Part shown: positions 1 to 44,845 of the stretch, piece after piece
Numbering within the stretch: the first letter of the stretch is position 1
Layout of the letters: each line of letters starts with the position of its first letter
Source: Oscillospiraceae bacterium
GTDB taxonomy: Bacteria; Bacillota; Clostridia; Oscillospirales; Oscillospiraceae
Direction of reading: 5' to 3'
Length of the DNA stretch: 44,845 nt
Assembly: GCA_017508045.1 (NCBI GenBank)
Contig: JAFVZT010000026.1
Coordinates: 1 to 44,845 of the forward strand
Translations under genes and position numbers: made by a program
The notes under the pieces: model-generated
Told to the model about the DNA's origin: nothing
The model's input: only the letters and a program-made list of their open reading frames with translations
Databases searched by the model: none

Positions 1-56
1 AAACGGAACTGTGTGAAACTTCTTGACAAATTAGAGACCGGTTAAGCCTCAAAACC

Positions 57-138
57 TTCCCTTAAAATCATCAAAATCAACAGCATTTAAGCAAAAAACT
101 TTCCCTTAAAATTTCTCGTAAGGGAAATTTTAAGGGAA
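57..138. repeat. TTCCCTTAAAAT repeat cluster with a 15-bp perfect palindrome
   Basis: TTCCCTTAAAAT occurs at 57-68 and again at 101-112, and is inverted at 127-138. The copies at 101-115 and 124-138 form a perfect 15-bp inverted repeat with an 8-nt spacer. No T-run follows, so it is not an obvious terminator. It resembles a multi-site operator or the end of a mobile element cut by the window edge. The rest of 1-425 holds only a 42-codon frame at 144-272 that I do not call. Confidence 0.55.
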
Positions 139-425
139 ATTCTATGTCCAAACCTAAGAAAAACCTTGAAAAAGCCCGTCAAATCAAGGGTTTAGGAAAT
201 TCTGGTTTGAAAAATTTTTTTCATAAGCAAAATATACCATATTTCGCCTGTTGCCGCAAGGCATTACCATAGTCTGTTTTACAAAATCTTCTGGTGCGTT
301 TTTACGATTTTTCCATTATTTGCAGTCTTTTCCGAAAAGAAACAGTTATAAACCGATTTAAAACGGCAAAGCTATGTTTGCGACGGAGTATTCCGTCAAA
401 ACAGGAAAAAAGGAGAGAAACAATC

Positions 426-620
426 ATGAAGAACAACAACCAGTTGAACATTCCCCAGGCTCGTGAGGCTATGGACAAGTTCAAGATGCAGGCTGCTTCC
501 GAGGTCGGCGTTAACCTGACCAACGGCTACAACGGTCACCTGACCTCCCGTGAGGCCGGCTCTGTCGGCGGCCAGATGGTCAAAAAGATGATTGAAGCTT
601 ACGAGCAGGGCATGCAGTAA
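426..620 (+). CDS. Alpha/beta-type small acid-soluble spore protein (SASP)
   Basis: A 64-residue protein of the alpha/beta SASP family. These proteins coat and protect DNA in the dormant spore and are degraded by the Gpr protease at germination. The first half carries the family core with a short helix rich in Ala, Met and Lys. The second half carries the typical N-G-x-N-G-x-L-T-S-R-E-A-G-S-V-G-G stretch followed by a V-K-K-M helix. The ATG at 426 is chosen because AGGAGAG lies 8 nt upstream; a longer in-frame extension to 294 has no ribosome site and is not conserved-looking. SASP genes are normally transcribed by the forespore factor SigG; I could not identify a convincing SigG promoter. 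A weak hairpin (628-644) follows. Its presence implies a spore-forming host. Confidence 0.93.
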   Translation: MKNNNQLNIPQAREAMDKFKMQAASEVGVNLTNGYNGHLTSREAGSVGGQMVKKMIEAYEQGMQ

Positions 621-653
621 TGCCAACGGGTGGCACTGCCACCCGGTACATAC

Positions 654-682
654 TTGAATTTTCTGAGGATTTGTGATACTAT
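654..682 (+). promoter_or_regulatory. SigA-type promoter for the DtxR-family regulator
   Basis: TTGAAT (654-659) and TACTAT (677-682) are separated by 17 bp, 31 bp before the start codon at 713. Confidence 0.5.
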
Positions 683-712
683 TTCCTTATTACAGGGAAA
701 AGAGGCGAGAAA

Positions 713-1084
713 ATGGGCATCCACGAGTCCGGTGAAATGTACTTAGAAACCATCCACGTGCTGCTCAAGCAGCATCATACGGTACGCTCCATTGATATCA
801 GCGAGCATATGGGCTACTCTAAGCCCAGCGTCAGCCGGGCAGTAGGTCTTCTGAAAAACGGCGGCTATATCCTGGTTGATAAGGACGGCTACATCACCCT
901 GACGGATGCGGGTCTTTCGGTGGCAGAAAAAATCTATGAGCGCCATACCGTTTTAAGCAGTATGCTGACAATGCTGGGCGTAGACGAAAAAACCGCCGCA
1001 GAGGATGCCTGCCGTTTGGAGCATGCCATCAGCGACACCTCCTTTGAGGCCATTAAAAAGCATATCCAACAGCTGAACAAATAA
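713..1084 (+). CDS. DtxR/MntR-family metal-dependent transcriptional regulator
   Basis: A 123-residue protein resembling the short (no SH3 domain) DtxR/MntR class, which represses metal-uptake genes when bound to Fe2+ or Mn2+. The N-terminal half is a winged helix: an E-x-x-L-E-x-I helix near residues 7-14, the recognition helix with K-P-S-V-S-R-A at about 38-44, and a G-Y-I-T-L-T-D-A-G wing at about 59-67. The C-terminal half is the dimerisation and metal domain, with H78 and the E-D-A-C-R-L-E-H segment supplying plausible ligands. It stands alone between the spore-protein gene and a shared terminator, so its targets cannot be inferred from context. The family call is firm; which metal it senses is unknown. 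Confidence 0.85.
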   Translation: MGIHESGEMYLETIHVLLKQHHTVRSIDISEHMGYSKPSVSRAVGLLKNGGYILVDKDGYITLTDAGLSVAEKIYERHTVLSSMLTMLGVDEKTAAEDACRLEHAISDTSFEAIKKHIQQLNK

Positions 1085-1087
1085 GGT

Positions 1088-1118
1088 AAACCCGGATGCA
1101 AAGGCATCCGGGTTTTTG
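1088..1118. terminator. Bidirectional intrinsic terminator
   Basis: A 12-bp stem (1088-1099 with 1104-1115) around a 4-nt loop sits between two convergent genes. The downstream arm runs into TTTTTGTTATTTTT. The opposite strand ends with a short T run, so it can also serve rpe. Confidence 0.85.
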
Positions 1119-1769
1119 TTATTTTTCGATTCGCTTGCAAAAGTCTGCCCGGTCGGCACTGCCGAAAAAAGCAGAACCGGCAACCAGCACATCCGCGCCG
1201 TTTTCCTTGCAAATCTCACCTGTGGTCAAGTCCACGCCGCCGTCCACCTCCAGGTGGCAGCCGGGGTTGACCGCATCCAGCATACTGCGCAGCTGTTTTA
1301 CCTTGGGCATCATATCCGCCATAAACTTCTGTCCGCCAAAGCCCGGCTCTACCGTCATCACCAGCACCAAATCCACCTTGGGAAGGTAGGGCGCAATCGC
1401 TTCTGCCGGGGTTTTCGGCTTTACCACAATGCCGGGCTTTACACCCAGCGCGCGGATTTCGTCCAATGTTTTATCAATGTTTTCCGGCGTATCCGCCTCC
1501 ACGTGAATGGTCAGATAGTCCGCACCGGCCTTGCAAAATTCCGCCGCATATTTAATGGGCGTGTCAATCATCAGATGCACATCCAGCACCAAATCGGTAA
1601 CAGCGCGCATTGCCTTGACCCAGGAATAGCCGAAGGATAAATTAGGTACAAAATGACCGTCCATAATATCCACGTGCAGCCATTTGGCGCCGTCCTTTTT
1701 AACCTGTGCCATATCCTCGGCAAAGTGCATATAGTCTGCCGACAAAATAGAAGGAGATAAAATTGCCAT
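1119..1769 (-). CDS. rpe: Ribulose-phosphate 3-epimerase
   Basis: A 216-residue TIM-barrel enzyme that interconverts D-ribulose 5-phosphate and D-xylulose 5-phosphate in the pentose phosphate pathway. Recognisable pieces are S-P-S-I-L-S-A-D at the N-terminus, H-V-D-I-M-D-G-H-F-V-P-N (metal-binding His and Asp), D-V-H-L-M-I, the M-T-V-E-P-G-F-G-G-Q-K-F phosphate loop, and L-E-V-D-G-G near the C-terminus. The start is taken as ATG 1769 because GAGGAAA lies just upstream, overlapping the stop of the preceding kinase gene; a TTG at 1787 is in frame but has no Shine-Dalgarno sequence. It is the third gene of a SIS-kinase-rpe operon, which suggests the kinase product enters the pentose phosphate pathway through ribulose or xylulose phosphate. 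Confidence 0.95.
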   Translation of the reverse strand: MAILSPSILSADYMHFAEDMAQVKKDGAKWLHVDIMDGHFVPNLSFGYSWVKAMRAVTDLVLDVHLMIDTPIKYAAEFCKAGADYLTIHVEADTPENIDKTLDEIRALGVKPGIVVKPKTPAEAIAPYLPKVDLVLVMTVEPGFGGQKFMADMMPKVKQLRSMLDAVNPGCHLEVDGGVDLTTGEICKENGADVLVAGSAFFGSADRADFCKRIEK

Positions 1770-1779
1770 TTTCTTTTCC

Positions 1780-3234
1780 TCACTCAATTGAATTGATTTC
1801 TAAGGCTACTTGATACAAAGCGCAGAACCGCCGGAATTTACGCTGTAAATGAGGCGTGGGGTTGGGGGTATAGTGCTTTTGCATTTTTACACAAGCAGCT
1901 GTCGCCTGGGGATAATCGGCAAACCGTCCGTCGCTGACACCGCAAATCATCGCCGCGCCCAGACAGGCTGCTTCCTTTTCCTTAGGAATATACACCTTAA
2001 GTCCGGTGATGTCTGCCTGCATCTGACACCAGACAGGACTTTTCGCGCCGCCGCCTGTGGCGATAATGCTGGTAAGCTGTACGCCCTTTTCGGCAATATA
2101 ATCGCAGTTTTTCCGCAGAACGAAGCTGACGCCCTCCATGACCGCACCTGCCATATCCACCGCATCATGCTCCTGCCGCAGTCCCCAAAACACACCGTTA
2201 GCATCAGCATCAAACTCCGGAGCGTTTGTGCCCACCAAATAAGGCAAAAACAGCAGCTCATTCGGCTCGCGCTCCTGCAGCTGGCGGTTCATTTCGTCAT
2301 AGTCTACCGCCATACAGTTCCGGCGGAACCACTCTAAGCTGACGCCGCCGCTTTCCGCCACGGGAAGCATCACATAGGTATCCGGCAAGAAGCCGTAGTG
2401 CATGGCACAGCCGCAGCTTTTGGGTGCCGGAGTAGCGCACATAGTCGCCATGGCCATCACCGTACCGGTGGACAAAGTAATGCCGCCGGGAGCGATATTG
2501 CCGGTGCCGATCATTCCGGCAAAGTGGTCCAGTGTTCCCACATTGACCTGGGTTTCCCCTGTCAGCCCCAGCTCCTCCTGCAGTGCCGGCAGAAGCTTTC
2601 CTGCCACGGTACAAGGCTCGCACAGCTGGGGAAGCTGGCTTTCGGAAATACCGATTGCCTCCAGCATATCCTGCCAGTAGCACTTGTTGTAGATATCAAA
2701 GTAGAAGCTAAAGGTAGCTATGGACATATCCGACAGCTTCTTTCCTGTCAGATAATACACCACATAGTCCTTTAAAAGCATATAGGTGTCGGCGTTTTCG
2801 TAAATCTCCTTGCGGTTGCTTCGCAGCCACAGAATTTTGGTGGCAGGCCATGTAGGCAGCACTGCCATCTGTCCGGTCACAGCCTCGCAGACCTGGGGAG
2901 AAAAACGTTCCGACAGCTGCTTGCACTCCTCCACAGAACGCTCATCCATCCAGGAAATCGCATTCATCAGGGGCTTGCCGTTCTTGCCCACCGCCACAAG
3001 GCTCTCCGCCTGTCCGGTGAAGGCCATTTGACGTATTTCGGTGATGTTGTTTGCCTTAACCATACTGCGCAAAAGCTCCACCAAATCGGCACAGTAGGTT
3101 TGCGCATCGAATTCTACAAAGCCGTTTTCCCGGATATATACCACCGGGCGGCTCTGCCGGTCAATCAGGTTGAAGTCCCCGTCGTAAATGGCAGCTTTGA
3201 TATTGGTGCTGCCCAAATCAATTCCTATGTACAT
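1780..3234 (-). CDS. FGGY-family carbohydrate kinase (xylulokinase-like)
   Basis: A 484-residue sugar kinase of the FGGY family, which transfers phosphate from ATP to a ketose or polyol. The first ATPase lobe begins with I-G-I-D-L-G-S-T-N-I-K; G-T-L-D-H-F-A-G-M-I-G and L-S-T-G-T form the second phosphate region, and A-T-G-G-G-A-K-S-P-V-W with A-C-L-G-A-A-M lies in the C-terminal lobe. Length matches xylulokinase (about 480-500). It lies between a SIS phosphosugar isomerase and rpe and its stop overlaps the rpe ribosome site, so the three are co-expressed. D-xylulose or D-ribulose are reasonable substrates given rpe, but FGGY substrate specificity cannot be read from motifs, so I leave the symbol empty. 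Confidence 0.88.
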   Translation of the reverse strand: MYIGIDLGSTNIKAAIYDGDFNLIDRQSRPVVYIRENGFVEFDAQTYCADLVELLRSMVKANNITEIRQMAFTGQAESLVAVGKNGKPLMNAISWMDERSVEECKQLSERFSPQVCEAVTGQMAVLPTWPATKILWLRSNRKEIYENADTYMLLKDYVVYYLTGKKLSDMSIATFSFYFDIYNKCYWQDMLEAIGISESQLPQLCEPCTVAGKLLPALQEELGLTGETQVNVGTLDHFAGMIGTGNIAPGGITLSTGTVMAMATMCATPAPKSCGCAMHYGFLPDTYVMLPVAESGGVSLEWFRRNCMAVDYDEMNRQLQEREPNELLFLPYLVGTNAPEFDADANGVFWGLRQEHDAVDMAGAVMEGVSFVLRKNCDYIAEKGVQLTSIIATGGGAKSPVWCQMQADITGLKVYIPKEKEAACLGAAMICGVSDGRFADYPQATAACVKMQKHYTPNPTPHLQRKFRRFCALYQVALEINSIE

Positions 3235-3249
3235 AGCCTTTTCCCTCTT

Positions 3250-3855
3250 TTAAAGGGCTTTGTTATTCAGACGCTCCCCTACCGCGCCGCCGGGATGAAT
3301 CAGGGCAAACTGCTCTGCCCGATAGCCGGTGTACTCAATGAGTGCCGCCTGCAGGGCATGAAAAATCATACACAGTGCGGTGGTAGAAGTTGTACCCTGA
3401 GCGTTCCACTTGTCTGTCTCCCGGTTGACGTGCTGCTTCAGCACCACATCCGCCGCGGTAGCCAAAGGGGATTCCAAATTTTCGGTAACGGTGATAATCT
3501 TTACGCCCTTAGCCTTACAAATGTCCACAATGGGCAAAAGCTCCTTGGTCTTGCCGCCCCGGGAGGCAAACACCATTACATCCCCCTCCTGAATAAAGCC
3601 GGTGGCGCCGTGTACCGCCTCGGCAGGGCTGATGAACCGGGCAGGACGCTCAATGCAGCACATCAGATGGGCAAAATGCTGGCAGATAATGCCGGAGTGG
3701 CCGCTGCCGGCTGCACCGATGCGAGGGGCATTTGCCAGCAGCTCCACAGCCTTGGCAAACTGTTCATCGTCAAAATAAGCCTTCATTTCAGTGATGCACT
3801 GGGCTTCAATATCATAGGCGGCCTTTGCCGCCTCCAACGCTTCTTTGGTAACCAT
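3250..3855 (-). CDS. SIS-domain phosphosugar isomerase (KpsF/GutQ-like)
   Basis: A 201-residue single SIS domain. The phosphosugar-binding loop G-A-A-G-S-G-H-S-G is at about residues 47-55, a second conserved strand V-F-A-S-R-G-G-K-T-K-E sits near 95-105, and the tail L-I-H-P-G-G-A-V-G-E-R-L is typical of D-arabinose 5-phosphate isomerases. The CBS domains of full-length KpsF are absent. Known relatives interconvert ketose and aldose phosphates, such as ribulose 5-phosphate and arabinose 5-phosphate, or isomerise 6-phospho-3-hexulose. It is the promoter-proximal gene of the operon with the FGGY kinase and rpe. Its substrate is not determined by sequence alone. Confidence 0.85.
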   Translation of the reverse strand: MVTKEALEAAKAAYDIEAQCITEMKAYFDDEQFAKAVELLANAPRIGAAGSGHSGIICQHFAHLMCCIERPARFISPAEAVHGATGFIQEGDVMVFASRGGKTKELLPIVDICKAKGVKIITVTENLESPLATAADVVLKQHVNRETDKWNAQGTTSTTALCMIFHALQAALIEYTGYRAEQFALIHPGGAVGERLNNKAL

Positions 3856-3885
3856 AGGGTAAACCTCCTAAATTAGATTACTATG

Positions 3886-3914
3886 AGTATACTATTTTTT
3901 TCCTTCTATTGCAA
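3886..3914 (-). promoter_or_regulatory. Promoter for the SIS-kinase-rpe operon
   Basis: On the minus strand TTGCAA (3909-3914) and TATACT (3886-3891) are separated by 17 bp. AGGAGG precedes the ATG at 3855. Confidence 0.65.
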
Positions 3915-3946
3915 GGTGTTTTCTACATTTTATTACTGAATGTCTA

Positions 3947-3975
3947 TTGACGCACCCAAAACAAATTGGTATAAT
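3947..3975 (+). promoter_or_regulatory. Promoter for the TIM-like/YjbQ genes
   Basis: TTGACG (3947-3952) and TATAAT (3970-3975) with a 17-bp spacer. It diverges from the minus-strand promoter only about 33 bp away, so one bound regulator could control both directions. Confidence 0.75.
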
Positions 3976-4005
3976 ATAGCAGGAATTTGAAAAAGGAGAG
4001 ATACT

Positions 4006-4698
4006 ATGACAAATATCAAAGCGCCGTTCTTTGAAATCGGTCCCAAGTCTTACCTTTACGGCGATGAGATTTTGGAGCTTGCCAAAGCTGCCGATGCCGC
4101 ATCGGAAAAGTACGATGTAGACATCATCTTCACCTGCCCTGTGGTAGACATCCGTCGTGTAAAAGAGAACACCAAGCGTATTCACGTATTCGCGCCCCAT
4201 ATGGACCCCATTCCCGTAGGTCGCGGTCTGGCAGATATCCTACCGGAGAGTCTGGTTGCCGCAGGCGCTGAGGGTGTTATGCTCAACCACGTGGAAAAGC
4301 CCCTGACCTTTGAGGTTCTGGCTGCTACCATCAAGCGCGCTGAGGAAGTGGGTCTTACCACCATTGTCTGCGCCGACTCTGAGGCAGAGGCCGCCAAGAT
4401 CGCCACCTTGAACCCGGACATCATTGTTGCCGAGCCTGCCGCCCTGATCGGTACCGGTGTCAGCGTAGGTCCGGAGTATGTAGAGGCTGCCACAAAGTGC
4501 GTTAAGGACGTCAACCCCAACATTCTGGTACTCACCGCAGCCGGTATCGCCGGTGGCGAGGATGTATACAACACCATCATCGCAGGTGCCGATGCCACCG
4601 GTTCTTCTTCCGGTGTGGCAAAGGCCGCTGACCGTCCTGCTATGGTTGATGAGATGATCGCTGCCTGCCGCAAGGCTTGGGATGAAGCACATAAATAA
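4006..4698 (+). CDS. Triosephosphate isomerase-like TIM-barrel protein
   Basis: A 230-residue protein resembling archaeal-type, short triosephosphate isomerases. V-M-L-N-H-V-E-K-P-L near residue 92-101 holds the candidate catalytic His, I-I-V-A-E-P-A-A-L-I-G-T-G near 145-157 holds the candidate catalytic Glu, and a glycine-rich A-G-A-D-A-T-G-S-S-S-G-V loop near the end binds phosphate. Glycolytic TIM of Firmicutes is about 250 residues and is normally in the gap-pgk-tpi cluster, so this is probably a paralogue with a dedicated role, for example isomerising a tetrulose or triose phosphate made by the neighbouring kinase pathway. That role is inference. A good ribosome site (AAAGGAGAG) lies upstream. 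Confidence 0.78.
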   Translation: MTNIKAPFFEIGPKSYLYGDEILELAKAADAASEKYDVDIIFTCPVVDIRRVKENTKRIHVFAPHMDPIPVGRGLADILPESLVAAGAEGVMLNHVEKPLTFEVLAATIKRAEEVGLTTIVCADSEAEAAKIATLNPDIIVAEPAALIGTGVSVGPEYVEAATKCVKDVNPNILVLTAAGIAGGEDVYNTIIAGADATGSSSGVAKAADRPAMVDEMIAACRKAWDEAHK

Positions 4699-4726
4699 TT
4701 TTTTACATATTTAGGAGGAAATTACA

Positions 4727-5389
4727 ATGGAATTTAAGATGGTTCAAAAGGAAATCCAGCTGCAGTCCCGGGGTTGGATCCCCACCTTCCACGACATCAC
4801 CGCTGATGTCCACAAGATCGTTGGTGACTCCGGCATCCAGAACGGTACTGTGTCCGTGGTTTCTCACCACACCACCTGCTCCGTGATGATTCAGGAGTGC
4901 TCCCACGATTTCGACACCTTCGATCTGGAGTATCTGCAGCACGACCTGCTGGACATTATGCGTGGCCTGATCCCCGACTTTGTCAACGAGGGTGATTACC
5001 GTCATCCCGGCCCCATCCACGCACAGTTCGGCCGCCACGTCAACGAGCCCGGCAACTTTACCTCTATGAACACCGACGGTCACCTGCGTTCCGTCTTCTT
5101 CGGCCGCAGCGAGACCCTGACCATTAAGGACGGAAAGCTGGACCTGGGCGAGTTCGCTCACGTTTACTTCATCGACTGGGACCACGTCCGTGCACGTCCC
5201 CGTCAGGTCAATGTCACTGTCTTCGGTACCAATGATGCTTTGGAGTCCCGTAAGTATAACAACGGCGAAGTCGTCAACACCCTGCGTAAGTTCTCCGATG
5301 AGGAAAAGGCTTATATGCCTCAGTACGACGAGTGGAAGCTGCGTTACGAGGGCGACAAGCTGGTTATGCGCGACATCCGTTTTGACTAA
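4727..5389 (+). CDS. YjbQ-family (UPF0047) protein with C-terminal extension
   Basis: A 220-residue protein whose first ~150 residues match the YjbQ/UPF0047 family: V-S-H-H-T-T-C-S-V-M-I-Q-E near residues 45-57, H-D-L-L-D-I-M, N-T-D-G-H-L-R-S near 115-122, and a final W-D-H/R-x-R-x-R segment. The His and Asp residues are the metal-site residues expected for the family. The family has been linked weakly to thiamine phosphate synthase activity in enteric bacteria, but its true function is unclear. Usual length is about 130-140, so the ~65 residues after position 155 are an extra tail. It is 28 bp downstream of the TIM-like gene, on the same transcript, with AGGAGG before its ATG. Confidence 0.8.
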   Translation: MEFKMVQKEIQLQSRGWIPTFHDITADVHKIVGDSGIQNGTVSVVSHHTTCSVMIQECSHDFDTFDLEYLQHDLLDIMRGLIPDFVNEGDYRHPGPIHAQFGRHVNEPGNFTSMNTDGHLRSVFFGRSETLTIKDGKLDLGEFAHVYFIDWDHVRARPRQVNVTVFGTNDALESRKYNNGEVVNTLRKFSDEEKAYMPQYDEWKLRYEGDKLVMRDIRFD

Positions 5390-5411
5390 TATCCGGTTGC
5401 AAACATATGAG

Positions 5412-5440
5412 AAGGGCCGCCCAAAGGGTGGCCTTTCTTT
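5412..5440 (+). terminator. Intrinsic terminator after the YjbQ-family gene
   Basis: An imperfect 11-bp stem (5412-5422 with 5426-5436) is followed by a T-rich run. Confidence 0.7.
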
Positions 5441-5441
5441 C

Positions 5442-5470
5442 TTGACAATATGTGCTATAAGTGGTATAAA
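5442..5470 (+). promoter_or_regulatory. Near-consensus SigA promoter for the Gfo/Idh/MocA gene
   Basis: TTGACA (5442-5447), a 17-bp spacer and TATAAA (5465-5470), immediately after the preceding terminator. Confidence 0.82.
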
Positions 5471-5508
5471 TATACTTGAAATATTATGATGTTTAGGAGG
5501 TCGTACCT

Positions 5509-6774
5509 ATGAAAAAACTGACCTTTGCCGTTATGGGTATGGGCAACCGGGGTACTGCTTACGCCGCTAAGGCGCTGAAGTATCCGGAGGAAATGGAAAT
5601 TGCTGCTATGGCAGATACCCGCCGCATTCGTCTGGATGCCGCCAACAAATATCTGCACCTGCCGGAGGATCGGCTTTTTGACAGTGCCGACGCACTGCTT
5701 GCTCAGCCGAAGCTGGCAGACATTATGATTGTCGCCACGCAGGACGCTCAGCACCGTGACCACGCCATCCGCGCTATGGAGCTGGGTTATGATCTGCTTT
5801 TGGAAAAGCCGATTTCCAACAAGCTGGAGGATATTGTAGTGATTGCCGAAACCGCAAAACGGTTGGGCCGTCAGGTTATTGTCTGCCACGTGCTGCGCTA
5901 CACCGTGTTCTATCAGCAGGTTAAGCGTCTAATCGACGAGGGCGCAATCGGTCGCGTTCGCACGGTAGAGGCCAATGAGCAGGTGGGCTATTACCACTAT
6001 GCCCACAGCTATGTCCGGGGCAACTGGCACAACCGCGCCGCCTCCAGCCCCATGATTTTGGCAAAGTGCAGTCACGATATGGATATTTTACAGTGGCTCA
6101 CCGGCAAGCAATGCATTAAGCTTAACTCCTTTGGCGATCAAAGCCATTTTGTGGCGGGCAACTGTCCTGAAGGCGCAGCAGAACGCTGCTTTGACTGCAC
6201 CGTGGAAAACTGCCCCTACCACGCCCCCAACTTCTATGTAGGCCGCATCCCCAAGTGGCCCACCACCATTTTGCAGCCGGAACCCACCGAGGAGAACATT
6301 CTGCAAACCCTGCGGGATACGGACTATGGCCGCTGTGTTTACAAAATGGACAACGATGTGGTGGAATACCAGACCGTCAATATGCTTCTGGAGGACAATG
6401 TCACCGTTACCTTCCAGATGTCCGGCTTCTCCAATAACCAGACCCGTTCCCTGCGGGTGATGGGTACTGAGGGTGAAATCTGGGGTAACTTCCACGACAA
6501 CAAGCTGTACTATCAGCGTTTTGGCGAAACTGCGCCCACCAAGGTTGACCTTGTTTCCCTGTGCGACGACTTCACCGGTCACGGCGGCGGCGACGCCCGT
6601 CTGATTTACGATGTCATTCGCCTGTATCGGGGAGATGATTTCGATACCAGCGCCATTACCCTGCTGGATCGCTCCGCCCAGAGCCATTATCTGGCCTTTG
6701 CCGCAGAGCAATCCCGTCTGGAGGGCGGCGAGCTGATACATATGCAAAAATTTGTAGACAGCCTTACCAAATAA
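5509..6774 (+). CDS. Gfo/Idh/MocA-family NAD(P)-dependent oxidoreductase
   Basis: A 421-residue dehydrogenase of the Gfo/Idh/MocA superfamily. The N-terminal Rossmann fold begins V-M-G-M-G-N-R-G; the E-K-P-I-S-N motif near residue 103 is the classic nicotinamide-site signature with the catalytic Lys. The C-terminal alpha/beta domain carries K-C-S-H-D-M-D-I-L near 187, with the substrate-proximal His and Asp. An insert near residues 225-245 holds several cysteines (A-A-E-R-C-F-D-C-T-V-E-N-C-P), as seen in a Cys-rich subgroup of this family, and may bind zinc. Members oxidise or epimerise sugars, inositols or uronates. It has its own promoter and terminator, but sits next to the sugar-phosphate genes, so a role in the same carbohydrate route is plausible. 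AGGAGG precedes the ATG. Confidence 0.88.
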   Translation: MKKLTFAVMGMGNRGTAYAAKALKYPEEMEIAAMADTRRIRLDAANKYLHLPEDRLFDSADALLAQPKLADIMIVATQDAQHRDHAIRAMELGYDLLLEKPISNKLEDIVVIAETAKRLGRQVIVCHVLRYTVFYQQVKRLIDEGAIGRVRTVEANEQVGYYHYAHSYVRGNWHNRAASSPMILAKCSHDMDILQWLTGKQCIKLNSFGDQSHFVAGNCPEGAAERCFDCTVENCPYHAPNFYVGRIPKWPTTILQPEPTEENILQTLRDTDYGRCVYKMDNDVVEYQTVNMLLEDNVTVTFQMSGFSNNQTRSLRVMGTEGEIWGNFHDNKLYYQRFGETAPTKVDLVSLCDDFTGHGGGDARLIYDVIRLYRGDDFDTSAITLLDRSAQSHYLAFAAEQSRLEGGELIHMQKFVDSLTK

Positions 6775-6780
6775 GAAAAG

Positions 6781-6816
6781 CAGCGGGAGAAAGTGATTTC
6801 TCCCGCTGAACTTTTT
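6781..6816. terminator. Terminator between convergent genes
   Basis: Perfect 12-bp arms (6781-6792 and 6797-6808) with a 4-nt loop, followed on the plus strand by ACTTTTTTACT. Confidence 0.82.
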
Positions 6817-7532
6817 TACTCTTTTGCTTCCCAGTTATTAATTCGCTCCCAGATGTTGCGGCACATTTCCGGTCTCGGAGTACTGCCGGACAGAGCAAAA
6901 TAGGTTTTGCCATCCCCTCTTACATAAGCCTTGGCATAGGCGGTGTCGGAAATATCCACCGCGATGGGCCATTTCTCCTCCTGCCCGTCCTGCTGGGCAT
7001 AAATCAGCTTATCTTCTGCCGCCAGTACCGACAGCTCGTCCTGAGTGAAGAACTCCCGTAAATCCATATACACTTCCCAGACAATGTAATGCTCCATAGC
7101 AAACTTATCCAGCACCATATAATCCAGCAAGCCGTCACTGACACGGGAAATCAATACCATACTCGTTTCGTGGCTTGCCAAGCCGTTTTCCGGATCCATC
7201 GGGTCACCGAACTCTACGTAATCCAGCTGTACAAGCTGTTTTCCATCCTTTGCGCCCAACTCATGCGCATAGTCGGAGGTCAAATAAGTAACGCCCAAGG
7301 GGTCAATGTTCACATTAATCATCATGCCATTGACCAGAACCTCTTTGCTTTGTTGGTTAATGTACATTCCGAGAATCATCACCGGAACCATGGCCATCAG
7401 GAAAACCCAGATATAGATTCTATAATAGGTCCACAGATGATCCACCTTTTCCAAAAAGGTCATCGGCTTCATATCGTTACACAGCTTGACCCAGCCGATA
7501 TAAAATTTTGTGCTTTTAAACTTGTTAAGCAT
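6816..7532 (-). CDS. Hypothetical single-pass membrane protein
   Basis: A 238-residue protein I do not recognise. The first ~40 residues are basic and cytoplasmic-looking (K-F-K-S-T-K-F-Y), followed by one hydrophobic helix at about residues 40-58 (Y-I-W-V-F-L-M-A-M-V-P-V-M-I-L-G) and a ~180-residue acidic region that would lie outside the cell. No catalytic motif is evident. It begins 19 bp after a DUF624 (YesL-like) gene on the same strand, so the two are co-expressed; proteins of this layout often accompany DUF624 genes near sugar transporters. Function unknown. Confidence 0.65.
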   Translation of the reverse strand: MLNKFKSTKFYIGWVKLCNDMKPMTFLEKVDHLWTYYRIYIWVFLMAMVPVMILGMYINQQSKEVLVNGMMINVNIDPLGVTYLTSDYAHELGAKDGKQLVQLDYVEFGDPMDPENGLASHETSMVLISRVSDGLLDYMVLDKFAMEHYIVWEVYMDLREFFTQDELSVLAAEDKLIYAQQDGQEEKWPIAVDISDTAYAKAYVRGDGKTYFALSGSTPRPEMCRNIWERINNWEAKE

Positions 7533-7551
7533 ATCTGATATCCTCGCTTTG

Positions 7552-8229
7552 TTATTCGCCCTGTGTTTGATGCTCGCCCCGTCTTCCCTCTTCTGCCAGA
7601 AGGGTGCCGTTTGCTCTTGCTTCTGTTATGCACAGTACTAAGGTTTGTTTCATAAGCATAGTAACACCGAAACCCACGGCAATCTCATAAATTGCAACAT
7701 ATAACAAAATCGTAAGGAAAAAGATATCCGGCAGCAGAAGAAACAGCAACACCGGCAGCCAAACAGCCAAAGCCGAACCGAAAAGCTGCAGGGGTGCTTG
7801 AAACACCATATTTGCGGCATTGCGCACCCACTGACCTACATCGGTAGGAATGTACACGTTCAAAAGCAAGAGCGCAGTGGTCATCATTGCAGACAGAGAA
7901 AACACAACCGAAGAGGCAATCAACGGCACCGTGTAGCCCTCGGCAAAATTATAGTGTACGTCCAGCAAAAGATAAACATTGAGTGCCAGCATAATGCACC
8001 AGCAAATCGTACCTCTCCAAAAACGGGTTTTGAAACCGAATTTATAGCCTTCCCACCAGGACTCCCCGCGAATAATATACCGCACGGCAGACATCAGTGC
8101 GCACCACGCCTGACCGATGGTCACCACCGGCAGACAAGACACCAAAAAGACCAAATTAATTAAAATCGCCGTGCCAAGCTTATTCAAAAACCGAAATATT
8201 TTACCGTACCAAGAACCCTGCTCGCTCAT
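7552..8229 (-). CDS. DUF624 (YesL-like) membrane protein
   Basis: A protein of about 225 residues with five to six predicted membrane helices, of the DUF624/YesL family. The hallmark L-x-x-L-V-F-L-x-x-C-L-P-V-V-T-I-G-Q-A helix-turn is near residues 22-45, followed by a F-W-R-G-T cytoplasmic turn and hydrophobic segments to residue 205. YesL-type proteins are typically encoded with CUT1 sugar ABC transporters and glycoside-degrading enzymes; their biochemical role is not established. ATG 8229 is chosen over the in-frame ATG at 8238 because AGGAGAGG lies 8 nt before 8229 but abuts 8238. It forms a two-gene operon with the membrane protein that follows. Confidence 0.8.
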   Translation of the reverse strand: MSEQGSWYGKIFRFLNKLGTAILINLVFLVSCLPVVTIGQAWCALMSAVRYIIRGESWWEGYKFGFKTRFWRGTICWCIMLALNVYLLLDVHYNFAEGYTVPLIASSVVFSLSAMMTTALLLLNVYIPTDVGQWVRNAANMVFQAPLQLFGSALAVWLPVLLFLLLPDIFFLTILLYVAIYEIAVGFGVTMLMKQTLVLCITEARANGTLLAEEGRRGEHQTQGE

Positions 8230-8385
8230 TACTGTCATCCTCTCCTATGCAGCCTGTTTTATAGATTATAATTCTAAATTGTGAACAAAACAAATCCTTT
8301 CTGGAAAAATACAAAAATTCTCCATATTGAACAAGTTCGCTATGCATTTTTCGACAGTTTTAACCAAAAATTTAACAGATTATAC

Positions 8386-8414
8386 TTGAAATTCCCCTTA
8401 CAATAGCGTAAACT
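8386..8414 (+). promoter_or_regulatory. Candidate promoter for the plus-strand DUF624 gene
   Basis: TTGAAA (8386-8391), a 17-bp spacer and TAAACT (8409-8414). The rest of 8240-8449 shows no gene. Confidence 0.45.
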
Positions 8415-8449
8415 ATACGTATTGCTCACGCCAAAACGGAGGTCTTTTC

Positions 8450-9082
8450 ATGAACGGTCTTTTTAATTACGATTCCCCCATCCCCCAGCTGATTATGCGC
8501 GTGGCGGATGTGATTATCTTAAATTTGATGTATCTATTGTTTTGCATTCCGATTTTTACCATAGGCGCTGCCCAGGCAGGCTTGTACACCGCTGCAAAAG
8601 TTATGATGGATAAGGAGGACGACACCTCTCTCACCGCGGCCTTTTTCCGTGGCTTCAAGGCAGGCTTTGGTACCATTACACTTAGCTGGGGACTGGTTTC
8701 CCTGGTGGTTCTTATTGCAATTTATGTAGGCGTTATGGCAATCATTTTGGGCGCCTCCAAATGGTTGGTGCTTCCTTCTATTGCCGTTGCCGCTGTATAC
8801 CAATGCCTGCTTCCCATTTTCCACTCCCGGTTTGGCTGTACCTTCCGTCAGATTTTTAAAAACTGCGTATATTTACTTTTGTACTATCCCCTCCACAGCA
8901 TCGCAGTAGGCGCTTTAATCTGGCTGCCGGTTATTCTCTTTGCTGTTCTGGATTTGTATGTATTTATGGCGTTGACACCGGCCTGGCTGTTGTTCTATTA
9001 CAGCTCTGCCCATCTGTTTGCCCACGGCATTATGAAAAAGCCCTTTCAAATCCTCATCGACCACTTCGAGGAAACTCACTAA
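8450..9082 (+). CDS. DUF624 (YesL-like) membrane protein, second copy
   Basis: A 210-residue multi-pass protein of the same family as the divergent gene to its left. The signature L-N-L-M-Y-L-L-F-C-I-P-I-F-T-I-G-A-A helix-turn lies near residues 24-42, then A-F-F-R-G-F-K-A-G-F and four to five further helices ending with a short His-rich cytoplasmic tail. AACGGAGG precedes the ATG. The two DUF624 genes are divergent and only moderately similar, so they are ancient paralogues rather than a recent duplication. Function of the family is unknown; association with the sugar importer at 16-20 kb is possible but the genes are not adjacent. Confidence 0.8.
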   Translation: MNGLFNYDSPIPQLIMRVADVIILNLMYLLFCIPIFTIGAAQAGLYTAAKVMMDKEDDTSLTAAFFRGFKAGFGTITLSWGLVSLVVLIAIYVGVMAIILGASKWLVLPSIAVAAVYQCLLPIFHSRFGCTFRQIFKNCVYLLLYYPLHSIAVGALIWLPVILFAVLDLYVFMALTPAWLLFYYSSAHLFAHGIMKKPFQILIDHFEETH

Positions 9083-9091
9083 AACCGCAAC

Positions 9092-9126
9092 AAAAAGCAT
9101 CCTGTCGGCAAGACAGGATGCTTTTT
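9092..9126. terminator. Bidirectional terminator
   Basis: Perfect 15-bp arms (9092-9106 and 9112-9126) with a 5-nt loop. The outer AAAAA and TTTTT of the stem give a U-tract on both strands, between the DUF624 gene and rpsR. Confidence 0.9.
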
Positions 9127-9127
9127 A

Positions 9128-9364
9128 TTATTCTGCAACGTAAGGCAGCAGAGCAATCTGACGGGCGCGCTTAATCGCGGTGGTCAAATGGCGCTGATGT
9201 TCTGCACAGGTGCCGGTGGTGCGGCGGGGCAAAATCTTGCCGCGCTCGGACAGGTAACGGCGGAGCTTTGCAGTATCCTTATAATCGATAACAGTCACCT
9301 TCTCAACGCAGAAAGCACACACCTTCTTGCGCTTGCGGGGACGAACACGCTGTTCGTTAGCCAT
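9128..9364 (-). CDS. rpsR: 30S ribosomal protein S18
   Basis: A 78-residue S18, which binds S6 and 16S rRNA on the platform of the small subunit. It shows [10 protein letters not shown] at the N-terminus, [23 protein letters not shown] near the middle, and [11 protein letters not shown]. The C-x-x-C pair plus the later Cys and His are the zinc-binding (C+) form of the protein rather than the zinc-free paralogue. It is the last gene of the rpsF-ssb-rpsR operon. Confidence 0.97.
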
Positions 9365-9405
9365 GGAAATAACCTCCTTTGTAAGTTGTAGAAAAGTTCT
9401 AAAAA

Positions 9406-9870
9406 TCAGAAGGGCAGCTGTGCATCATCGTCACTGAGCATCGCAAAATCGGATGCAGGTGCAGATGCGGCAGGCGCGCTGTAGCCGCCGTAGTCGGGAG
9501 CCACAGGAGCAGAGCCAAATGTGCTTGCGCCCACAGTGTCACCGTCGCGTTTGCTGTCGCCAAAATAGACATTGTCTGCAATGACCTCTGCAGTGCGGCG
9601 CTTGTTGCCCTCTTTGTCGGTCCAGGAACGAATCTGAAGCCGACCCGAAACCACTGCCATGCGACCCTTGGTGAAATACTTGGAGACAAATTCTCCGGTC
9701 TGACGCCAAGCGACACAGTCAATGAAATCGGTTTCCTTTTCACCGGTCTCGCGGCTGCCGAAATCGCGGTCAACAGCTACAGTAAAGCTGGTAACGGCGA
9801 CACCGCTGCCGGTACGACGCAGTTCGGGGTCACGGGTCAGTCGACCCATGATGGTGATGTGGTTCAGCAT
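9406..9870 (-). CDS. ssb: Single-stranded DNA-binding protein
   Basis: A 154-residue SSB. Residues 1-105 form the OB fold ([18 protein letters not shown] at the start, [13 protein letters not shown] near the middle, [11 protein letters not shown]). The next ~40 residues are a low-complexity Gly/Ala/Ser/Pro linker, ending in the acidic tip D-D-D-A-Q-L-P-F that recruits replication and repair partners. It is between rpsF and rpsR, the conserved Firmicutes order. Confidence 0.97.
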
Positions 9871-9883
9871 AGAAGAGCCCTCC

Positions 9884-10180
9884 TTAAGCTTCCACAGCGG
9901 TGGTCATGCAGCGCAGGATGCCATCGGTGATCTTCATCACACGCTCCAGCTCTGCAGGGAACGCGGGTTTGGTTTCCATATTCATCAGAACATAGTAGCC
10001 CTCGGTCAGGTCATTGATGGGATATGCCAAGCGACGCTTGCCCCATTCGTCAATGTTAGACAGAGTACCCTCCGCTTCCACCATTGCCTTGAACTTTTCC
10101 ACAAGTGCGGCGATGCCCTCTTCGCCCTGAGCAGGGTCGATGATGTAAAGCACCTCGTACTTACCGGTAATCTTAGCCAT
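9884..10180 (-). CDS. rpsF: 30S ribosomal protein S6
   Basis: A 98-residue S6, partner of S18 on the small-subunit platform. It shows Y-E-V-L-Y-I-I-D-P, the central W-G-K-R-R-L-A-Y-P-I-N-D motif and G-Y-Y-V-L-M-N-M. It is the first gene of the rpsF-ssb-rpsR operon, with AAAGGAGG upstream and a structured leader that could bind the S6-S18 complex for autoregulation. Confidence 0.97.
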   Translation of the reverse strand: MAKITGKYEVLYIIDPAQGEEGIAALVEKFKAMVEAEGTLSNIDEWGKRRLAYPINDLTEGYYVLMNMETKPAFPAELERVMKITDGILRCMTTAVEA

Positions 10181-10199
10181 GTTGTTTGCACCTCCTTTT

Positions 10200-10241
10200 G
10201 GACGTTAGGCCCCCGAACGCGCCGGGAGCAAGGATATGTCC
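10200..10241 (-). promoter_or_regulatory. Candidate S6:S18 autoregulatory leader
   Basis: The rpsF transcript leader has a closing GGAC/GTCC stem and an inner GCTCCCG/CGGGGGC stem with CCG-containing unpaired segments. S6:S18 binding leaders are known in front of rpsF in Firmicutes. The match to the family consensus is by eye only. Confidence 0.45.
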
Positions 10242-10259
10242 ACATACGTAGACTAGGAT

Positions 10260-10288
10260 AGTATAAATGCTTTTATTTCATTTGTCAA
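10260..10288 (-). promoter_or_regulatory. Promoter for rpsF-ssb-rpsR
   Basis: Minus-strand TTGACA (10283-10288), 17-bp spacer, TATACT (10260-10265). Confidence 0.85.
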
Positions 10289-10299
10289 GAATTATTTCC

Positions 10300-10327
10300 A
10301 AAAATAAGGCCCCCTTTTACGGGGGCC
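10300..10327 (-). terminator. Terminator after the Cys-rich miniprotein
   Basis: On the minus strand a 7-bp GGCCCCC/GGGGGCC stem with a 6-nt loop is followed by TTATTTTT. Confidence 0.78.
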
Positions 10328-10383
10328 GCAAAATCTTCCGTTCTCATCTTGCACCTCCCATACACACGGGAGGCAATTTGCTT

Positions 10384-10536
10384 TTAGCAGCAGCCCATGC
10401 GATCGTTGTCGCAGCCACAGCCGCAACCGTTACCGCAACCGCAGCTGTTGCCGCCAACCAGACCGTTGTTGCCGCAGCAGCAGAACAACAGAACAAGAAT
10501 GATAATCCACCAGCAGCCATTGTTATTATTGCACAT
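10384..10536 (-). CDS. Cys/Gly/Asn-rich 50-residue miniprotein
   Basis: A small frame of 50 codons with a strong GGAGG seven nt before its ATG and a terminator after it. Order of parts: a short polar M-C-N-N-N-N-G-C head, a hydrophobic helix W-W-I-I-I-L-V-L-L-F (residues 9-18), then a C-C-C-G-N-N turn and a tail dominated by C-G-C-G repeats ending M-G-C-C. Thirteen of 50 residues are Cys. It resembles the short 'high-cysteine' proteins annotated in clostridial genomes, whose role is unknown; the helix suggests membrane association and the tail metal binding or disulfide cross-linking. The overlapping longer frames on both strands here are compositional shadows of this gene. Confidence 0.72.
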   Translation of the reverse strand: MCNNNNGCWWIIILVLLFCCCGNNGLVGGNSCGCGNGCGCGCDNDRMGCC

Positions 10537-10616
10537 AATCGTACCTCCGATAAATTCATTAAGCGGTTTTGCCGCTCATTCCAAGATATTCCGGGAGGAA
10601 AATTTTGTGCATCGCC

Positions 10617-10649
10617 AAAAAAGACCGCCCATCTTTTCAGATGGGCGGT
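10617..10649 (-). terminator. Terminator after acsB
   Basis: Minus-strand 11-bp stem (10639-10649 with 10624-10634), tetraloop, then TTTTTT (10617-10622). Confidence 0.88.
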
Positions 10650-10660
10650 GCTTTTATAAC

Positions 10661-12793
10661 TTACATATCAAAGGGTTCCATGGAAAGAACGGGGTGGCCG
10701 ACGTTGCCCAGGAACTCCAGCAGCTGCTCGGGGTCCTCCTGGCAAACGGTTTCATCGGCAATCATATCGGTGAAGTTTTCAACACCGTACATTTCCAATG
10801 CGGTTGCGTCCAAACGCTCCCGAACCTGGTCCTTCAGCTCCTTGGGCATCCAGACGATACGGCCGGGGCCGCCTTCGGCTGCGATGAACTTCTTGGAGAA
10901 GATGAACTGCTTGCCGTGACCCATGAAGCCGGGGGTCTGAACACCGCCGCCGGTCATAGAAGCCATATCGGAGAAGCTCATACCCAGAGGTGTCATACCG
11001 GCATGCTCACGGCAGGTAATGACAACGCCCATAGAGCAGGGCTCAACACCGCAAATACACTCGAAGCAGCCGCAGCTGGTCATAGGATCCTGGAACAAAG
11101 AGTATAAGGTTACGTGCTCCAATGCACCGTGGGAGTACTTTTCGATTGCCTCATCCACGTCCTCGTAACGACCCAGAGCCTCGTCAATGCAACGCTCCTT
11201 GGGAACAATCTGACAGGGACCGGTGGGATCAAGCTCATTGGTAGCCTTGGCATCCAGCCAGGACACAGCGCCGCAAAGACCCAGACGCTCGGGGGTAACG
11301 ATACATACGTGGCTGGGAGAGAAGGCCTGGCACATAATACAGGTATAGTAAACGGGAACAGACTCGTCGGTCATGGACTTAAGTCTGTCGTCGCGCTTAG
11401 CAAAGACCTCGTTGGCAGCGGCGCGCAGAGCCTTGTTCTGCTCAGCATCTACCACAATCTTAACCTGGCACTTGTCCACAACGGCTTCAAACTCACTCTT
11501 GAGCTTGGCGTACAGCACTTCGCCCAAATGTCTGAACTTAAAGCCAGCCTCAAAGTCAGCCTTGGAGATACGAATACGAATCATATCACGCTGACCGGTA
11601 TGCATAACGCCCTCAATGCAGTTGAGCCAGGCGTGAATCTTGCGCTCCATAACAGACTCAAAGTCTGCCTGCATAGCCTTGCCTGCAACCTCGATGGTGT
11701 AGGACAGAGAAATCTTGGAACCAACGGGAATCTCGTCGATTTCGGGACCCACAACCTCAATCTTGTGGTCTTCAATCTCGGCAGCTTCCTTGGTCTGCAC
11801 CAGCTCGAAGCAGTCCACCCGGGAGCCGTCCACTTCCACCTGCATATCGCCCTTACGGATGATTTCGCCTTCGAAAGCGGTGGCGTATGCCACGGGAATA
11901 TCAATGTTGGTAATCTTGATCTTGATGTCACGGGCTTCCAGAGAGGTGGCGTTCCACTTCTCGGTATCCAGCTGCTGAATCAGGGACTTGGGAACACGGA
12001 ACATATTCTCGGTCTCATTGGAAACAACAGGGAAGCCTAAGCAGATTGCACCGGCACCGTAAGATACGATTTCGTCGCTCAGGGGCTTATAGGCGTTAAC
12101 AAAGGCGCGAACGCGGTCCATGGTGTACTTGGCAAGAGCCGGGAAATCGCCGGGGGTGATGTTACCGAAAATCAGCGCAGCACGCAGAGCAACGGAAACA
12201 ACGTGGATAACGGACTGCATCTCGTAGCCCAGAGGACATACGCGAACGCCCTCACCGGTCTTCATACCGGATTCGGCAACATGCTTAATGCCCTCACCGG
12301 TAATGGTGACCAACATACCCTGGTTCTGGTAGGACTTAACAAGAGCCACGGTCTCCTCAGGGGTCTCAGCACCGCCAATGATAACGGCAACACCGGGGAT
12401 ATCGCCGGTAACCAGCGGCACACCCAGGTTACGCACGAAGGCGTCAGTCAGGTGGCCCATTTCCGGCTCAGTGTAGGGGGTAGCGCCGTGCAGGTACTTC
12501 AGAGCTTCCAAAAACTCTGCGCACAGAGCAGAAGCAATACCGCTTTCAAAAGCGTCGTGCAGGCGGTTGTTGCGGGTCATCTTGGCCTTAATGGTTTCCA
12601 TAGCGGCCTTCATCTCGCCAAGGTTGCTGATTTTCACGCCGGTCACTGCATAGTAGCAGGGCAGGCTGTAAGCGGTATCGGGGAATGCAACGGGTTCTGC
12701 TTCACCGTAAGTGGCAATCGCTGCGTCAATGGCGGCGACAGTGCGCTCGTAGTTGTAATCGTTACCGCCGAATACTCTATCAAAAAGTGTCAA
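10661..12793 (-). CDS. acsB: Acetyl-CoA synthase (CODH/ACS beta subunit)
   Basis: A 710-residue acetyl-CoA synthase, which joins a methyl group, CO and CoA at the nickel-iron A-cluster in the Wood-Ljungdahl pathway. All six A-cluster ligands are present with the spacing of the Moorella enzyme: C485, C488, C497 and C507 for the [4Fe-4S] cubane, and C574-G-C576 for the distal nickel. The N-terminal region (about 1-310) that contacts CO dehydrogenase is retained, so this is the bacterial full-length form. The start is TTG at 12793, with GGAGG ten nt upstream and no nearby ATG. It lies directly after cooC and ends in a strong terminator. The corrinoid protein (acsC, acsD) and methyltransferase (acsE) genes usually found beside acsB are missing here. 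Confidence 0.96.
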   Translation of the reverse strand: MTLFDRVFGGNDYNYERTVAAIDAAIATYGEAEPVAFPDTAYSLPCYYAVTGVKISNLGEMKAAMETIKAKMTRNNRLHDAFESGIASALCAEFLEALKYLHGATPYTEPEMGHLTDAFVRNLGVPLVTGDIPGVAVIIGGAETPEETVALVKSYQNQGMLVTITGEGIKHVAESGMKTGEGVRVCPLGYEMQSVIHVVSVALRAALIFGNITPGDFPALAKYTMDRVRAFVNAYKPLSDEIVSYGAGAICLGFPVVSNETENMFRVPKSLIQQLDTEKWNATSLEARDIKIKITNIDIPVAYATAFEGEIIRKGDMQVEVDGSRVDCFELVQTKEAAEIEDHKIEVVGPEIDEIPVGSKISLSYTIEVAGKAMQADFESVMERKIHAWLNCIEGVMHTGQRDMIRIRISKADFEAGFKFRHLGEVLYAKLKSEFEAVVDKCQVKIVVDAEQNKALRAAANEVFAKRDDRLKSMTDESVPVYYTCIMCQAFSPSHVCIVTPERLGLCGAVSWLDAKATNELDPTGPCQIVPKERCIDEALGRYEDVDEAIEKYSHGALEHVTLYSLFQDPMTSCGCFECICGVEPCSMGVVITCREHAGMTPLGMSFSDMASMTGGGVQTPGFMGHGKQFIFSKKFIAAEGGPGRIVWMPKELKDQVRERLDATALEMYGVENFTDMIADETVCQEDPEQLLEFLGNVGHPVLSMEPFDM

Positions 12794-12811
12794 TGTAGTA
12801 TTTCCTCCTTT

Positions 12812-13576
12812 TTATGATTGGTCTAAAATCGCTTTGATTTTCCGAATTTCCTCAATGGCGGCAGGACTGAAATCGTAAGGGGATTTCCCCTGCCGGTCGG
12901 CATCAATAATGTCCGGATTGTAGTGGATAAAGCCCAGCAAATCCTCCTCAGGGATGGCGCCGCGGATAAATTCCTCATCGCCGGCATCCCGGATTTTATT
13001 TGCCACCACCCGAACCTGCTTCACACCCAAATCCGAAGCCAGACGCTTCACATTCCGGTAGGTCTGCACGCTGCGGGCGCCGGGTTCAATCACCACGATG
13101 AATTGATCCATATTGGCAGCTGTACCTCTGCCCAGATGCTCAAGACCTGCCTCCATGTCCATAATCACCACATCGTCTTTGCGGTAGGTCATGGCGGACA
13201 GAATGGATTTGAGCATCACATGCTCGGGGCAGACACATCCGCTGCCGCCCACATCCACCGTGCCCATAACCAAAAGCTTTACGCCGTTAATCTCCTTGGA
13301 GAAGGCATCCGGAATATCGGAGACCTGGGGATTCAGCTTAAAAAACTTGTTGGCGGCGTTAGCGCCGGTGCGTTCTTCCACCAATGTGCGCATTTTGGAG
13401 ATGGGAACAATCTCGTCCACTTCTTCCTGGGTCAGACCCAAGGCAAGACCCAGATTGGCATCGGGGTCCACGTCGGCAGCCAGAACTGTGCGGCCTTCGT
13501 CGGCATAAAGCCTTGCCAGGGTGGAGGACAATGTGGTTTTACCCACACCGCCCTTGCCGGTAATCGCTACTTTCAT
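12812..13576 (-). CDS. cooC: CO dehydrogenase nickel-insertion ATPase CooC
   Basis: A 254-residue MinD/ParA-type P-loop ATPase that helps load nickel into the C-cluster of CO dehydrogenase. The deviant Walker A motif G-K-G-G-V-G-K-T-T is at residues 7-15, A-D-V-D-P-D-A-N-L near 34-42, and the nickel/zinc-binding C-V-C pair is C114 and C116, as in CooC1. The start is ATG 13576 with GAGG upstream; an in-frame extension to 13663 would run through the promoter. It lies between cooS and acsB in the same direction, and serves the maturation of one or both metalloenzymes. Confidence 0.93.
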   Translation of the reverse strand: MKVAITGKGGVGKTTLSSTLARLYADEGRTVLAADVDPDANLGLALGLTQEEVDEIVPISKMRTLVEERTGANAANKFFKLNPQVSDIPDAFSKEINGVKLLVMGTVDVGGSGCVCPEHVMLKSILSAMTYRKDDVVIMDMEAGLEHLGRGTAANMDQFIVVIEPGARSVQTYRNVKRLASDLGVKQVRVVANKIRDAGDEEFIRGAIPEEDLLGFIHYNPDIIDADRQGKSPYDFSPAAIEEIRKIKAILDQS

Positions 13577-13649
13577 TGGTAAAAACCTCGAAATTAAGTA
13601 TAAGACATCAAAAGGTGCAATCAGCACGAGATTTTTCTTCAGACGAAGG

Positions 13650-13691
13650 TTGAAAGTTTCCATTATACTTTGTGTATATGGGAACTTTCAA
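13650..13691 (-). promoter_or_regulatory. cooC-acsB promoter flanked by an inverted repeat
   Basis: Minus-strand TTGAAA (13686-13691) and TATAAT (13662-13667) are 18 bp apart. TTGAAAGTTTCC (13650-13661) and GGAACTTTCAA (13681-13691) form an inverted repeat with one extra base, one arm covering the -35 box and the other just downstream of the -10 box. This is the geometry of an operator. The regulator is not identifiable here. Confidence 0.6.
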
Positions 13692-13721
13692 AACGCACGG
13701 CTGGAGAAAAAGATCCGCCAA

Positions 13722-15626
13722 TTAGATGCCCAGAGCGGCACGCTTGGCCTCAATGCAAGCGATCATCTTGTCGCCCAGCGCTTCAATGTCGGTATCCACA
13801 ACGAACTTAGCCTCAACCCACTTGTTGACGCCGTTTTCGCCCTGGAGCAGCTCAGTGACCTCGGTAGAGCCCTTGGAGTAGGGATCAACACCCAGGAAGG
13901 TCTCGATACCGGTAGCCACAACGTAGTTACCGATGGAAACAGCCTTTTCAGACATCCACTCGGGAGCGCAGCCGACAACGGGAACCTGGGAGATGTTAAT
14001 GCCCCAGTCCTTAGCGATATCGGAAGCCAGAACCATCATACGGGAAATATCCACGCAGGAGCCCATGTGCAGAACAGGAGGAATACCTGCCAGCTCACAA
14101 ACACGCTTCAGACCTGCGCCGCAGTATTCCTTAGCCTGCTGGGGATCCATCAGACCGGCCTTAGCGGCAGCCTGTGCAGAACAGCCGGTGGTGATAACGA
14201 TAATATCGTTCTCCAGCATCTTCTTCATCAGCTCAATGTGGGCAGTGTCAGGACGAACCTTGGGGTTGTTACAGCCAACCATTGCCACAGCGCCGCGGAT
14301 AACACCGGAGTGTACGCACTCAACCAGGGGCTTGGTGGTGCCAAACTCGTCCAGCTGGGAGTTTGCGACGCCGTCAAGCACCTTCTTGATTGCCTCAACA
14401 GAGTAGCCCACGCGAGCCTTCTGCTTTTGGTTGGGGATGTTCACCAGCTCGGGGGTACGGTTCTTGAAGTTCTCAATTGCCATCTTCACGATTGCCTTGG
14501 CGTTCTCGCCGGCAGTTTCTGCGCTGAAGCGGTAGAACTCAGAGTCGGGCATACGGGCGATGGGAGAGGTGGTGATGAACTTGGTGTGGAAGCACTTGGA
14601 CAGCGGTCCCAATGCAGGGAAGATACACTGCACGTCCACCACGATGGCTTCGCAAGCACCGGTAAGTACAACATTCTCCTGGTTCAGGAAGTTACCTGCC
14701 ATGGGGATACCGTGACGCATGGTAACCTCGTTGGAGGTACAGCAAACACCGGAAACGGTGATGCCCTTAGCGCCCATTTCCTTGGCGTAGGCAATCATCT
14801 CGGGGTCGTTTGCGTAATAAACAATCATTTCAGACAAGGAAGGATCGTGGCCGTGAACAACGATGTTTACGTTATCCTTCTCCATAACACCGATGTTGGC
14901 CTCGGTGTCGATGGGGGTGGGAGTGCCGAACATAACGTCGGAGAACTCAGTACCCATCATAGAACCGCCCCAGCCATCGGACAGGCCTGCCCGCAGAGCC
15001 TGACGGATCAGTGCCTCGGGAAGGCTGGAACAACCCATATGGGTCATATGCATAGCCGTGGCGATTTCCCGGTCAATTGCCCGGGGCATAATCTCAGCCT
15101 TGCGCCACAGCTCCTTGGTATGCTCGGGAGCGCGCTGCGCAAACTTCTGTTCACCGAAGGGGAAGCCGTATTCCAAAAGACCGATTTCCGCCATCTCGTG
15201 AGCCAGAGCATAAATATCCTTGCCCTCGGTCTCAACGCCCCATTCCTTGGCGATGCGAAGCAGCTTTTCAGGATCCTTAACCTGATAGTTGCCACCTTCC
15301 TTGGTCTGGTGCAGCGTGTGCATAATCTCACGACCGTGGTCAGAGTGTGCAGCAGTACCGCCTACGGTAAAACGCAGGTAGTTACGGGCGACGATGCCGT
15401 GTACATCACAGCCGCAGATGCCACGGGGTGCCTTGGGGGTGATACGGCAGGGACCCATAGAGCAAATCCGGCAGCAAGTACCGCCTTCGCCGAAGCCGCA
15501 GTGGGGCGACTGGTTCTTGGCACGCTGCTGCCAAGTGTCAGCGCCGACCTTCTTTGCATTTTCCAGCAAAGAATTGGTGGCCTCTTCCATCTGCTCGACG
15601 GTAGTAGTAAAAGCCCAATCCTTCAA
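13722..15626 (-). CDS. cooS: Anaerobic CO dehydrogenase catalytic subunit
   Basis: A 634-residue nickel-iron CO dehydrogenase, which interconverts CO2 and CO. The N-terminal D/B-cluster cysteines are C43, C51, C52, C55, C60 and C71, in the canonical C-x7-C-C-x2-C-x4-C-x10-C order. C-cluster pieces follow: the V-V-H-G-H-D-P-S-L-S-E His motif, G-V-C-C-T-S-N-E, L-T-G-A-C-E-A, V-G-C-N-N-P-K, T-T-G-C-S-A-Q-A-A-A-K and L-H-M-G-S-C-V-D. The start is TTG at 15626 with AGGAGG eight nt upstream. It precedes cooC and acsB, so the product is probably the CO-producing half of CODH/ACS rather than a stand-alone CO oxidiser. A separate promoter precedes cooC. Confidence 0.96.
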   Translation of the reverse strand: MKDWAFTTTVEQMEEATNSLLENAKKVGADTWQQRAKNQSPHCGFGEGGTCCRICSMGPCRITPKAPRGICGCDVHGIVARNYLRFTVGGTAAHSDHGREIMHTLHQTKEGGNYQVKDPEKLLRIAKEWGVETEGKDIYALAHEMAEIGLLEYGFPFGEQKFAQRAPEHTKELWRKAEIMPRAIDREIATAMHMTHMGCSSLPEALIRQALRAGLSDGWGGSMMGTEFSDVMFGTPTPIDTEANIGVMEKDNVNIVVHGHDPSLSEMIVYYANDPEMIAYAKEMGAKGITVSGVCCTSNEVTMRHGIPMAGNFLNQENVVLTGACEAIVVDVQCIFPALGPLSKCFHTKFITTSPIARMPDSEFYRFSAETAGENAKAIVKMAIENFKNRTPELVNIPNQKQKARVGYSVEAIKKVLDGVANSQLDEFGTTKPLVECVHSGVIRGAVAMVGCNNPKVRPDTAHIELMKKMLENDIIVITTGCSAQAAAKAGLMDPQQAKEYCGAGLKRVCELAGIPPVLHMGSCVDISRMMVLASDIAKDWGINISQVPVVGCAPEWMSEKAVSIGNYVVATGIETFLGVDPYSKGSTEVTELLQGENGVNKWVEAKFVVDTDIEALGDKMIACIEAKRAALGI

Positions 15627-15656
15627 TCTTGTTTCCTCCTAGATAGTTATTAACGG

Positions 15657-15674
15657 GCCTGTGGGTACACAGGC
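15657..15674 (-). other. Leader hairpin upstream of cooS
   Basis: GCCTGTG and CACAGGC (7 bp, 4-nt loop) lie in the cooS 5' leader between promoter and ribosome site. It could protect the mRNA or be regulatory. Confidence 0.4.
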
Positions 15675-15690
15675 ACAGTATTTCAGTGTT

Positions 15691-15719
15691 ATTCTAATAC
15701 TTTTTATGCGGAAAGTCAA
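15691..15719 (-). promoter_or_regulatory. cooS promoter
   Basis: Minus-strand TTGACT (15714-15719), 17-bp spacer, TAGAAT (15691-15696). Confidence 0.75.
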
Positions 15720-15838
15720 TGTGAACTTGCACGCTTTTTGACGAATTATCGTTATCCCCCCAGAGGGGATGCTAATTCTCTCCGCAAAACCCCAATGCCT
15801 ATCGGTAGCTTCGCTCAGAATGACAAAAAAGAAAAGGT

Positions 15839-15983
15839 GTGTTGCAAAATAAGCAAATTGTCCGGCAGCACCTGTAGGGGCGGTTATTAATCGCCCGAGG
15901 GCGGTCAATAACCGTCCCTACGTCCGCAAAATGCAGATTTTAGCATAATATTTGGGCGTATTGCAGCATTTTGCAACACGCCC
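15839..15983. repeat. Nested palindromic intergenic element
   Basis: A perfect 12-bp outer inverted repeat (15839-15850 with 15968-15979) encloses a second palindrome with arms at 15874-15888 and 15907-15921 (one mismatch) and an inner short hairpin. The right end also folds as GGGCGT...ACGCCC. The 15720-16016 gap holds no gene; a short CTCAGAATGACA motif at about 15815 resembles the ends of other intergenic repeats of this genome type. Confidence 0.6.
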
Positions 15984-16016
15984 ATCAACGAAGCTCATAT
16001 TTATGTTTATTTATGC

Positions 16017-16043
16017 AAAAACCCGGACAGTTGCCTGTCCGGG
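16017..16043 (-). terminator. Terminator of the sugar ABC operon
   Basis: Minus-strand 9-bp stem CCCGGACAG/CTGTCCGGG with a 4-nt loop, followed by TTTTTGC. Confidence 0.82.
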
Positions 16044-16092
16044 CTTTATAAGTAATATTGTGTCCTTGGGCAGATGTGTTATATTTTAGGTA

Positions 16093-17004
16093 TTAACCCT
16101 TAACAGAACCCATCATAACGCCGCCCTTAAAGTTCTTCTGAAGAATGAAGTATGCAACAACAGGGGGAATTGCCGTAATGACAATCAAAGCGTAGCGCAG
16201 GCCTTCCTTTGCATCATTTGCCATATTTGCATAGGCGCTATCCATACCCGTAGCATCCATACCATTGCTTGCATCTGTCATAATGGGACGCAGAACCACC
16301 TGCAGGGGGTACAGCTCCTTCTCCCGAAGATACAGCATACCGGTAAAGTAATCATTCCAGCTTTCAACCATACCATACAGGCAAAGCACCGCAATGGTAG
16401 ACTTAACCAATGGGAATGCAATGGTAGTCATAGACTGGAAGTGGTTGGCACCGTCAATTCTGGCGGAGTCAAACAGCTCCTCGGGAACGTTGGAGGTGAT
16501 TGCGGTACGCAGCATAAACATATGGGTAACTGCAATAGTAGTGCCAGAGAATATAACTGCCCAAACATTATTGTACAAGCCCAACTGAGACTTCAAAATA
16601 AAGGTGGGGATCATGCCGGCTGCGAAACGGGTGGTAAGATAAAAGTAGAAGGTAACGAAACGTCTGCTCTGGAAATACCGACGGGACAGAGGATAAGCCA
16701 CCAAAAGCGTACAGCTTATCTGGATTATAACGTGTGCGGCGGTATAGAAGACAGAGTTTCTGAAACCGACCCAAACCTGCTTGTACTGAAATACAAACTC
16801 ATAGGACGAGGTGGTAAACTCAACAGGCCACAGCAAAACCTTATTTGTTGTAATTGCATTGGCAGAAGAAAAAGAGGATGCAACGACGTAAATAAGAGGG
16901 TATACTTCAACGATAAAAAACAGCAGCAAGAAAAGGCCTAGACCAACCTGTAGCAGTCTGTCGCCCAGAGGGTCTCTAATTTTATTGCTTTTCACTTTAG
17001 CCAT
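16093..17004 (-). CDS. CUT1 sugar ABC transporter permease (LplC/MalG-type)
   Basis: A 303-residue inner-membrane permease with about six helices. The EAA loop that docks the ATPase, E-E-L-F-D-S-A-R-I-D-G-A-N-H-F, is near residues 183-197, and the G-S-V-K-G C-terminus is typical of the LplC group. It carries carbohydrate, probably an oligosaccharide, with the upstream permease and binding protein. No ATPase is encoded nearby, so a shared MsmX-type ATPase elsewhere is expected. ATG 17004 is chosen because AAGGAGG lies upstream; the longer frame overlaps the preceding gene. Confidence 0.9.
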   Translation of the reverse strand: MAKVKSNKIRDPLGDRLLQVGLGLFLLLFFIVEVYPLIYVVASSFSSANAITTNKVLLWPVEFTTSSYEFVFQYKQVWVGFRNSVFYTAAHVIIQISCTLLVAYPLSRRYFQSRRFVTFYFYLTTRFAAGMIPTFILKSQLGLYNNVWAVIFSGTTIAVTHMFMLRTAITSNVPEELFDSARIDGANHFQSMTTIAFPLVKSTIAVLCLYGMVESWNDYFTGMLYLREKELYPLQVVLRPIMTDASNGMDATGMDSAYANMANDAKEGLRYALIVITAIPPVVAYFILQKNFKGGVMMGSVKG

Positions 17005-17017
17005 AATATCCCCCTCC

Positions 17018-17977
17018 TTAGAACAGCGCCATTTCGCCGTCGGACAGGCGATCAGCAACACCGTTTGCAATTAATGTTAAAATCATGCCAAGAACAGAGT
17101 TCATCAAGCCAACTGCCTGGCCCATGCCCATCTCACCTGTTTTAATACCGTGGGTATAAACATAGGTGGACATCATACCGGCAACGCTGGCATTGGCTGC
17201 GTTCATCATCAGATACGCCTTCTGGTAGCCAACAGAGAACAAGCTGCCGAATTGCATAATCAGCATCAAAGAACACATGGGCAGAATTGTGGGGAAATCC
17301 ACAACCCAAATACGACGGAACCGGCTGGCACCGTCTACCTTGGCGGCTTCATGAACCTCATCGGGGACACCCGACAACGCCGATAAGTACAAAATTGTGT
17401 TCCAACCTAAATTCTGCCAGACATCAGACCATACATACACATGGCGATAGGCCCTCGGATCACTGCGCAGGTCGCCAATATTAAAGCCGAAGGTTTTGTT
17501 CAAGGTAGCAACCAAACCGGTCAACGGGCTGAGAACTGTCGACAGCATGCCGCACAAAACCACAAGGGAGATAAAGTGAGGCACATAGGAAACATTCTGC
17601 ACAATTTTCTTAAAGGTCTTTCCTTTATAGGCATGGATAACCAACGCCAACAAAACCGGCAATGGGAAGAGTGCCAGCTGATATGTGGAGATAGCGAGGG
17701 TATTTAAAATGTAATTTTTTGAACCGTAGAAAGCAAAAAACTCTCTGTAGTTGTCCAAGCCAATCCACGGGCTTCCCCAGATACCCTTACGCGGCTTGTA
17801 ATCCCGGAATGCCAGCTGAATGCCGTACATGGGAATGTAGTTAAAAATTAAAACATAGACAACAGGTATCAAACACATTGCATAGAGCATCCAGTCCCGC
17901 TTGCAGTTAAATGCAAAGCGGCGCCAGCCTTTTTGCGGAACAAGTGTCTGAGGTGCTGCGGCAACACTTTTCGCCAT
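17018..17977 (-). CDS. CUT1 sugar ABC transporter permease (LplB/UgpA-type)
   Basis: A 319-residue permease with an N-terminal cytoplasmic stretch, a first helix at about 30-50 (M-L-Y-A-M-C-L-I-P-V-V-Y-V-L-I-F), F-R-D-Y-K-P-R-K-G-I-W-G-S-P-W after it, and five further helices. The EAA motif is E-V-H-E-A-A-K-V-D-G-A-S-R-F. The conserved P-W-I-G-L-D-N-Y block places it in the LplB subgroup used for complex polysaccharide fragments. ATG 17977 is used (AAAGGA upstream); an in-frame TTG nine nt earlier is too close to that site. Second gene of the transporter operon. Confidence 0.9.
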   Translation of the reverse strand: MAKSVAAAPQTLVPQKGWRRFAFNCKRDWMLYAMCLIPVVYVLIFNYIPMYGIQLAFRDYKPRKGIWGSPWIGLDNYREFFAFYGSKNYILNTLAISTYQLALFPLPVLLALVIHAYKGKTFKKIVQNVSYVPHFISLVVLCGMLSTVLSPLTGLVATLNKTFGFNIGDLRSDPRAYRHVYVWSDVWQNLGWNTILYLSALSGVPDEVHEAAKVDGASRFRRIWVVDFPTILPMCSLMLIMQFGSLFSVGYQKAYLMMNAANASVAGMMSTYVYTHGIKTGEMGMGQAVGLMNSVLGMILTLIANGVADRLSDGEMALF

Positions 17978-18068
17978 TTGCTTCAAATCCTTTCTGTAGG
18001 AAAACCCGACGCAAGCCGGAAGTTTTCTTCCGGCTGCGCCATAAGGTAAATTGAGTTATAATCGCATA

Positions 18069-19718
18069 TTATTTCTGAGTACGAGCGTAAACAGTCTGCA
18101 GATACTTCAGATAATCGTTCAGGCCGATTCTATCCAGCTCATCCAGGTAGGCCTTCCAATCTGCATCGCTGTTGATGTTCTTAGTGCCCTGAATAAACTC
18201 TGCCATAGCCTTGGGCCAACGGTCATCAATGTTTGTAATCGCGATATCGTACTGATCCTGCTCTTCCCTGGTGCCCTGCAGGATAGGAAGAATGGTTTCA
18301 GGATTGTTTGCCTCAGCAGATGCATTGAAATCTTCAATCATCTTCTTAAACATGTCGAACTTCTTAACAACATAGTCATGGGTGTTTTCGTCCACCTGTG
18401 CAGATTCGCCTTCCGCCATGTAGTTAAAGCCGCCGCCGACCGCCCAACGGTTGAAGCCGGGCTGGCCCCAGGTTTCCTGAAGCAGCTTGTACTTTGCTTC
18501 AAAGCCGTAGGGAGACTTTGCGCCCTCATCTGCATCGACCCAGTCAACGCCCTTCTCACCGTAGCGGTGACGCAGGGAGCCTTCCTCAGAGAACATGGTC
18601 ATCAGGATTTCAAACGCCTTATCCCGCTTGCCAGGCTTGCAGTCCTCGGTGATAAATTTGCTCATCATAACAGTAGGCTGGTGCATAATAGCATTACCCC
18701 AAGTGGGCAGGTGCTCGTATTCGAAAATAACATCGTCTACGCTATCAATATTGAACAGGGTCAGGTGACCAAATACAATACCAACCTTTGACACGCCGTC
18801 AGCGGGGTTTGCCAGAAGGTTAACGTCAGCGACCTGGACAGAATAGGGATCGGTCAGCAGGCCATCCTGAATCAGCTTACGGACGAACTTAAGGCCCTCA
18901 CGGTAGCCGTCCTGAGTAAAGGCAAACTCAACCTTGCCATCGTTCAGCTGGATGGGATTCTTGTTGTTAAAATAAGTATAGAAGTTAATAATCCAGTCTG
19001 TAACGCGGTAGCCCAGATAGTGGTGATTGTTGGTGCCCAGCATGGGGTACTCGCAGCCGGCAGCCTTAAAGGCTTTCAGAACATCATACAGCTCCTGGGG
19101 GTTTTCGGGAGCATCCTTGCCTACCTTGTCCAGCCAAGTGGTGCTGATCCAAGGCATGGAAGCAACATAGTCAATAACAGTGGTCTCAAAAGCGGGGATA
19201 GCGTAAACGCTCTTGCCGTCAGCTTCAAACATGGTGCTCAAAACCAGCTGGCGGTCAACCTCAGACAGCTGCTCGCTTTCCACCCGATCCCAGAAGATCT
19301 TGGATTTGCCTGTCTTATCGGCAAAGTATTCGCCCAGATTTACAAAGTACTCATCCGCACCATAAGTGGTGACCAGGTTGCGGTTCATACCGGTATCGAG
19401 CAAAATAATATCGGGCAGCTTTGCACCGGCAGCAACAGAGGTGGTAATCTGTGTAACTGCATCGTTGGCATTGGCAAACTCAACGAAAGAAATCTCTACT
19501 CCGCAGGTTTCCTCAATCCATTTGGTGTATGCGTTTTCTTCGCTGTCGTAGCCCAAAACCCAGGCTTTGGAAGTTACACCAACGGAAATTTTCAGTCTTC
19601 CGTCCTCGGTATAATCATCTGCGGTAAGCTCGCGGGTTTCCTTTCCGCCGCCACCGGTGCAGGCACACAGGCCCAGAACGGTAATCAGCGCAAGAAACAG
19701 TGCTAAGAACTTTTTCAT
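18069..19718 (-). CDS. Sugar ABC transporter substrate-binding lipoprotein (LplA-like)
   Basis: A 549-residue extracellular binding protein. The lipoprotein signal is M-K-K-F-L-A-L-F-L-A-L-I-T with the lipobox L-C-A-C at residues 17-20, so the mature protein is anchored through Cys20. A Gly-rich linker and the large two-lobed fold follow (V-G-V-T-S-K-A-W near 47 opens the first lobe). Large size (over 500 residues) is characteristic of the LplA group that binds polysaccharide-derived oligomers. It is the first gene of the operon, with AAGGAGG before its ATG, and the two permeases follow. Confidence 0.9.
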   Translation of the reverse strand: MKKFLALFLALITVLGLCACTGGGGKETRELTADDYTEDGRLKISVGVTSKAWVLGYDSEENAYTKWIEETCGVEISFVEFANANDAVTQITTSVAAGAKLPDIILLDTGMNRNLVTTYGADEYFVNLGEYFADKTGKSKIFWDRVESEQLSEVDRQLVLSTMFEADGKSVYAIPAFETTVIDYVASMPWISTTWLDKVGKDAPENPQELYDVLKAFKAAGCEYPMLGTNNHHYLGYRVTDWIINFYTYFNNKNPIQLNDGKVEFAFTQDGYREGLKFVRKLIQDGLLTDPYSVQVADVNLLANPADGVSKVGIVFGHLTLFNIDSVDDVIFEYEHLPTWGNAIMHQPTVMMSKFITEDCKPGKRDKAFEILMTMFSEEGSLRHRYGEKGVDWVDADEGAKSPYGFEAKYKLLQETWGQPGFNRWAVGGGFNYMAEGESAQVDENTHDYVVKKFDMFKKMIEDFNASAEANNPETILPILQGTREEQDQYDIAITNIDDRWPKAMAEFIQGTKNINSDADWKAYLDELDRIGLNDYLKYLQTVYARTQK

Positions 19719-19834
19719 TGTTGTTCCTCCTTAATGATGTTATGCTTCAAGATTTTGATCTTTTACACATAAAGTACAACCAGAGCTGAGGGGGCATCCC
19801 TTGGGGCGCTCCAGTAGCCCTTTTGCTTGTAATA

Positions 19835-19863
19835 AGTTTATCACTTTTCAGGCGAAATCGCAA
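19835..19863 (-). promoter_or_regulatory. Possible promoter of the sugar ABC operon
   Basis: Minus-strand TTGCGA (19858-19863), 17-bp spacer, TAAACT (19835-19840). A weak match; no catabolite or regulator box is evident in 19719-19834. Confidence 0.35.
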
Positions 19864-19977
19864 TATATCATTTTGTACAAAAACCAATGCCAAAAATTGA
19901 CACATTGCACAAAATGCACCTGTTGTCCACAGGCAACAGGCAAAATGCTCTTTGATGAATTATATGCGTTTTCCCGC

Positions 19978-20006
19978 TTGACGCATTCTGAAAAATGTGC
20001 TAGTAT
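19978..20006 (+). promoter_or_regulatory. tRNA-Leu promoter
   Basis: TTGACG (19978-19983), 17-bp spacer, TAGTAT (20001-20006), ending nine bp before the tRNA. Confidence 0.78.
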
Positions 20007-20015
20007 ATCTTACAT

Positions 20016-20102
20016 GCCGGCATGGTGGAATAGGTAGACACAAGGGACTTAAAATCCCTCGCCGTAAAACGCGTACCGGTTCGATTCCGGTTGCCGGCAC
20101 CA
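20016..20102 (+). tRNA. tRNA-Leu (TAA)
   Basis: An 87-nt class II tRNA. Acceptor arms GCCGGCA (20016-20022) and TGCCGGC (20092-20098) pair perfectly, the anticodon loop CTTAAAA gives TAA, a long variable arm follows, the T-loop is GTTCGATTC, and ACCA is encoded. A terminator begins directly after it. Confidence 0.96.
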
Positions 20103-20103
20103 A

Positions 20104-20136
20104 AAAACTCCCGTTTCGAAGAACGGGAGTTTTTTA
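20104..20136 (+). terminator. Terminator after tRNA-Leu
   Basis: 10-bp stem AACTCCCGTT/AACGGGAGTT with a 6-nt loop followed by TTTTTTATT. Confidence 0.9.
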
Positions 20137-20304
20137 TTCAAGCCGACGGACTTGGTATATCCTCAACGATAGCGCTGCTTTTTTGTATCTCATCACTCCG
20201 TCAGAACTGTATATCATCGCGTCTTAGGGTGTGTATCTAAAAGCATCGGCTTGACGATATACAAAAAGTTTTGTTTTTATTATATGCAACGTAAAGCCGT
20301 TGTT

Positions 20305-20568
20305 TCATCTCAGTAGATTGCGGTATCCCTCTCCGTACTGGACGCAGCGGGAAACCCGGCTTAAGGTCGCCGAGGAAATATCCGACAGCTCCATAACCTG
20401 GGCATAGGTCTTTCCCTCCATCAGCAGCCGGGCGGCATAGCAGCGCTCTGCCATATTCTCCAGCTCCTTGGCAGTACACATATCCGCAAACAGCGCCCGG
20501 ATTGCCTTGGGGTCGTCCACTTGGGCAATCATCTCAATCAGGGCATCCACCCGTTGCTTTTTATCCAT
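20305..20568 (-). CDS. YerC/YecD-family TrpR-like DNA-binding protein
   Basis: An 87-residue small regulator of the YerC/YecD family, related in fold to the Trp repressor. It contains a leading acidic helix, L-F-A-D-M-C-T-A-K-E-L-E-N-M-A-E-R near residues 26-42, and the helix-turn-helix K-T-Y-A-Q-V-M-E-L-S-D-I-S-S-A-T-L-S-R-V near 53-72. Its physiological role and effector are not established. It sits ten bp after the ATP-binding gene on the same strand, so it is probably the last gene of the amino-acid ABC transporter operon. The 200-bp gap before it on the left holds no gene. Confidence 0.88.
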   Translation of the reverse strand: MDKKQRVDALIEMIAQVDDPKAIRALFADMCTAKELENMAERCYAARLLMEGKTYAQVMELSDISSATLSRVSRCVQYGEGYRNLLR

Positions 20569-20577
20569 AGCTGCCTC

Positions 20578-21321
20578 CTAGAATTCCTGCACGCCCCGAA
20601 GGAACGCACGGGTTTTTTCGCTTTGGGGATTGTCAAAGACCTGCTGCGCCGTACCCATTTCTTCAATGACGCCATCTGCCATGTAGATTACCACGTCGGC
20701 AACATTTCTGGCAAATTCCATTTCGTGGGTCACCACAATCATGGTATTACCGCCGTTTTTCAAATTCCTGATAACGCGAAGCACCTCGCCCGTCAGCTCC
20801 GGATCCAGCGCGGAGGTGGGCTCGTCAAAGCACAAAATCTCCGGCTGCAGCGCCAGTGCCCGGGCAATGGCCACCCGCTGCTGCTGACCGCCGGAAAGCT
20901 GATAGGGGTAATTCCCCATTTTTTCCTCCAAACCCACCTGGGTCAGCAAAGCCTTCCCCTGCTCCTGCAGAGCCTGGGGGGTATCCTTTTTCAAAAGTGT
21001 GGGTGCCAAAACCACATTCTCCAGCGCCGTATACTGGGGAAAGAGGTTAAAATTCTGGAACACCAAGCCGAAATGCAGGCGGTTTTCCCGTATCTGCTCC
21101 TCGGAGCAGTTGTCGTACTGCAACGGTTTTCCCGACAGCAAAATCTCACCGCTGTCGGGCGTTTCCAAAAAGTTCAGACAACGCAGCAAGGTTGTTTTTC
21201 CGCTTCCGGATGAGCCGATGATTGCCAAAACCTGTCCCTTTTCCAGAGAGAAGTCCACGCCCTTAAGCACCTCGGTTTTTCCGAAGCTTTTTTTAATATT
21301 TTTAACTTCCAATATGGCCAT
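20578..21321 (-). CDS. Polar amino-acid ABC transporter ATP-binding protein
   Basis: A 247-residue ATPase of the GlnQ/HisP class. Walker A is G-S-S-G-S-G-K-T-T (residues 36-44), the Q-loop is V-F-Q-N-F-N-L-F-P-Q, the signature is L-S-G-G-Q-Q-Q-R, Walker B is I-L-C-F-D-E-P-T-S-A-L-D-P, and the switch His is in V-V-T-H-E-M. It powers the permease encoded immediately upstream (stop and start 3 bp apart). Substrate is a polar amino acid; which one is not visible. Confidence 0.93.
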   Translation of the reverse strand: MAILEVKNIKKSFGKTEVLKGVDFSLEKGQVLAIIGSSGSGKTTLLRCLNFLETPDSGEILLSGKPLQYDNCSEEQIRENRLHFGLVFQNFNLFPQYTALENVVLAPTLLKKDTPQALQEQGKALLTQVGLEEKMGNYPYQLSGGQQQRVAIARALALQPEILCFDEPTSALDPELTGEVLRVIRNLKNGGNTMIVVTHEMEFARNVADVVIYMADGVIEEMGTAQQVFDNPQSEKTRAFLRGVQEF

Positions 21322-21324
21322 AGC

Positions 21325-22020
21325 TTAACTCCTGAAATAGCTGAGCCTTTTTTCCAGTCTGCCCAGTAAAATGGTTAAAATACCCACAAACATTAAGTAA
21401 AACACGCCTGTGTAGAATAAGGGCCAAACCAAAGCCTTGGTTGCAGCCAGTTCGTTGGCCTGTTTGATAATCTCGCAAACCACAATACAGTTGGCAAGGG
21501 CGGTGTCCTTAATTAAGGTAATAATCTCGTTGGACATAGGCGGCACAATCCGCTGAATTACCTGCTTTAAAATGATTTTGCGGAAAATCTGGGGCTTAGT
21601 CAAGCCCAGAACATAGCCGGCCTCATACTGACCCCTGGAGATACTCTCGATACCGCCTCTGTAGATTTCGGAAAAGTAACAGGCGTAGTTAATGGTAAAG
21701 GCAATCAGCACCGCTGTAATACGTCCCGCATCCGCCACGCCGTAATTGATGAAAAAATAGCGGTCCACCTGACTGAACAGGGGCACTTTGAACACCAGAC
21801 CCGGCACATAATAAATAATGAATATCTGAAGCATCAGCGGCACGCCGCGGACAATCCAGACAACCACCTTGGATATGGCCTTTACAACTTTTATCCGGCT
21901 CATGGAGCAAAAGGCAATGGGCAGGCCCAGAGGCGCACCGCAAAGCAGTGTCACCCCGAATATCAACAAAGATATTAAAAAGCCGTCCCAAAGGAAGGCG
22001 GTTACTTCTAAAAATGACAT
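21325..22020 (-). CDS. Polar amino-acid ABC transporter permease (HisM/GlnP-type)
   Basis: A 231-residue permease with five helices. The inner-membrane EAA motif is I-S-R-G-Q-Y-E-A-G-Y-V-L-G-L-T near residues 138-152, and V-R-G-V-P-L-M-L-Q precedes it, as usual for the family. ATG 22020 has AAGGAG seven nt upstream. The binding-protein gene lies upstream, separated by a repeat element of about 174 bp, so expression of this gene may depend on readthrough or on a site within that repeat. Confidence 0.92.
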   Translation of the reverse strand: MSFLEVTAFLWDGFLISLLIFGVTLLCGAPLGLPIAFCSMSRIKVVKAISKVVVWIVRGVPLMLQIFIIYYVPGLVFKVPLFSQVDRYFFINYGVADAGRITAVLIAFTINYACYFSEIYRGGIESISRGQYEAGYVLGLTKPQIFRKIILKQVIQRIVPPMSNEIITLIKDTALANCIVVCEIIKQANELAATKALVWPLFYTGVFYLMFVGILTILLGRLEKRLSYFRS

Positions 22021-22060
22021 GGACAATCTCCTTGGGGAAAATGTTTATAAATGCCGCAGC

Positions 22061-22234
22061 CTCCCCCTGTCGGGGGCAATGTCATTAAGTTAAGAAAGCT
22101 CGTCATTCCGACCAAGCGCAGCGCGTGGAGGAATCCTCGCAGCAGCCAGATACTTAGCACATAGGTTGGTGCGAAGATCCCTCGACTACGCTCGGGATGA
22201 CATACTAACTTAGTGGCATTACCCGGTGGGGGGG
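22061..22234. repeat. MITE-like element inside the amino-acid ABC operon
   Basis: A 174-bp segment with an imperfect ~30-bp terminal inverted repeat: CCCCCTGTCGGGGG then AATGTCATTAAGTTA on the left (to 22092), and TAACTTAGTGGCATT then a G-rich run on the right (22206-22234). A second internal inverted pair is GTCATTCCGA (22102-22111) with TCGGGATGAC (22192-22201). There is no coding frame. GTCATTCC...GGATGAC ends are common in repeats of gut Firmicutes. Confidence 0.68.
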
Positions 22235-22250
22235 TTGGTCTTTTCGTTTT

Positions 22251-23045
22251 TTACTTCTTCTGGTCGGAGAAATCGGTAATGGCGGTGGTGGCAACGCCAT
22301 ACTTTTCTGCCAGCTTCATAATCGTGCCGTCAGCAGCCAGAGCCTCCAGCTGTGCGTTTACCTTGGCGGTCAGCTCACTGCCCTTCATAAAGCCAATGGC
22401 GTAGTACTCTACATCGCTGGACAGAGCGTCCACAATCTGCAGGTCGGCGTAATCTCCCTTTCCAACATAGCTCTTTGCCAGCTGGGCATCCACCACAGCA
22501 AAATCAGCGCTCTTGGCATTGACTTCGAAGATGCACTTGGTCTGAACATCAAAGCCCTTGATGTTTGCGCCGGCAAAGCTCTTGCCGTAGGTTTCGCCTG
22601 CAGAGCCGGCTTCCACTGCGCCCTGCTTGCCGGACAGATCTGCTGCAGAGGAAATTCCGGAGTCCTTTCTTACTACGATAACCTGACGGTTCTCCATGTA
22701 ATTATAGGAGAAGTCCACCTTCTCGGAACGCTGGATGCCGTCATCATCATCCGCACAGTTGCAGGTAAAGCCGTTCCATATACAATCAATAGTGCCGGCA
22801 TTTAAATCGGTGTACTTTTGCTTCCAGTCAATTTCCTGGAACAAAACCTTGTAGCCCAGCTTACCAAATACGGCCTCTGCCAGCTCGGTATCAAAGCCTA
22901 TCAGCTTGCCGTTATCATCCTTGTAGTTCATAGGCGCGTAAATGGTGTAGCCTACAACAACGGTCTTTTGTTCCTTGGGGGCGCAGCCTGCAAAGCAAGC
23001 AATTAGCAGCATCAGTGCCAAAATCAGTGCAAACGTCTTTTTCAT
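22251..23045 (-). CDS. Polar amino-acid ABC transporter substrate-binding lipoprotein
   Basis: A 264-residue periplasmic-type solute-binding protein. The signal M-K-K-T-F-A-L-I-L-A-L-M-L ends in the lipobox F-A-G-C (Cys21). The first lobe opens with V-G-Y-T-I-Y-A-P-M-N-Y and G-F-D-T-E-L-A-E-A-V, the substrate-clasp segment typical of glutamine/histidine binding proteins; I-D-W-K-Q-K-Y-T-D-L-N-A-G-T-I-D-C-I-W-N-G-F follows. It is the first gene of the transporter operon, with its own promoter. Confidence 0.92.
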   Translation of the reverse strand: MKKTFALILALMLLIACFAGCAPKEQKTVVVGYTIYAPMNYKDDNGKLIGFDTELAEAVFGKLGYKVLFQEIDWKQKYTDLNAGTIDCIWNGFTCNCADDDDGIQRSEKVDFSYNYMENRQVIVVRKDSGISSAADLSGKQGAVEAGSAGETYGKSFAGANIKGFDVQTKCIFEVNAKSADFAVVDAQLAKSYVGKGDYADLQIVDALSSDVEYYAIGFMKGSELTAKVNAQLEALAADGTIMKLAEKYGVATTAITDFSDQKK

Positions 23046-23082
23046 AATTCATTTCCCTTTCCTTTTTTAATTGGATGGGGGT

Positions 23083-23111
23083 ATTATACTTTATCTCGCT
23101 AAAGTTGTAAA
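23083..23111 (-). promoter_or_regulatory. Promoter of the amino-acid ABC operon
   Basis: Minus-strand TTTACA (23106-23111), 17-bp spacer, TATAAT (23083-23088). Confidence 0.7.
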
Positions 23112-23221
23112 GTGCTTTTTTCATTTTTTATATAATTTCTGATGGTTTTGGGATTTATAACATTTTTTATCACATTTGTCTCATAAATTAACAAATTTTT
23201 TCACATTGTAGCAGATGGCTG

Positions 23222-23250
23222 TTGATTTTTTCTTCCGGATGCGTTATCAT
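23222..23250 (+). promoter_or_regulatory. metV-metF promoter
   Basis: TTGATT (23222-23227), 17-bp spacer, TATCAT (23245-23250), 43 bp before the metV ATG. This also argues against a start at 23215. Confidence 0.6.
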
Positions 23251-23292
23251 ATTCCGTGGAAAAAGATTTATCTGCAAAAGGAGAAGACGTTC

Positions 23293-23940
23293 ATGATTAT
23301 TACCCAGAAAAAACCCATTGATGAAGTCATGGCTATGGTTGGCGATGCCAAGCGCATCGGCATTGTGGGCTGCAGCAGCTGCGCAACCGCCTGTGCCACC
23401 GGCGGTCAGAAGGAAGTCGCTGAGCTGGCGGCGTACTTAGAGTCCCAGGGCAAAACCGTGGTTGTTACCGCTGTAGCCGAATACTGCTGCATGAACTTAG
23501 GTGTCAGAGGCACTTTGAAGCCCTTCCAGGATAAGCAGCTGGACTGCGTTATCGGTATGTCCTGCGGCGACGGTGTGCAGGTTGTTGCCAACAATATCAA
23601 CGTACCTGTTTACCCCTCTAATAACACCATGTTCCTTGGCGAGGCCAAGAAGCTGGGTCTTTTTGAGGAAGCCTGCCACCTGTGCGGCAACTGCGTGCTG
23701 GGCACCACCGGCGGCATCTGCCCCATTTCCCGCTGTGCCAAGAGCCTGGTCAACGGCCCCTGCGGCGGTGCCAAGAACGGCAAATGCGAGGTCAATCCGG
23801 AAAACGACTGCGCGTGGATTTTGATTTACAACCGTCTGAAGGACACCAATCAGCTGGAGAAGCTTTCTGTCCGTCGGGAGGATAAGGGCTACGCTGATGT
23901 AAGCTATCCCAGAACCATTAACATTAGGGGGAAGAAATAA
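23293..23940 (+). CDS. metV: Methylenetetrahydrofolate reductase partner subunit MetV
   Basis: A 215-residue zinc/iron-sulfur-type protein (MTHFR C-terminal domain family). It is Cys-rich: G-C-S-S-C-A-T-A-C near residues 26-34, E-Y-C-C-M-N near 64, and the C-terminal cluster C-H-L-C-G-N-C-V-L...C-P-I-S-R-C-A-K-S-L-V-N-G-P-C-G-G. In acetogens such as Moorella, MetV pairs with MetF to reduce methylene-THF to methyl-THF, carrying electrons to it. ATG 23293 is used, with AAAGGAG upstream; the ATG at 23215 lies before the promoter. Its TAA overlaps the metF ATG by one base, so translation is coupled. Confidence 0.9.
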   Translation: MIITQKKPIDEVMAMVGDAKRIGIVGCSSCATACATGGQKEVAELAAYLESQGKTVVVTAVAEYCCMNLGVRGTLKPFQDKQLDCVIGMSCGDGVQVVANNINVPVYPSNNTMFLGEAKKLGLFEEACHLCGNCVLGTTGGICPISRCAKSLVNGPCGGAKNGKCEVNPENDCAWILIYNRLKDTNQLEKLSVRREDKGYADVSYPRTINIRGKK

Positions 23941-24905
23941 TGAGCCAGTTAAAAGAAGCATTTGATTTGGGCAAATTCGGCGTTACCGCCGAAATGGCGC
24001 CTCCTAAAGGTTACGATTTCTCCCACCAGTTAGCTGATGCCGAGCTGCTCAAGGGCAAGGTTCACGGCATTAACGTCACCGATATGCAGTCCGCCTCCCT
24101 GAAGGCTACCTCTTTGGGCCTTTGCATTAAGCTGAAGCAAATGGGCTGTGAGCCCATTATCCAGATGACCGGCCGTGACCGCAGCCGTATGGCAATTATG
24201 GGTGAAATGCTCTCTGCCTACTCCTTCGGTATCGACACCATGCTGGCTCTCACCGGCGACCACCCCACCGTGGGCGACTGCCAAAACTCCAAGCCGGTTT
24301 ACGACCTGGACTCCGTTGGTATTTTGCATATGCTCTCTACCATGGAGCTGACCGGTCGGGACTGCGGCGGTAATCCTCTGGCAGAAAACACCGTGGATAA
24401 GGAAACCGGCGAAATTACCGATAAGTCCGCTACCCCTAAGTTCTACAAGGGCGCTTGCGTCACCCCTGTGTATGAGCCCATGTTTTTGCAGATTAACAAG
24501 CTGCGTCAGAAGGTTGAGGCCGGCGCAGAATACATCCAGACCCAGGGTATCTTCGACCTGGAGTATTTCAAGCGCTTCTTAGACGAGGTAGATAAGGCCG
24601 GTATCAAGACCCACATTATGGCGGGTATTATCCCCCTGAAGGCCGCCGGCATGGCAAAGTATATGAACGAAAATGTTCCCGGCATCGCCGTTCCCCAGCA
24701 TATGATTGACCGCCTTGCCGCAGCTGCCGCTGAGGGTAAGGAAAAGGGCATCAAGGGTCTGCCCATGCAGATGGGTATTGAGATGGCCGCGGAAATGATT
24801 GCGGAAATCAAGGCCCAGAACCTGTGTGACGGCGTTCACATTATGGCAATCGGCGCAGAAAAGAATGTGCCTACCATTTTGGACAAAGCCGGTATCACCA
24901 TCTAA
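23940..24905 (+). CDS. metF: 5,10-Methylenetetrahydrofolate reductase
   Basis: A 321-residue TIM-barrel flavoenzyme that makes 5-methyl-THF, the methyl donor of the Wood-Ljungdahl methyl branch and of methionine synthesis. Recognisable segments are V-T-A-E-M-A-P-P-K-G near the start (the catalytic Glu region), I-Q-M-T-G-R-D-R-S-R near 75, and L-A-L-T-G-D-H-P-T-V-G-D near 100-111 (FAD contact). It is longer than E. coli MetF (about 296) and paired with MetV, the arrangement of acetogens. The methyl group it makes would reach acetyl-CoA synthase through a methyltransferase and corrinoid protein not seen in this window. Confidence 0.94.
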   Translation: MSQLKEAFDLGKFGVTAEMAPPKGYDFSHQLADAELLKGKVHGINVTDMQSASLKATSLGLCIKLKQMGCEPIIQMTGRDRSRMAIMGEMLSAYSFGIDTMLALTGDHPTVGDCQNSKPVYDLDSVGILHMLSTMELTGRDCGGNPLAENTVDKETGEITDKSATPKFYKGACVTPVYEPMFLQINKLRQKVEAGAEYIQTQGIFDLEYFKRFLDEVDKAGIKTHIMAGIIPLKAAGMAKYMNENVPGIAVPQHMIDRLAAAAAEGKEKGIKGLPMQMGIEMAAEMIAEIKAQNLCDGVHIMAIGAEKNVPTILDKAGITI

Positions 24906-24933
24906 ATCATTACCATCTAAATTACATAGCAAA

Positions 24934-24966
24934 CCGCCGCTGCGTTTTTCGCAGCGGCGGCTTTTT
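24934..24966 (+). terminator. Terminator after metF
   Basis: 11-bp stem CCGCCGCTGCG/CGCAGCGGCGG with a TTTTT loop followed by CTTTTTG. Confidence 0.9.
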
Positions 24967-25045
24967 GTAGGGTACTGTCCCCCACAAGCGCAAATCCGTA
25001 AGAATGGAGATTCTCCCAATTTGCGGCATATGGAGAAATATTCAT

Positions 25046-25122
25046 CGTAGGGCGGGAGCTTGCTCCCGCCGAAATCTTAGCCAGCGAAAAGCTATGGGGC
25101 GGGAGTAAACCCCCGCCCTACG
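25046..25122. repeat. 77-bp palindromic intergenic element
   Basis: Outer arms CGTAGGGCGGG (25046-25056) and CCCGCCCTACG (25112-25122) are perfect inverted repeats. Inside, GGCGGGAGC and GCTCCCGCC fold on their own. It resembles the GTAGGGGCGG palindrome at 15874. No gene lies in 24967-25179. Confidence 0.6.
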
Positions 25123-25179
25123 AGTTTTGTCGGAAAATTTTCAAATCCTGCAACAGCCCTTTTCTTTCTGCTCCGGGTA

Positions 25180-25662
25180 TCAGTTTTTATCGATTATGCT
25201 TTCTAAACGGTTTATCAATTCGTCGGGCGGAGAAACGAGGCCATCGCCTACCTGAGAAAATGGCATCCAGTGAATAAGGCTGGCTTCATATATAAGAAAA
25301 TCGTCGTGATCGGTCCAACCAATCCTGCGAATAAGCACATCCCCCACATACAACTCAATCCACCGTTTTTTAGCACCTTCAACACAAATATCTGTGTTCG
25401 TAGCGACAATGGATTCACGGGCAATTTCGCGAACCAATTTGCTGTCAGAAATATCGTATTGTTCTCCATCAACATAAAGTACCGCTTTGTTTACCAGAAG
25501 CATCGGCAGCTTGTCAAAGGTTACGGAAATACCAATATCCATATTTACACGGATACCCACATTGAGCACCAGTAAAAGCAGTACTGTTATCAAAATAATG
25601 CGTTTGCACAATTTTGAATTGTTGCTCATCCATTCTCGAATCATAGAAGCCTTACCTTTCAT
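25180..25662 (-). CDS. Hypothetical single-pass membrane protein
   Basis: A 160-residue protein I do not recognise. A basic N-terminus precedes one hydrophobic helix (I-I-L-I-T-V-L-L-L-L-V-L-N-V at about 22-36); the remaining ~120 residues are extracellular-looking and mildly acidic, with no Cys motif or catalytic signature. It is isolated between the metF terminator and the dnaD operon. AT content is higher than neighbours. GGGGGAT upstream of ATG 25662 is a weak ribosome site. Function unknown. Confidence 0.62.
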   Translation of the reverse strand: MKGKASMIREWMSNNSKLCKRIILITVLLLLVLNVGIRVNMDIGISVTFDKLPMLLVNKAVLYVDGEQYDISDSKLVREIARESIVATNTDICVEGAKKRWIELYVGDVLIRRIGWTDHDDFLIYEASLIHWMPFSQVGDGLVSPPDELINRLESIIDKN

Positions 25663-25813
25663 AATGTATCCCCCTGATATATCTGTTTCCTTTATGTTTA
25701 CATAATATCACAATGTTCTCTGTTTGGAAAGGAAAAATAACTGATGCGCCACAGTTTTTCCAATTTTTGTATGTATGTACAAATCCCGTCAGTATTTTTT
25801 GTCATATATGACG

Positions 25814-25841
25814 GAAAGGGGCTGTTAAAATAGCCCCTTTC
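25814..25841. terminator. Terminator after yfbR
   Basis: 10-bp stem GAAAGGGGCT/AGCCCCTTTC with an 8-nt loop, flanked by T-rich sequence on the plus side. A separate perfect 12-bp palindrome (GTCATATATGAC, 25801-25812) lies next to it. Confidence 0.55.
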
Positions 25842-25846
25842 ATTTT

Positions 25847-26422
25847 CTACAACTGGTCTAAATTTAAAGAATATGCCGGCAGACATTCCGCGATAAACCA
25901 GTCAAGCTCCGCTAGGTGCATATTGCGCATAGCCTGCATGGTCTGGACTGCGGCAGAGTCAAACTCCGTATTGCCCGCTTTTTGCTCCTCGATACATTTA
26001 ATATAAGCAGACAGCTTGTCCGCCGCCTTTACGATAGGCAAAAGCGCCTCGTCATCCTCTAAAATCGGGTGGACATAGCTCTGCCGCAGCTGAGGCGGCA
26101 GCATATCCAAAATCCGCTGTCCGGCGATGCGCTCCACCTGCTTATAGGCATCCTTAATATCCGGATTGTAATACTTAATGGGTGTGGGCAAGTCGCCGGT
26201 CAGAATTTCCGACACATCGTGATACAGCGCCGCCACTGCGCATTTGTCCGGGTCCGGTCCGTCTAAGTGCAGAACATCCCGGCGTATCAGCGCCAGAGCA
26301 TGGGCAAGCACCGCCACCTGATGAGAATGCTCCTGAATATTTTCGGAAAAGGTGTTGCGCATCAGTCCCCAACGGGTGATATAGCGCATTCTGCCCAACA
26401 GGGCATAAAATTCATTTGCCAT
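25847..26422 (-). CDS. HD-domain 5'-deoxynucleotidase (YfbR-like)
   Basis: A 191-residue HD-superfamily phosphohydrolase. Metal ligands are in N-I-Q-E-H-S-H-Q-V-A (His near 32-34) and A-A-L-Y-H-D-V-S-E (the HD pair near 69), followed by T-G-D-L-P-T-P-I-K-Y-Y and a late A-A-D-K-L-S-A-Y. This is the YfbR subgroup, which removes phosphate from deoxynucleoside monophosphates. Fourth gene of the dnaD-dnaI-gph operon, two bp after gph. Confidence 0.87.
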   Translation of the reverse strand: MANEFYALLGRMRYITRWGLMRNTFSENIQEHSHQVAVLAHALALIRRDVLHLDGPDPDKCAVAALYHDVSEILTGDLPTPIKYYNPDIKDAYKQVERIAGQRILDMLPPQLRQSYVHPILEDDEALLPIVKAADKLSAYIKCIEEQKAGNTEFDSAAVQTMQAMRNMHLAELDWFIAECLPAYSLNLDQL

Positions 26423-26424
26423 TT

Positions 26425-27075
26425 TTACAGCTCCTGTATCATTTGCTCCAAAACTGCTGTCAGCTTGGCTGGGTCGTCACAGAAACGGCTGCCGCCGGCG
26501 GCTGCGATGCAGTCCTTATCCCGAAAGCCCCACAGAACACTCAAGCAAGGCATTTGGGCATTTTTTGCCGTTAAAACATCCACATCGCTGTCGCCAACAT
26601 AGATGCCCTTATCCGCGCCGATTGCCGCCATAGCCTTAAGAAGCATATCCGGCGCCGGCTTTCTGGGACAGTCTGCCCGTTCGCCCAGGGCAAATATATC
26701 CTGACCAAAGTAGTCCCGGCACAGCGACTGCACCGCGGCATCGTGCTTATTGGACACAATGGCAAGGGGATATTTTTGCTTCAGCTGCGCCAAAGCATCC
26801 AAAATTCCCGGATAAGGGCCGGTTTTGTCCTGAGAGTGAAGGGCGTAGTAGTCTTGATAAGTTTTCAAAACCTCGTCCACCGGAGGGTCGTTAGGCGTTC
26901 CCGGCAGGGAGCGAGCAATCAATTTCCGGGCGCCGCTTCCTACATAGCTGCGAATTTCCTCCAGGGTATGCTCCGGCAAACCGTATTGCCGCAGGGCATA
27001 ATTTACGCCGTCGGTTAAATCCTCCAGCGTATCCAGAAGTGTACCGTCTAAGTCAAATAATATTCCGATTTTCAA
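26425..27075 (-). CDS. gph: HAD phosphatase, phosphoglycolate phosphatase-like
   Basis: A HAD-superfamily phosphatase of about 216 residues. Motif I is F-D-L-D-G-T-L-L-D-T at the N-terminus (nucleophile Asp), the cap region follows, motif II is I-V-S-N-K-H near 102, motif III Lys is R-K-P-A-P near 141, and motif IV is Y-V-G-D-S-D-V-D near 161. This pattern fits Gph/PpaX. The start is uncertain: a GTG at 27084 overlaps the dnaI stop but has no ribosome site, while a TTG at 27075 has AGGGG seven nt upstream, so I use 27075. Role in the operon with replication genes is not obvious; substrates may include phosphoglycolate or pyrophosphate. Confidence 0.87.
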   Translation of the reverse strand: MKIGILFDLDGTLLDTLEDLTDGVNYALRQYGLPEHTLEEIRSYVGSGARKLIARSLPGTPNDPPVDEVLKTYQDYYALHSQDKTGPYPGILDALAQLKQKYPLAIVSNKHDAAVQSLCRDYFGQDIFALGERADCPRKPAPDMLLKAMAAIGADKGIYVGDSDVDVLTAKNAQMPCLSVLWGFRDKDCIAAAGGSRFCDDPAKLTAVLEQMIQEL

Positions 27076-27076
27076 A

Positions 27077-28060
27077 TCATACACCCCTGTTTTTCAGTAC
27101 GCGAATATCCACGCCCATAAAGGGCATGCCCTTAAACTCTCCCTGCAGGCGGGAGGCAATCTGGGGAGAATACCGCTGGGCAATTTCCCCAATGGTCAAA
27201 TTGGTGGAAATGAGCATGCTCTTGCCGGAAAGCAGGCGCTCATTGACCAAGGCATACAGCGCTGCCGTTACGAAATTTCCGGGCATCTCTGTGCCCAAAT
27301 CGTCAATAATCAGCAAGTCGCAGGAATCGAGCTTTTGCACCTCAGAACGGCTGGTGTCATCGGGATTAAACCGGTTTTTCTCCAGCTTGGAGAACAGCCG
27401 GGGGGCGCTTTCATAAACGATGCTGAAGCCTTTTTCCGCCACCTCATTGGCGATGCAGGCAGACAAAAAGGTTTTGCCCAAGCCGGTATTGCCGGAAAAG
27501 AGCAGATTACCGCAGCCGGATTTAAACTCCCGGGCAAACCGTTTGGCGGTTTGCAGGTTAATCTGCATCAGCGCCCGGGGACTTGCGCCGATTTTGCTGT
27601 CAATCCGGTCGGGATAATAGTCAAGGCGGAAATCCTCAAAACGATCCGCGCCGCCGGTGAGCTGACACAGCTCCTTTTTCTGCTCCTGCAGGCACAGCTG
27701 ACGCAGGCAGCTGCACATAGTACTGCCCAAATAGCCGCTGCCGCCGCAGCGATGGCACACGGGGTTTTCCTCCAGCCAGCCGGGCTGGAAATTTGCTTCA
27801 AGCAGTGCAGTTCGCTCTTTCTGCAGTGCCAGATTCTCCTGTTTGGCCTGCTCCATAGCATTGACAGCATCTGCCCCCTGAGCAAAAACGCTCTGGGCCG
27901 CCAGTGCCATACTATGGCGAAGCTGACGGTCAATTTCCCGCAGTCTGGGCAGCTTTTCGTAGGCCAGCTGCAAGCGCTGATTATATACCGATGCTGCATC
28001 GGTTTTTCTCCGGGCAAGCTCCCGCTGGGCCCGGGCAAGAATTTCGACGGAATATGCCAT
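27077..28060 (-). CDS. dnaI: Primosomal ATPase DnaI/DnaC-like helicase loader
   Basis: A 327-residue AAA+ ATPase that loads the replicative helicase onto DNA. The N-terminal part (about 85-110) has a zinc-binding C-H-R-C-G-G-S-G-Y-L-G...C-S-C-L module. The AAA+ core carries Walker A G-N-T-G-L-G-K-T near 177, Walker B L-L-I-I-D-D-L-G-T-E near 242, sensor I I-S-T-N-L, and the arginine finger region S-R-L. It follows dnaD by 3 bp, a standard low-GC Gram-positive order. Confidence 0.9.
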   Translation of the reverse strand: MAYSVEILARAQRELARRKTDAASVYNQRLQLAYEKLPRLREIDRQLRHSMALAAQSVFAQGADAVNAMEQAKQENLALQKERTALLEANFQPGWLEENPVCHRCGGSGYLGSTMCSCLRQLCLQEQKKELCQLTGGADRFEDFRLDYYPDRIDSKIGASPRALMQINLQTAKRFAREFKSGCGNLLFSGNTGLGKTFLSACIANEVAEKGFSIVYESAPRLFSKLEKNRFNPDDTSRSEVQKLDSCDLLIIDDLGTEMPGNFVTAALYALVNERLLSGKSMLISTNLTIGEIAQRYSPQIASRLQGEFKGMPFMGVDIRVLKNRGV

Positions 28061-28063
28061 AGC

Positions 28064-28942
28064 TTATCCCTCCCGCAATAGTTTCTGAATAGCCTCCAGC
28101 TCCGCATCCCCCAGCTCACCGGAAGCGCCCTTAGGAACATTGGGCTTTTTATCGCCAAGCTCTATCTGCTTTGCCGTATGTAAACCAGCCTCATGCCACC
28201 GGGTTAAAATCCGGTTCATATAGCCCCAGTTCATATTGCCAGTATTTAGGCAGGTACGCTCATAGGCGATGGCAAAGGCGTCCAAACCGAAGCCCATTTC
28301 CAGCCACGCAGTGGCATACCGTTCCTCACCGGGGGTGAGATTTCTGCCCCGAATTTGCAAAAGCCTCATCAGCTGTCCCAAACGGGAGGCCTGCAGGTTT
28401 CGCCGCTGGATAAAGGCCGCCGCCTCCTCCATAGTGTCGATCCCCTGCTCCGCCCAAGCATAGGCTTCCTTTTCAATGGTACGCAGAGAGGGGTTGCGCA
28501 AGCTTCCTTTTTGACGGGCGCGGTCCTTGCAATAACTTACCAGAATGCAAACCACATCCGGCGGCAAGCCTAAGTAACGGACAAAGCCGAGAATGATTTT
28601 TAGCTCCTCAGTGTTAAGATTTTTTCCCATCAGCCGCTGAATTTCCCCATACAGCGCCTTAAAATCCCGGTCTGTGTCCATTGCCCGCAGTACGTCAGTT
28701 TCCGAATAGCTGGGACGTTCACCGGGGAGGATGACCTTCTTCTCCTGCTGATACAAATTCAGCTGCCGCAGCGTGGCCATAGCACAGCTGATACGGGACT
28801 GAGTCAAATTCAGCCCCTTGGCCGCATGCTCCGGGTCGTTTCCGCTGCGCAGATACAAATACAACAGCGCGGCATCTGGGCTGGCAGCCGCCAGCAGCTT
28901 ACGCATATCCGATTGTTCAATGCTTAATTCTACCGCGTTCAT
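28064..28942 (-). CDS. DnaD-domain replication initiation protein
   Basis: A 292-residue protein with a DnaD-like N-terminal winged-helix region (about 1-75, L-T-Q-S-R-I-S-C-A-M-A-T-L-R near 46-59) and two DnaB/DnaD C-terminal modules (around 110-165 and 200-255, with the Y-x-x-x-I-x-x-x-W motif seen as Y-M-N-R-I-L-T-R-W). DnaD and DnaB recruit the helicase loader during initiation and restart. It opens the operon with the DnaI-like loader. Confidence 0.85.
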   Translation of the reverse strand: MNAVELSIEQSDMRKLLAAASPDAALLYLYLRSGNDPEHAAKGLNLTQSRISCAMATLRQLNLYQQEKKVILPGERPSYSETDVLRAMDTDRDFKALYGEIQRLMGKNLNTEELKIILGFVRYLGLPPDVVCILVSYCKDRARQKGSLRNPSLRTIEKEAYAWAEQGIDTMEEAAAFIQRRNLQASRLGQLMRLLQIRGRNLTPGEERYATAWLEMGFGLDAFAIAYERTCLNTGNMNWGYMNRILTRWHEAGLHTAKQIELGDKKPNVPKGASGELGDAELEAIQKLLREG

Positions 28943-28975
28943 GGTAAACTCCTTGGTTTTTCGTCATTTAAAGTC

Positions 28976-29004
28976 ATTATAACACAGGTTTTTTCCGGAC
29001 ACAA
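28976..29004 (-). promoter_or_regulatory. Promoter of the dnaD operon
   Basis: Minus-strand TTGTGT (28999-29004), 17-bp spacer, TATAAT (28976-28981). Confidence 0.62.
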
Positions 29005-29068
29005 CCGAAAAAAGATGAATTATTTGGAGAAAAACCGAGGCATTTTTTGGCATGCTACAGTATCTTGT

Positions 29069-29107
29069 GGCAAATTGTCTTATGAAACACAAGACAGTCA
29101 ATTTGCC
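29069..29107. repeat. Inverted repeat in the 28.9-29.5 kb gap
   Basis: GGCAAATTG (29069-29077) and CAATTTGCC (29099-29107) are perfect arms, with TCTT/AAGA pairing further in. Another short perfect hairpin lies at 29168-29187 (GCTGAGCC/GGCTCAGC) and one at 29423-29440. The gap holds no gene. Confidence 0.4.
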
Positions 29108-29249
29108 GCAATCATAACCACCGGCCGCGCCGATGGTATGCACGGGCCCCCTTAGGACCTTTTGCCAGCTGAGCCTATAGGCTCAGCGAATTTTCTTTCG
29201 CTTGCGTGTTCCGCCCCACCACCGCAGATGCGGTTATGAGCAAACTAAA

Positions 29250-29377
29250 GGCCCCCTCTGACGAGGGGGCTGGATTTTGCGAAGCAAAAGACTGGGGGAG
29301 AGAATTTTCTCTACTTGTTTCTCTCCCTCCGTCAAAAATCAAATAGATTTTTGCCACCTCCCTCATCAGAGGGAGGC
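29250..29377. repeat. Five-hairpin repeat, copy A
   Basis: Order of parts: stem 1 GCCCCCTC/GAGGGGGC (29251-29258, 29263-29270); TGG; stem 2 TTTTGC/GCAAAA; ACTGGGGGA connector; stem 3 GGGAGAGAA with its partner; CCCTCCGTC connector; stem 4 CAAAAATC/GATTTTTG (29333-29340, 29346-29353); GCCA; stem 5 CCTCCCTC/GAGGGAGG (29357-29364, 29369-29376). Copies B and C share the connectors and outer stems but have different sequences in stems 2-4. Confidence 0.85.
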
Positions 29378-29448
29378 AAGCCGCTGCGGCGGGATTGGGC
29401 ATAGCTAAAGCTTTTTGGAACCACCGGCGTGCCGGTGGTATTCTTATA

Positions 29449-29486
29449 CAAAAACGGCGAAAGGAGAATTTCCCTTCCGCCGTTTC
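29449..29486 (-). terminator. Terminator of the NlpC/P60 gene
   Basis: Minus-strand AAACGGCG...CGCCGTTTTTG stem with an A/G-rich upper part, followed by TTTTTG. Confidence 0.75.
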
Positions 29487-29489
29487 TTG

Positions 29490-30329
29490 TTAATTCATTA
29501 CCCGTCCGCTGACGCTGTTTACCGCCAGATTTTCCGGGGCAGGTAAATCTATGCTGGTGTTAATAATGCGCCGGGCGCACAAAAAGTATTTTGCATAATA
29601 CGCAGAATCAAGGCTTCTGTACTCCACGCCCTTGCTAGCGGAGTGTATCATCTGGTTATTGCCCACATAAATGCCCACGTGGGAGGCAGGATAATGCTTG
29701 CCCGGCTCATAGAAAAAGACCAAATCTCCCACCTGCAGGGCTTCCTTGGGAATCACTACGCCGTCTTGCAGCTGGGTTGCCGCCGAACGGCTCAGGTCAA
29801 TTCCGTTTTCCCGGAATACGTAGCTGGTCAAGCCCGAGCAGTCGAAGGCGCCGGGTCGGGAAGCGCCGTAAACATACTTCGCGCCAATTTGCTCCTTTGC
29901 CAGAGTAAGCAGCCTGTTGCGCAAAACAAGCGCCCGGGCGTGGTCTGTATAGGTAAGCACGCGGGTGTCATTGGAATCTGTTTTGCAGTCTATGTAATAT
30001 TCTCCGCTGTCTGTATGTACAATCTGGCTTTTGAGAATATAGCCCTTCATATCGTAGCAATCCACTTTATAGTAACTGCCCTTTTTGCCCAAAACAGTCA
30101 CCTTTGTACCGTTTTCCATTTGACCAATGGCAGCTGACGCACTGTTTGCCTTTAGGCGGACCACTGTGGTCATAGTCTGCAGTGTGTCCTGGGATACCGG
30201 TATCTCCGATGTTGGGGATGCCGATTCGGATTCCGGTATAGCTGCCGCCGGCTGCATATGGCTCAAAAAGCACGCCAGGCACAAGGCGGCACTCAAAACA
30301 CGCAGACCCCATTTTCGGGTTCCGGTCAT
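29490..30329 (-). CDS. Secreted SH3b-NlpC/P60 cell-wall endopeptidase
   Basis: A 279-residue exported protein. A Sec signal with helix V-L-S-A-A-L-C-L-A-C-F-L ends near A-A-A (residues 27-30), with a Ser/Pro-rich linker. An SH3b-like domain spans about 55-105 (L-K-A-N-S-A-S-A-A-I-G, M-K-G-Y-I-L). The NlpC/P60 domain (about 140-255) has the catalytic Cys in F-D-C-S-G-L, His in S-H-V-G-I-Y-V-G and the third residue in M-I-H-S-A. Such enzymes cleave D-Glu-mDAP peptides during growth or spore wall remodelling. It has its own consensus promoter and terminator. Confidence 0.88.
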   Translation of the reverse strand: MTGTRKWGLRVLSAALCLACFLSHMQPAAAIPESESASPTSEIPVSQDTLQTMTTVVRLKANSASAAIGQMENGTKVTVLGKKGSYYKVDCYDMKGYILKSQIVHTDSGEYYIDCKTDSNDTRVLTYTDHARALVLRNRLLTLAKEQIGAKYVYGASRPGAFDCSGLTSYVFRENGIDLSRSAATQLQDGVVIPKEALQVGDLVFFYEPGKHYPASHVGIYVGNNQMIHSASKGVEYRSLDSAYYAKYFLCARRIINTSIDLPAPENLAVNSVSGRVMN

Positions 30330-30387
30330 AATTACAATTCCTTTCTTGGTTGCAAACTTGTACTGAAAAAGTTACAATCGGTTACGA

Positions 30388-30416
30388 ATTATAGCACGAA
30401 TGTAATTATCTGTCAA
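30388..30416 (-). promoter_or_regulatory. Perfect-consensus promoter of the NlpC/P60 gene
   Basis: Minus-strand TTGACA (30411-30416), 17-bp spacer, TATAAT (30388-30393). Confidence 0.88.
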
Positions 30417-30515
30417 CCCTGCTTATTATGAATAAACCCCCCTTGTTCCCTATTTTACTCCGGAAATATCCAAATATTTACAGGGTAAGTGGATTGAAAC
30501 AGCCGTATTTTGGGG

Positions 30516-30553
30516 CAAAATAAACCGCTGTGGATAAACTTCCTCCACAGCGG
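30516..30553 (-). terminator. Terminator after spoVT
   Basis: Minus-strand 10-bp stem CCGCTGTGGA/TCCACAGCGG followed by TTTATTTTG. Confidence 0.82.
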
Positions 30554-30566
30554 CAAGGCCGGTTTT

Positions 30567-31109
30567 TCAGGTTTCCAGTTGTTTTCCCAAAAATCCGGCA
30601 ACAGTCTGGGCAAGGCGCTGGTCTGCCTCTGCCATAGGCGTGTTGTCCTCCCCCATAAGCAGTAGAACACAGCCCATCAAGTCCCCCTGACTTAAAATCG
30701 GCGCAGCCACACCCAGGTGATACTTATCCGATCCCTCCAGTGCGCGAATGGGTGTATCGCCCGGGGTATAGCGGTAATTTTTCCGACTCTCCATAAGCTT
30801 TTCCAGCTCCATGGAATTTCGCTTGTCCATAAGCTCCCGCTTCGGCGCGCCGGCAAGGGCAATAATCCCATCCCGGTCGGTAACCGCCGCAACATAGCCC
30901 GTGTTTGCACCGATGGACTCGCACATCTGGGCAGCAAATTCCTGCATTTCCCCCATGGGGGAGTACTTTCTGAAAATCACTCCGCCGTCCTTTTCCGTAT
31001 AAATCTCCAGCGGGTCTCCTTCTCTTATCTTGAGGGTGCGTCTGATTTCCTTAGGGATAACAATTCTCCCCAAATCGTCCACTCGTCTAACGATACCTGT
31101 TGCTTTCAT
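30567..31109 (-). CDS. spoVT: Stage V sporulation regulator SpoVT (AbrB family)
   Basis: A 180-residue AbrB-type transcription factor active in the forespore, where it adjusts SigG-dependent genes. The N-terminal swapped-hairpin DNA-binding domain is M-K-A-T-G-I-V-R-R with D-D-L-G-R-I-V-I-P-K-E-I-R-R and L-K-I-R-E-G-D-P; the C-terminal GAF-like domain begins near residue 55 and includes A-V-T-D-R-D-G-I-I-A-L-A-G. ATG 31109 is used, with AAAGGAG upstream; an extension to 31214 crosses a repeat element. The leader is interrupted by five-hairpin repeat B. Three broken copies of the promoter, leader and first codons lie in the next 5 kb. Confidence 0.93.
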   Translation of the reverse strand: MKATGIVRRVDDLGRIVIPKEIRRTLKIREGDPLEIYTEKDGGVIFRKYSPMGEMQEFAAQMCESIGANTGYVAAVTDRDGIIALAGAPKRELMDKRNSMELEKLMESRKNYRYTPGDTPIRALEGSDKYHLGVAAPILSQGDLMGCVLLLMGEDNTPMAEADQRLAQTVAGFLGKQLET

Positions 31110-31138
31110 ATATCTTTCTCCTTTTCTGCGGCGTATAA

Positions 31139-31264
31139 GGCCCCCTTGTGTAAAGGGGGCTGGCAGAAATCTCTGATTTCTGACTGGGGGATTGTTTTTA
31201 TCGATACATTGCAATCCCTCCGTCTGCGCTTGCGCGCAGCCACCTCCCTTTGCACAAGGGAGGC
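31139..31264. repeat. Five-hairpin repeat, copy B (in spoVT leader)
   Basis: Same skeleton as copy A: GCCCCCTT/AAGGGGGC outer stem; CAGAAATC/GATTTCTG; ACTGGGGGA; GGGATTG/CAATCCC; CCCTCCGTC; CTGCGC/GCGCAG; CCTCCCTT/AAGGGAGG. It separates the spoVT promoter region (about 31290-31340) from the ribosome site at 31120. The two promoter-side leader fragments at 32.5 and 33.9 kb lack it. Confidence 0.85.
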
Positions 31265-31334
31265 TTTGTTGCCTACAATAATTTTACAAATTACGCTGTT
31301 AGTATCTGTAAACTCACGGAGATTATACCGCCAC

Positions 31335-31380
31335 AAATAAAAATGAACCTACGCTTTCTTTTCCGAAAGAATAGGTTCAT
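31335..31380 (-). terminator. Terminator of the XRE gene
   Basis: Minus-strand stem ATGAACCTA/TAGGTTCAT with an inner TTTC/GAAA pair, then TTTTTATTT. It overlaps the stop codon of the XRE gene. Confidence 0.7.
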
Positions 31381-31580
31381 CTTTTTTGAAATTCTTCGCC
31401 TGTGATTAGATAATTGATAGAAACATTATAATATTTCGACATTGCAACTAACAACGCAAGGGACGGCTCTCGTTTGCCGTTTTCGTAATAGGACAAGGCT
31501 TCACGGGAAATATTCAAGTCCATTGCTACCTTTTGCTGATTCAAATTCCGTATTTTTCGAATATTTTTTAGCCCAATCAT
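31377..31580 (-). CDS. Small XRE-family repressor
   Basis: A 67-residue single helix-turn-helix protein. The HTH spans about residues 13-37 (Q-Q-K-V-A-M-D-L, S-R-E-A-L-S-Y-Y-E-N-G-K-R-E-P-S), typical of Cro/C1-type repressors, followed by a short dimerisation helix L-V-A-M-S-K-Y-Y-N-V-S. It is divergent from two zinc-ribbon miniproteins, with two 17-bp dyads between, so it probably controls itself and them. It sits at the left edge of the AT-rich island. Confidence 0.87.
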   Translation of the reverse strand: MIGLKNIRKIRNLNQQKVAMDLNISREALSYYENGKREPSLALLVAMSKYYNVSINYLITGEEFQKR

Positions 31581-31601
31581 CCAATCACCCCTTGCATTTA
31601 T

Positions 31602-31642
31602 TGTAACATTGTGTTACATTATTTATGTGACAGTTTGTTACA
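31602..31642. promoter_or_regulatory. Two 17-bp dyad operators between the XRE and zinc-ribbon genes
   Basis: Site 1 (31602-31618) is TGTAACA-TTG-TGTTACA, a perfect dyad. Site 2 (31626-31642) is TGTGACA-GTT-TGTTACA, one mismatch. Centres are 24 bp apart. Likely target of the divergent XRE repressor. Confidence 0.72.
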
Positions 31643-31664
31643 TAACTAAAAGGAGGTAACCTTT

Positions 31665-32000
31665 ATGAAATTCTGCACCCATTGCGGAAGCGAAATAAAT
31701 GATAACGCAATTGTTTGTATTAAATGTGGCTGTACCGTTGAATGTAAAAATATAAACAAACCTGCTGTTCAACCCGAACACAAATCATCCGCATCATTAG
31801 TCCTCGGAATTATCGGAATTGTTTTTGCTTGGTTATTTGCATTGGTTGGTCACATCACATCTATTATTGGTATTATCCTTGGCATTAAGGAGTACAAGGA
31901 AACGGAGAAAATGACAGGTCTTGTATTAAGTATCATTGGAGAAGTCTGTTCAATCTTCTCTTCAATTATTGGCGCTGTTGCTTTTTCAAGTGTTTTTTAA
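31665..32000 (+). CDS. Zinc-ribbon membrane miniprotein (DUF4190-like)
   Basis: A 111-residue protein. The N-terminal zinc ribbon is C-T-H-C...C-I-K-C-G (Cys4, C-x2-C-x12-C-x2-C) in the first 25 residues, a polar linker follows to 45, then two hydrophobic helices (about 47-72 and 85-108) of the DUF4190 type with a short K-E-Y-K-E-T-E-K turn between. Probably an integral membrane protein with a cytosolic metal-binding head. AGGAGG precedes the ATG, and the gene is directly downstream of the dyad operators. Function unknown. Confidence 0.78.
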   Translation: MKFCTHCGSEINDNAIVCIKCGCTVECKNINKPAVQPEHKSSASLVLGIIGIVFAWLFALVGHITSIIGIILGIKEYKETEKMTGLVLSIIGEVCSIFSSIIGAVAFSSVF

Positions 32001-32059
32001 TTATTAAAAAAATATTTAATCGGCATAGTGTCGATTAAATTACAAAAGGAGAGATACAT

Positions 32060-32326
32060 ATGAAATTTTGTCAGCATTGTGGTAAGGAAATCGTGGATGA
32101 GGCTGTAATCTGTCCTGGCTGCGGTTGTTCTGTGCAAACTACAAACAACAATCAGGTAGCAGAGGTCGATGAGTCTGTTAGCGCAGGCTTGGTTATATTG
32201 GCCATTCTCATTCCTTTGTTTGGTATCATTTATTGGCCTGTAAAAGCAAAGACCCGTCCTAAGTGTGCACAGGCTTGTGGTATCGCAGCTATCATCGCTT
32301 GGGTCGTATATCTCTTGATCCTTTGA
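32060..32326 (+). CDS. Zinc-ribbon membrane miniprotein, second copy
   Basis: An 88-residue relative of the gene before it: M-K-F-C-Q-H-C-G-K with a second C-P-G-C-G pair forms the zinc ribbon (residues 1-25), a short acidic linker follows, then two helices separated by P-V-K-A-K-T-R-P-K. Ribosome site AAAGGAGAG. The pair probably shares a transcript; a hairpin with ATTTAATCG/CGATTAAAT arms lies between them. Function unknown. Confidence 0.75.
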   Translation: MKFCQHCGKEIVDEAVICPGCGCSVQTTNNNQVAEVDESVSAGLVILAILIPLFGIIYWPVKAKTRPKCAQACGIAAIIAWVVYLLIL

Positions 32327-32341
32327 CCCCATAAAAATTCT

Positions 32342-32372
32342 AACAGCGCGGTAGATCTTCTACTGCGCTGTT
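32342..32372 (+). terminator. Terminator of the zinc-ribbon genes
   Basis: 14-bp stem (32342-32355 with 32359-32372, one mismatch) followed by ATTCTTTC. Confidence 0.72.
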
Positions 32373-32536
32373 ATTCTTTCTGCAACACTATGTATCGCCC
32401 AGCAGAATCTGCCGATTGGTGTCAATGTTGTATGTGAGGGGTCGCCTTCTCTTATCTTGAGGGTGCGTCTGATTTCCTTAGGGATAACAATTCTTCCCAA
32501 ATCGTCAATTCGGCGGACAATACCGGTTGCTTTCAT
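32360..32536 (-). pseudogene. spoVT/AbrB footprint 1: truncated N-terminus with leader
   Basis: A 58-codon frame whose first 33 residues are the AbrB start M-K-A-T-G-I-V-R-R-I and D-D-L-G-R-I-V-I-P-K, up to R-E-G-D-P, and then diverge into unrelated sequence. The rest of the AbrB fold and the GAF domain are absent, so it should be non-functional. Its leader (to about 32602) matches the spoVT promoter and leader without a hairpin repeat. The tail after G-D-P shares the motif TTGACACCAATCGRCAG with footprint 2, so both descend from one truncated copy. Confidence 0.8.
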
Positions 32537-32606
32537 ATATCTTTCTCCTTAAATCACAAATTGTGTTGTTATTATCTGTATTTCTGGGAGAAATATACCC
32601 TTTTAG

Positions 32607-32635
32607 TTTACTTTTGCAAACAAAAGTGTTATAAT
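32607..32635 (+). promoter_or_regulatory. Promoter of the acyltransferase gene
   Basis: TTTACT (32607-32612), 17-bp spacer, TATAAT (32630-32635). Confidence 0.55.
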
Positions 32636-32654
32636 GAACTGAGGCGGTGAAAAC

Positions 32655-33656
32655 ATGAACACTCAAAAAAACTATACACTTGAATTATTAAAATTGTTTG
32701 CATCATACATGGTGGTGTTTATTCACATAATGTTTTATGGGAAAATGGGTATTATTATGGAAACTTTAGCTCGATTCGCAGTACCTCTTTTCTTTTTAAT
32801 ATCTGGCTATTATTCTTTTCAAATTAAACCTGAAAAAATCATAAAAAGAATAAGACACCTATTGGGTTTAATTGTATTTGCGACAGTTTGTTACACCTTG
32901 TTTAATATAGTAATTGTATTCTTAAAAGGTAATGTGCGCGATATTGCTTCCTATTTGGGAAAATATCTTAATATTGGAACGCTAATTAAACTTTTTATAT
33001 TTAATGTTCCTGTTAGCTCTGTTCATTTGTGGTATTTGTTGGCAACGGTTTATGTTTATGTAGTTTTTTATTTTGTAACGATGCTCCGTTTGAACGAAAA
33101 AGTAATATTCATAGTCTCTTTTTCGCTTTTATTTTTACATATATTGTTGGGCGAGTGTCTTTCTGCTTTAGGAATTGTTGTACCTATTCCCATTGTGCGC
33201 AATTTCGCCTTAGTGGGTATTCCGTTTTTTGCACTGGGTTTGTTTACAAAAAAGCACGAGAACAAATTACGCAGCATCCCTAATTATGTTCTTATTATAG
33301 CGGTTGCAGTTGGAGTTTTTGAATGCCTATTTTCTCGATATTTTTTCGGCAAAAATGAGTTGTACATTGGTTCTTTACTTATTTTGTTTGCGATTGTCGT
33401 TGTATTTATTAAGTATCCAACTGTCAATTACCCTCCTTTTTTAAACGCCTTGTCAGGTTGCAACACCTATGTTTATATTTTCCATGTTATGATATCTACT
33501 GTGATTTTCCAAATATATAAACTGTTTATCGTTGATTTCAACGCTTCTATAATTGTTAAATGTGCACATCCCATCATAGTGTGCGTTGCATCAACCGTCT
33601 TTGCATACGGAATTATACAATTGCTAAATGTTCTTTCATCAAAAAAACAAAAGTGA
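32655..33656 (+). CDS. Acyltransferase family 3 membrane protein
   Basis: A 333-residue, strongly AT-rich gene for a multi-pass (about ten helices) acyltransferase-3 family protein. The family hallmark is an early L-E-L-L-K-L-F-A-S-Y-M-V-V-F-I-H helix with His22 in the expected place, F-A-V-P-L-F-F-L-I-S-G-Y-Y near 42, and V-H-L-W-Y-L-L near 123. These enzymes O-acylate cell-surface polysaccharides or other extracytoplasmic acceptors. Base composition differs sharply from the genes on either side, which, with its position between two AbrB footprints, suggests transfer. Ribosome site GAGGCGG is only fair. Confidence 0.85.
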   Translation: MNTQKNYTLELLKLFASYMVVFIHIMFYGKMGIIMETLARFAVPLFFLISGYYSFQIKPEKIIKRIRHLLGLIVFATVCYTLFNIVIVFLKGNVRDIASYLGKYLNIGTLIKLFIFNVPVSSVHLWYLLATVYVYVVFYFVTMLRLNEKVIFIVSFSLLFLHILLGECLSALGIVVPIPIVRNFALVGIPFFALGLFTKKHENKLRSIPNYVLIIAVAVGVFECLFSRYFFGKNELYIGSLLILFAIVVVFIKYPTVNYPPFLNALSGCNTYVYIFHVMISTVIFQIYKLFIVDFNASIIVKCAHPIIVCVASTVFAYGIIQLLNVLSSKKQK

Positions 33657-33674
33657 TATTTAATCATTTTTTAT

Positions 33675-33713
33675 AAAGCAATAGCTGAGTGAAATTCACT
33701 CAGCTATTGCTTT
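33675..33713. terminator. Perfect 19-bp palindrome after the acyltransferase
   Basis: AAAGCAATAGCTGAGTGAA (33675-33693) and its exact inverse (33695-33713) with a single central base. T-rich flanks on both sides make it a possible bidirectional terminator; the arm length is unusual. Confidence 0.6.
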
Positions 33714-33878
33714 ATGCCTATTTACCACACTATGTATTGCCCAGCAAAACCTGTCGATTGGTGTCAATGTTGTCAGCAAGGGGTCTCCTTCACGAATTTT
33801 TAAGGTTCTTCTGATTTCTTTGGGAATCACGATTCTCCCCAAATCGTCAACACGGCGTACAATACCAGTTGCTTTTAT
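33696..33878 (-). pseudogene. spoVT/AbrB footprint 2: truncated and start-less
   Basis: Codons 2-33 repeat the AbrB start (K-A-T-G-I-V-R-R-V, D-D-L-G-R-I-V-I-P-K, R-E-G-D-P), with mostly synonymous changes relative to spoVT, but the start codon is ATA instead of ATG. After G-D-P the frame runs into the shared T-L-T-P-I-D-R-F-C-W-A-I-H-S tail and stops inside the palindrome of the neighbour. The leader to about 33945 matches footprint 1 and lacks a hairpin repeat. Confidence 0.78.
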
Positions 33879-34134
33879 ATATACATTTCTCCTTAAATTA
33901 CAAATTGTGTTGTTATTATCTGTATTTTGAGGAGATTTATACTGCGTGAATTTGCTTTTTGAGTTTAGTATGTTGTAATAAAAAAGGTGTTTAATACCAT
34001 TCTCGAAAACGGAATAGTAATTTTTTTGTTTATAGGGTTAGCCTATTTATTTATCAATACCAAAAAGAAATTTGTCTTATTACGGAATTCCTCTATTTTA
34101 TGCCTACTTAAACCTTGGTAGTAACACTGAAATG

Positions 34135-34163
34135 TTGACAAGATTTTTCAAACATGCTATACT
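34135..34163 (+). promoter_or_regulatory. Promoter of the alcohol dehydrogenase
   Basis: TTGACA (34135-34140), 17-bp spacer, TATACT (34158-34163). Confidence 0.82.
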
Positions 34164-34210
34164 TGAAACAGTTAATAACCAATATATTTTATAAAAGGAG
34201 TTAATTACTT

Positions 34211-35344
34211 ATGGCAACATCTAAAGTGGCATATCTTGTTAAACCGAAAATCGTTGACGGTGTTGAGGGAGAGGCAATCGTTGAGCTTCGCGACATCGAA
34301 ATTCCTACTCCCGGCCCCGGTGAAATTCTTGTTAAGGTTGAAGGCTGCGGCATCTGCGGTACCGACGTTCACGAATACCGTTACAATCCGTTTGGTTATA
34401 AAGAAATCGTTCTTGGTCACGAAGGAACCGGTGAAGTTGTAGCAATCGGTGAAGGCGTTACCGTTGACACAAAGGGCGACCCCATTAAAATTGGCGATAA
34501 GGTTGTTACCTCTGTTCTTCTTTGCGGTGAATGTGATTACTGCCGTCGTTACCCCGAGCTTCCCAACCTTTGCGAAGGCCTCGGCGTTTACGGTCTTATC
34601 GAAGACGATGCAGAGCATCACAACAACGGTTGGTTTGCAGAACACATTTTGGTTCGCAAAAACTCATCTATCTTCGTTGTTAACGGCATGAGTATTGACG
34701 AAAGAATGCTCATTGAACCCGCTTGCGTTTGCGTTCATTCTTGGAACCGCGCAAAATCCACAAACCTTATCAATTTCGGTTCTACCGTTTTGGTACAGGG
34801 TTGCGGACCTATCGGTCTTATGCAGATTGCTGTTCTTAAGGCAGCCGGCGTTGTAAATATTATTGCAGTTGACGGCGTTGATACCCGTCTCGAGCTTGCC
34901 AAGGAAATGGGTGCTACTGCTGTTATCAACTTCAGAGAGCTCAAGACAATCGAAGAGAGAGTTGCCAAGGTTAAAGAGCTTACCCACGGCTTCGGTGCAG
35001 ACTTTGTATTCCAGTGCACAGGCGTTCCTCAGGCAGCTGCAGATGCTTATAAGTACGTTCGTCGCGGCGGCGGTTACTGCGAAATGGGCTTCTTTGTAAA
35101 CGCAGGCGAATGCACTATGAACCCCCACTTCGACCTTTGCAACAAGGAAATCACCTTAGTTGGTTCTTGGGTTTACAGTGCTAACGAGTACATTGAAACT
35201 CTTGGCTTCTTGAAGAAGGCTAAAGAGATGTCTATCCCCGTTGAGAAACTTGTAACACATCATTATCCCTTAGAGCAGTATGTTGACGCTATGGAAAAGA
35301 ACATTTCTCTCACCGGCGTTAAGATTGCCATTGTTATGGAATAA
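34211..35344 (+). CDS. Zinc-dependent medium-chain alcohol/polyol dehydrogenase
   Basis: A 377-residue MDR-family dehydrogenase. Catalytic zinc ligands are C-G-I-C-G-T-D-V-H-E-Y (Cys near 50) and G-H-E-G-T-G-E near 72; the structural zinc loop is L-C-G-E-C-D-Y-C-R-R...C-E near 104-120. The Rossmann NAD(P) site is V-Q-G-C-G-P-I-G-L-M near 197, with an Asp at the end of the second strand (V-D-G-V-D). It probably oxidises a polyol or secondary alcohol to a ketone. It has a near-consensus promoter and a terminator. Codon use (many GTT and CTT) differs from flanking genes, which fits transfer. Confidence 0.88.
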   Translation: MATSKVAYLVKPKIVDGVEGEAIVELRDIEIPTPGPGEILVKVEGCGICGTDVHEYRYNPFGYKEIVLGHEGTGEVVAIGEGVTVDTKGDPIKIGDKVVTSVLLCGECDYCRRYPELPNLCEGLGVYGLIEDDAEHHNNGWFAEHILVRKNSSIFVVNGMSIDERMLIEPACVCVHSWNRAKSTNLINFGSTVLVQGCGPIGLMQIAVLKAAGVVNIIAVDGVDTRLELAKEMGATAVINFRELKTIEERVAKVKELTHGFGADFVFQCTGVPQAAADAYKYVRRGGGYCEMGFFVNAGECTMNPHFDLCNKEITLVGSWVYSANEYIETLGFLKKAKEMSIPVEKLVTHHYPLEQYVDAMEKNISLTGVKIAIVME

Positions 35345-35370
35345 ATAATCAAACCTATAAAACAGAAACA

Positions 35371-35397
35371 AAGCGAGGGGAACTTCCCCTCGCTTTT
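35371..35397 (+). terminator. Terminator after the alcohol dehydrogenase
   Basis: AAGCGAGGGGAA/TTCCCCTCGCTT arms with a very short loop, then TT. Confidence 0.85.
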
Positions 35398-35508
35398 ACT
35401 ATGTATAAAAACCGCCAAAAACCTTTTTTGACACCAATGCGTTCAATGGGGCAAACCGGCGAAAACTCCAGTTTTTATGCAGCTTTCAAGCGGTTTGCTC
35501 TATTATAA

Positions 35509-35771
35509 CGCACCCCTCCACCCGACGGACGATTCCTGTTGCGGTACCCGACATCTTCGTCGGCTTTCAAAAGCTGTCCTCATCTGCCGCCCGTTTGTTG
35601 TGCCCGATATTCTCCTCGGTGCGAACACCTTCGTCGACTATCGACCACGGCACACACTACGCCTGCACTGCATCTGCCACAGGCAGCGTGCAGGCTCGTG
35701 GCCGCGGCCACTCGCTCAGGTCGCTCCTCCCGCCTCAGGCGGTGCTCCCATCGCTCCCCAGTTGCTTTCAT
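35509..35771 (-). pseudogene. spoVT/AbrB footprint 3: interrupted by a 218-bp insertion
   Basis: ATG 35771 begins M-K-A-T-G as in spoVT, then the frame runs into a GC-rich segment (35543-35760); after it the sequence resumes with A-T-G-I-V-R-R-V-E (35509-35542, minus). The segment is flanked by a GTTGC direct repeat (35538-35542 and 35761-35765), fitting a 5-bp target duplication. The remaining AbrB and GAF sequence is missing. Its leader contains five-hairpin repeat C at the place where repeat B sits in the intact spoVT leader. Confidence 0.75.
35543..35760. mobile_element. GC-rich 218-bp insertion
   Basis: GC-rich, with several internal palindromes: GTGGCCGCGGCCAC (35698-35711), CCTGCAC/GTGCAGG arms near 35662-35694 enclosing CTGCC/GGCAG. 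It is flanked by GTTGC direct repeats. No terminal inverted repeat and no credible frame are visible, so the type of element is unknown. Confidence 0.5.
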
Positions 35772-35805
35772 ATATCTTTCTCCTTTTCTGCGGCGCACAT
35801 CTCTT

Positions 35806-35926
35806 GGCCCCCTTGTTGAGGGGGCTGGCACGGCGAACGCCGCGACTGGGGGAGTGTCCCGTCGATTATCGCGACACTCCCTCCGTCATTTGCTTTGCAA
35901 ATGCCACCTCCCTCAAAGAGGGAGGC
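35806..35926. repeat. Five-hairpin repeat, copy C
   Basis: Outer stem GCCCCCT/AGGGGGC; stem 2 CGGCG/CGCCG; ACTGGGGGA; stem 3 GGGAGTGTC/GACACTCCC; CCCTCCGTC; stem 4 CATTTGC/GCAAATG; stem 5 CCTCCCTC/GAGGGAGG. Downstream flank CTACAAT-ATTTTACAAATTACGCTGTTA is shared with copy B. Confidence 0.85.
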
Positions 35927-35977
35927 AAGGCTATGCCCCTACAATTATTTTACAAATTACGCTGTTATTCTTACACA

Positions 35978-36014
35978 AAAAGAGCGCACTGCAAAGTATG
36001 CAATGCGCTCTTTT
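35978..36014 (-). terminator. Terminator of the sipW operon
   Basis: AAAAGAGCGCA/TGCGCTCTTTT arms with a 15-nt loop; on the minus strand TTTTTGTG follows. Confidence 0.8.
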
Positions 36015-36028
36015 GTAAAATAGTTTAA

Positions 36029-37135
36029 TTATCCCACAAGCTCCTCAATAGCCTTTCCGGATGCCGACTGCCATGTGTCGGTATTAAAGGAGTTGGCAGA
36101 GCCGTAGCCGCCGTAGTTATTGGCGTTAGCGGTTCCGATTGTCAAAGGAACCAGCTCTGTCCATATGTCTGCGCCGGCAAGCTTGGTAAAGGATGCGGCA
36201 TAGACAACAACGGATTTGCCGCTGGACACATTGCTCAGATTCTCCGCCGTAATATAGAGCGTCATCTCCGCACCGTTAACCGTGTACTCCCGTCCCCAGC
36301 TTGTATAGGTGTAGGCATCGCCGGTTGCGGTATTATTGTCCAAATTTTCACGCTTGATCATCATTGTAATGGGCTCAGCCTTTCCGTCGCCATCCAAGTC
36401 CATGGAAAGGAATTCTTCGCTGAACAGTTCTTTGATGGTGTTAGAATCCTGACTGTTGGCACCCACCACATTGCCGATGTATGTAACAGCAGAGGCTTTG
36501 TTTAAACCGCTGCGGTTATTCATTGCGTTTTCCAGGGTCTGATAGGAGTTTGCAAAAACCTCGTTATTCAAAATTGCCCGGAAACGGTCCACCGCAGTCA
36601 GCGCAACAATGGTGCCAATGGAATCCTTGTCCACAACAAAATTAAATTGCAGCTCGCCAAGAAGGGACTTATCAGAATAATCGCTTCCGTTAAAGGCAAA
36701 TGCTACCTGAACGGTCTTATAGGTCTTTCCGGGAATTTCATCCTTGGTTTCGATACCGGAGACGCTATAACCGATTGCATCGCTATCCCATGAAACCACA
36801 TCGGTTTTGTTGTAATAAAAGCTGTTTTCCGTACTGTTGTAGAAGGTTACCTCCACAACAACCTGTGAGCCGGCTTGCGGATTTAGCGCAAGGTCCGCAT
36901 ACAGATTTAAATCTGCGCTCTTTTTAACCTGGGCTGCCCTGTATGATCCTTGAATAACAGAAACATCTGTGATATACAGCAAGCCGTATTTAAATGTGGA
37001 TAATTCGGATGCTGCATTTTCCGTCTTTGCCTCGGTTGGACCGTAATAATACCACATTGCAAAAACGCCGGAAACAAGAAGGCTTAACACAAGTAACAGC
37101 GCCACAATCAAAATCAATGACGAGTTGTGCCGCAT
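36029..37135 (-). CDS. Probable SipW-dependent secreted protein (large)
   Basis: A 368-residue exported protein I do not recognise by family. The N-terminal signal is M-R-H-N-S-S-L-I-L-I-V-A-L-L-L, with V-S-G-V-F-A-M-W-Y-Y after it, close to the V-G-G-V-Y-A-x-W pattern of SipW-dependent signal peptides. The mature part is polar, beta-rich looking, with N-glycan-free Asn-rich stretches and an EF-hand-like D-L-D-G-D-G-K-A-E near residue 250. Its gene follows sipW by 4 bp and shares its transcript. TasA or camelysin-like roles (matrix or fibre proteins) are an inference from the pairing. ATG 37135 is used; a TTG at 37168 lies inside sipW. Confidence 0.7.
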   Translation of the reverse strand: MRHNSSLILIVALLLVLSLLVSGVFAMWYYYGPTEAKTENAASELSTFKYGLLYITDVSVIQGSYRAAQVKKSADLNLYADLALNPQAGSQVVVEVTFYNSTENSFYYNKTDVVSWDSDAIGYSVSGIETKDEIPGKTYKTVQVAFAFNGSDYSDKSLLGELQFNFVVDKDSIGTIVALTAVDRFRAILNNEVFANSYQTLENAMNNRSGLNKASAVTYIGNVVGANSQDSNTIKELFSEEFLSMDLDGDGKAEPITMMIKRENLDNNTATGDAYTYTSWGREYTVNGAEMTLYITAENLSNVSSGKSVVVYAASFTKLAGADIWTELVPLTIGTANANNYGGYGSANSFNTDTWQSASGKAIEELVG

Positions 37136-37139
37136 GGTG

Positions 37140-37946
37140 TTATACCACCTCCATCGCCTGTTCTTCAAACTGAATCACACCGATTTCGGTAAGCCGTGCC
37201 AGCTTGGCCTGTAACAGCTTTTTTTCAGCAACCGGGGTTGCAAAAACGGCAAACAGCACCAGAAGAATACACAGATATCCCGCAGGCGACTGCATAAAGG
37301 CAAAGAAGCTGCCGACAAACTTAATGTGCTTACCGTTATAGCAGGCACGCATTTGTTCATACAGCACCGGGAACTCGTCCATATATTTGGAAGCATCGCC
37401 CTGAAGCTTAAAGTAGCGGCAGTCGGGGTGCTTTTCATTGGGTTCTTCGATGCCCACAATCCGGTGGATAACCAACTCTCCGTGATAATCATACACCACA
37501 ATGTCATACAGCTCCAGCTCGAACTCTCCCGGCAGCTGCTCCAAAAATACCAGATCAAAGGTATCGAACTGATCGTTCAGTCCGTGTTCCTCCAAATAGG
37601 TGTTTTCCTCATGCTTAAAGGACATAGAGGCAGACATAACCACCTTGGGGGCAGAAAAGCCGCGGCCTATGTAGTTGCCGGAAAGCTGCACAAACACCGA
37701 TGCCGCAAATGCAGCCAAAATCACAGCAAGCAAAATGCCGGAAACAATCCTGCACAGGATGTCCGAAAAGCAACCGCGGGCCTTGTTTTTTTGATATTCA
37801 GTTATAATGCGTTCATCTTCCAAGCCGTGATTGATTGCCTTGATGGTCAGCTTGATGACATAATACAGCATCACCGAGAACAGACCCGTCAGAAGCGTAA
37901 AGACAACCAAACACAAAAAGAAGATATACCAATCATATCCTGACAT
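37140..37946 (-). CDS. sipW: SipW-type signal peptidase I
   Basis: A 268-residue membrane peptidase of the endoplasmic-reticulum-like (SipW) class. Two N-terminal hydrophobic segments span about 4-31 and 61-84; the nucleophile Ser is in V-V-M-S-A-S-M-S-F (near 100), and the general base is His in L-V-I-H-R-I-V-G-I (near 161) instead of the Lys of the prokaryotic class, which is the defining SipW feature. A C-terminal helix lies near residues 215-235. SipW in Bacillus processes TasA and TapA for biofilm fibres; here it is flanked by two proteins with fitting signals. ATG 37946 has GGAG six nt upstream; that site lies just after an attenuator-like hairpin. Confidence 0.87.
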   Translation of the reverse strand: MSGYDWYIFFLCLVVFTLLTGLFSVMLYYVIKLTIKAINHGLEDERIITEYQKNKARGCFSDILCRIVSGILLAVILAAFAASVFVQLSGNYIGRGFSAPKVVMSASMSFKHEENTYLEEHGLNDQFDTFDLVFLEQLPGEFELELYDIVVYDYHGELVIHRIVGIEEPNEKHPDCRYFKLQGDASKYMDEFPVLYEQMRACYNGKHIKFVGSFFAFMQSPAGYLCILLVLFAVFATPVAEKKLLQAKLARLTEIGVIQFEEQAMEVV

Positions 37947-37956
37947 ATTCTTCTCC

Positions 37957-37991
37957 AAAAATATTATCCCATGCGCCGCATGGGATAATAT
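37957..37991 (-). terminator. Attenuator between the TasA-like gene and sipW
   Basis: Minus-strand 13-bp stem ATATTATCCCATG/CATGGGATAATAT, 5-nt loop, followed by TTTTT and directly by GGAG, the sipW ribosome site. Partial termination would keep peptidase levels below those of its substrate. Confidence 0.72.
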
Positions 37992-38011
37992 CTCATACTG
38001 AATTTATGTAA

Positions 38012-38563
38012 TTAGGCAGTTGCTTCGGAAACAGTAATGCTGATAGCACCGCTGTGCAGCGCCAGCTTGAATGCATCGTAATCCTCTGCAGTGGGCAAAT
38101 ACAGATCGTTCAGTTCGATCAGCGCCGCCAGGTCGGAAGCGGAGATGGTGATTGAGCCGTTTACATTGCCCAGGTTCTGGGCAGTGGTAGTTACTGCAAA
38201 GATTGCATTGTTCTCGTAAACATAGTTATTGGTCGTACCCAGTACGTACTGCAGCTTTACACCGTTGGCAGCGACGGTGGAGTCGGCGCCCTGATTGGGG
38301 GTGAAGGTCACGGTGACATAGCCTTCTATCTTCATTTCACCACGAAGGTCATTGTCTTCATCGTGAATGGTGATCTTCAGATTGGTGGTGTCAATGGTGA
38401 TATTACCCTTGTCCGTGGTGACAACCTTATCAGTGATAATTGTGCCGGCATCAAAGAACTTGGTACGGGCAGTAACAGTACCTTGAGCATAGTTCCAGGT
38501 GGCGTAAACGCCGCCGATGGTCACGCACAAAATCAGCGCGATCAAAACACTGAGTTTCTTCAT
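38012..38563 (-). CDS. TasA/camelysin-like SipW-dependent secreted protein
   Basis: A 183-residue exported protein. The signal is M-K-K-L-S-V-L-I-A-L-I-L followed by V-T-I-G-G-V-Y-A-T-W, the signature of SipW-cleaved precursors. The mature part is beta-rich with repeated Thr/Ile/Asn (T-I-D-T-T-N-L-K-I-T-I-H and V-T-V-T-F-T), no cysteines. It resembles TasA/CalY proteins that polymerise into fibres, though overall similarity was not tested. It is the first gene of the operon, read from a perfect-consensus promoter and strong GGAGG site, so it is likely abundant. ATG 38563 is chosen for that site. Confidence 0.8.
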   Translation of the reverse strand: MKKLSVLIALILCVTIGGVYATWNYAQGTVTARTKFFDAGTIITDKVVTTDKGNITIDTTNLKITIHDEDNDLRGEMKIEGYVTVTFTPNQGADSTVAANGVKLQYVLGTTNNYVYENNAIFAVTTTAQNLGNVNGSITISASDLAALIELNDLYLPTAEDYDAFKLALHSGAISITVSEATA

Positions 38564-38624
38564 TTTAGTACCTCCATAAATAAAAAATAGCGCATACTTA
38601 GCGCAAGCGCTTGGATTTCTATTC

Positions 38625-38653
38625 ATTATAGCATCGGTAATTTGGACTGTCAA
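38625..38653 (-). promoter_or_regulatory. Perfect-consensus promoter of the TasA-like operon
   Basis: Minus-strand TTGACA (38648-38653), 17-bp spacer, TATAAT (38625-38630). An AGCGC/GCGCT hairpin lies in the leader near 38590-38610. Confidence 0.9.
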
Positions 38654-38856
38654 TAGGCTTTTCAGTAACTAAATACAACAAAACATCCACTATTGACACA
38701 TATTTTGCACACACAGGACAACTGCGCTCCAGTAAAACAAACCTCACGGCATAGACTGCTATAAGGTGAAGCTGCGGGATATTGCGCAAACAAACCGGAC
38801 GCTGTAGCACAAATTACAGGCAATGCAGATGCACACTGCCGGTGGCTTCTTTATAC

Positions 38857-38892
38857 AAAAAAAATAACACCACCCTGATAGGTGGTGTTATT
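38857..38892 (-). terminator. Terminator of the tRNA operon
   Basis: Minus-strand stem AATAACACCACC/GGTGGTGTTATT, 6-nt loop, then a run of at least six T. Confidence 0.9.
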
Positions 38893-38894
38893 TT

Positions 38895-38969
38895 TGGTGA
38901 CCCGTACGGGAATCGAACCCATGTTACCGCCGTGAAAGGGCGGTGTCTTAACCGCTTGACCAACGGGCC
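38895..38969 (-). tRNA. tRNA-Glu (TTC)
   Basis: A 75-nt tRNA: acceptor GGCCCGT/ACGGGTC with one G-U pair, anticodon loop CTTTCAC (TTC), T-loop GTTCGAATC, CCA encoded. Directly abuts tRNA-Met. Confidence 0.95.
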
Positions 38970-39045
38970 TGGTAGCGGCGACCTGATTCGAACAGGTGAC
39001 ATACCGGGTATGAACCGGGTACTCTACCAGCTGAGTTACGCCGCC
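38970..39045 (-). tRNA. tRNA-Met (CAT)
   Basis: A 76-nt tRNA: acceptor GGCGGCG/CGCCGCT with a terminal G-U pair (not the C-A mismatch of initiators), anticodon loop TTCATAC (CAT), D-loop AGCTGGTA, ACCA encoded. Read as elongator Met; a lysidine-modified Ile tRNA also carries CAT in the gene and is not excluded. Confidence 0.9.
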
Positions 39046-39075
39046 AAATTTCTTTATGCCGAAATCAGCTTTGTT

Positions 39076-39104
39076 ATTATACCCACCATGTACCACTTTG
39101 TCAA
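39076..39104 (-). promoter_or_regulatory. Perfect-consensus promoter of the tRNA operon
   Basis: Minus-strand TTGACA (39099-39104), 17-bp spacer, TATAAT (39076-39081). Confidence 0.9.
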
Positions 39105-39160
39105 GAGAAATCTTGGTATTTTTCAAGTTTTTTCGGGAAAGCTTTCATCGGTGATGCTTT

Positions 39161-39538
39161 ATGGAGCTTTGGAAAAAATCTGTTTTATTTTCCGCCGGAG
39201 GCTGCGCCTATATGGGACTGGAGCTTTTGTGGCGGGGCTGGAGCCACGGCAGTATGTTTTTTGCTGGCGGTTCCTGCTTTTTACTTTTGGGAAAGCTGGG
39301 TCAGGTTACACGAAATCCTCTTAGCCGCGCCCTCATCGGGTCGGGAATTATTACCGGCGTGGAGTTTTTGGCAGGACTTTTGGTAAACAGAAGCTACGCG
39401 GTTTGGGATTATCGGGATATGCCGCTGAATATAAAGGGGCAGATTTGTCTTCCCTTTTGCCTTTTGTGGATACCCATTAGCCTTGGAGCAACCTTACTTT
39501 ACGGAGCTTTGGACAAAAAAATACTGCCAGCCAATTGA
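39161..39538 (+). CDS. CmpB-like membrane protein (putative ABC transporter type IV)
   Basis: A 125-residue membrane protein with four helices. The closing block W-D-Y-R-D-M-P-L-N-I-K-G-Q-I-C-L matches the ABC_trans_CmpB family (W-D-Y-x-x-x-P-x-N), annotated as transporter-related but without demonstrated function. The start at 39161 has no strong ribosome site (a G-rich GTGATGC precedes it). It faces uraA in convergent orientation. Confidence 0.7.
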   Translation: MELWKKSVLFSAGGCAYMGLELLWRGWSHGSMFFAGGSCFLLLGKLGQVTRNPLSRALIGSGIITGVEFLAGLLVNRSYAVWDYRDMPLNIKGQICLPFCLLWIPISLGATLLYGALDKKILPAN

Positions 39539-39561
39539 CCGGCAGTATTTTTATGCTTTTA

Positions 39562-40884
39562 TTATTCGTCCTTAGCCTTGGAAACAACCAGGTTGACGAG
39601 GATGCCCAAAATCAGAGCGCAAGCGATGGCGGTCAAGGTAACCTTGCCGATAGCCATAGCCATGCCGCCGATACCGGGGATCAAAATTGCAGCAACCACA
39701 AACAGGTTCTTGTTCTGGTTCAGGTCTACCTTCTGGATCATCTTCAGACCGGAAACTGCAATAAAGCCGTACAGAGTGACGCAGACACCGCCCATAACAC
39801 AGCCGGGAATGGAGTCCAGGAATGCCACAAAGGGACCGAAGAAAGAGATCACAATGCTCATAATGGCAGCCACGGTGATGGTGATGACAGAAGCGTTGCG
39901 GGTAATGGCAACACAGCCAACAGACTCACCGTAGGTGGTGTTGGGGCAGCCGCCGAAGAAAGCGCCAACCGTGGAGCCAACGCCGTCACCCAACAGGGTG
40001 CGGTGCAGGCCGGGCTCTTCCAGCAGGTCGGCATCAATGATGGTGGACAGATTCTTGTGGTCAGCGATGTGTTCAGCGAACACGACGAAAGCCACAGGTA
40101 CATAAGCTACAGCCAAGGTAGCAAGATAAGTACCGTCGATTTCCTTAACGCCCTTCAGGGCTTCCAGGAAGGTAAACTCAGGAACTGCAACAATCTGCAC
40201 ATTTTGGAACAGAGAGAAGTCAATAACAGGAATGCCGCACAGAGTAAAGACCATAGCAGCCGCATAACCGGCCAGAATACCGATGATGAAAGGAACCAGC
40301 TTGATCATCTTCTTGCCGTAGGTGGAAACAACGATAACCACAAGCAGGGTCACCATGGCGCAAACGAGGGAAGCCCAGATGGGAGCGCTCATAACGAAAG
40401 CGCCGTTGCTGTCCTGAGGACCGTAGGAGAATACGTCCTTGATAGCTGCGCCTGCCAGACTCAGACCGATCAGAGCAACGGTGGGTCCGATAACTACAGG
40501 AGGCATCAGCTTGCTGATCCACTTAACGCCAACCAGCTTGACGACAATTGCAATAACCACATACACAAGACCTGCAAAGGCTGCGCCGATGATAAGGCCT
40601 GCATAACCGGCGGAAGCAGATACCGCGCCGGCAAATGCCGCTACCATGGAGCCGATAAAGGCGAAGGAAGAACCCAGGAACACAGGGCTCTTAAACTTGG
40701 TGAACAACTGGTAAACGATTGTACCGACACCGGCGCCGAACAGGGCTGCGGAAGCGGACATACCGTTGCCCACGATTGCGGGAACTGCAATGGTAGCTGC
40801 CAGGATTGCCAGAACCTGCTGAAGCGCGAAAATCAACAGTTGGCCAAATTTGGGTTTATCTTTAATGCCGTAGATGAGATTCAT
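39562..40884 (-). CDS. uraA: Uracil/xanthine permease (NCS2 family)
   Basis: A 440-residue, 14-helix nucleobase transporter. Family marks are L-G-S-S-F-A-F-I near 72, the Q/E-H box A-E-H-I-A-D-H near 270, and the N-T-T-Y-G-E-S-V-G loop near 310 with the substrate-binding Glu in its stretch. The E-H-I-A-D-H pattern and downstream N-T-T-Y-G-E-N/S-V-G are those of UraA, so uracil is the likely substrate. ATG 40884 is used (GGAGG eight nt upstream); a second ATG at 40899 contains that very GGAGG. It has its own promoter and an attenuator-like leader, and lies after the cdd-deo genes. Confidence 0.92.
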   Translation of the reverse strand: MNLIYGIKDKPKFGQLLIFALQQVLAILAATIAVPAIVGNGMSASAALFGAGVGTIVYQLFTKFKSPVFLGSSFAFIGSMVAAFAGAVSASAGYAGLIIGAAFAGLVYVVIAIVVKLVGVKWISKLMPPVVIGPTVALIGLSLAGAAIKDVFSYGPQDSNGAFVMSAPIWASLVCAMVTLLVVIVVSTYGKKMIKLVPFIIGILAGYAAAMVFTLCGIPVIDFSLFQNVQIVAVPEFTFLEALKGVKEIDGTYLATLAVAYVPVAFVVFAEHIADHKNLSTIIDADLLEEPGLHRTLLGDGVGSTVGAFFGGCPNTTYGESVGCVAITRNASVITITVAAIMSIVISFFGPFVAFLDSIPGCVMGGVCVTLYGFIAVSGLKMIQKVDLNQNKNLFVVAAILIPGIGGMAMAIGKVTLTAIACALILGILVNLVVSKAKDE

Positions 40885-40920
40885 TTGGGGTTCCTCCATA
40901 TCTTTTTAAATTAAATTCGC

Positions 40921-40964
40921 AAAAAAGAAGGAAAGACCGGGTCAGTAAACGCGGTGTTTCCTCC
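40921..40964 (-). terminator. Leader attenuator of uraA
   Basis: On the minus strand GGAGGAAACACC (40953-40964) pairs with GGTCTTTCCTTC (40927-40938), one mismatch, followed by TTTTTT. It lies between the uraA promoter and its start, so transcription can be stopped before the gene. PyrR-type control is a reasonable guess; no clear PyrR-binding loop was recognised. Confidence 0.65.
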
Positions 40965-40992
40965 TTACTTTCGAATTTCAACTTCAAGTGGC

Positions 40993-41021
40993 ATTATACA
41001 CCATTTTCTGACAAAAAGCAA
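40993..41021 (-). promoter_or_regulatory. uraA promoter
   Basis: Minus-strand TTGCTT (41016-41021), 17-bp spacer, TATAAT (40993-40998). Confidence 0.65.
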
Positions 41022-41027
41022 GCACTT

Positions 41028-41417
41028 TTATAAACAAAATCCCTCCGGTAACAGCTGCTCCAAAGTCCGCACCTCAATTGTGGTTCCATCGGTGAGGTAG
41101 ATGGGAAAATCCCCCTTGCAGAACTCTGCAATCACCTGCCGACACACACCGCAGGGGGTGCATTTTTCGTTAATCTCCCCGTCCTTGCCGCCACAGACCG
41201 CCAACGCCGTAAACTCCCGGCAGCCCTGAGAAACCGCCTTCCCGAAAGCCACCCGTTCGGCACACATGGTAGGACTGTAGGCAGCATTTTCCACATTGCA
41301 TCCGGTAAATATCTGCCCGTCGGCAGCAAGCAGCGCCGCCCCTACCCGATACCCGGAATAGGGCGCGTAGGCATTATCCATTGCCTGCTTTGCCATGGAA
41401 ATCAGTTGCTCTTTCAT
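41028..41417 (-). CDS. cdd: Cytidine deaminase
   Basis: A 129-residue homotetrameric-type cytidine deaminase, converting cytidine and deoxycytidine to uridine and deoxyuridine. Zinc and catalytic residues are in G-C-N-V-E-N-A-A-Y near 39, M-C-A-E-R near 51 (ligand Cys and proton-shuttle Glu), and P-C-G-V-C-R-Q near 88-94. It is the last gene of the deo cluster; the uraA promoter starts within a few bases of its stop. Its ribosome site AAGGAGA partly overlaps the TTAA end of a 283-bp repeat. Confidence 0.95.
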   Translation of the reverse strand: MKEQLISMAKQAMDNAYAPYSGYRVGAALLAADGQIFTGCNVENAAYSPTMCAERVAFGKAVSQGCREFTALAVCGGKDGEINEKCTPCGVCRQVIAEFCKGDFPIYLTDGTTIEVRTLEQLLPEGFCL

Positions 41418-41429
41418 AAAATTCTCTCC

Positions 41430-41712
41430 TTAAGCAGTGGGGAGCCGAACGCCGACAGCCCCACAGCAGTCCTTTTGTTTGGATTTTTCCTTATCTTCCT
41501 CGGCTTGCGTCAGCAAGCAATCGTCATCTGCGCAAAAATCCAAAGCAAAAATCCTTGCTGTGGGGTGCGCAGCAGTTTTCGCAGAGCTGATTTTTGTCAA
41601 GCCAAGTAAAATCACGCAGGGAATACCCATTGGTATTTTCAAGGGATTTTCCGCAGGATTGGCGAAAAGACGCCTGCGAAAACCTATCGGGGTTCAGCTC
41701 CCCACTGCTTAA
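41430..41712. mobile_element. 283-bp TIR element, copy 1 (deoB-cdd)
   Basis: Ends TTAAGCAGTGGGGAGC (41430-41445) and GCTCCCCACTGCTTAA (41697-41712) are inverted repeats extending imperfectly to about 29 bp. It is non-autonomous: no transposase frame, only 70-91-codon frames shared with copy 2. Copy 2 (43607-43889) is also exactly 283 bp and nearly identical, in the same orientation. The right end carries the last codons and stop of deoB; the left TTAA joins the cdd ribosome site. Confidence 0.85.
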
Positions 41713-42811
41713 CCATATCGGCAACAAAGGTAAAGCTGTCCTTTGTACCGAGGTTTTGGGGCATAATCTTCTTGCCCAGCACCAAAAGCGGCACATATTC
41801 TCGAGTGTGGTCGGTGGTTTGTGTATATCCCGGGTCACAGCCGTGGTCGGCGGTGATAATCACCGTATCCTCCTGACCAAGCTCTGAAAGGAAGCCAGGC
41901 AGCCATGCGTCAAACTCGGAAAGCGCCCGGGCATACCCCAGAGCGTCCCGCCGGTGTCCGTAAACCATATCAAAGTCCACCAAATTTACAAAGCACAGAC
42001 CGGAAAAGTCCTTCTTGGCATAGCGCATCGTATGGGACATCCCATGGGCGTTGCTTTCGCTGTACACATGCTCGGTAAGACCGTGCCCTGCAAATATATC
42101 GTAAATTTTCCCCACGCCAATACAGGAGAGCCCTGCCTGCTTTATCTCATCCAGCAGGGTTTTTTCCGGTGGCTCAAGAGAAAAATCGTGACGGTTGGCA
42201 GTCCGGGTGAAGCTGCCGGGTGCGCCTGTAAAGGGACGGGCGATCACCCGCCCTACCCCGTGCTTACCCACCAGAATTTTCCGGGCAATCCGGCAGTATT
42301 CATAAAGCTGCTCCACAGGAACAACATCCTCATGGGCGGCAATCTGAAATACCGAGTCGGCAGAGGTGTAGACAATTAAATCTCCCGTTTCCATATGGGC
42401 TTTGCCGTAGGCTTCAATCACCTGTGTTCCAGACCATGGGGCATTTGCCAAAACGTCCCGTCCGGTAGCCTGCCGGAAGGGCTGCAAAACCTCCTCCGGA
42501 AAGCCGTGGGGATAGGTGGGCAGGGGCTGCTGCGATACAATGCCCGCCAGCTCCCAGTGGCCGATGGTGGTATCCTTTCCCGCGGATTGCTCAGCAAGGC
42601 GTCCGTACATGCCGGTGGGGTTTTCCGTCTTTGGCAGACAGGTAACGCCGTCAATATTTCCCAGTCCTGCCTGTATTAAATTGGGAATGTGAAGCTTGCC
42701 GGTTTTCTGGCAGGAGGCAAGGGTATTTGCTCCTGCATCCCCAAAGGCCGCTGCATCCGGCAGCGCCCCAATGCCAAAGGAATCCAGCACAATTAAAAAT
42801 ACCCGCTTCAT
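41684..42811 (-). CDS. deoB: Phosphopentomutase with repeat-derived C-terminus
   Basis: A 375-residue alkaline-phosphatase-superfamily mutase that moves phosphate between C1 and C5 of ribose or deoxyribose. It shows L-I-V-L-D-S-F-G-I-G near the start (metal Asp), N-T-L near 30, T-I-G-H-W-E near 82, Y-G-H-R-R-D near 285 and I-T-A-D-H-G-C-D-P near 322. Bacillus DeoB is about 394 residues and ends in a G-x-S-F-L-type tail; here the last residues (K-Q-W-G-A-E-P-R) come from the terminal repeat of the adjacent element and the usual tail is absent. ATG 42811 has AAGGA upstream; an ATG at 42817 overlaps deoD. Confidence 0.92.
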   Translation of the reverse strand: MKRVFLIVLDSFGIGALPDAAAFGDAGANTLASCQKTGKLHIPNLIQAGLGNIDGVTCLPKTENPTGMYGRLAEQSAGKDTTIGHWELAGIVSQQPLPTYPHGFPEEVLQPFRQATGRDVLANAPWSGTQVIEAYGKAHMETGDLIVYTSADSVFQIAAHEDVVPVEQLYEYCRIARKILVGKHGVGRVIARPFTGAPGSFTRTANRHDFSLEPPEKTLLDEIKQAGLSCIGVGKIYDIFAGHGLTEHVYSESNAHGMSHTMRYAKKDFSGLCFVNLVDFDMVYGHRRDALGYARALSEFDAWLPGFLSELGQEDTVIITADHGCDPGYTQTTDHTREYVPLLVLGKKIMPQNLGTKDSFTFVADMVKQWGAEPR

Positions 42812-42813
42812 AG

Positions 42814-43557
42814 TCATCCTTCCATTTTGACTGCTACTTCCAGTGCTACCTTCATCATTTGGGTAAAGGCGGTCTGCCGTTCCTGGGAGGTGGTCTCCTC
42901 ACCGGTAAGCACATGGTCGGAAATCGTACAGATGCACAGCGCCCGCTTGCCGTACCGTGCGGCATTCATATACAGCGCCGCAGCCTCCATTTCCAGCGCC
43001 AGAACGCCCATCTTCTTCAGTCCGTAAATGCTGTCCAGACCCTCCGGGACGCCCGCATGGTCGCCGTAAAATACATCGGAGGAATTGACATTGCCCACAT
43101 GATATACCGCGCCCTGCTTTTTGGCAGCTTCCACCGCAGCGCTTAACAGCTCATAAGAGGCAATCGGCGCAAAGGTGCCGGGCAGGTGAAACTGCCGGGC
43201 GAAATTGGAATCGGTGCAGGCGCCCTGCGCCAGCACCAAATCATACAGCTTAATATGCTCCTGTACGGCACCTGCAGAGCCAACCCGAATAATATTTTCC
43301 ACGCCATAGGCGTTATACAGCTCATGGGAGTAGATACCGATTGCCGGCATACCCATTCCCGATGCCATTACAGATACCTTTACGCCCTTGTATGTTCCGG
43401 TATAGCCCTGAACGCCCCGGACATTGTTTACAAGCTTGGGATTTTCCAGAAAATTTTCCGCAATAAATTTCGACCGCAGAGGGTCACCTGGCATTAAAAC
43501 CGTCTTGCCGAAATCTCCGGGCTTCGCGCTGATATGAGGGGTCGGTGTGGTTAACAT
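42814..43557 (-). CDS. deoD: DeoD-type purine nucleoside phosphorylase
   Basis: A 247-residue hexameric-type phosphorylase that splits purine (deoxy)nucleosides into base and sugar 1-phosphate. M-P-G-D-P-L-R-S-K near 22-30 binds phosphate, A-S-G-M-G-M-P-A near 66, R-V-G-S-A-G-A-V near 91, and L-E-M-E-A-A-A-L-Y near 180 and S-D-H near 207 complete the site (substrate Glu and Asp). It overlaps the start region of deoB. AAGGAGG precedes ATG 43557. Sugar 1-phosphate goes to DeoB then DeoC. Confidence 0.94.
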   Translation of the reverse strand: MLTTPTPHISAKPGDFGKTVLMPGDPLRSKFIAENFLENPKLVNNVRGVQGYTGTYKGVKVSVMASGMGMPAIGIYSHELYNAYGVENIIRVGSAGAVQEHIKLYDLVLAQGACTDSNFARQFHLPGTFAPIASYELLSAAVEAAKKQGAVYHVGNVNSSDVFYGDHAGVPEGLDSIYGLKKMGVLALEMEAAALYMNAARYGKRALCICTISDHVLTGEETTSQERQTAFTQMMKVALEVAVKMEG

Positions 43558-43606
43558 AACTTTTCCTCCTTAATAGTCTTTTCCGGTATCTTCTACTTTT
43601 GCCAGC

Positions 43607-43889
43607 TTAAGCAGTGGGGAGCCGAACACCGACAGCCCCACTGCAGTCCTTTCGTTTGTATTTTTCCTTATCTTCCTCGGCTTGCGTCAGCAAGCTCTCG
43701 TCATCTGCGCAAAAATCCAAAGCAAAAATCCTTGCTGTGGGGTGCGCAGCAGTTTTCGCAGAGCTGCTTTTCGTCAAGCCAAGTAAAATCACGCAGGGAA
43801 TACCCATTGGTATTTTCAAGGGATTTTCCGCAGGATTGGCGAAAAGCCGCCTGTGAAAACCTATCAGGGTTCAACTCCACACTGCTTAA
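43607..43889. mobile_element. 283-bp TIR element, copy 2 (deoC-deoD)
   Basis: Same length and orientation as copy 1, ending in TTAA (43607-43610 and 43886-43889) with TTAAGCAGTGGGGAGC at the left and an imperfect inverse at the right. The right end provides the last codons and stop of deoC (K-Q-C-G-V-E-P). Confidence 0.85.
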
Positions 43890-44517
43890 CAACCCGGGAA
43901 GTACCCAATCGGGATGCACCCAGCTGGATAAACTTTTCTGCATCGGAAAGACTGGATATGCCCCCGGCTGCCTTAATTTTTACATTTTTTCCCACAAATT
44001 CAGCAAACAGCGCCACATCCTCAAAGGTTGCACCGGCAGTGGAAAAGCCGGTAGAGGTTTTAATGTAGTCTGCCCCGGCTTCCGTGACAATGCGGCACAT
44101 TCTGATTTTTTCCTCCCGGGTCAGCAGGCAGGTTTCGATAATCACCTTTAAAAGTCTGCCCTTGCAAGCTTTTTTCACTGCCCGGATTTCTTCCAAAACC
44201 TCATCATCCTTACCGGCCTTCAAAAGGCCGATGTTGATGACCATATCAATTTCATCCGCGCCGTTTTCCACCGCATCGGTAGCCTGAAAGCATTTTGCCT
44301 TAGTGGTGTCATAGCCGTTGGGAAAGCCGATAACCGTACAAACCGTCAGCCGATTTCCCACATACTCCTTAGCCTGCCGGACATAGCAGGCCGGGATGCA
44401 CACCGATGCGGTTTGAAACCGGATGCCGTCATCGCAAATTGCCTGAATATCCTGCCAGGTAGCCGTCTGGCTTAAAAGGGTGTGGTCACACCGCCGTAAA
44501 ATTTCGCTTAATTCCAT
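43864..44517 (-). CDS. deoC: Deoxyribose-phosphate aldolase
   Basis: A 217-residue class I aldolase splitting 2-deoxyribose 5-phosphate into acetaldehyde and glyceraldehyde 3-phosphate. Residues L-K-V-I-I-E-T near 139 and Y-I-K-T-S-T-G-F near 170 (Schiff-base Lys) are present, and I-K-A-A-G-G-I near 190 gives the second Lys. The extreme C-terminus comes from the TIR of element copy 2. ATG 44517 has GGAGG upstream; an extension to 44574 crosses the promoter. It is the first gene of the deo operon. Confidence 0.94.
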
Positions 44518-44545
44518 TATAAGTCCTCCCCCTTGCTTTTCTTTT

Positions 44546-44574
44546 ATTATACAAAACCAAAAACCAATATGCAA
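44546..44574 (-). promoter_or_regulatory. deo operon promoter
   Basis: Minus-strand TTGCAT (44569-44574), 17-bp spacer, TATAAT (44546-44551). Confidence 0.72.
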
Positions 44575-44575
44575 G

Positions 44576-44615
44576 AAAAAACAGATTGCCGGAACAGCCC
44601 CTGTCCCGGCAATCT
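44576..44615 (-). terminator. Terminator of a gene beyond the right edge
   Basis: Minus-strand stem AGATTGCCGG/CCGGCAATCT with a 13-nt loop, then GTTTTTTC. It lies just upstream of the deo promoter. Confidence 0.8.
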
Positions 44616-44713
44616 AAAAAAGCTTATAACGCAAATGCGGCAATCTATACGCAAAGCTTGCTTAAAAATCTGAAACCTTATGAGCATTCCCTTACGGTGC
44701 GGCCGGGTGGGGT

Positions 44714-44810
44714 ACATAGGGGAGGGCGGCTTGGATTGCGGGAGCAAGACACACAGCGCCTCCCCTATGTCGGTTCTTTCGTGTCTTTCTTGCCGAAACA
44801 AGAAAGACAC
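44714..44810. repeat. Two palindromes at the right edge
   Basis: ACATAGGGGAGG (44714-44725) and CCTCCCCTATGT (44759-44770) are a perfect 12-bp pair. GTGTCTTTCTTG (44781-44792) and CAAGAAAGACAC (44799-44810) form a second perfect 12-bp hairpin. No gene is supported in 44616-44845. Confidence 0.55.
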
Positions 44811-44845
44811 CCTCCGGAGGAACCCAGCCAACAATCCGGCAGAAA

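Follow-up and report, generated by a model that had tools for sequence, protein, structure and literature searches.

MITEs of DDE insertion sequences are gene-less, share the terminal inverted repeats of a gene-bearing element and show a target site duplication, and IS200/IS605 elements have subterminal hairpins on the same strand at both ends. REP and BIME palindromes with their RAYT (TnpA-REP) genes, the 'REPtrons', are described as short intergenic palindromes, often in inverted pairs, which carry GTAG and have the gene of a Y1 HUH nuclease near or between cognate palindromes (PMC3733652, PMC8266576). The CGTC REPs, one of two REP superfamilies in a 2013 survey and apparently without a dedicated transposase, carry CGTC (also TGTC or CCTC) at one end and a CCA tail at the other, with a stem of 8-9 bp starting with A-T pairs and a loop of 4-5, and mostly form head-to-head dimers (PMC3733652). 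DUF559 proteins are called Vsr-like, of the PD-(D/E)XK type, in a report on Caulobacter VsrA, a DUF559 protein required for an SOS response in cells without a cytosine methyltransferase; VsrA is discussed there as a mismatch-repair endonuclease, and 'palindrom' is absent from the main text (PMC12907096). Searches of open-licence PMC text gave no title or abstract opening that ties DUF559 to repeats or mobility.

The window, which denotes the whole analysed stretch of 44,845 nucleotides from an Oscillospiraceae bacterium (contig JAFVZT010000026.1), contains three copies of an intergenic element, A, B and C (Table 1), and a first-pass annotation described each as five hairpins. Their positions, stems and connectors were recovered exactly as that annotation gives them, and its three inner hairpins form. 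In the minimum-energy fold, however, the two end palindromes (its stems 1 and 5) join into one long outer stem enclosing the three inner hairpins, and the local end hairpins are an alternative. Because the end palindromes can pair mutually, the element as a whole is an imperfect inverted repeat; the terminal palindromes double as terminal inverted repeats, a point which the annotation overlooked. On the sequence comparisons below, and with a probability of roughly 0.6, we read A, B and C as MITE-like copies, devoid of a gene, of a mobile element with hairpin ends; its full form has a gene for a small endonuclease of the uncharacterised family DUF559 (PF04480), located within the central-stem loop. 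The gene-bearing full form is probably mobile, and DUF559 may be the mover of these elements.

Table 1. Coordinates of the element copies and their parts in the window.
Feature	Position	Strand	Basis
Copy A, gene-less element; extension GAGA, end core CTGACG	29250..29377	+	
Copy A left end palindrome; pairs with right end in the fold	29250..29270	+	sequence, fold
Copy A hairpin 2, TTTTGC-GAA-GCAAAA, GNA loop	29275..29289	+	
Copy A central stem; loop is the DUF559 gene position in gene-bearing relatives	29290..29333	+	
Copy A hairpin 4, CAAAAATC..GATTTTTG	29333..29353	+	
Copy A right end palindrome	29357..29377	+	
Copy B, gene-less element; extension TTGT, end core TGTGTAA; upstream of SpoVT-type gene (30570-31109, -)	31139..31264	+	
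Copy B hairpin 2	31164..31182	+	
Copy B central stem	31183..31224	+	
Copy B hairpin 4; differs from orthologous copies in G034 and G022	31224..31239	+	
Copy C, gene-less element; extension GTGT, as in the DUF559 element L252 of the same genome; end cores differ	35806..35926	+	
Copy C hairpin 2, CGGCG-AA-CGCCG	35831..35842	+	
Copy C central stem	35845..35887	+	
Copy C hairpin 4, CATTTGC..GCAAATG	35887..35903	+	
Larger repeat enclosing copy A (its host, outside the element proper); both ends match sequence that flanks Y1-transposase genes at other places in the genus	29109..29454	.	coordinate comparison

Several features set these elements apart from the described systems. Where RAYT systems have a Y1 HUH enzyme and GTAG-carrying repeats, the enclosed gene here belongs to PF04480, each end has two palindromes, and the connectors are GACTG and CCGTC. 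GTAG-type palindromes occur as separate neighbours in the SpoVT leaders. A possible likeness to CGTC REPs is seen in hairpin 4 (CCGTC-stem-xCCA) and in the reversed hairpin 2 (AGTC-stem-CCA), with the heads facing each other, but CCGTC was demanded by the search pattern, and AGTC is outside the tags given in the survey (PMC3733652). Among the 54 DUF559 loci, which were not picked by pattern, 29 have both halves directed toward the gene; short copies have this arrangement by construction. Most copies, however, break the stem, loop and first-pair rules of the CGTC REPs: the hairpin-4 stem has a length of 6 or 7 bp in 67 of the 91, and its loop is most often 3 nt. With MITEs of DDE insertion sequences, these elements share the coexistence of gene-bearing copies and copies without a gene, the latter with terminal inverted repeats, but the gene-bearing form here is without a DDE transposase and no adjacent target duplication was seen. 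IS200/IS605 and its palindrome-ended derivatives likewise combine hairpin ends, one small nuclease and no target duplication, whereas the nuclease here is of another family than Y1 and the strand that carries the favoured loops differs between the two ends. Caulobacter VsrA and PDB entry 3hrl belong to the same protein family as the enclosed gene.

The core pattern was found at four places in the assembly (76% complete), namely A, B, C and one on another contig (C9), with none for the reversed control, and the left-half pattern at five. Of 148 unique pattern hits, 91 were parsed as complete copies; the ends of the other 57 did not fit the parser, some of these hits being truncated where a contig stops. 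Pairing of each arm with its own partner, G-T allowed, was compared with 500 shuffles, for which mean and maximum are given. It reached 0.984 for hairpin 4 (shuffled 0.464, maximum 0.564; perfect over five positions in 82/89), 0.889 for hairpin 2 (0.531 and 0.608; perfect in 45/72), 0.919 for the central-stem extension (0.542 and 0.640; 69/89) and 0.884 for the outer-stem core (0.567 and 0.648; 47/85). The best-fitting frame among 12 was used for hairpins 2 and 4, copies with arms too short or unequal were left out (19 for hairpin 2, two for hairpin 4, two for the extension and six for the outer core), and the connectors in pattern-found copies are fixed by the search pattern itself. The earlier statement that inner stems differ in sequence and still pair thus extends to the complete copies of the family, where own partners fit far better than those of other copies. 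Its conclusion that folding is selected may hold, as pairing is retained under sequence change; conversion between copies and hairpin templating are further candidate sources of the covariation.

An exchange of stems between copies, also proposed in the annotation, agrees with the modular behaviour of the hairpins. Each of the 14 recurring hairpin-2 sequences was found combined with two or more different hairpins 4, and of the 15 recurring hairpin-4 sequences, 13 were combined with two or more hairpins 2; six hairpin-2 and nine hairpin-4 sequences occur in more than one end type (three and five without the mixed class 'other'). At the orthologous site of copy B in two related genomes (G034 and G022), hairpin 2 is near-identical, and hairpin 4 differs by three base pairs, changed on both sides, and still pairs. 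It could be that pairing is kept by mutation mechanics, either templated correction in hairpins or conversion between copies, without any selection on the fold. The recurrence of discrete hairpins across end types fits such unit replacement, as do the paired changes in copy B and a short copy of B. goeldii (L122) that joins halves of two types, its right half being of another type than the nuclease element. This account leaves the strand-specific loop preference and the gene enclosure unexplained, and as a full explanation we find it unlikely; it is compatible with the mobile-element reading, and both may hold together.

The loops are distributed by strand. Of the 91 copies, 33 have a GNA loop in hairpin 2 and 43 have one in hairpin 4 when the inward strand is read, against none and one for the other strand; the favoured loops are on opposite strands in the two halves. 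This choice of loop indirectly favours single-stranded DNA rather than RNA. A structured RNA, such as a leader, an attenuator or a bidirectional intrinsic terminator with compensatory changes selected on the RNA, would agree with the strong folds of A, B and C (z from -6.95 to -9.03 against shuffled sequences on either strand, with 0/200 shuffles as good), with the placement of copy B in a SpoVT leader, of copy C next to a leader fragment that is itself repeated, and of further copies between genes of operons, and with GNRA-type loops among the minus-strand hairpins 4. We consider it improbable, since folding is strong on both strands (minus about equal to plus for A and C, 10.7 kcal/mol weaker for B), copies at the dnaK-dnaJ junction are present in either orientation, and the two halves prefer loops on opposite strands. 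A search of the window against Rfam gave three tRNAs and no match to the element at gathering score. Few copies have the tail of an intrinsic terminator: among 78 copies, 19 are T-rich on the right, 19 A-rich on the left and nine both.

The gene-bearing form was recognized from DUF559 genes enclosed by like hairpin-rich halves at the position of the central loop. A total of 54 genes with a full domain were read in this bacterial order, with halves on both sides in 29, on one side in 13 and on neither in 12, by a half detector shaped after such flanks had been seen; mechanical control ORFs from the same sets of loci (n = 273) gave 0 two-sided and eight one-sided cases. A stricter detector found both sides in 23 of 59 and at least one in 38 of 59, with controls of 0 and 5 of 273. 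A looser detector was dropped as controls rose to six two-sided and 63 one-sided of 273. The single PF04480 match in the source genome sits between halves with the extension of copy C. The enclosed protein matches the profile with E 3.9e-28 and 97.9 bits (curated cut-off 20.6), a DUF559 protein matches 3hrl with E 9.2e-11, and D49, E60, D62 and H66 are invariant across 50 DUF559 proteins. PADLOC matches, considered for a defence system, were weak (best DpdF, E 3.7e-7). Each half runs from the outer palindrome through the second hairpin to the connector (GACTG.. or GACGG..). The gene-bearing ends, found without the CCGTC pattern, have GACGG in part and otherwise GACTG or GGCGG, and in some forms both ends are of the left type or both of the right type, so the difference between left and right is no rule.

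The first-pass annotation had pointed to a RAYT-like transposase as a possible partner. The partner found is DUF559, and the one link to Y1 enzymes that was seen is the larger repeat with Y1-type ends that contains copy A. DUF559 could still be a passenger; in that case a different enzyme, for example a Y1/RAYT transposase, or general recombination would spread the ends, and breaks or exchange would have placed the gene between them. Y1_Tnp genes in 21 of 41 genus genomes, the larger repeat itself, and five of nine genomes with short copies and no detected DUF559 gene all fit this account. On the other side, in several clades the DUF559 reading frame terminates within the downstream half, the favoured loops switch strand from one end to the other, unlike in IS200/IS605, and end type tracks the nuclease clade. 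C-rich palindromes also adjoin DUF559 genes in 19 hand-picked plasmid-collection records (both sides in six, one in nine, none in four), where annotated control CDS gave 0, 7 and 103 of 110. A passenger role seems rather doubtful to us. In the two phage records from faeces and the two loci on viral contigs that were examined, halves were partial, absent or outward-facing.

The tracking of end type was examined on the nuclease tree, where 39 rows require 10 changes (shuffled mean 23.1, minimum 19 in 300), and the 22 rows of the genus alone require four (mean 11.1, minimum 8). In the sequences compared, nuclease clade and end type go together both within the genus and across host families, and the CTCCCTTG end type was found across six host families. 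Gene-bearing and gene-less forms of one type occur in some of the same genomes. Within one genome, the nuclease element shares its extension with gene-less copies, namely seven of seven loci examined in G017 (10/11 in the 37-genome genus list), two of two gene-less copies in G034, one in G012, the left half of one gene-less copy in B. goeldii, and copy C as one of the four copies in the source genome. Both forms are together in one Bifidobacterium genome. Copies of types without a same-type nuclease seen in that genome make up three of four in the source genome and six of eight examined in G016 (19/22 in the genus list). Among the 37 genus genomes, many of which are incomplete MAGs, DUF559 was detected in four of nine with the short-copy pattern versus 12 of 28 without it, showing no correlation. 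Left halves were found in 19 of 101 genomes of the genus of B. goeldii, with up to 102 per genome and 0 in the control.

For the mobile element favoured here, we propose that each end folds when the DNA is single-stranded or supercoiled, assisted by very stable GNA and GNNA loops, and that the folded ends would be recognized and cut by the nuclease. Repair or joining of the cut DNA would bring copies into intergenic sites with no obvious target duplication, and gene-less copies would be served in trans. Breaks at hairpins may further induce conversion among dispersed copies, limited by the shared connectors; hairpins and halves would then be swapped as matched units, which can account for stems that still pair although their sequences differ from copy to copy. 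More tentatively, DUF559 proteins might serve as dedicated enzymes for palindrome-ended elements of one widespread class, across clostridia, bifidobacteria, proteobacteria, cyanobacteria and Deinococcus, with nuclease breaks reshuffling stems at hairpins; many orphan intergenic palindrome families, possibly including the CGTC REPs and rhizobial mosaic elements, might then be gene-less derivatives.

If the gene-less reading is true, it denotes an unrecognised route for short palindromes to spread in bacterial genomes. The presence of DUF559 between cognate hairpin ends (29/54 genes read in the order), and beside palindromes in several other phyla, gives this family a testable role. Orphan palindromes gain a candidate enzyme, and the question of who moves these repeats becomes one for the bench. 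Caution is also advised, as covarying intergenic hairpins may be the ends of mobile elements and not RNAs.

The dnaK-dnaJ junction of related species was found empty, gene-bearing, gene-less with a short copy, or with a remnant, and the site of copy B is empty in two genomes (G011 and G033). The parE-parC junction was parsed in 2 of 30 loci and thus rests on the source genome and G018, together with the flanks of G002 and G012. Vertical inheritance may account for DUF559 genes at shared junctions. Adjacent target duplication in 75 copies gave no signal (2.17 observed versus 2.26 in shuffled flank pairs), and flanking inverted repeats no clear excess (4.04 versus 3.90, with 35 of 200 shuffles as high). 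For direct repeats at any position within the 30-nt flanks, a small excess was seen (4.87 versus 4.54, 0/200 shuffles as high). A direct repeat of 12 nt is present in the flanks of one copy, L046.

The three repeats of the window, copies A, B and C, are present as described in the first-pass annotation. From the sequence, it is well supported that in anatomy they are gene-less versions of an element which has hairpin ends and a nuclease of the DUF559 endonuclease family (PF04480), and for mechanism the same reading is probable. Strong folding was computed for all three copies on both strands. The five-hairpin form proposed earlier exists as an alternative fold, but the lowest-energy fold pairs the end palindromes into a long outer stem with three hairpins inside. 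The element, made up of end palindromes (with an end core), hairpin 2, a central stem (with an extension) and hairpin 4, is nearly its own reverse complement. Its left half reads GGCCCCCT..AGGGGGCTGkC-hairpin-GACTGGGGGA, and the right half, in reverse, GCCTCCCT..AGGGAGGTGGC-hairpin-GACGGAGGGA.

Positions of element copies and neighbouring repeats
Feature	Position	Description
Copy A	29250-29377	element copy in window
Copy B	31139-31264	element copy in window
Copy C	35806-35926	element copy in window
Larger repeat	window 29109-29454	encloses copy A
SpoVT/AbrB-type fragments	window 31012-31123, 32439-32550, 33781-33894, 35758-35967	repeated N-terminus and leader
Other palindromic repeats	L151 ~3221, L153 ~3200, L187 ~4552	in leader slot of relatives

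In one relative, an open frame belonging to PF04480 replaces the central loop. PF04480 was found in 18 of 41 genomes of the genus (38 matches, 30 loci read) and, across the order, in 33 of 117 genomes from 26 of 71 genera (53 matches including the source genome's own, 29 further loci read). Halves flank the DUF559 gene on both sides in 15 cases, on one side in 8 and on neither in 5 in the genus (n=28), and in 14, 5 and 7 cases in the order (n=26), against 0 on both sides and 8 on one side for 273 control ORFs, the half detector having been designed after such flanks had been seen, so that the test was not blind. For these controls, mechanical ORFs 270 nt or longer were taken from the same locus sets, away from DUF559. 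Five partial-domain matches, counted apart, have halves on both sides in no case and on one side in two. Several observations weigh against the reading: no ends are visible at 12 of the 54 DUF559 genes, some gene-bearing forms carry two ends of one type, and the virus-borne examples inspected have untidy ends. In several clades the downstream half encodes the last residues of the protein, e.g. QSLSQLR and PSVTFGDSSPQGEP.

End type follows the nuclease clade. On a tree of 54 DUF559 proteins, 10 end-type changes are needed over 39 labelled rows (mean 23.1 and minimum 19 in 300 shuffles), and 4 over the 22 genus rows (mean 11.1, minimum 8); one duplicate was dropped, L267 was labelled by hand, and 14 rows are unlabelled, including L260 and L275, set so by hand despite one detected side. 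The central-stem extension of the genome's own nuclease element is shared by 7 of 7 loci at hand in G017 (10 of 11 in listed copies), by both gene-less copies of G034 and by one in G012. In the source genome copy C alone of four shares it, with different end cores, and in G016 two of the 8 places at hand have it (3 of the 22 listed copies). Bifidobacterium goeldii possesses a complete gene-bearing copy (L365), whose end core CGGCTG and extension GCGTC recur in the left half of its copy L122; the right half is of a different end type, and L122 is therefore a mosaic. It also counts against the reading that presence of short copies and presence of DUF559 were uncorrelated (DUF559 in 4/9 genomes with short copies vs 12/28 without, many of them incomplete).

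In all four stems, pairing with the partner strand of the same copy is far better than pairing with partner strands taken from other copies. The extension is tied to end type, GAGA occurring with CTGACG in 42 of 44 and TTGT with TGTG in 16 of 16, whereas hairpins 2 and 4 recur across end types. At the site orthologous to copy B, which lacks the element in G011 and G033, hairpin 2 is kept and hairpin 4 differs in G034 and G022. This change and the recurrence suggest that a hairpin is replaced as a whole. Among the 91 copies parsed in full (of 148 unique matches among those listed), 61 distinct hairpins 2 and 66 distinct hairpins 4 were counted. When each half is read on its inward strand, the most frequent kind of loop is GNA: it is found in 33 of the 91 hairpins 2 (30 of them closed by a C-G pair) and 43 of the 91 hairpins 4, compared with 0 and 1 on the opposite strand; it also occurs in 17 of 26 Bifidobacterium halves at hand. 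Hairpins with GNA or GNNA loops are described as extraordinarily stable in DNA (PMC4686876). This favours folding in DNA, with one strand folding at one end and the opposite strand at the other.

The core pattern has four copies in the source assembly and matches in 9 of 60 searched genomes (source genome counted), all of one genus; the reversed control pattern had no match in the same 60. At least 119 stretches were found in a public genome collection, and the matches listed come from MAGs named Oscillospiraceae, Ruminococcaceae, Clostridia, Eubacteriales or similar, many from animal gut, with B. goeldii as the sole isolate. The whole-element pattern gave 78 copies with a median of 122 bp. 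In the B. goeldii genus, 19 of 101 genomes contain left halves, with as many as 102 in a single genome (control 0). Several contigs of the related genome G008 start or stop at element-half matches that agree in length and identity, which probably makes the count of copies there too low.

Junctions were named (dnaK, dnaJ, parE, parC) by eye from translated ends alone. The source genome's single PF04480 match (contig C24, L252) lies between halves at what reads as the parE-parC junction, which is a 14-nt gap in G018 and holds gene-bearing elements in G002 and G012. For the dnaK-dnaJ junction, 30 loci were sampled and 26 parsed. By eye the slot looks empty in at least 11 species. The gene-bearing form occupies it in G009 and G031, three types of short form sit there in G012, G033 and G029, and a single end palindrome does so in G030 and G034; in some loci it is filled by other repeats. 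Lone end palindromes were seen at L190 ~440 and at the L328 and L346 junctions; they look like collapsed elements that would have lost the interior between inverted ends. No target duplication adjoining the element was seen in the flanks compared.

Copy A seems to be an insertion nested within a non-autonomous element of IS200-like type; the ends of the larger repeat enclosing it match the flanks of a Y1-transposase gene in G019 and G030. The SpoVT/AbrB-type leader is a hot spot where several palindromic repeats, unrelated to one another, have inserted, similar fragment arrays occur in relatives, and their leader slot is filled by GTAGGGACACC.., GTAGTGGCGGGG.. and GTCATTCTGAGC...

In its way of working the element resembles a REPtron, in which a RAYT (Y1 transposase) gene is accompanied by cognate REP palindromes, but it differs in enzyme and tag. 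Hairpins 2 and 4 have an apparent likeness to CGTC REPs in tail and a likeness in head-to-head order, yet differ from their stem and loop rules. DUF559 matches were also found in 39 and 38 records of a plasmid collection (two queries). Of these, 19 were read, hand-picked for genus spread (Proteobacteria, Cyanobacteria, Deinococcus); C-rich palindromes adjoin their DUF559 genes on both sides in 6, one in 9 and neither in 4, counts that include close relatives and are thus not independent. The corresponding counts for 110 annotated genes on five of these replicons are 0, 7 and 103. Applied to the order's DUF559 genes (n=54), this test found 30, 16 and 8, and among 264 control ORFs 1 on both sides and 21 on one side. 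In Faecalibacterium prausnitzii A2-165 a DUF559 gene is reported to adjoin the mam gene (PMC8836110). The Novosphingobium ends, missed by the automatic test, have by eye the architecture of the present element. Shinella DUF559 ends presumably resemble rhizobial mosaic elements. Among the flanks of L391-L406, some proteobacterial DUF559 genes adjoin the palindrome CCCTCACCC..CCCTCTCCC..GGGAGAGGG, as in S. meliloti L393.
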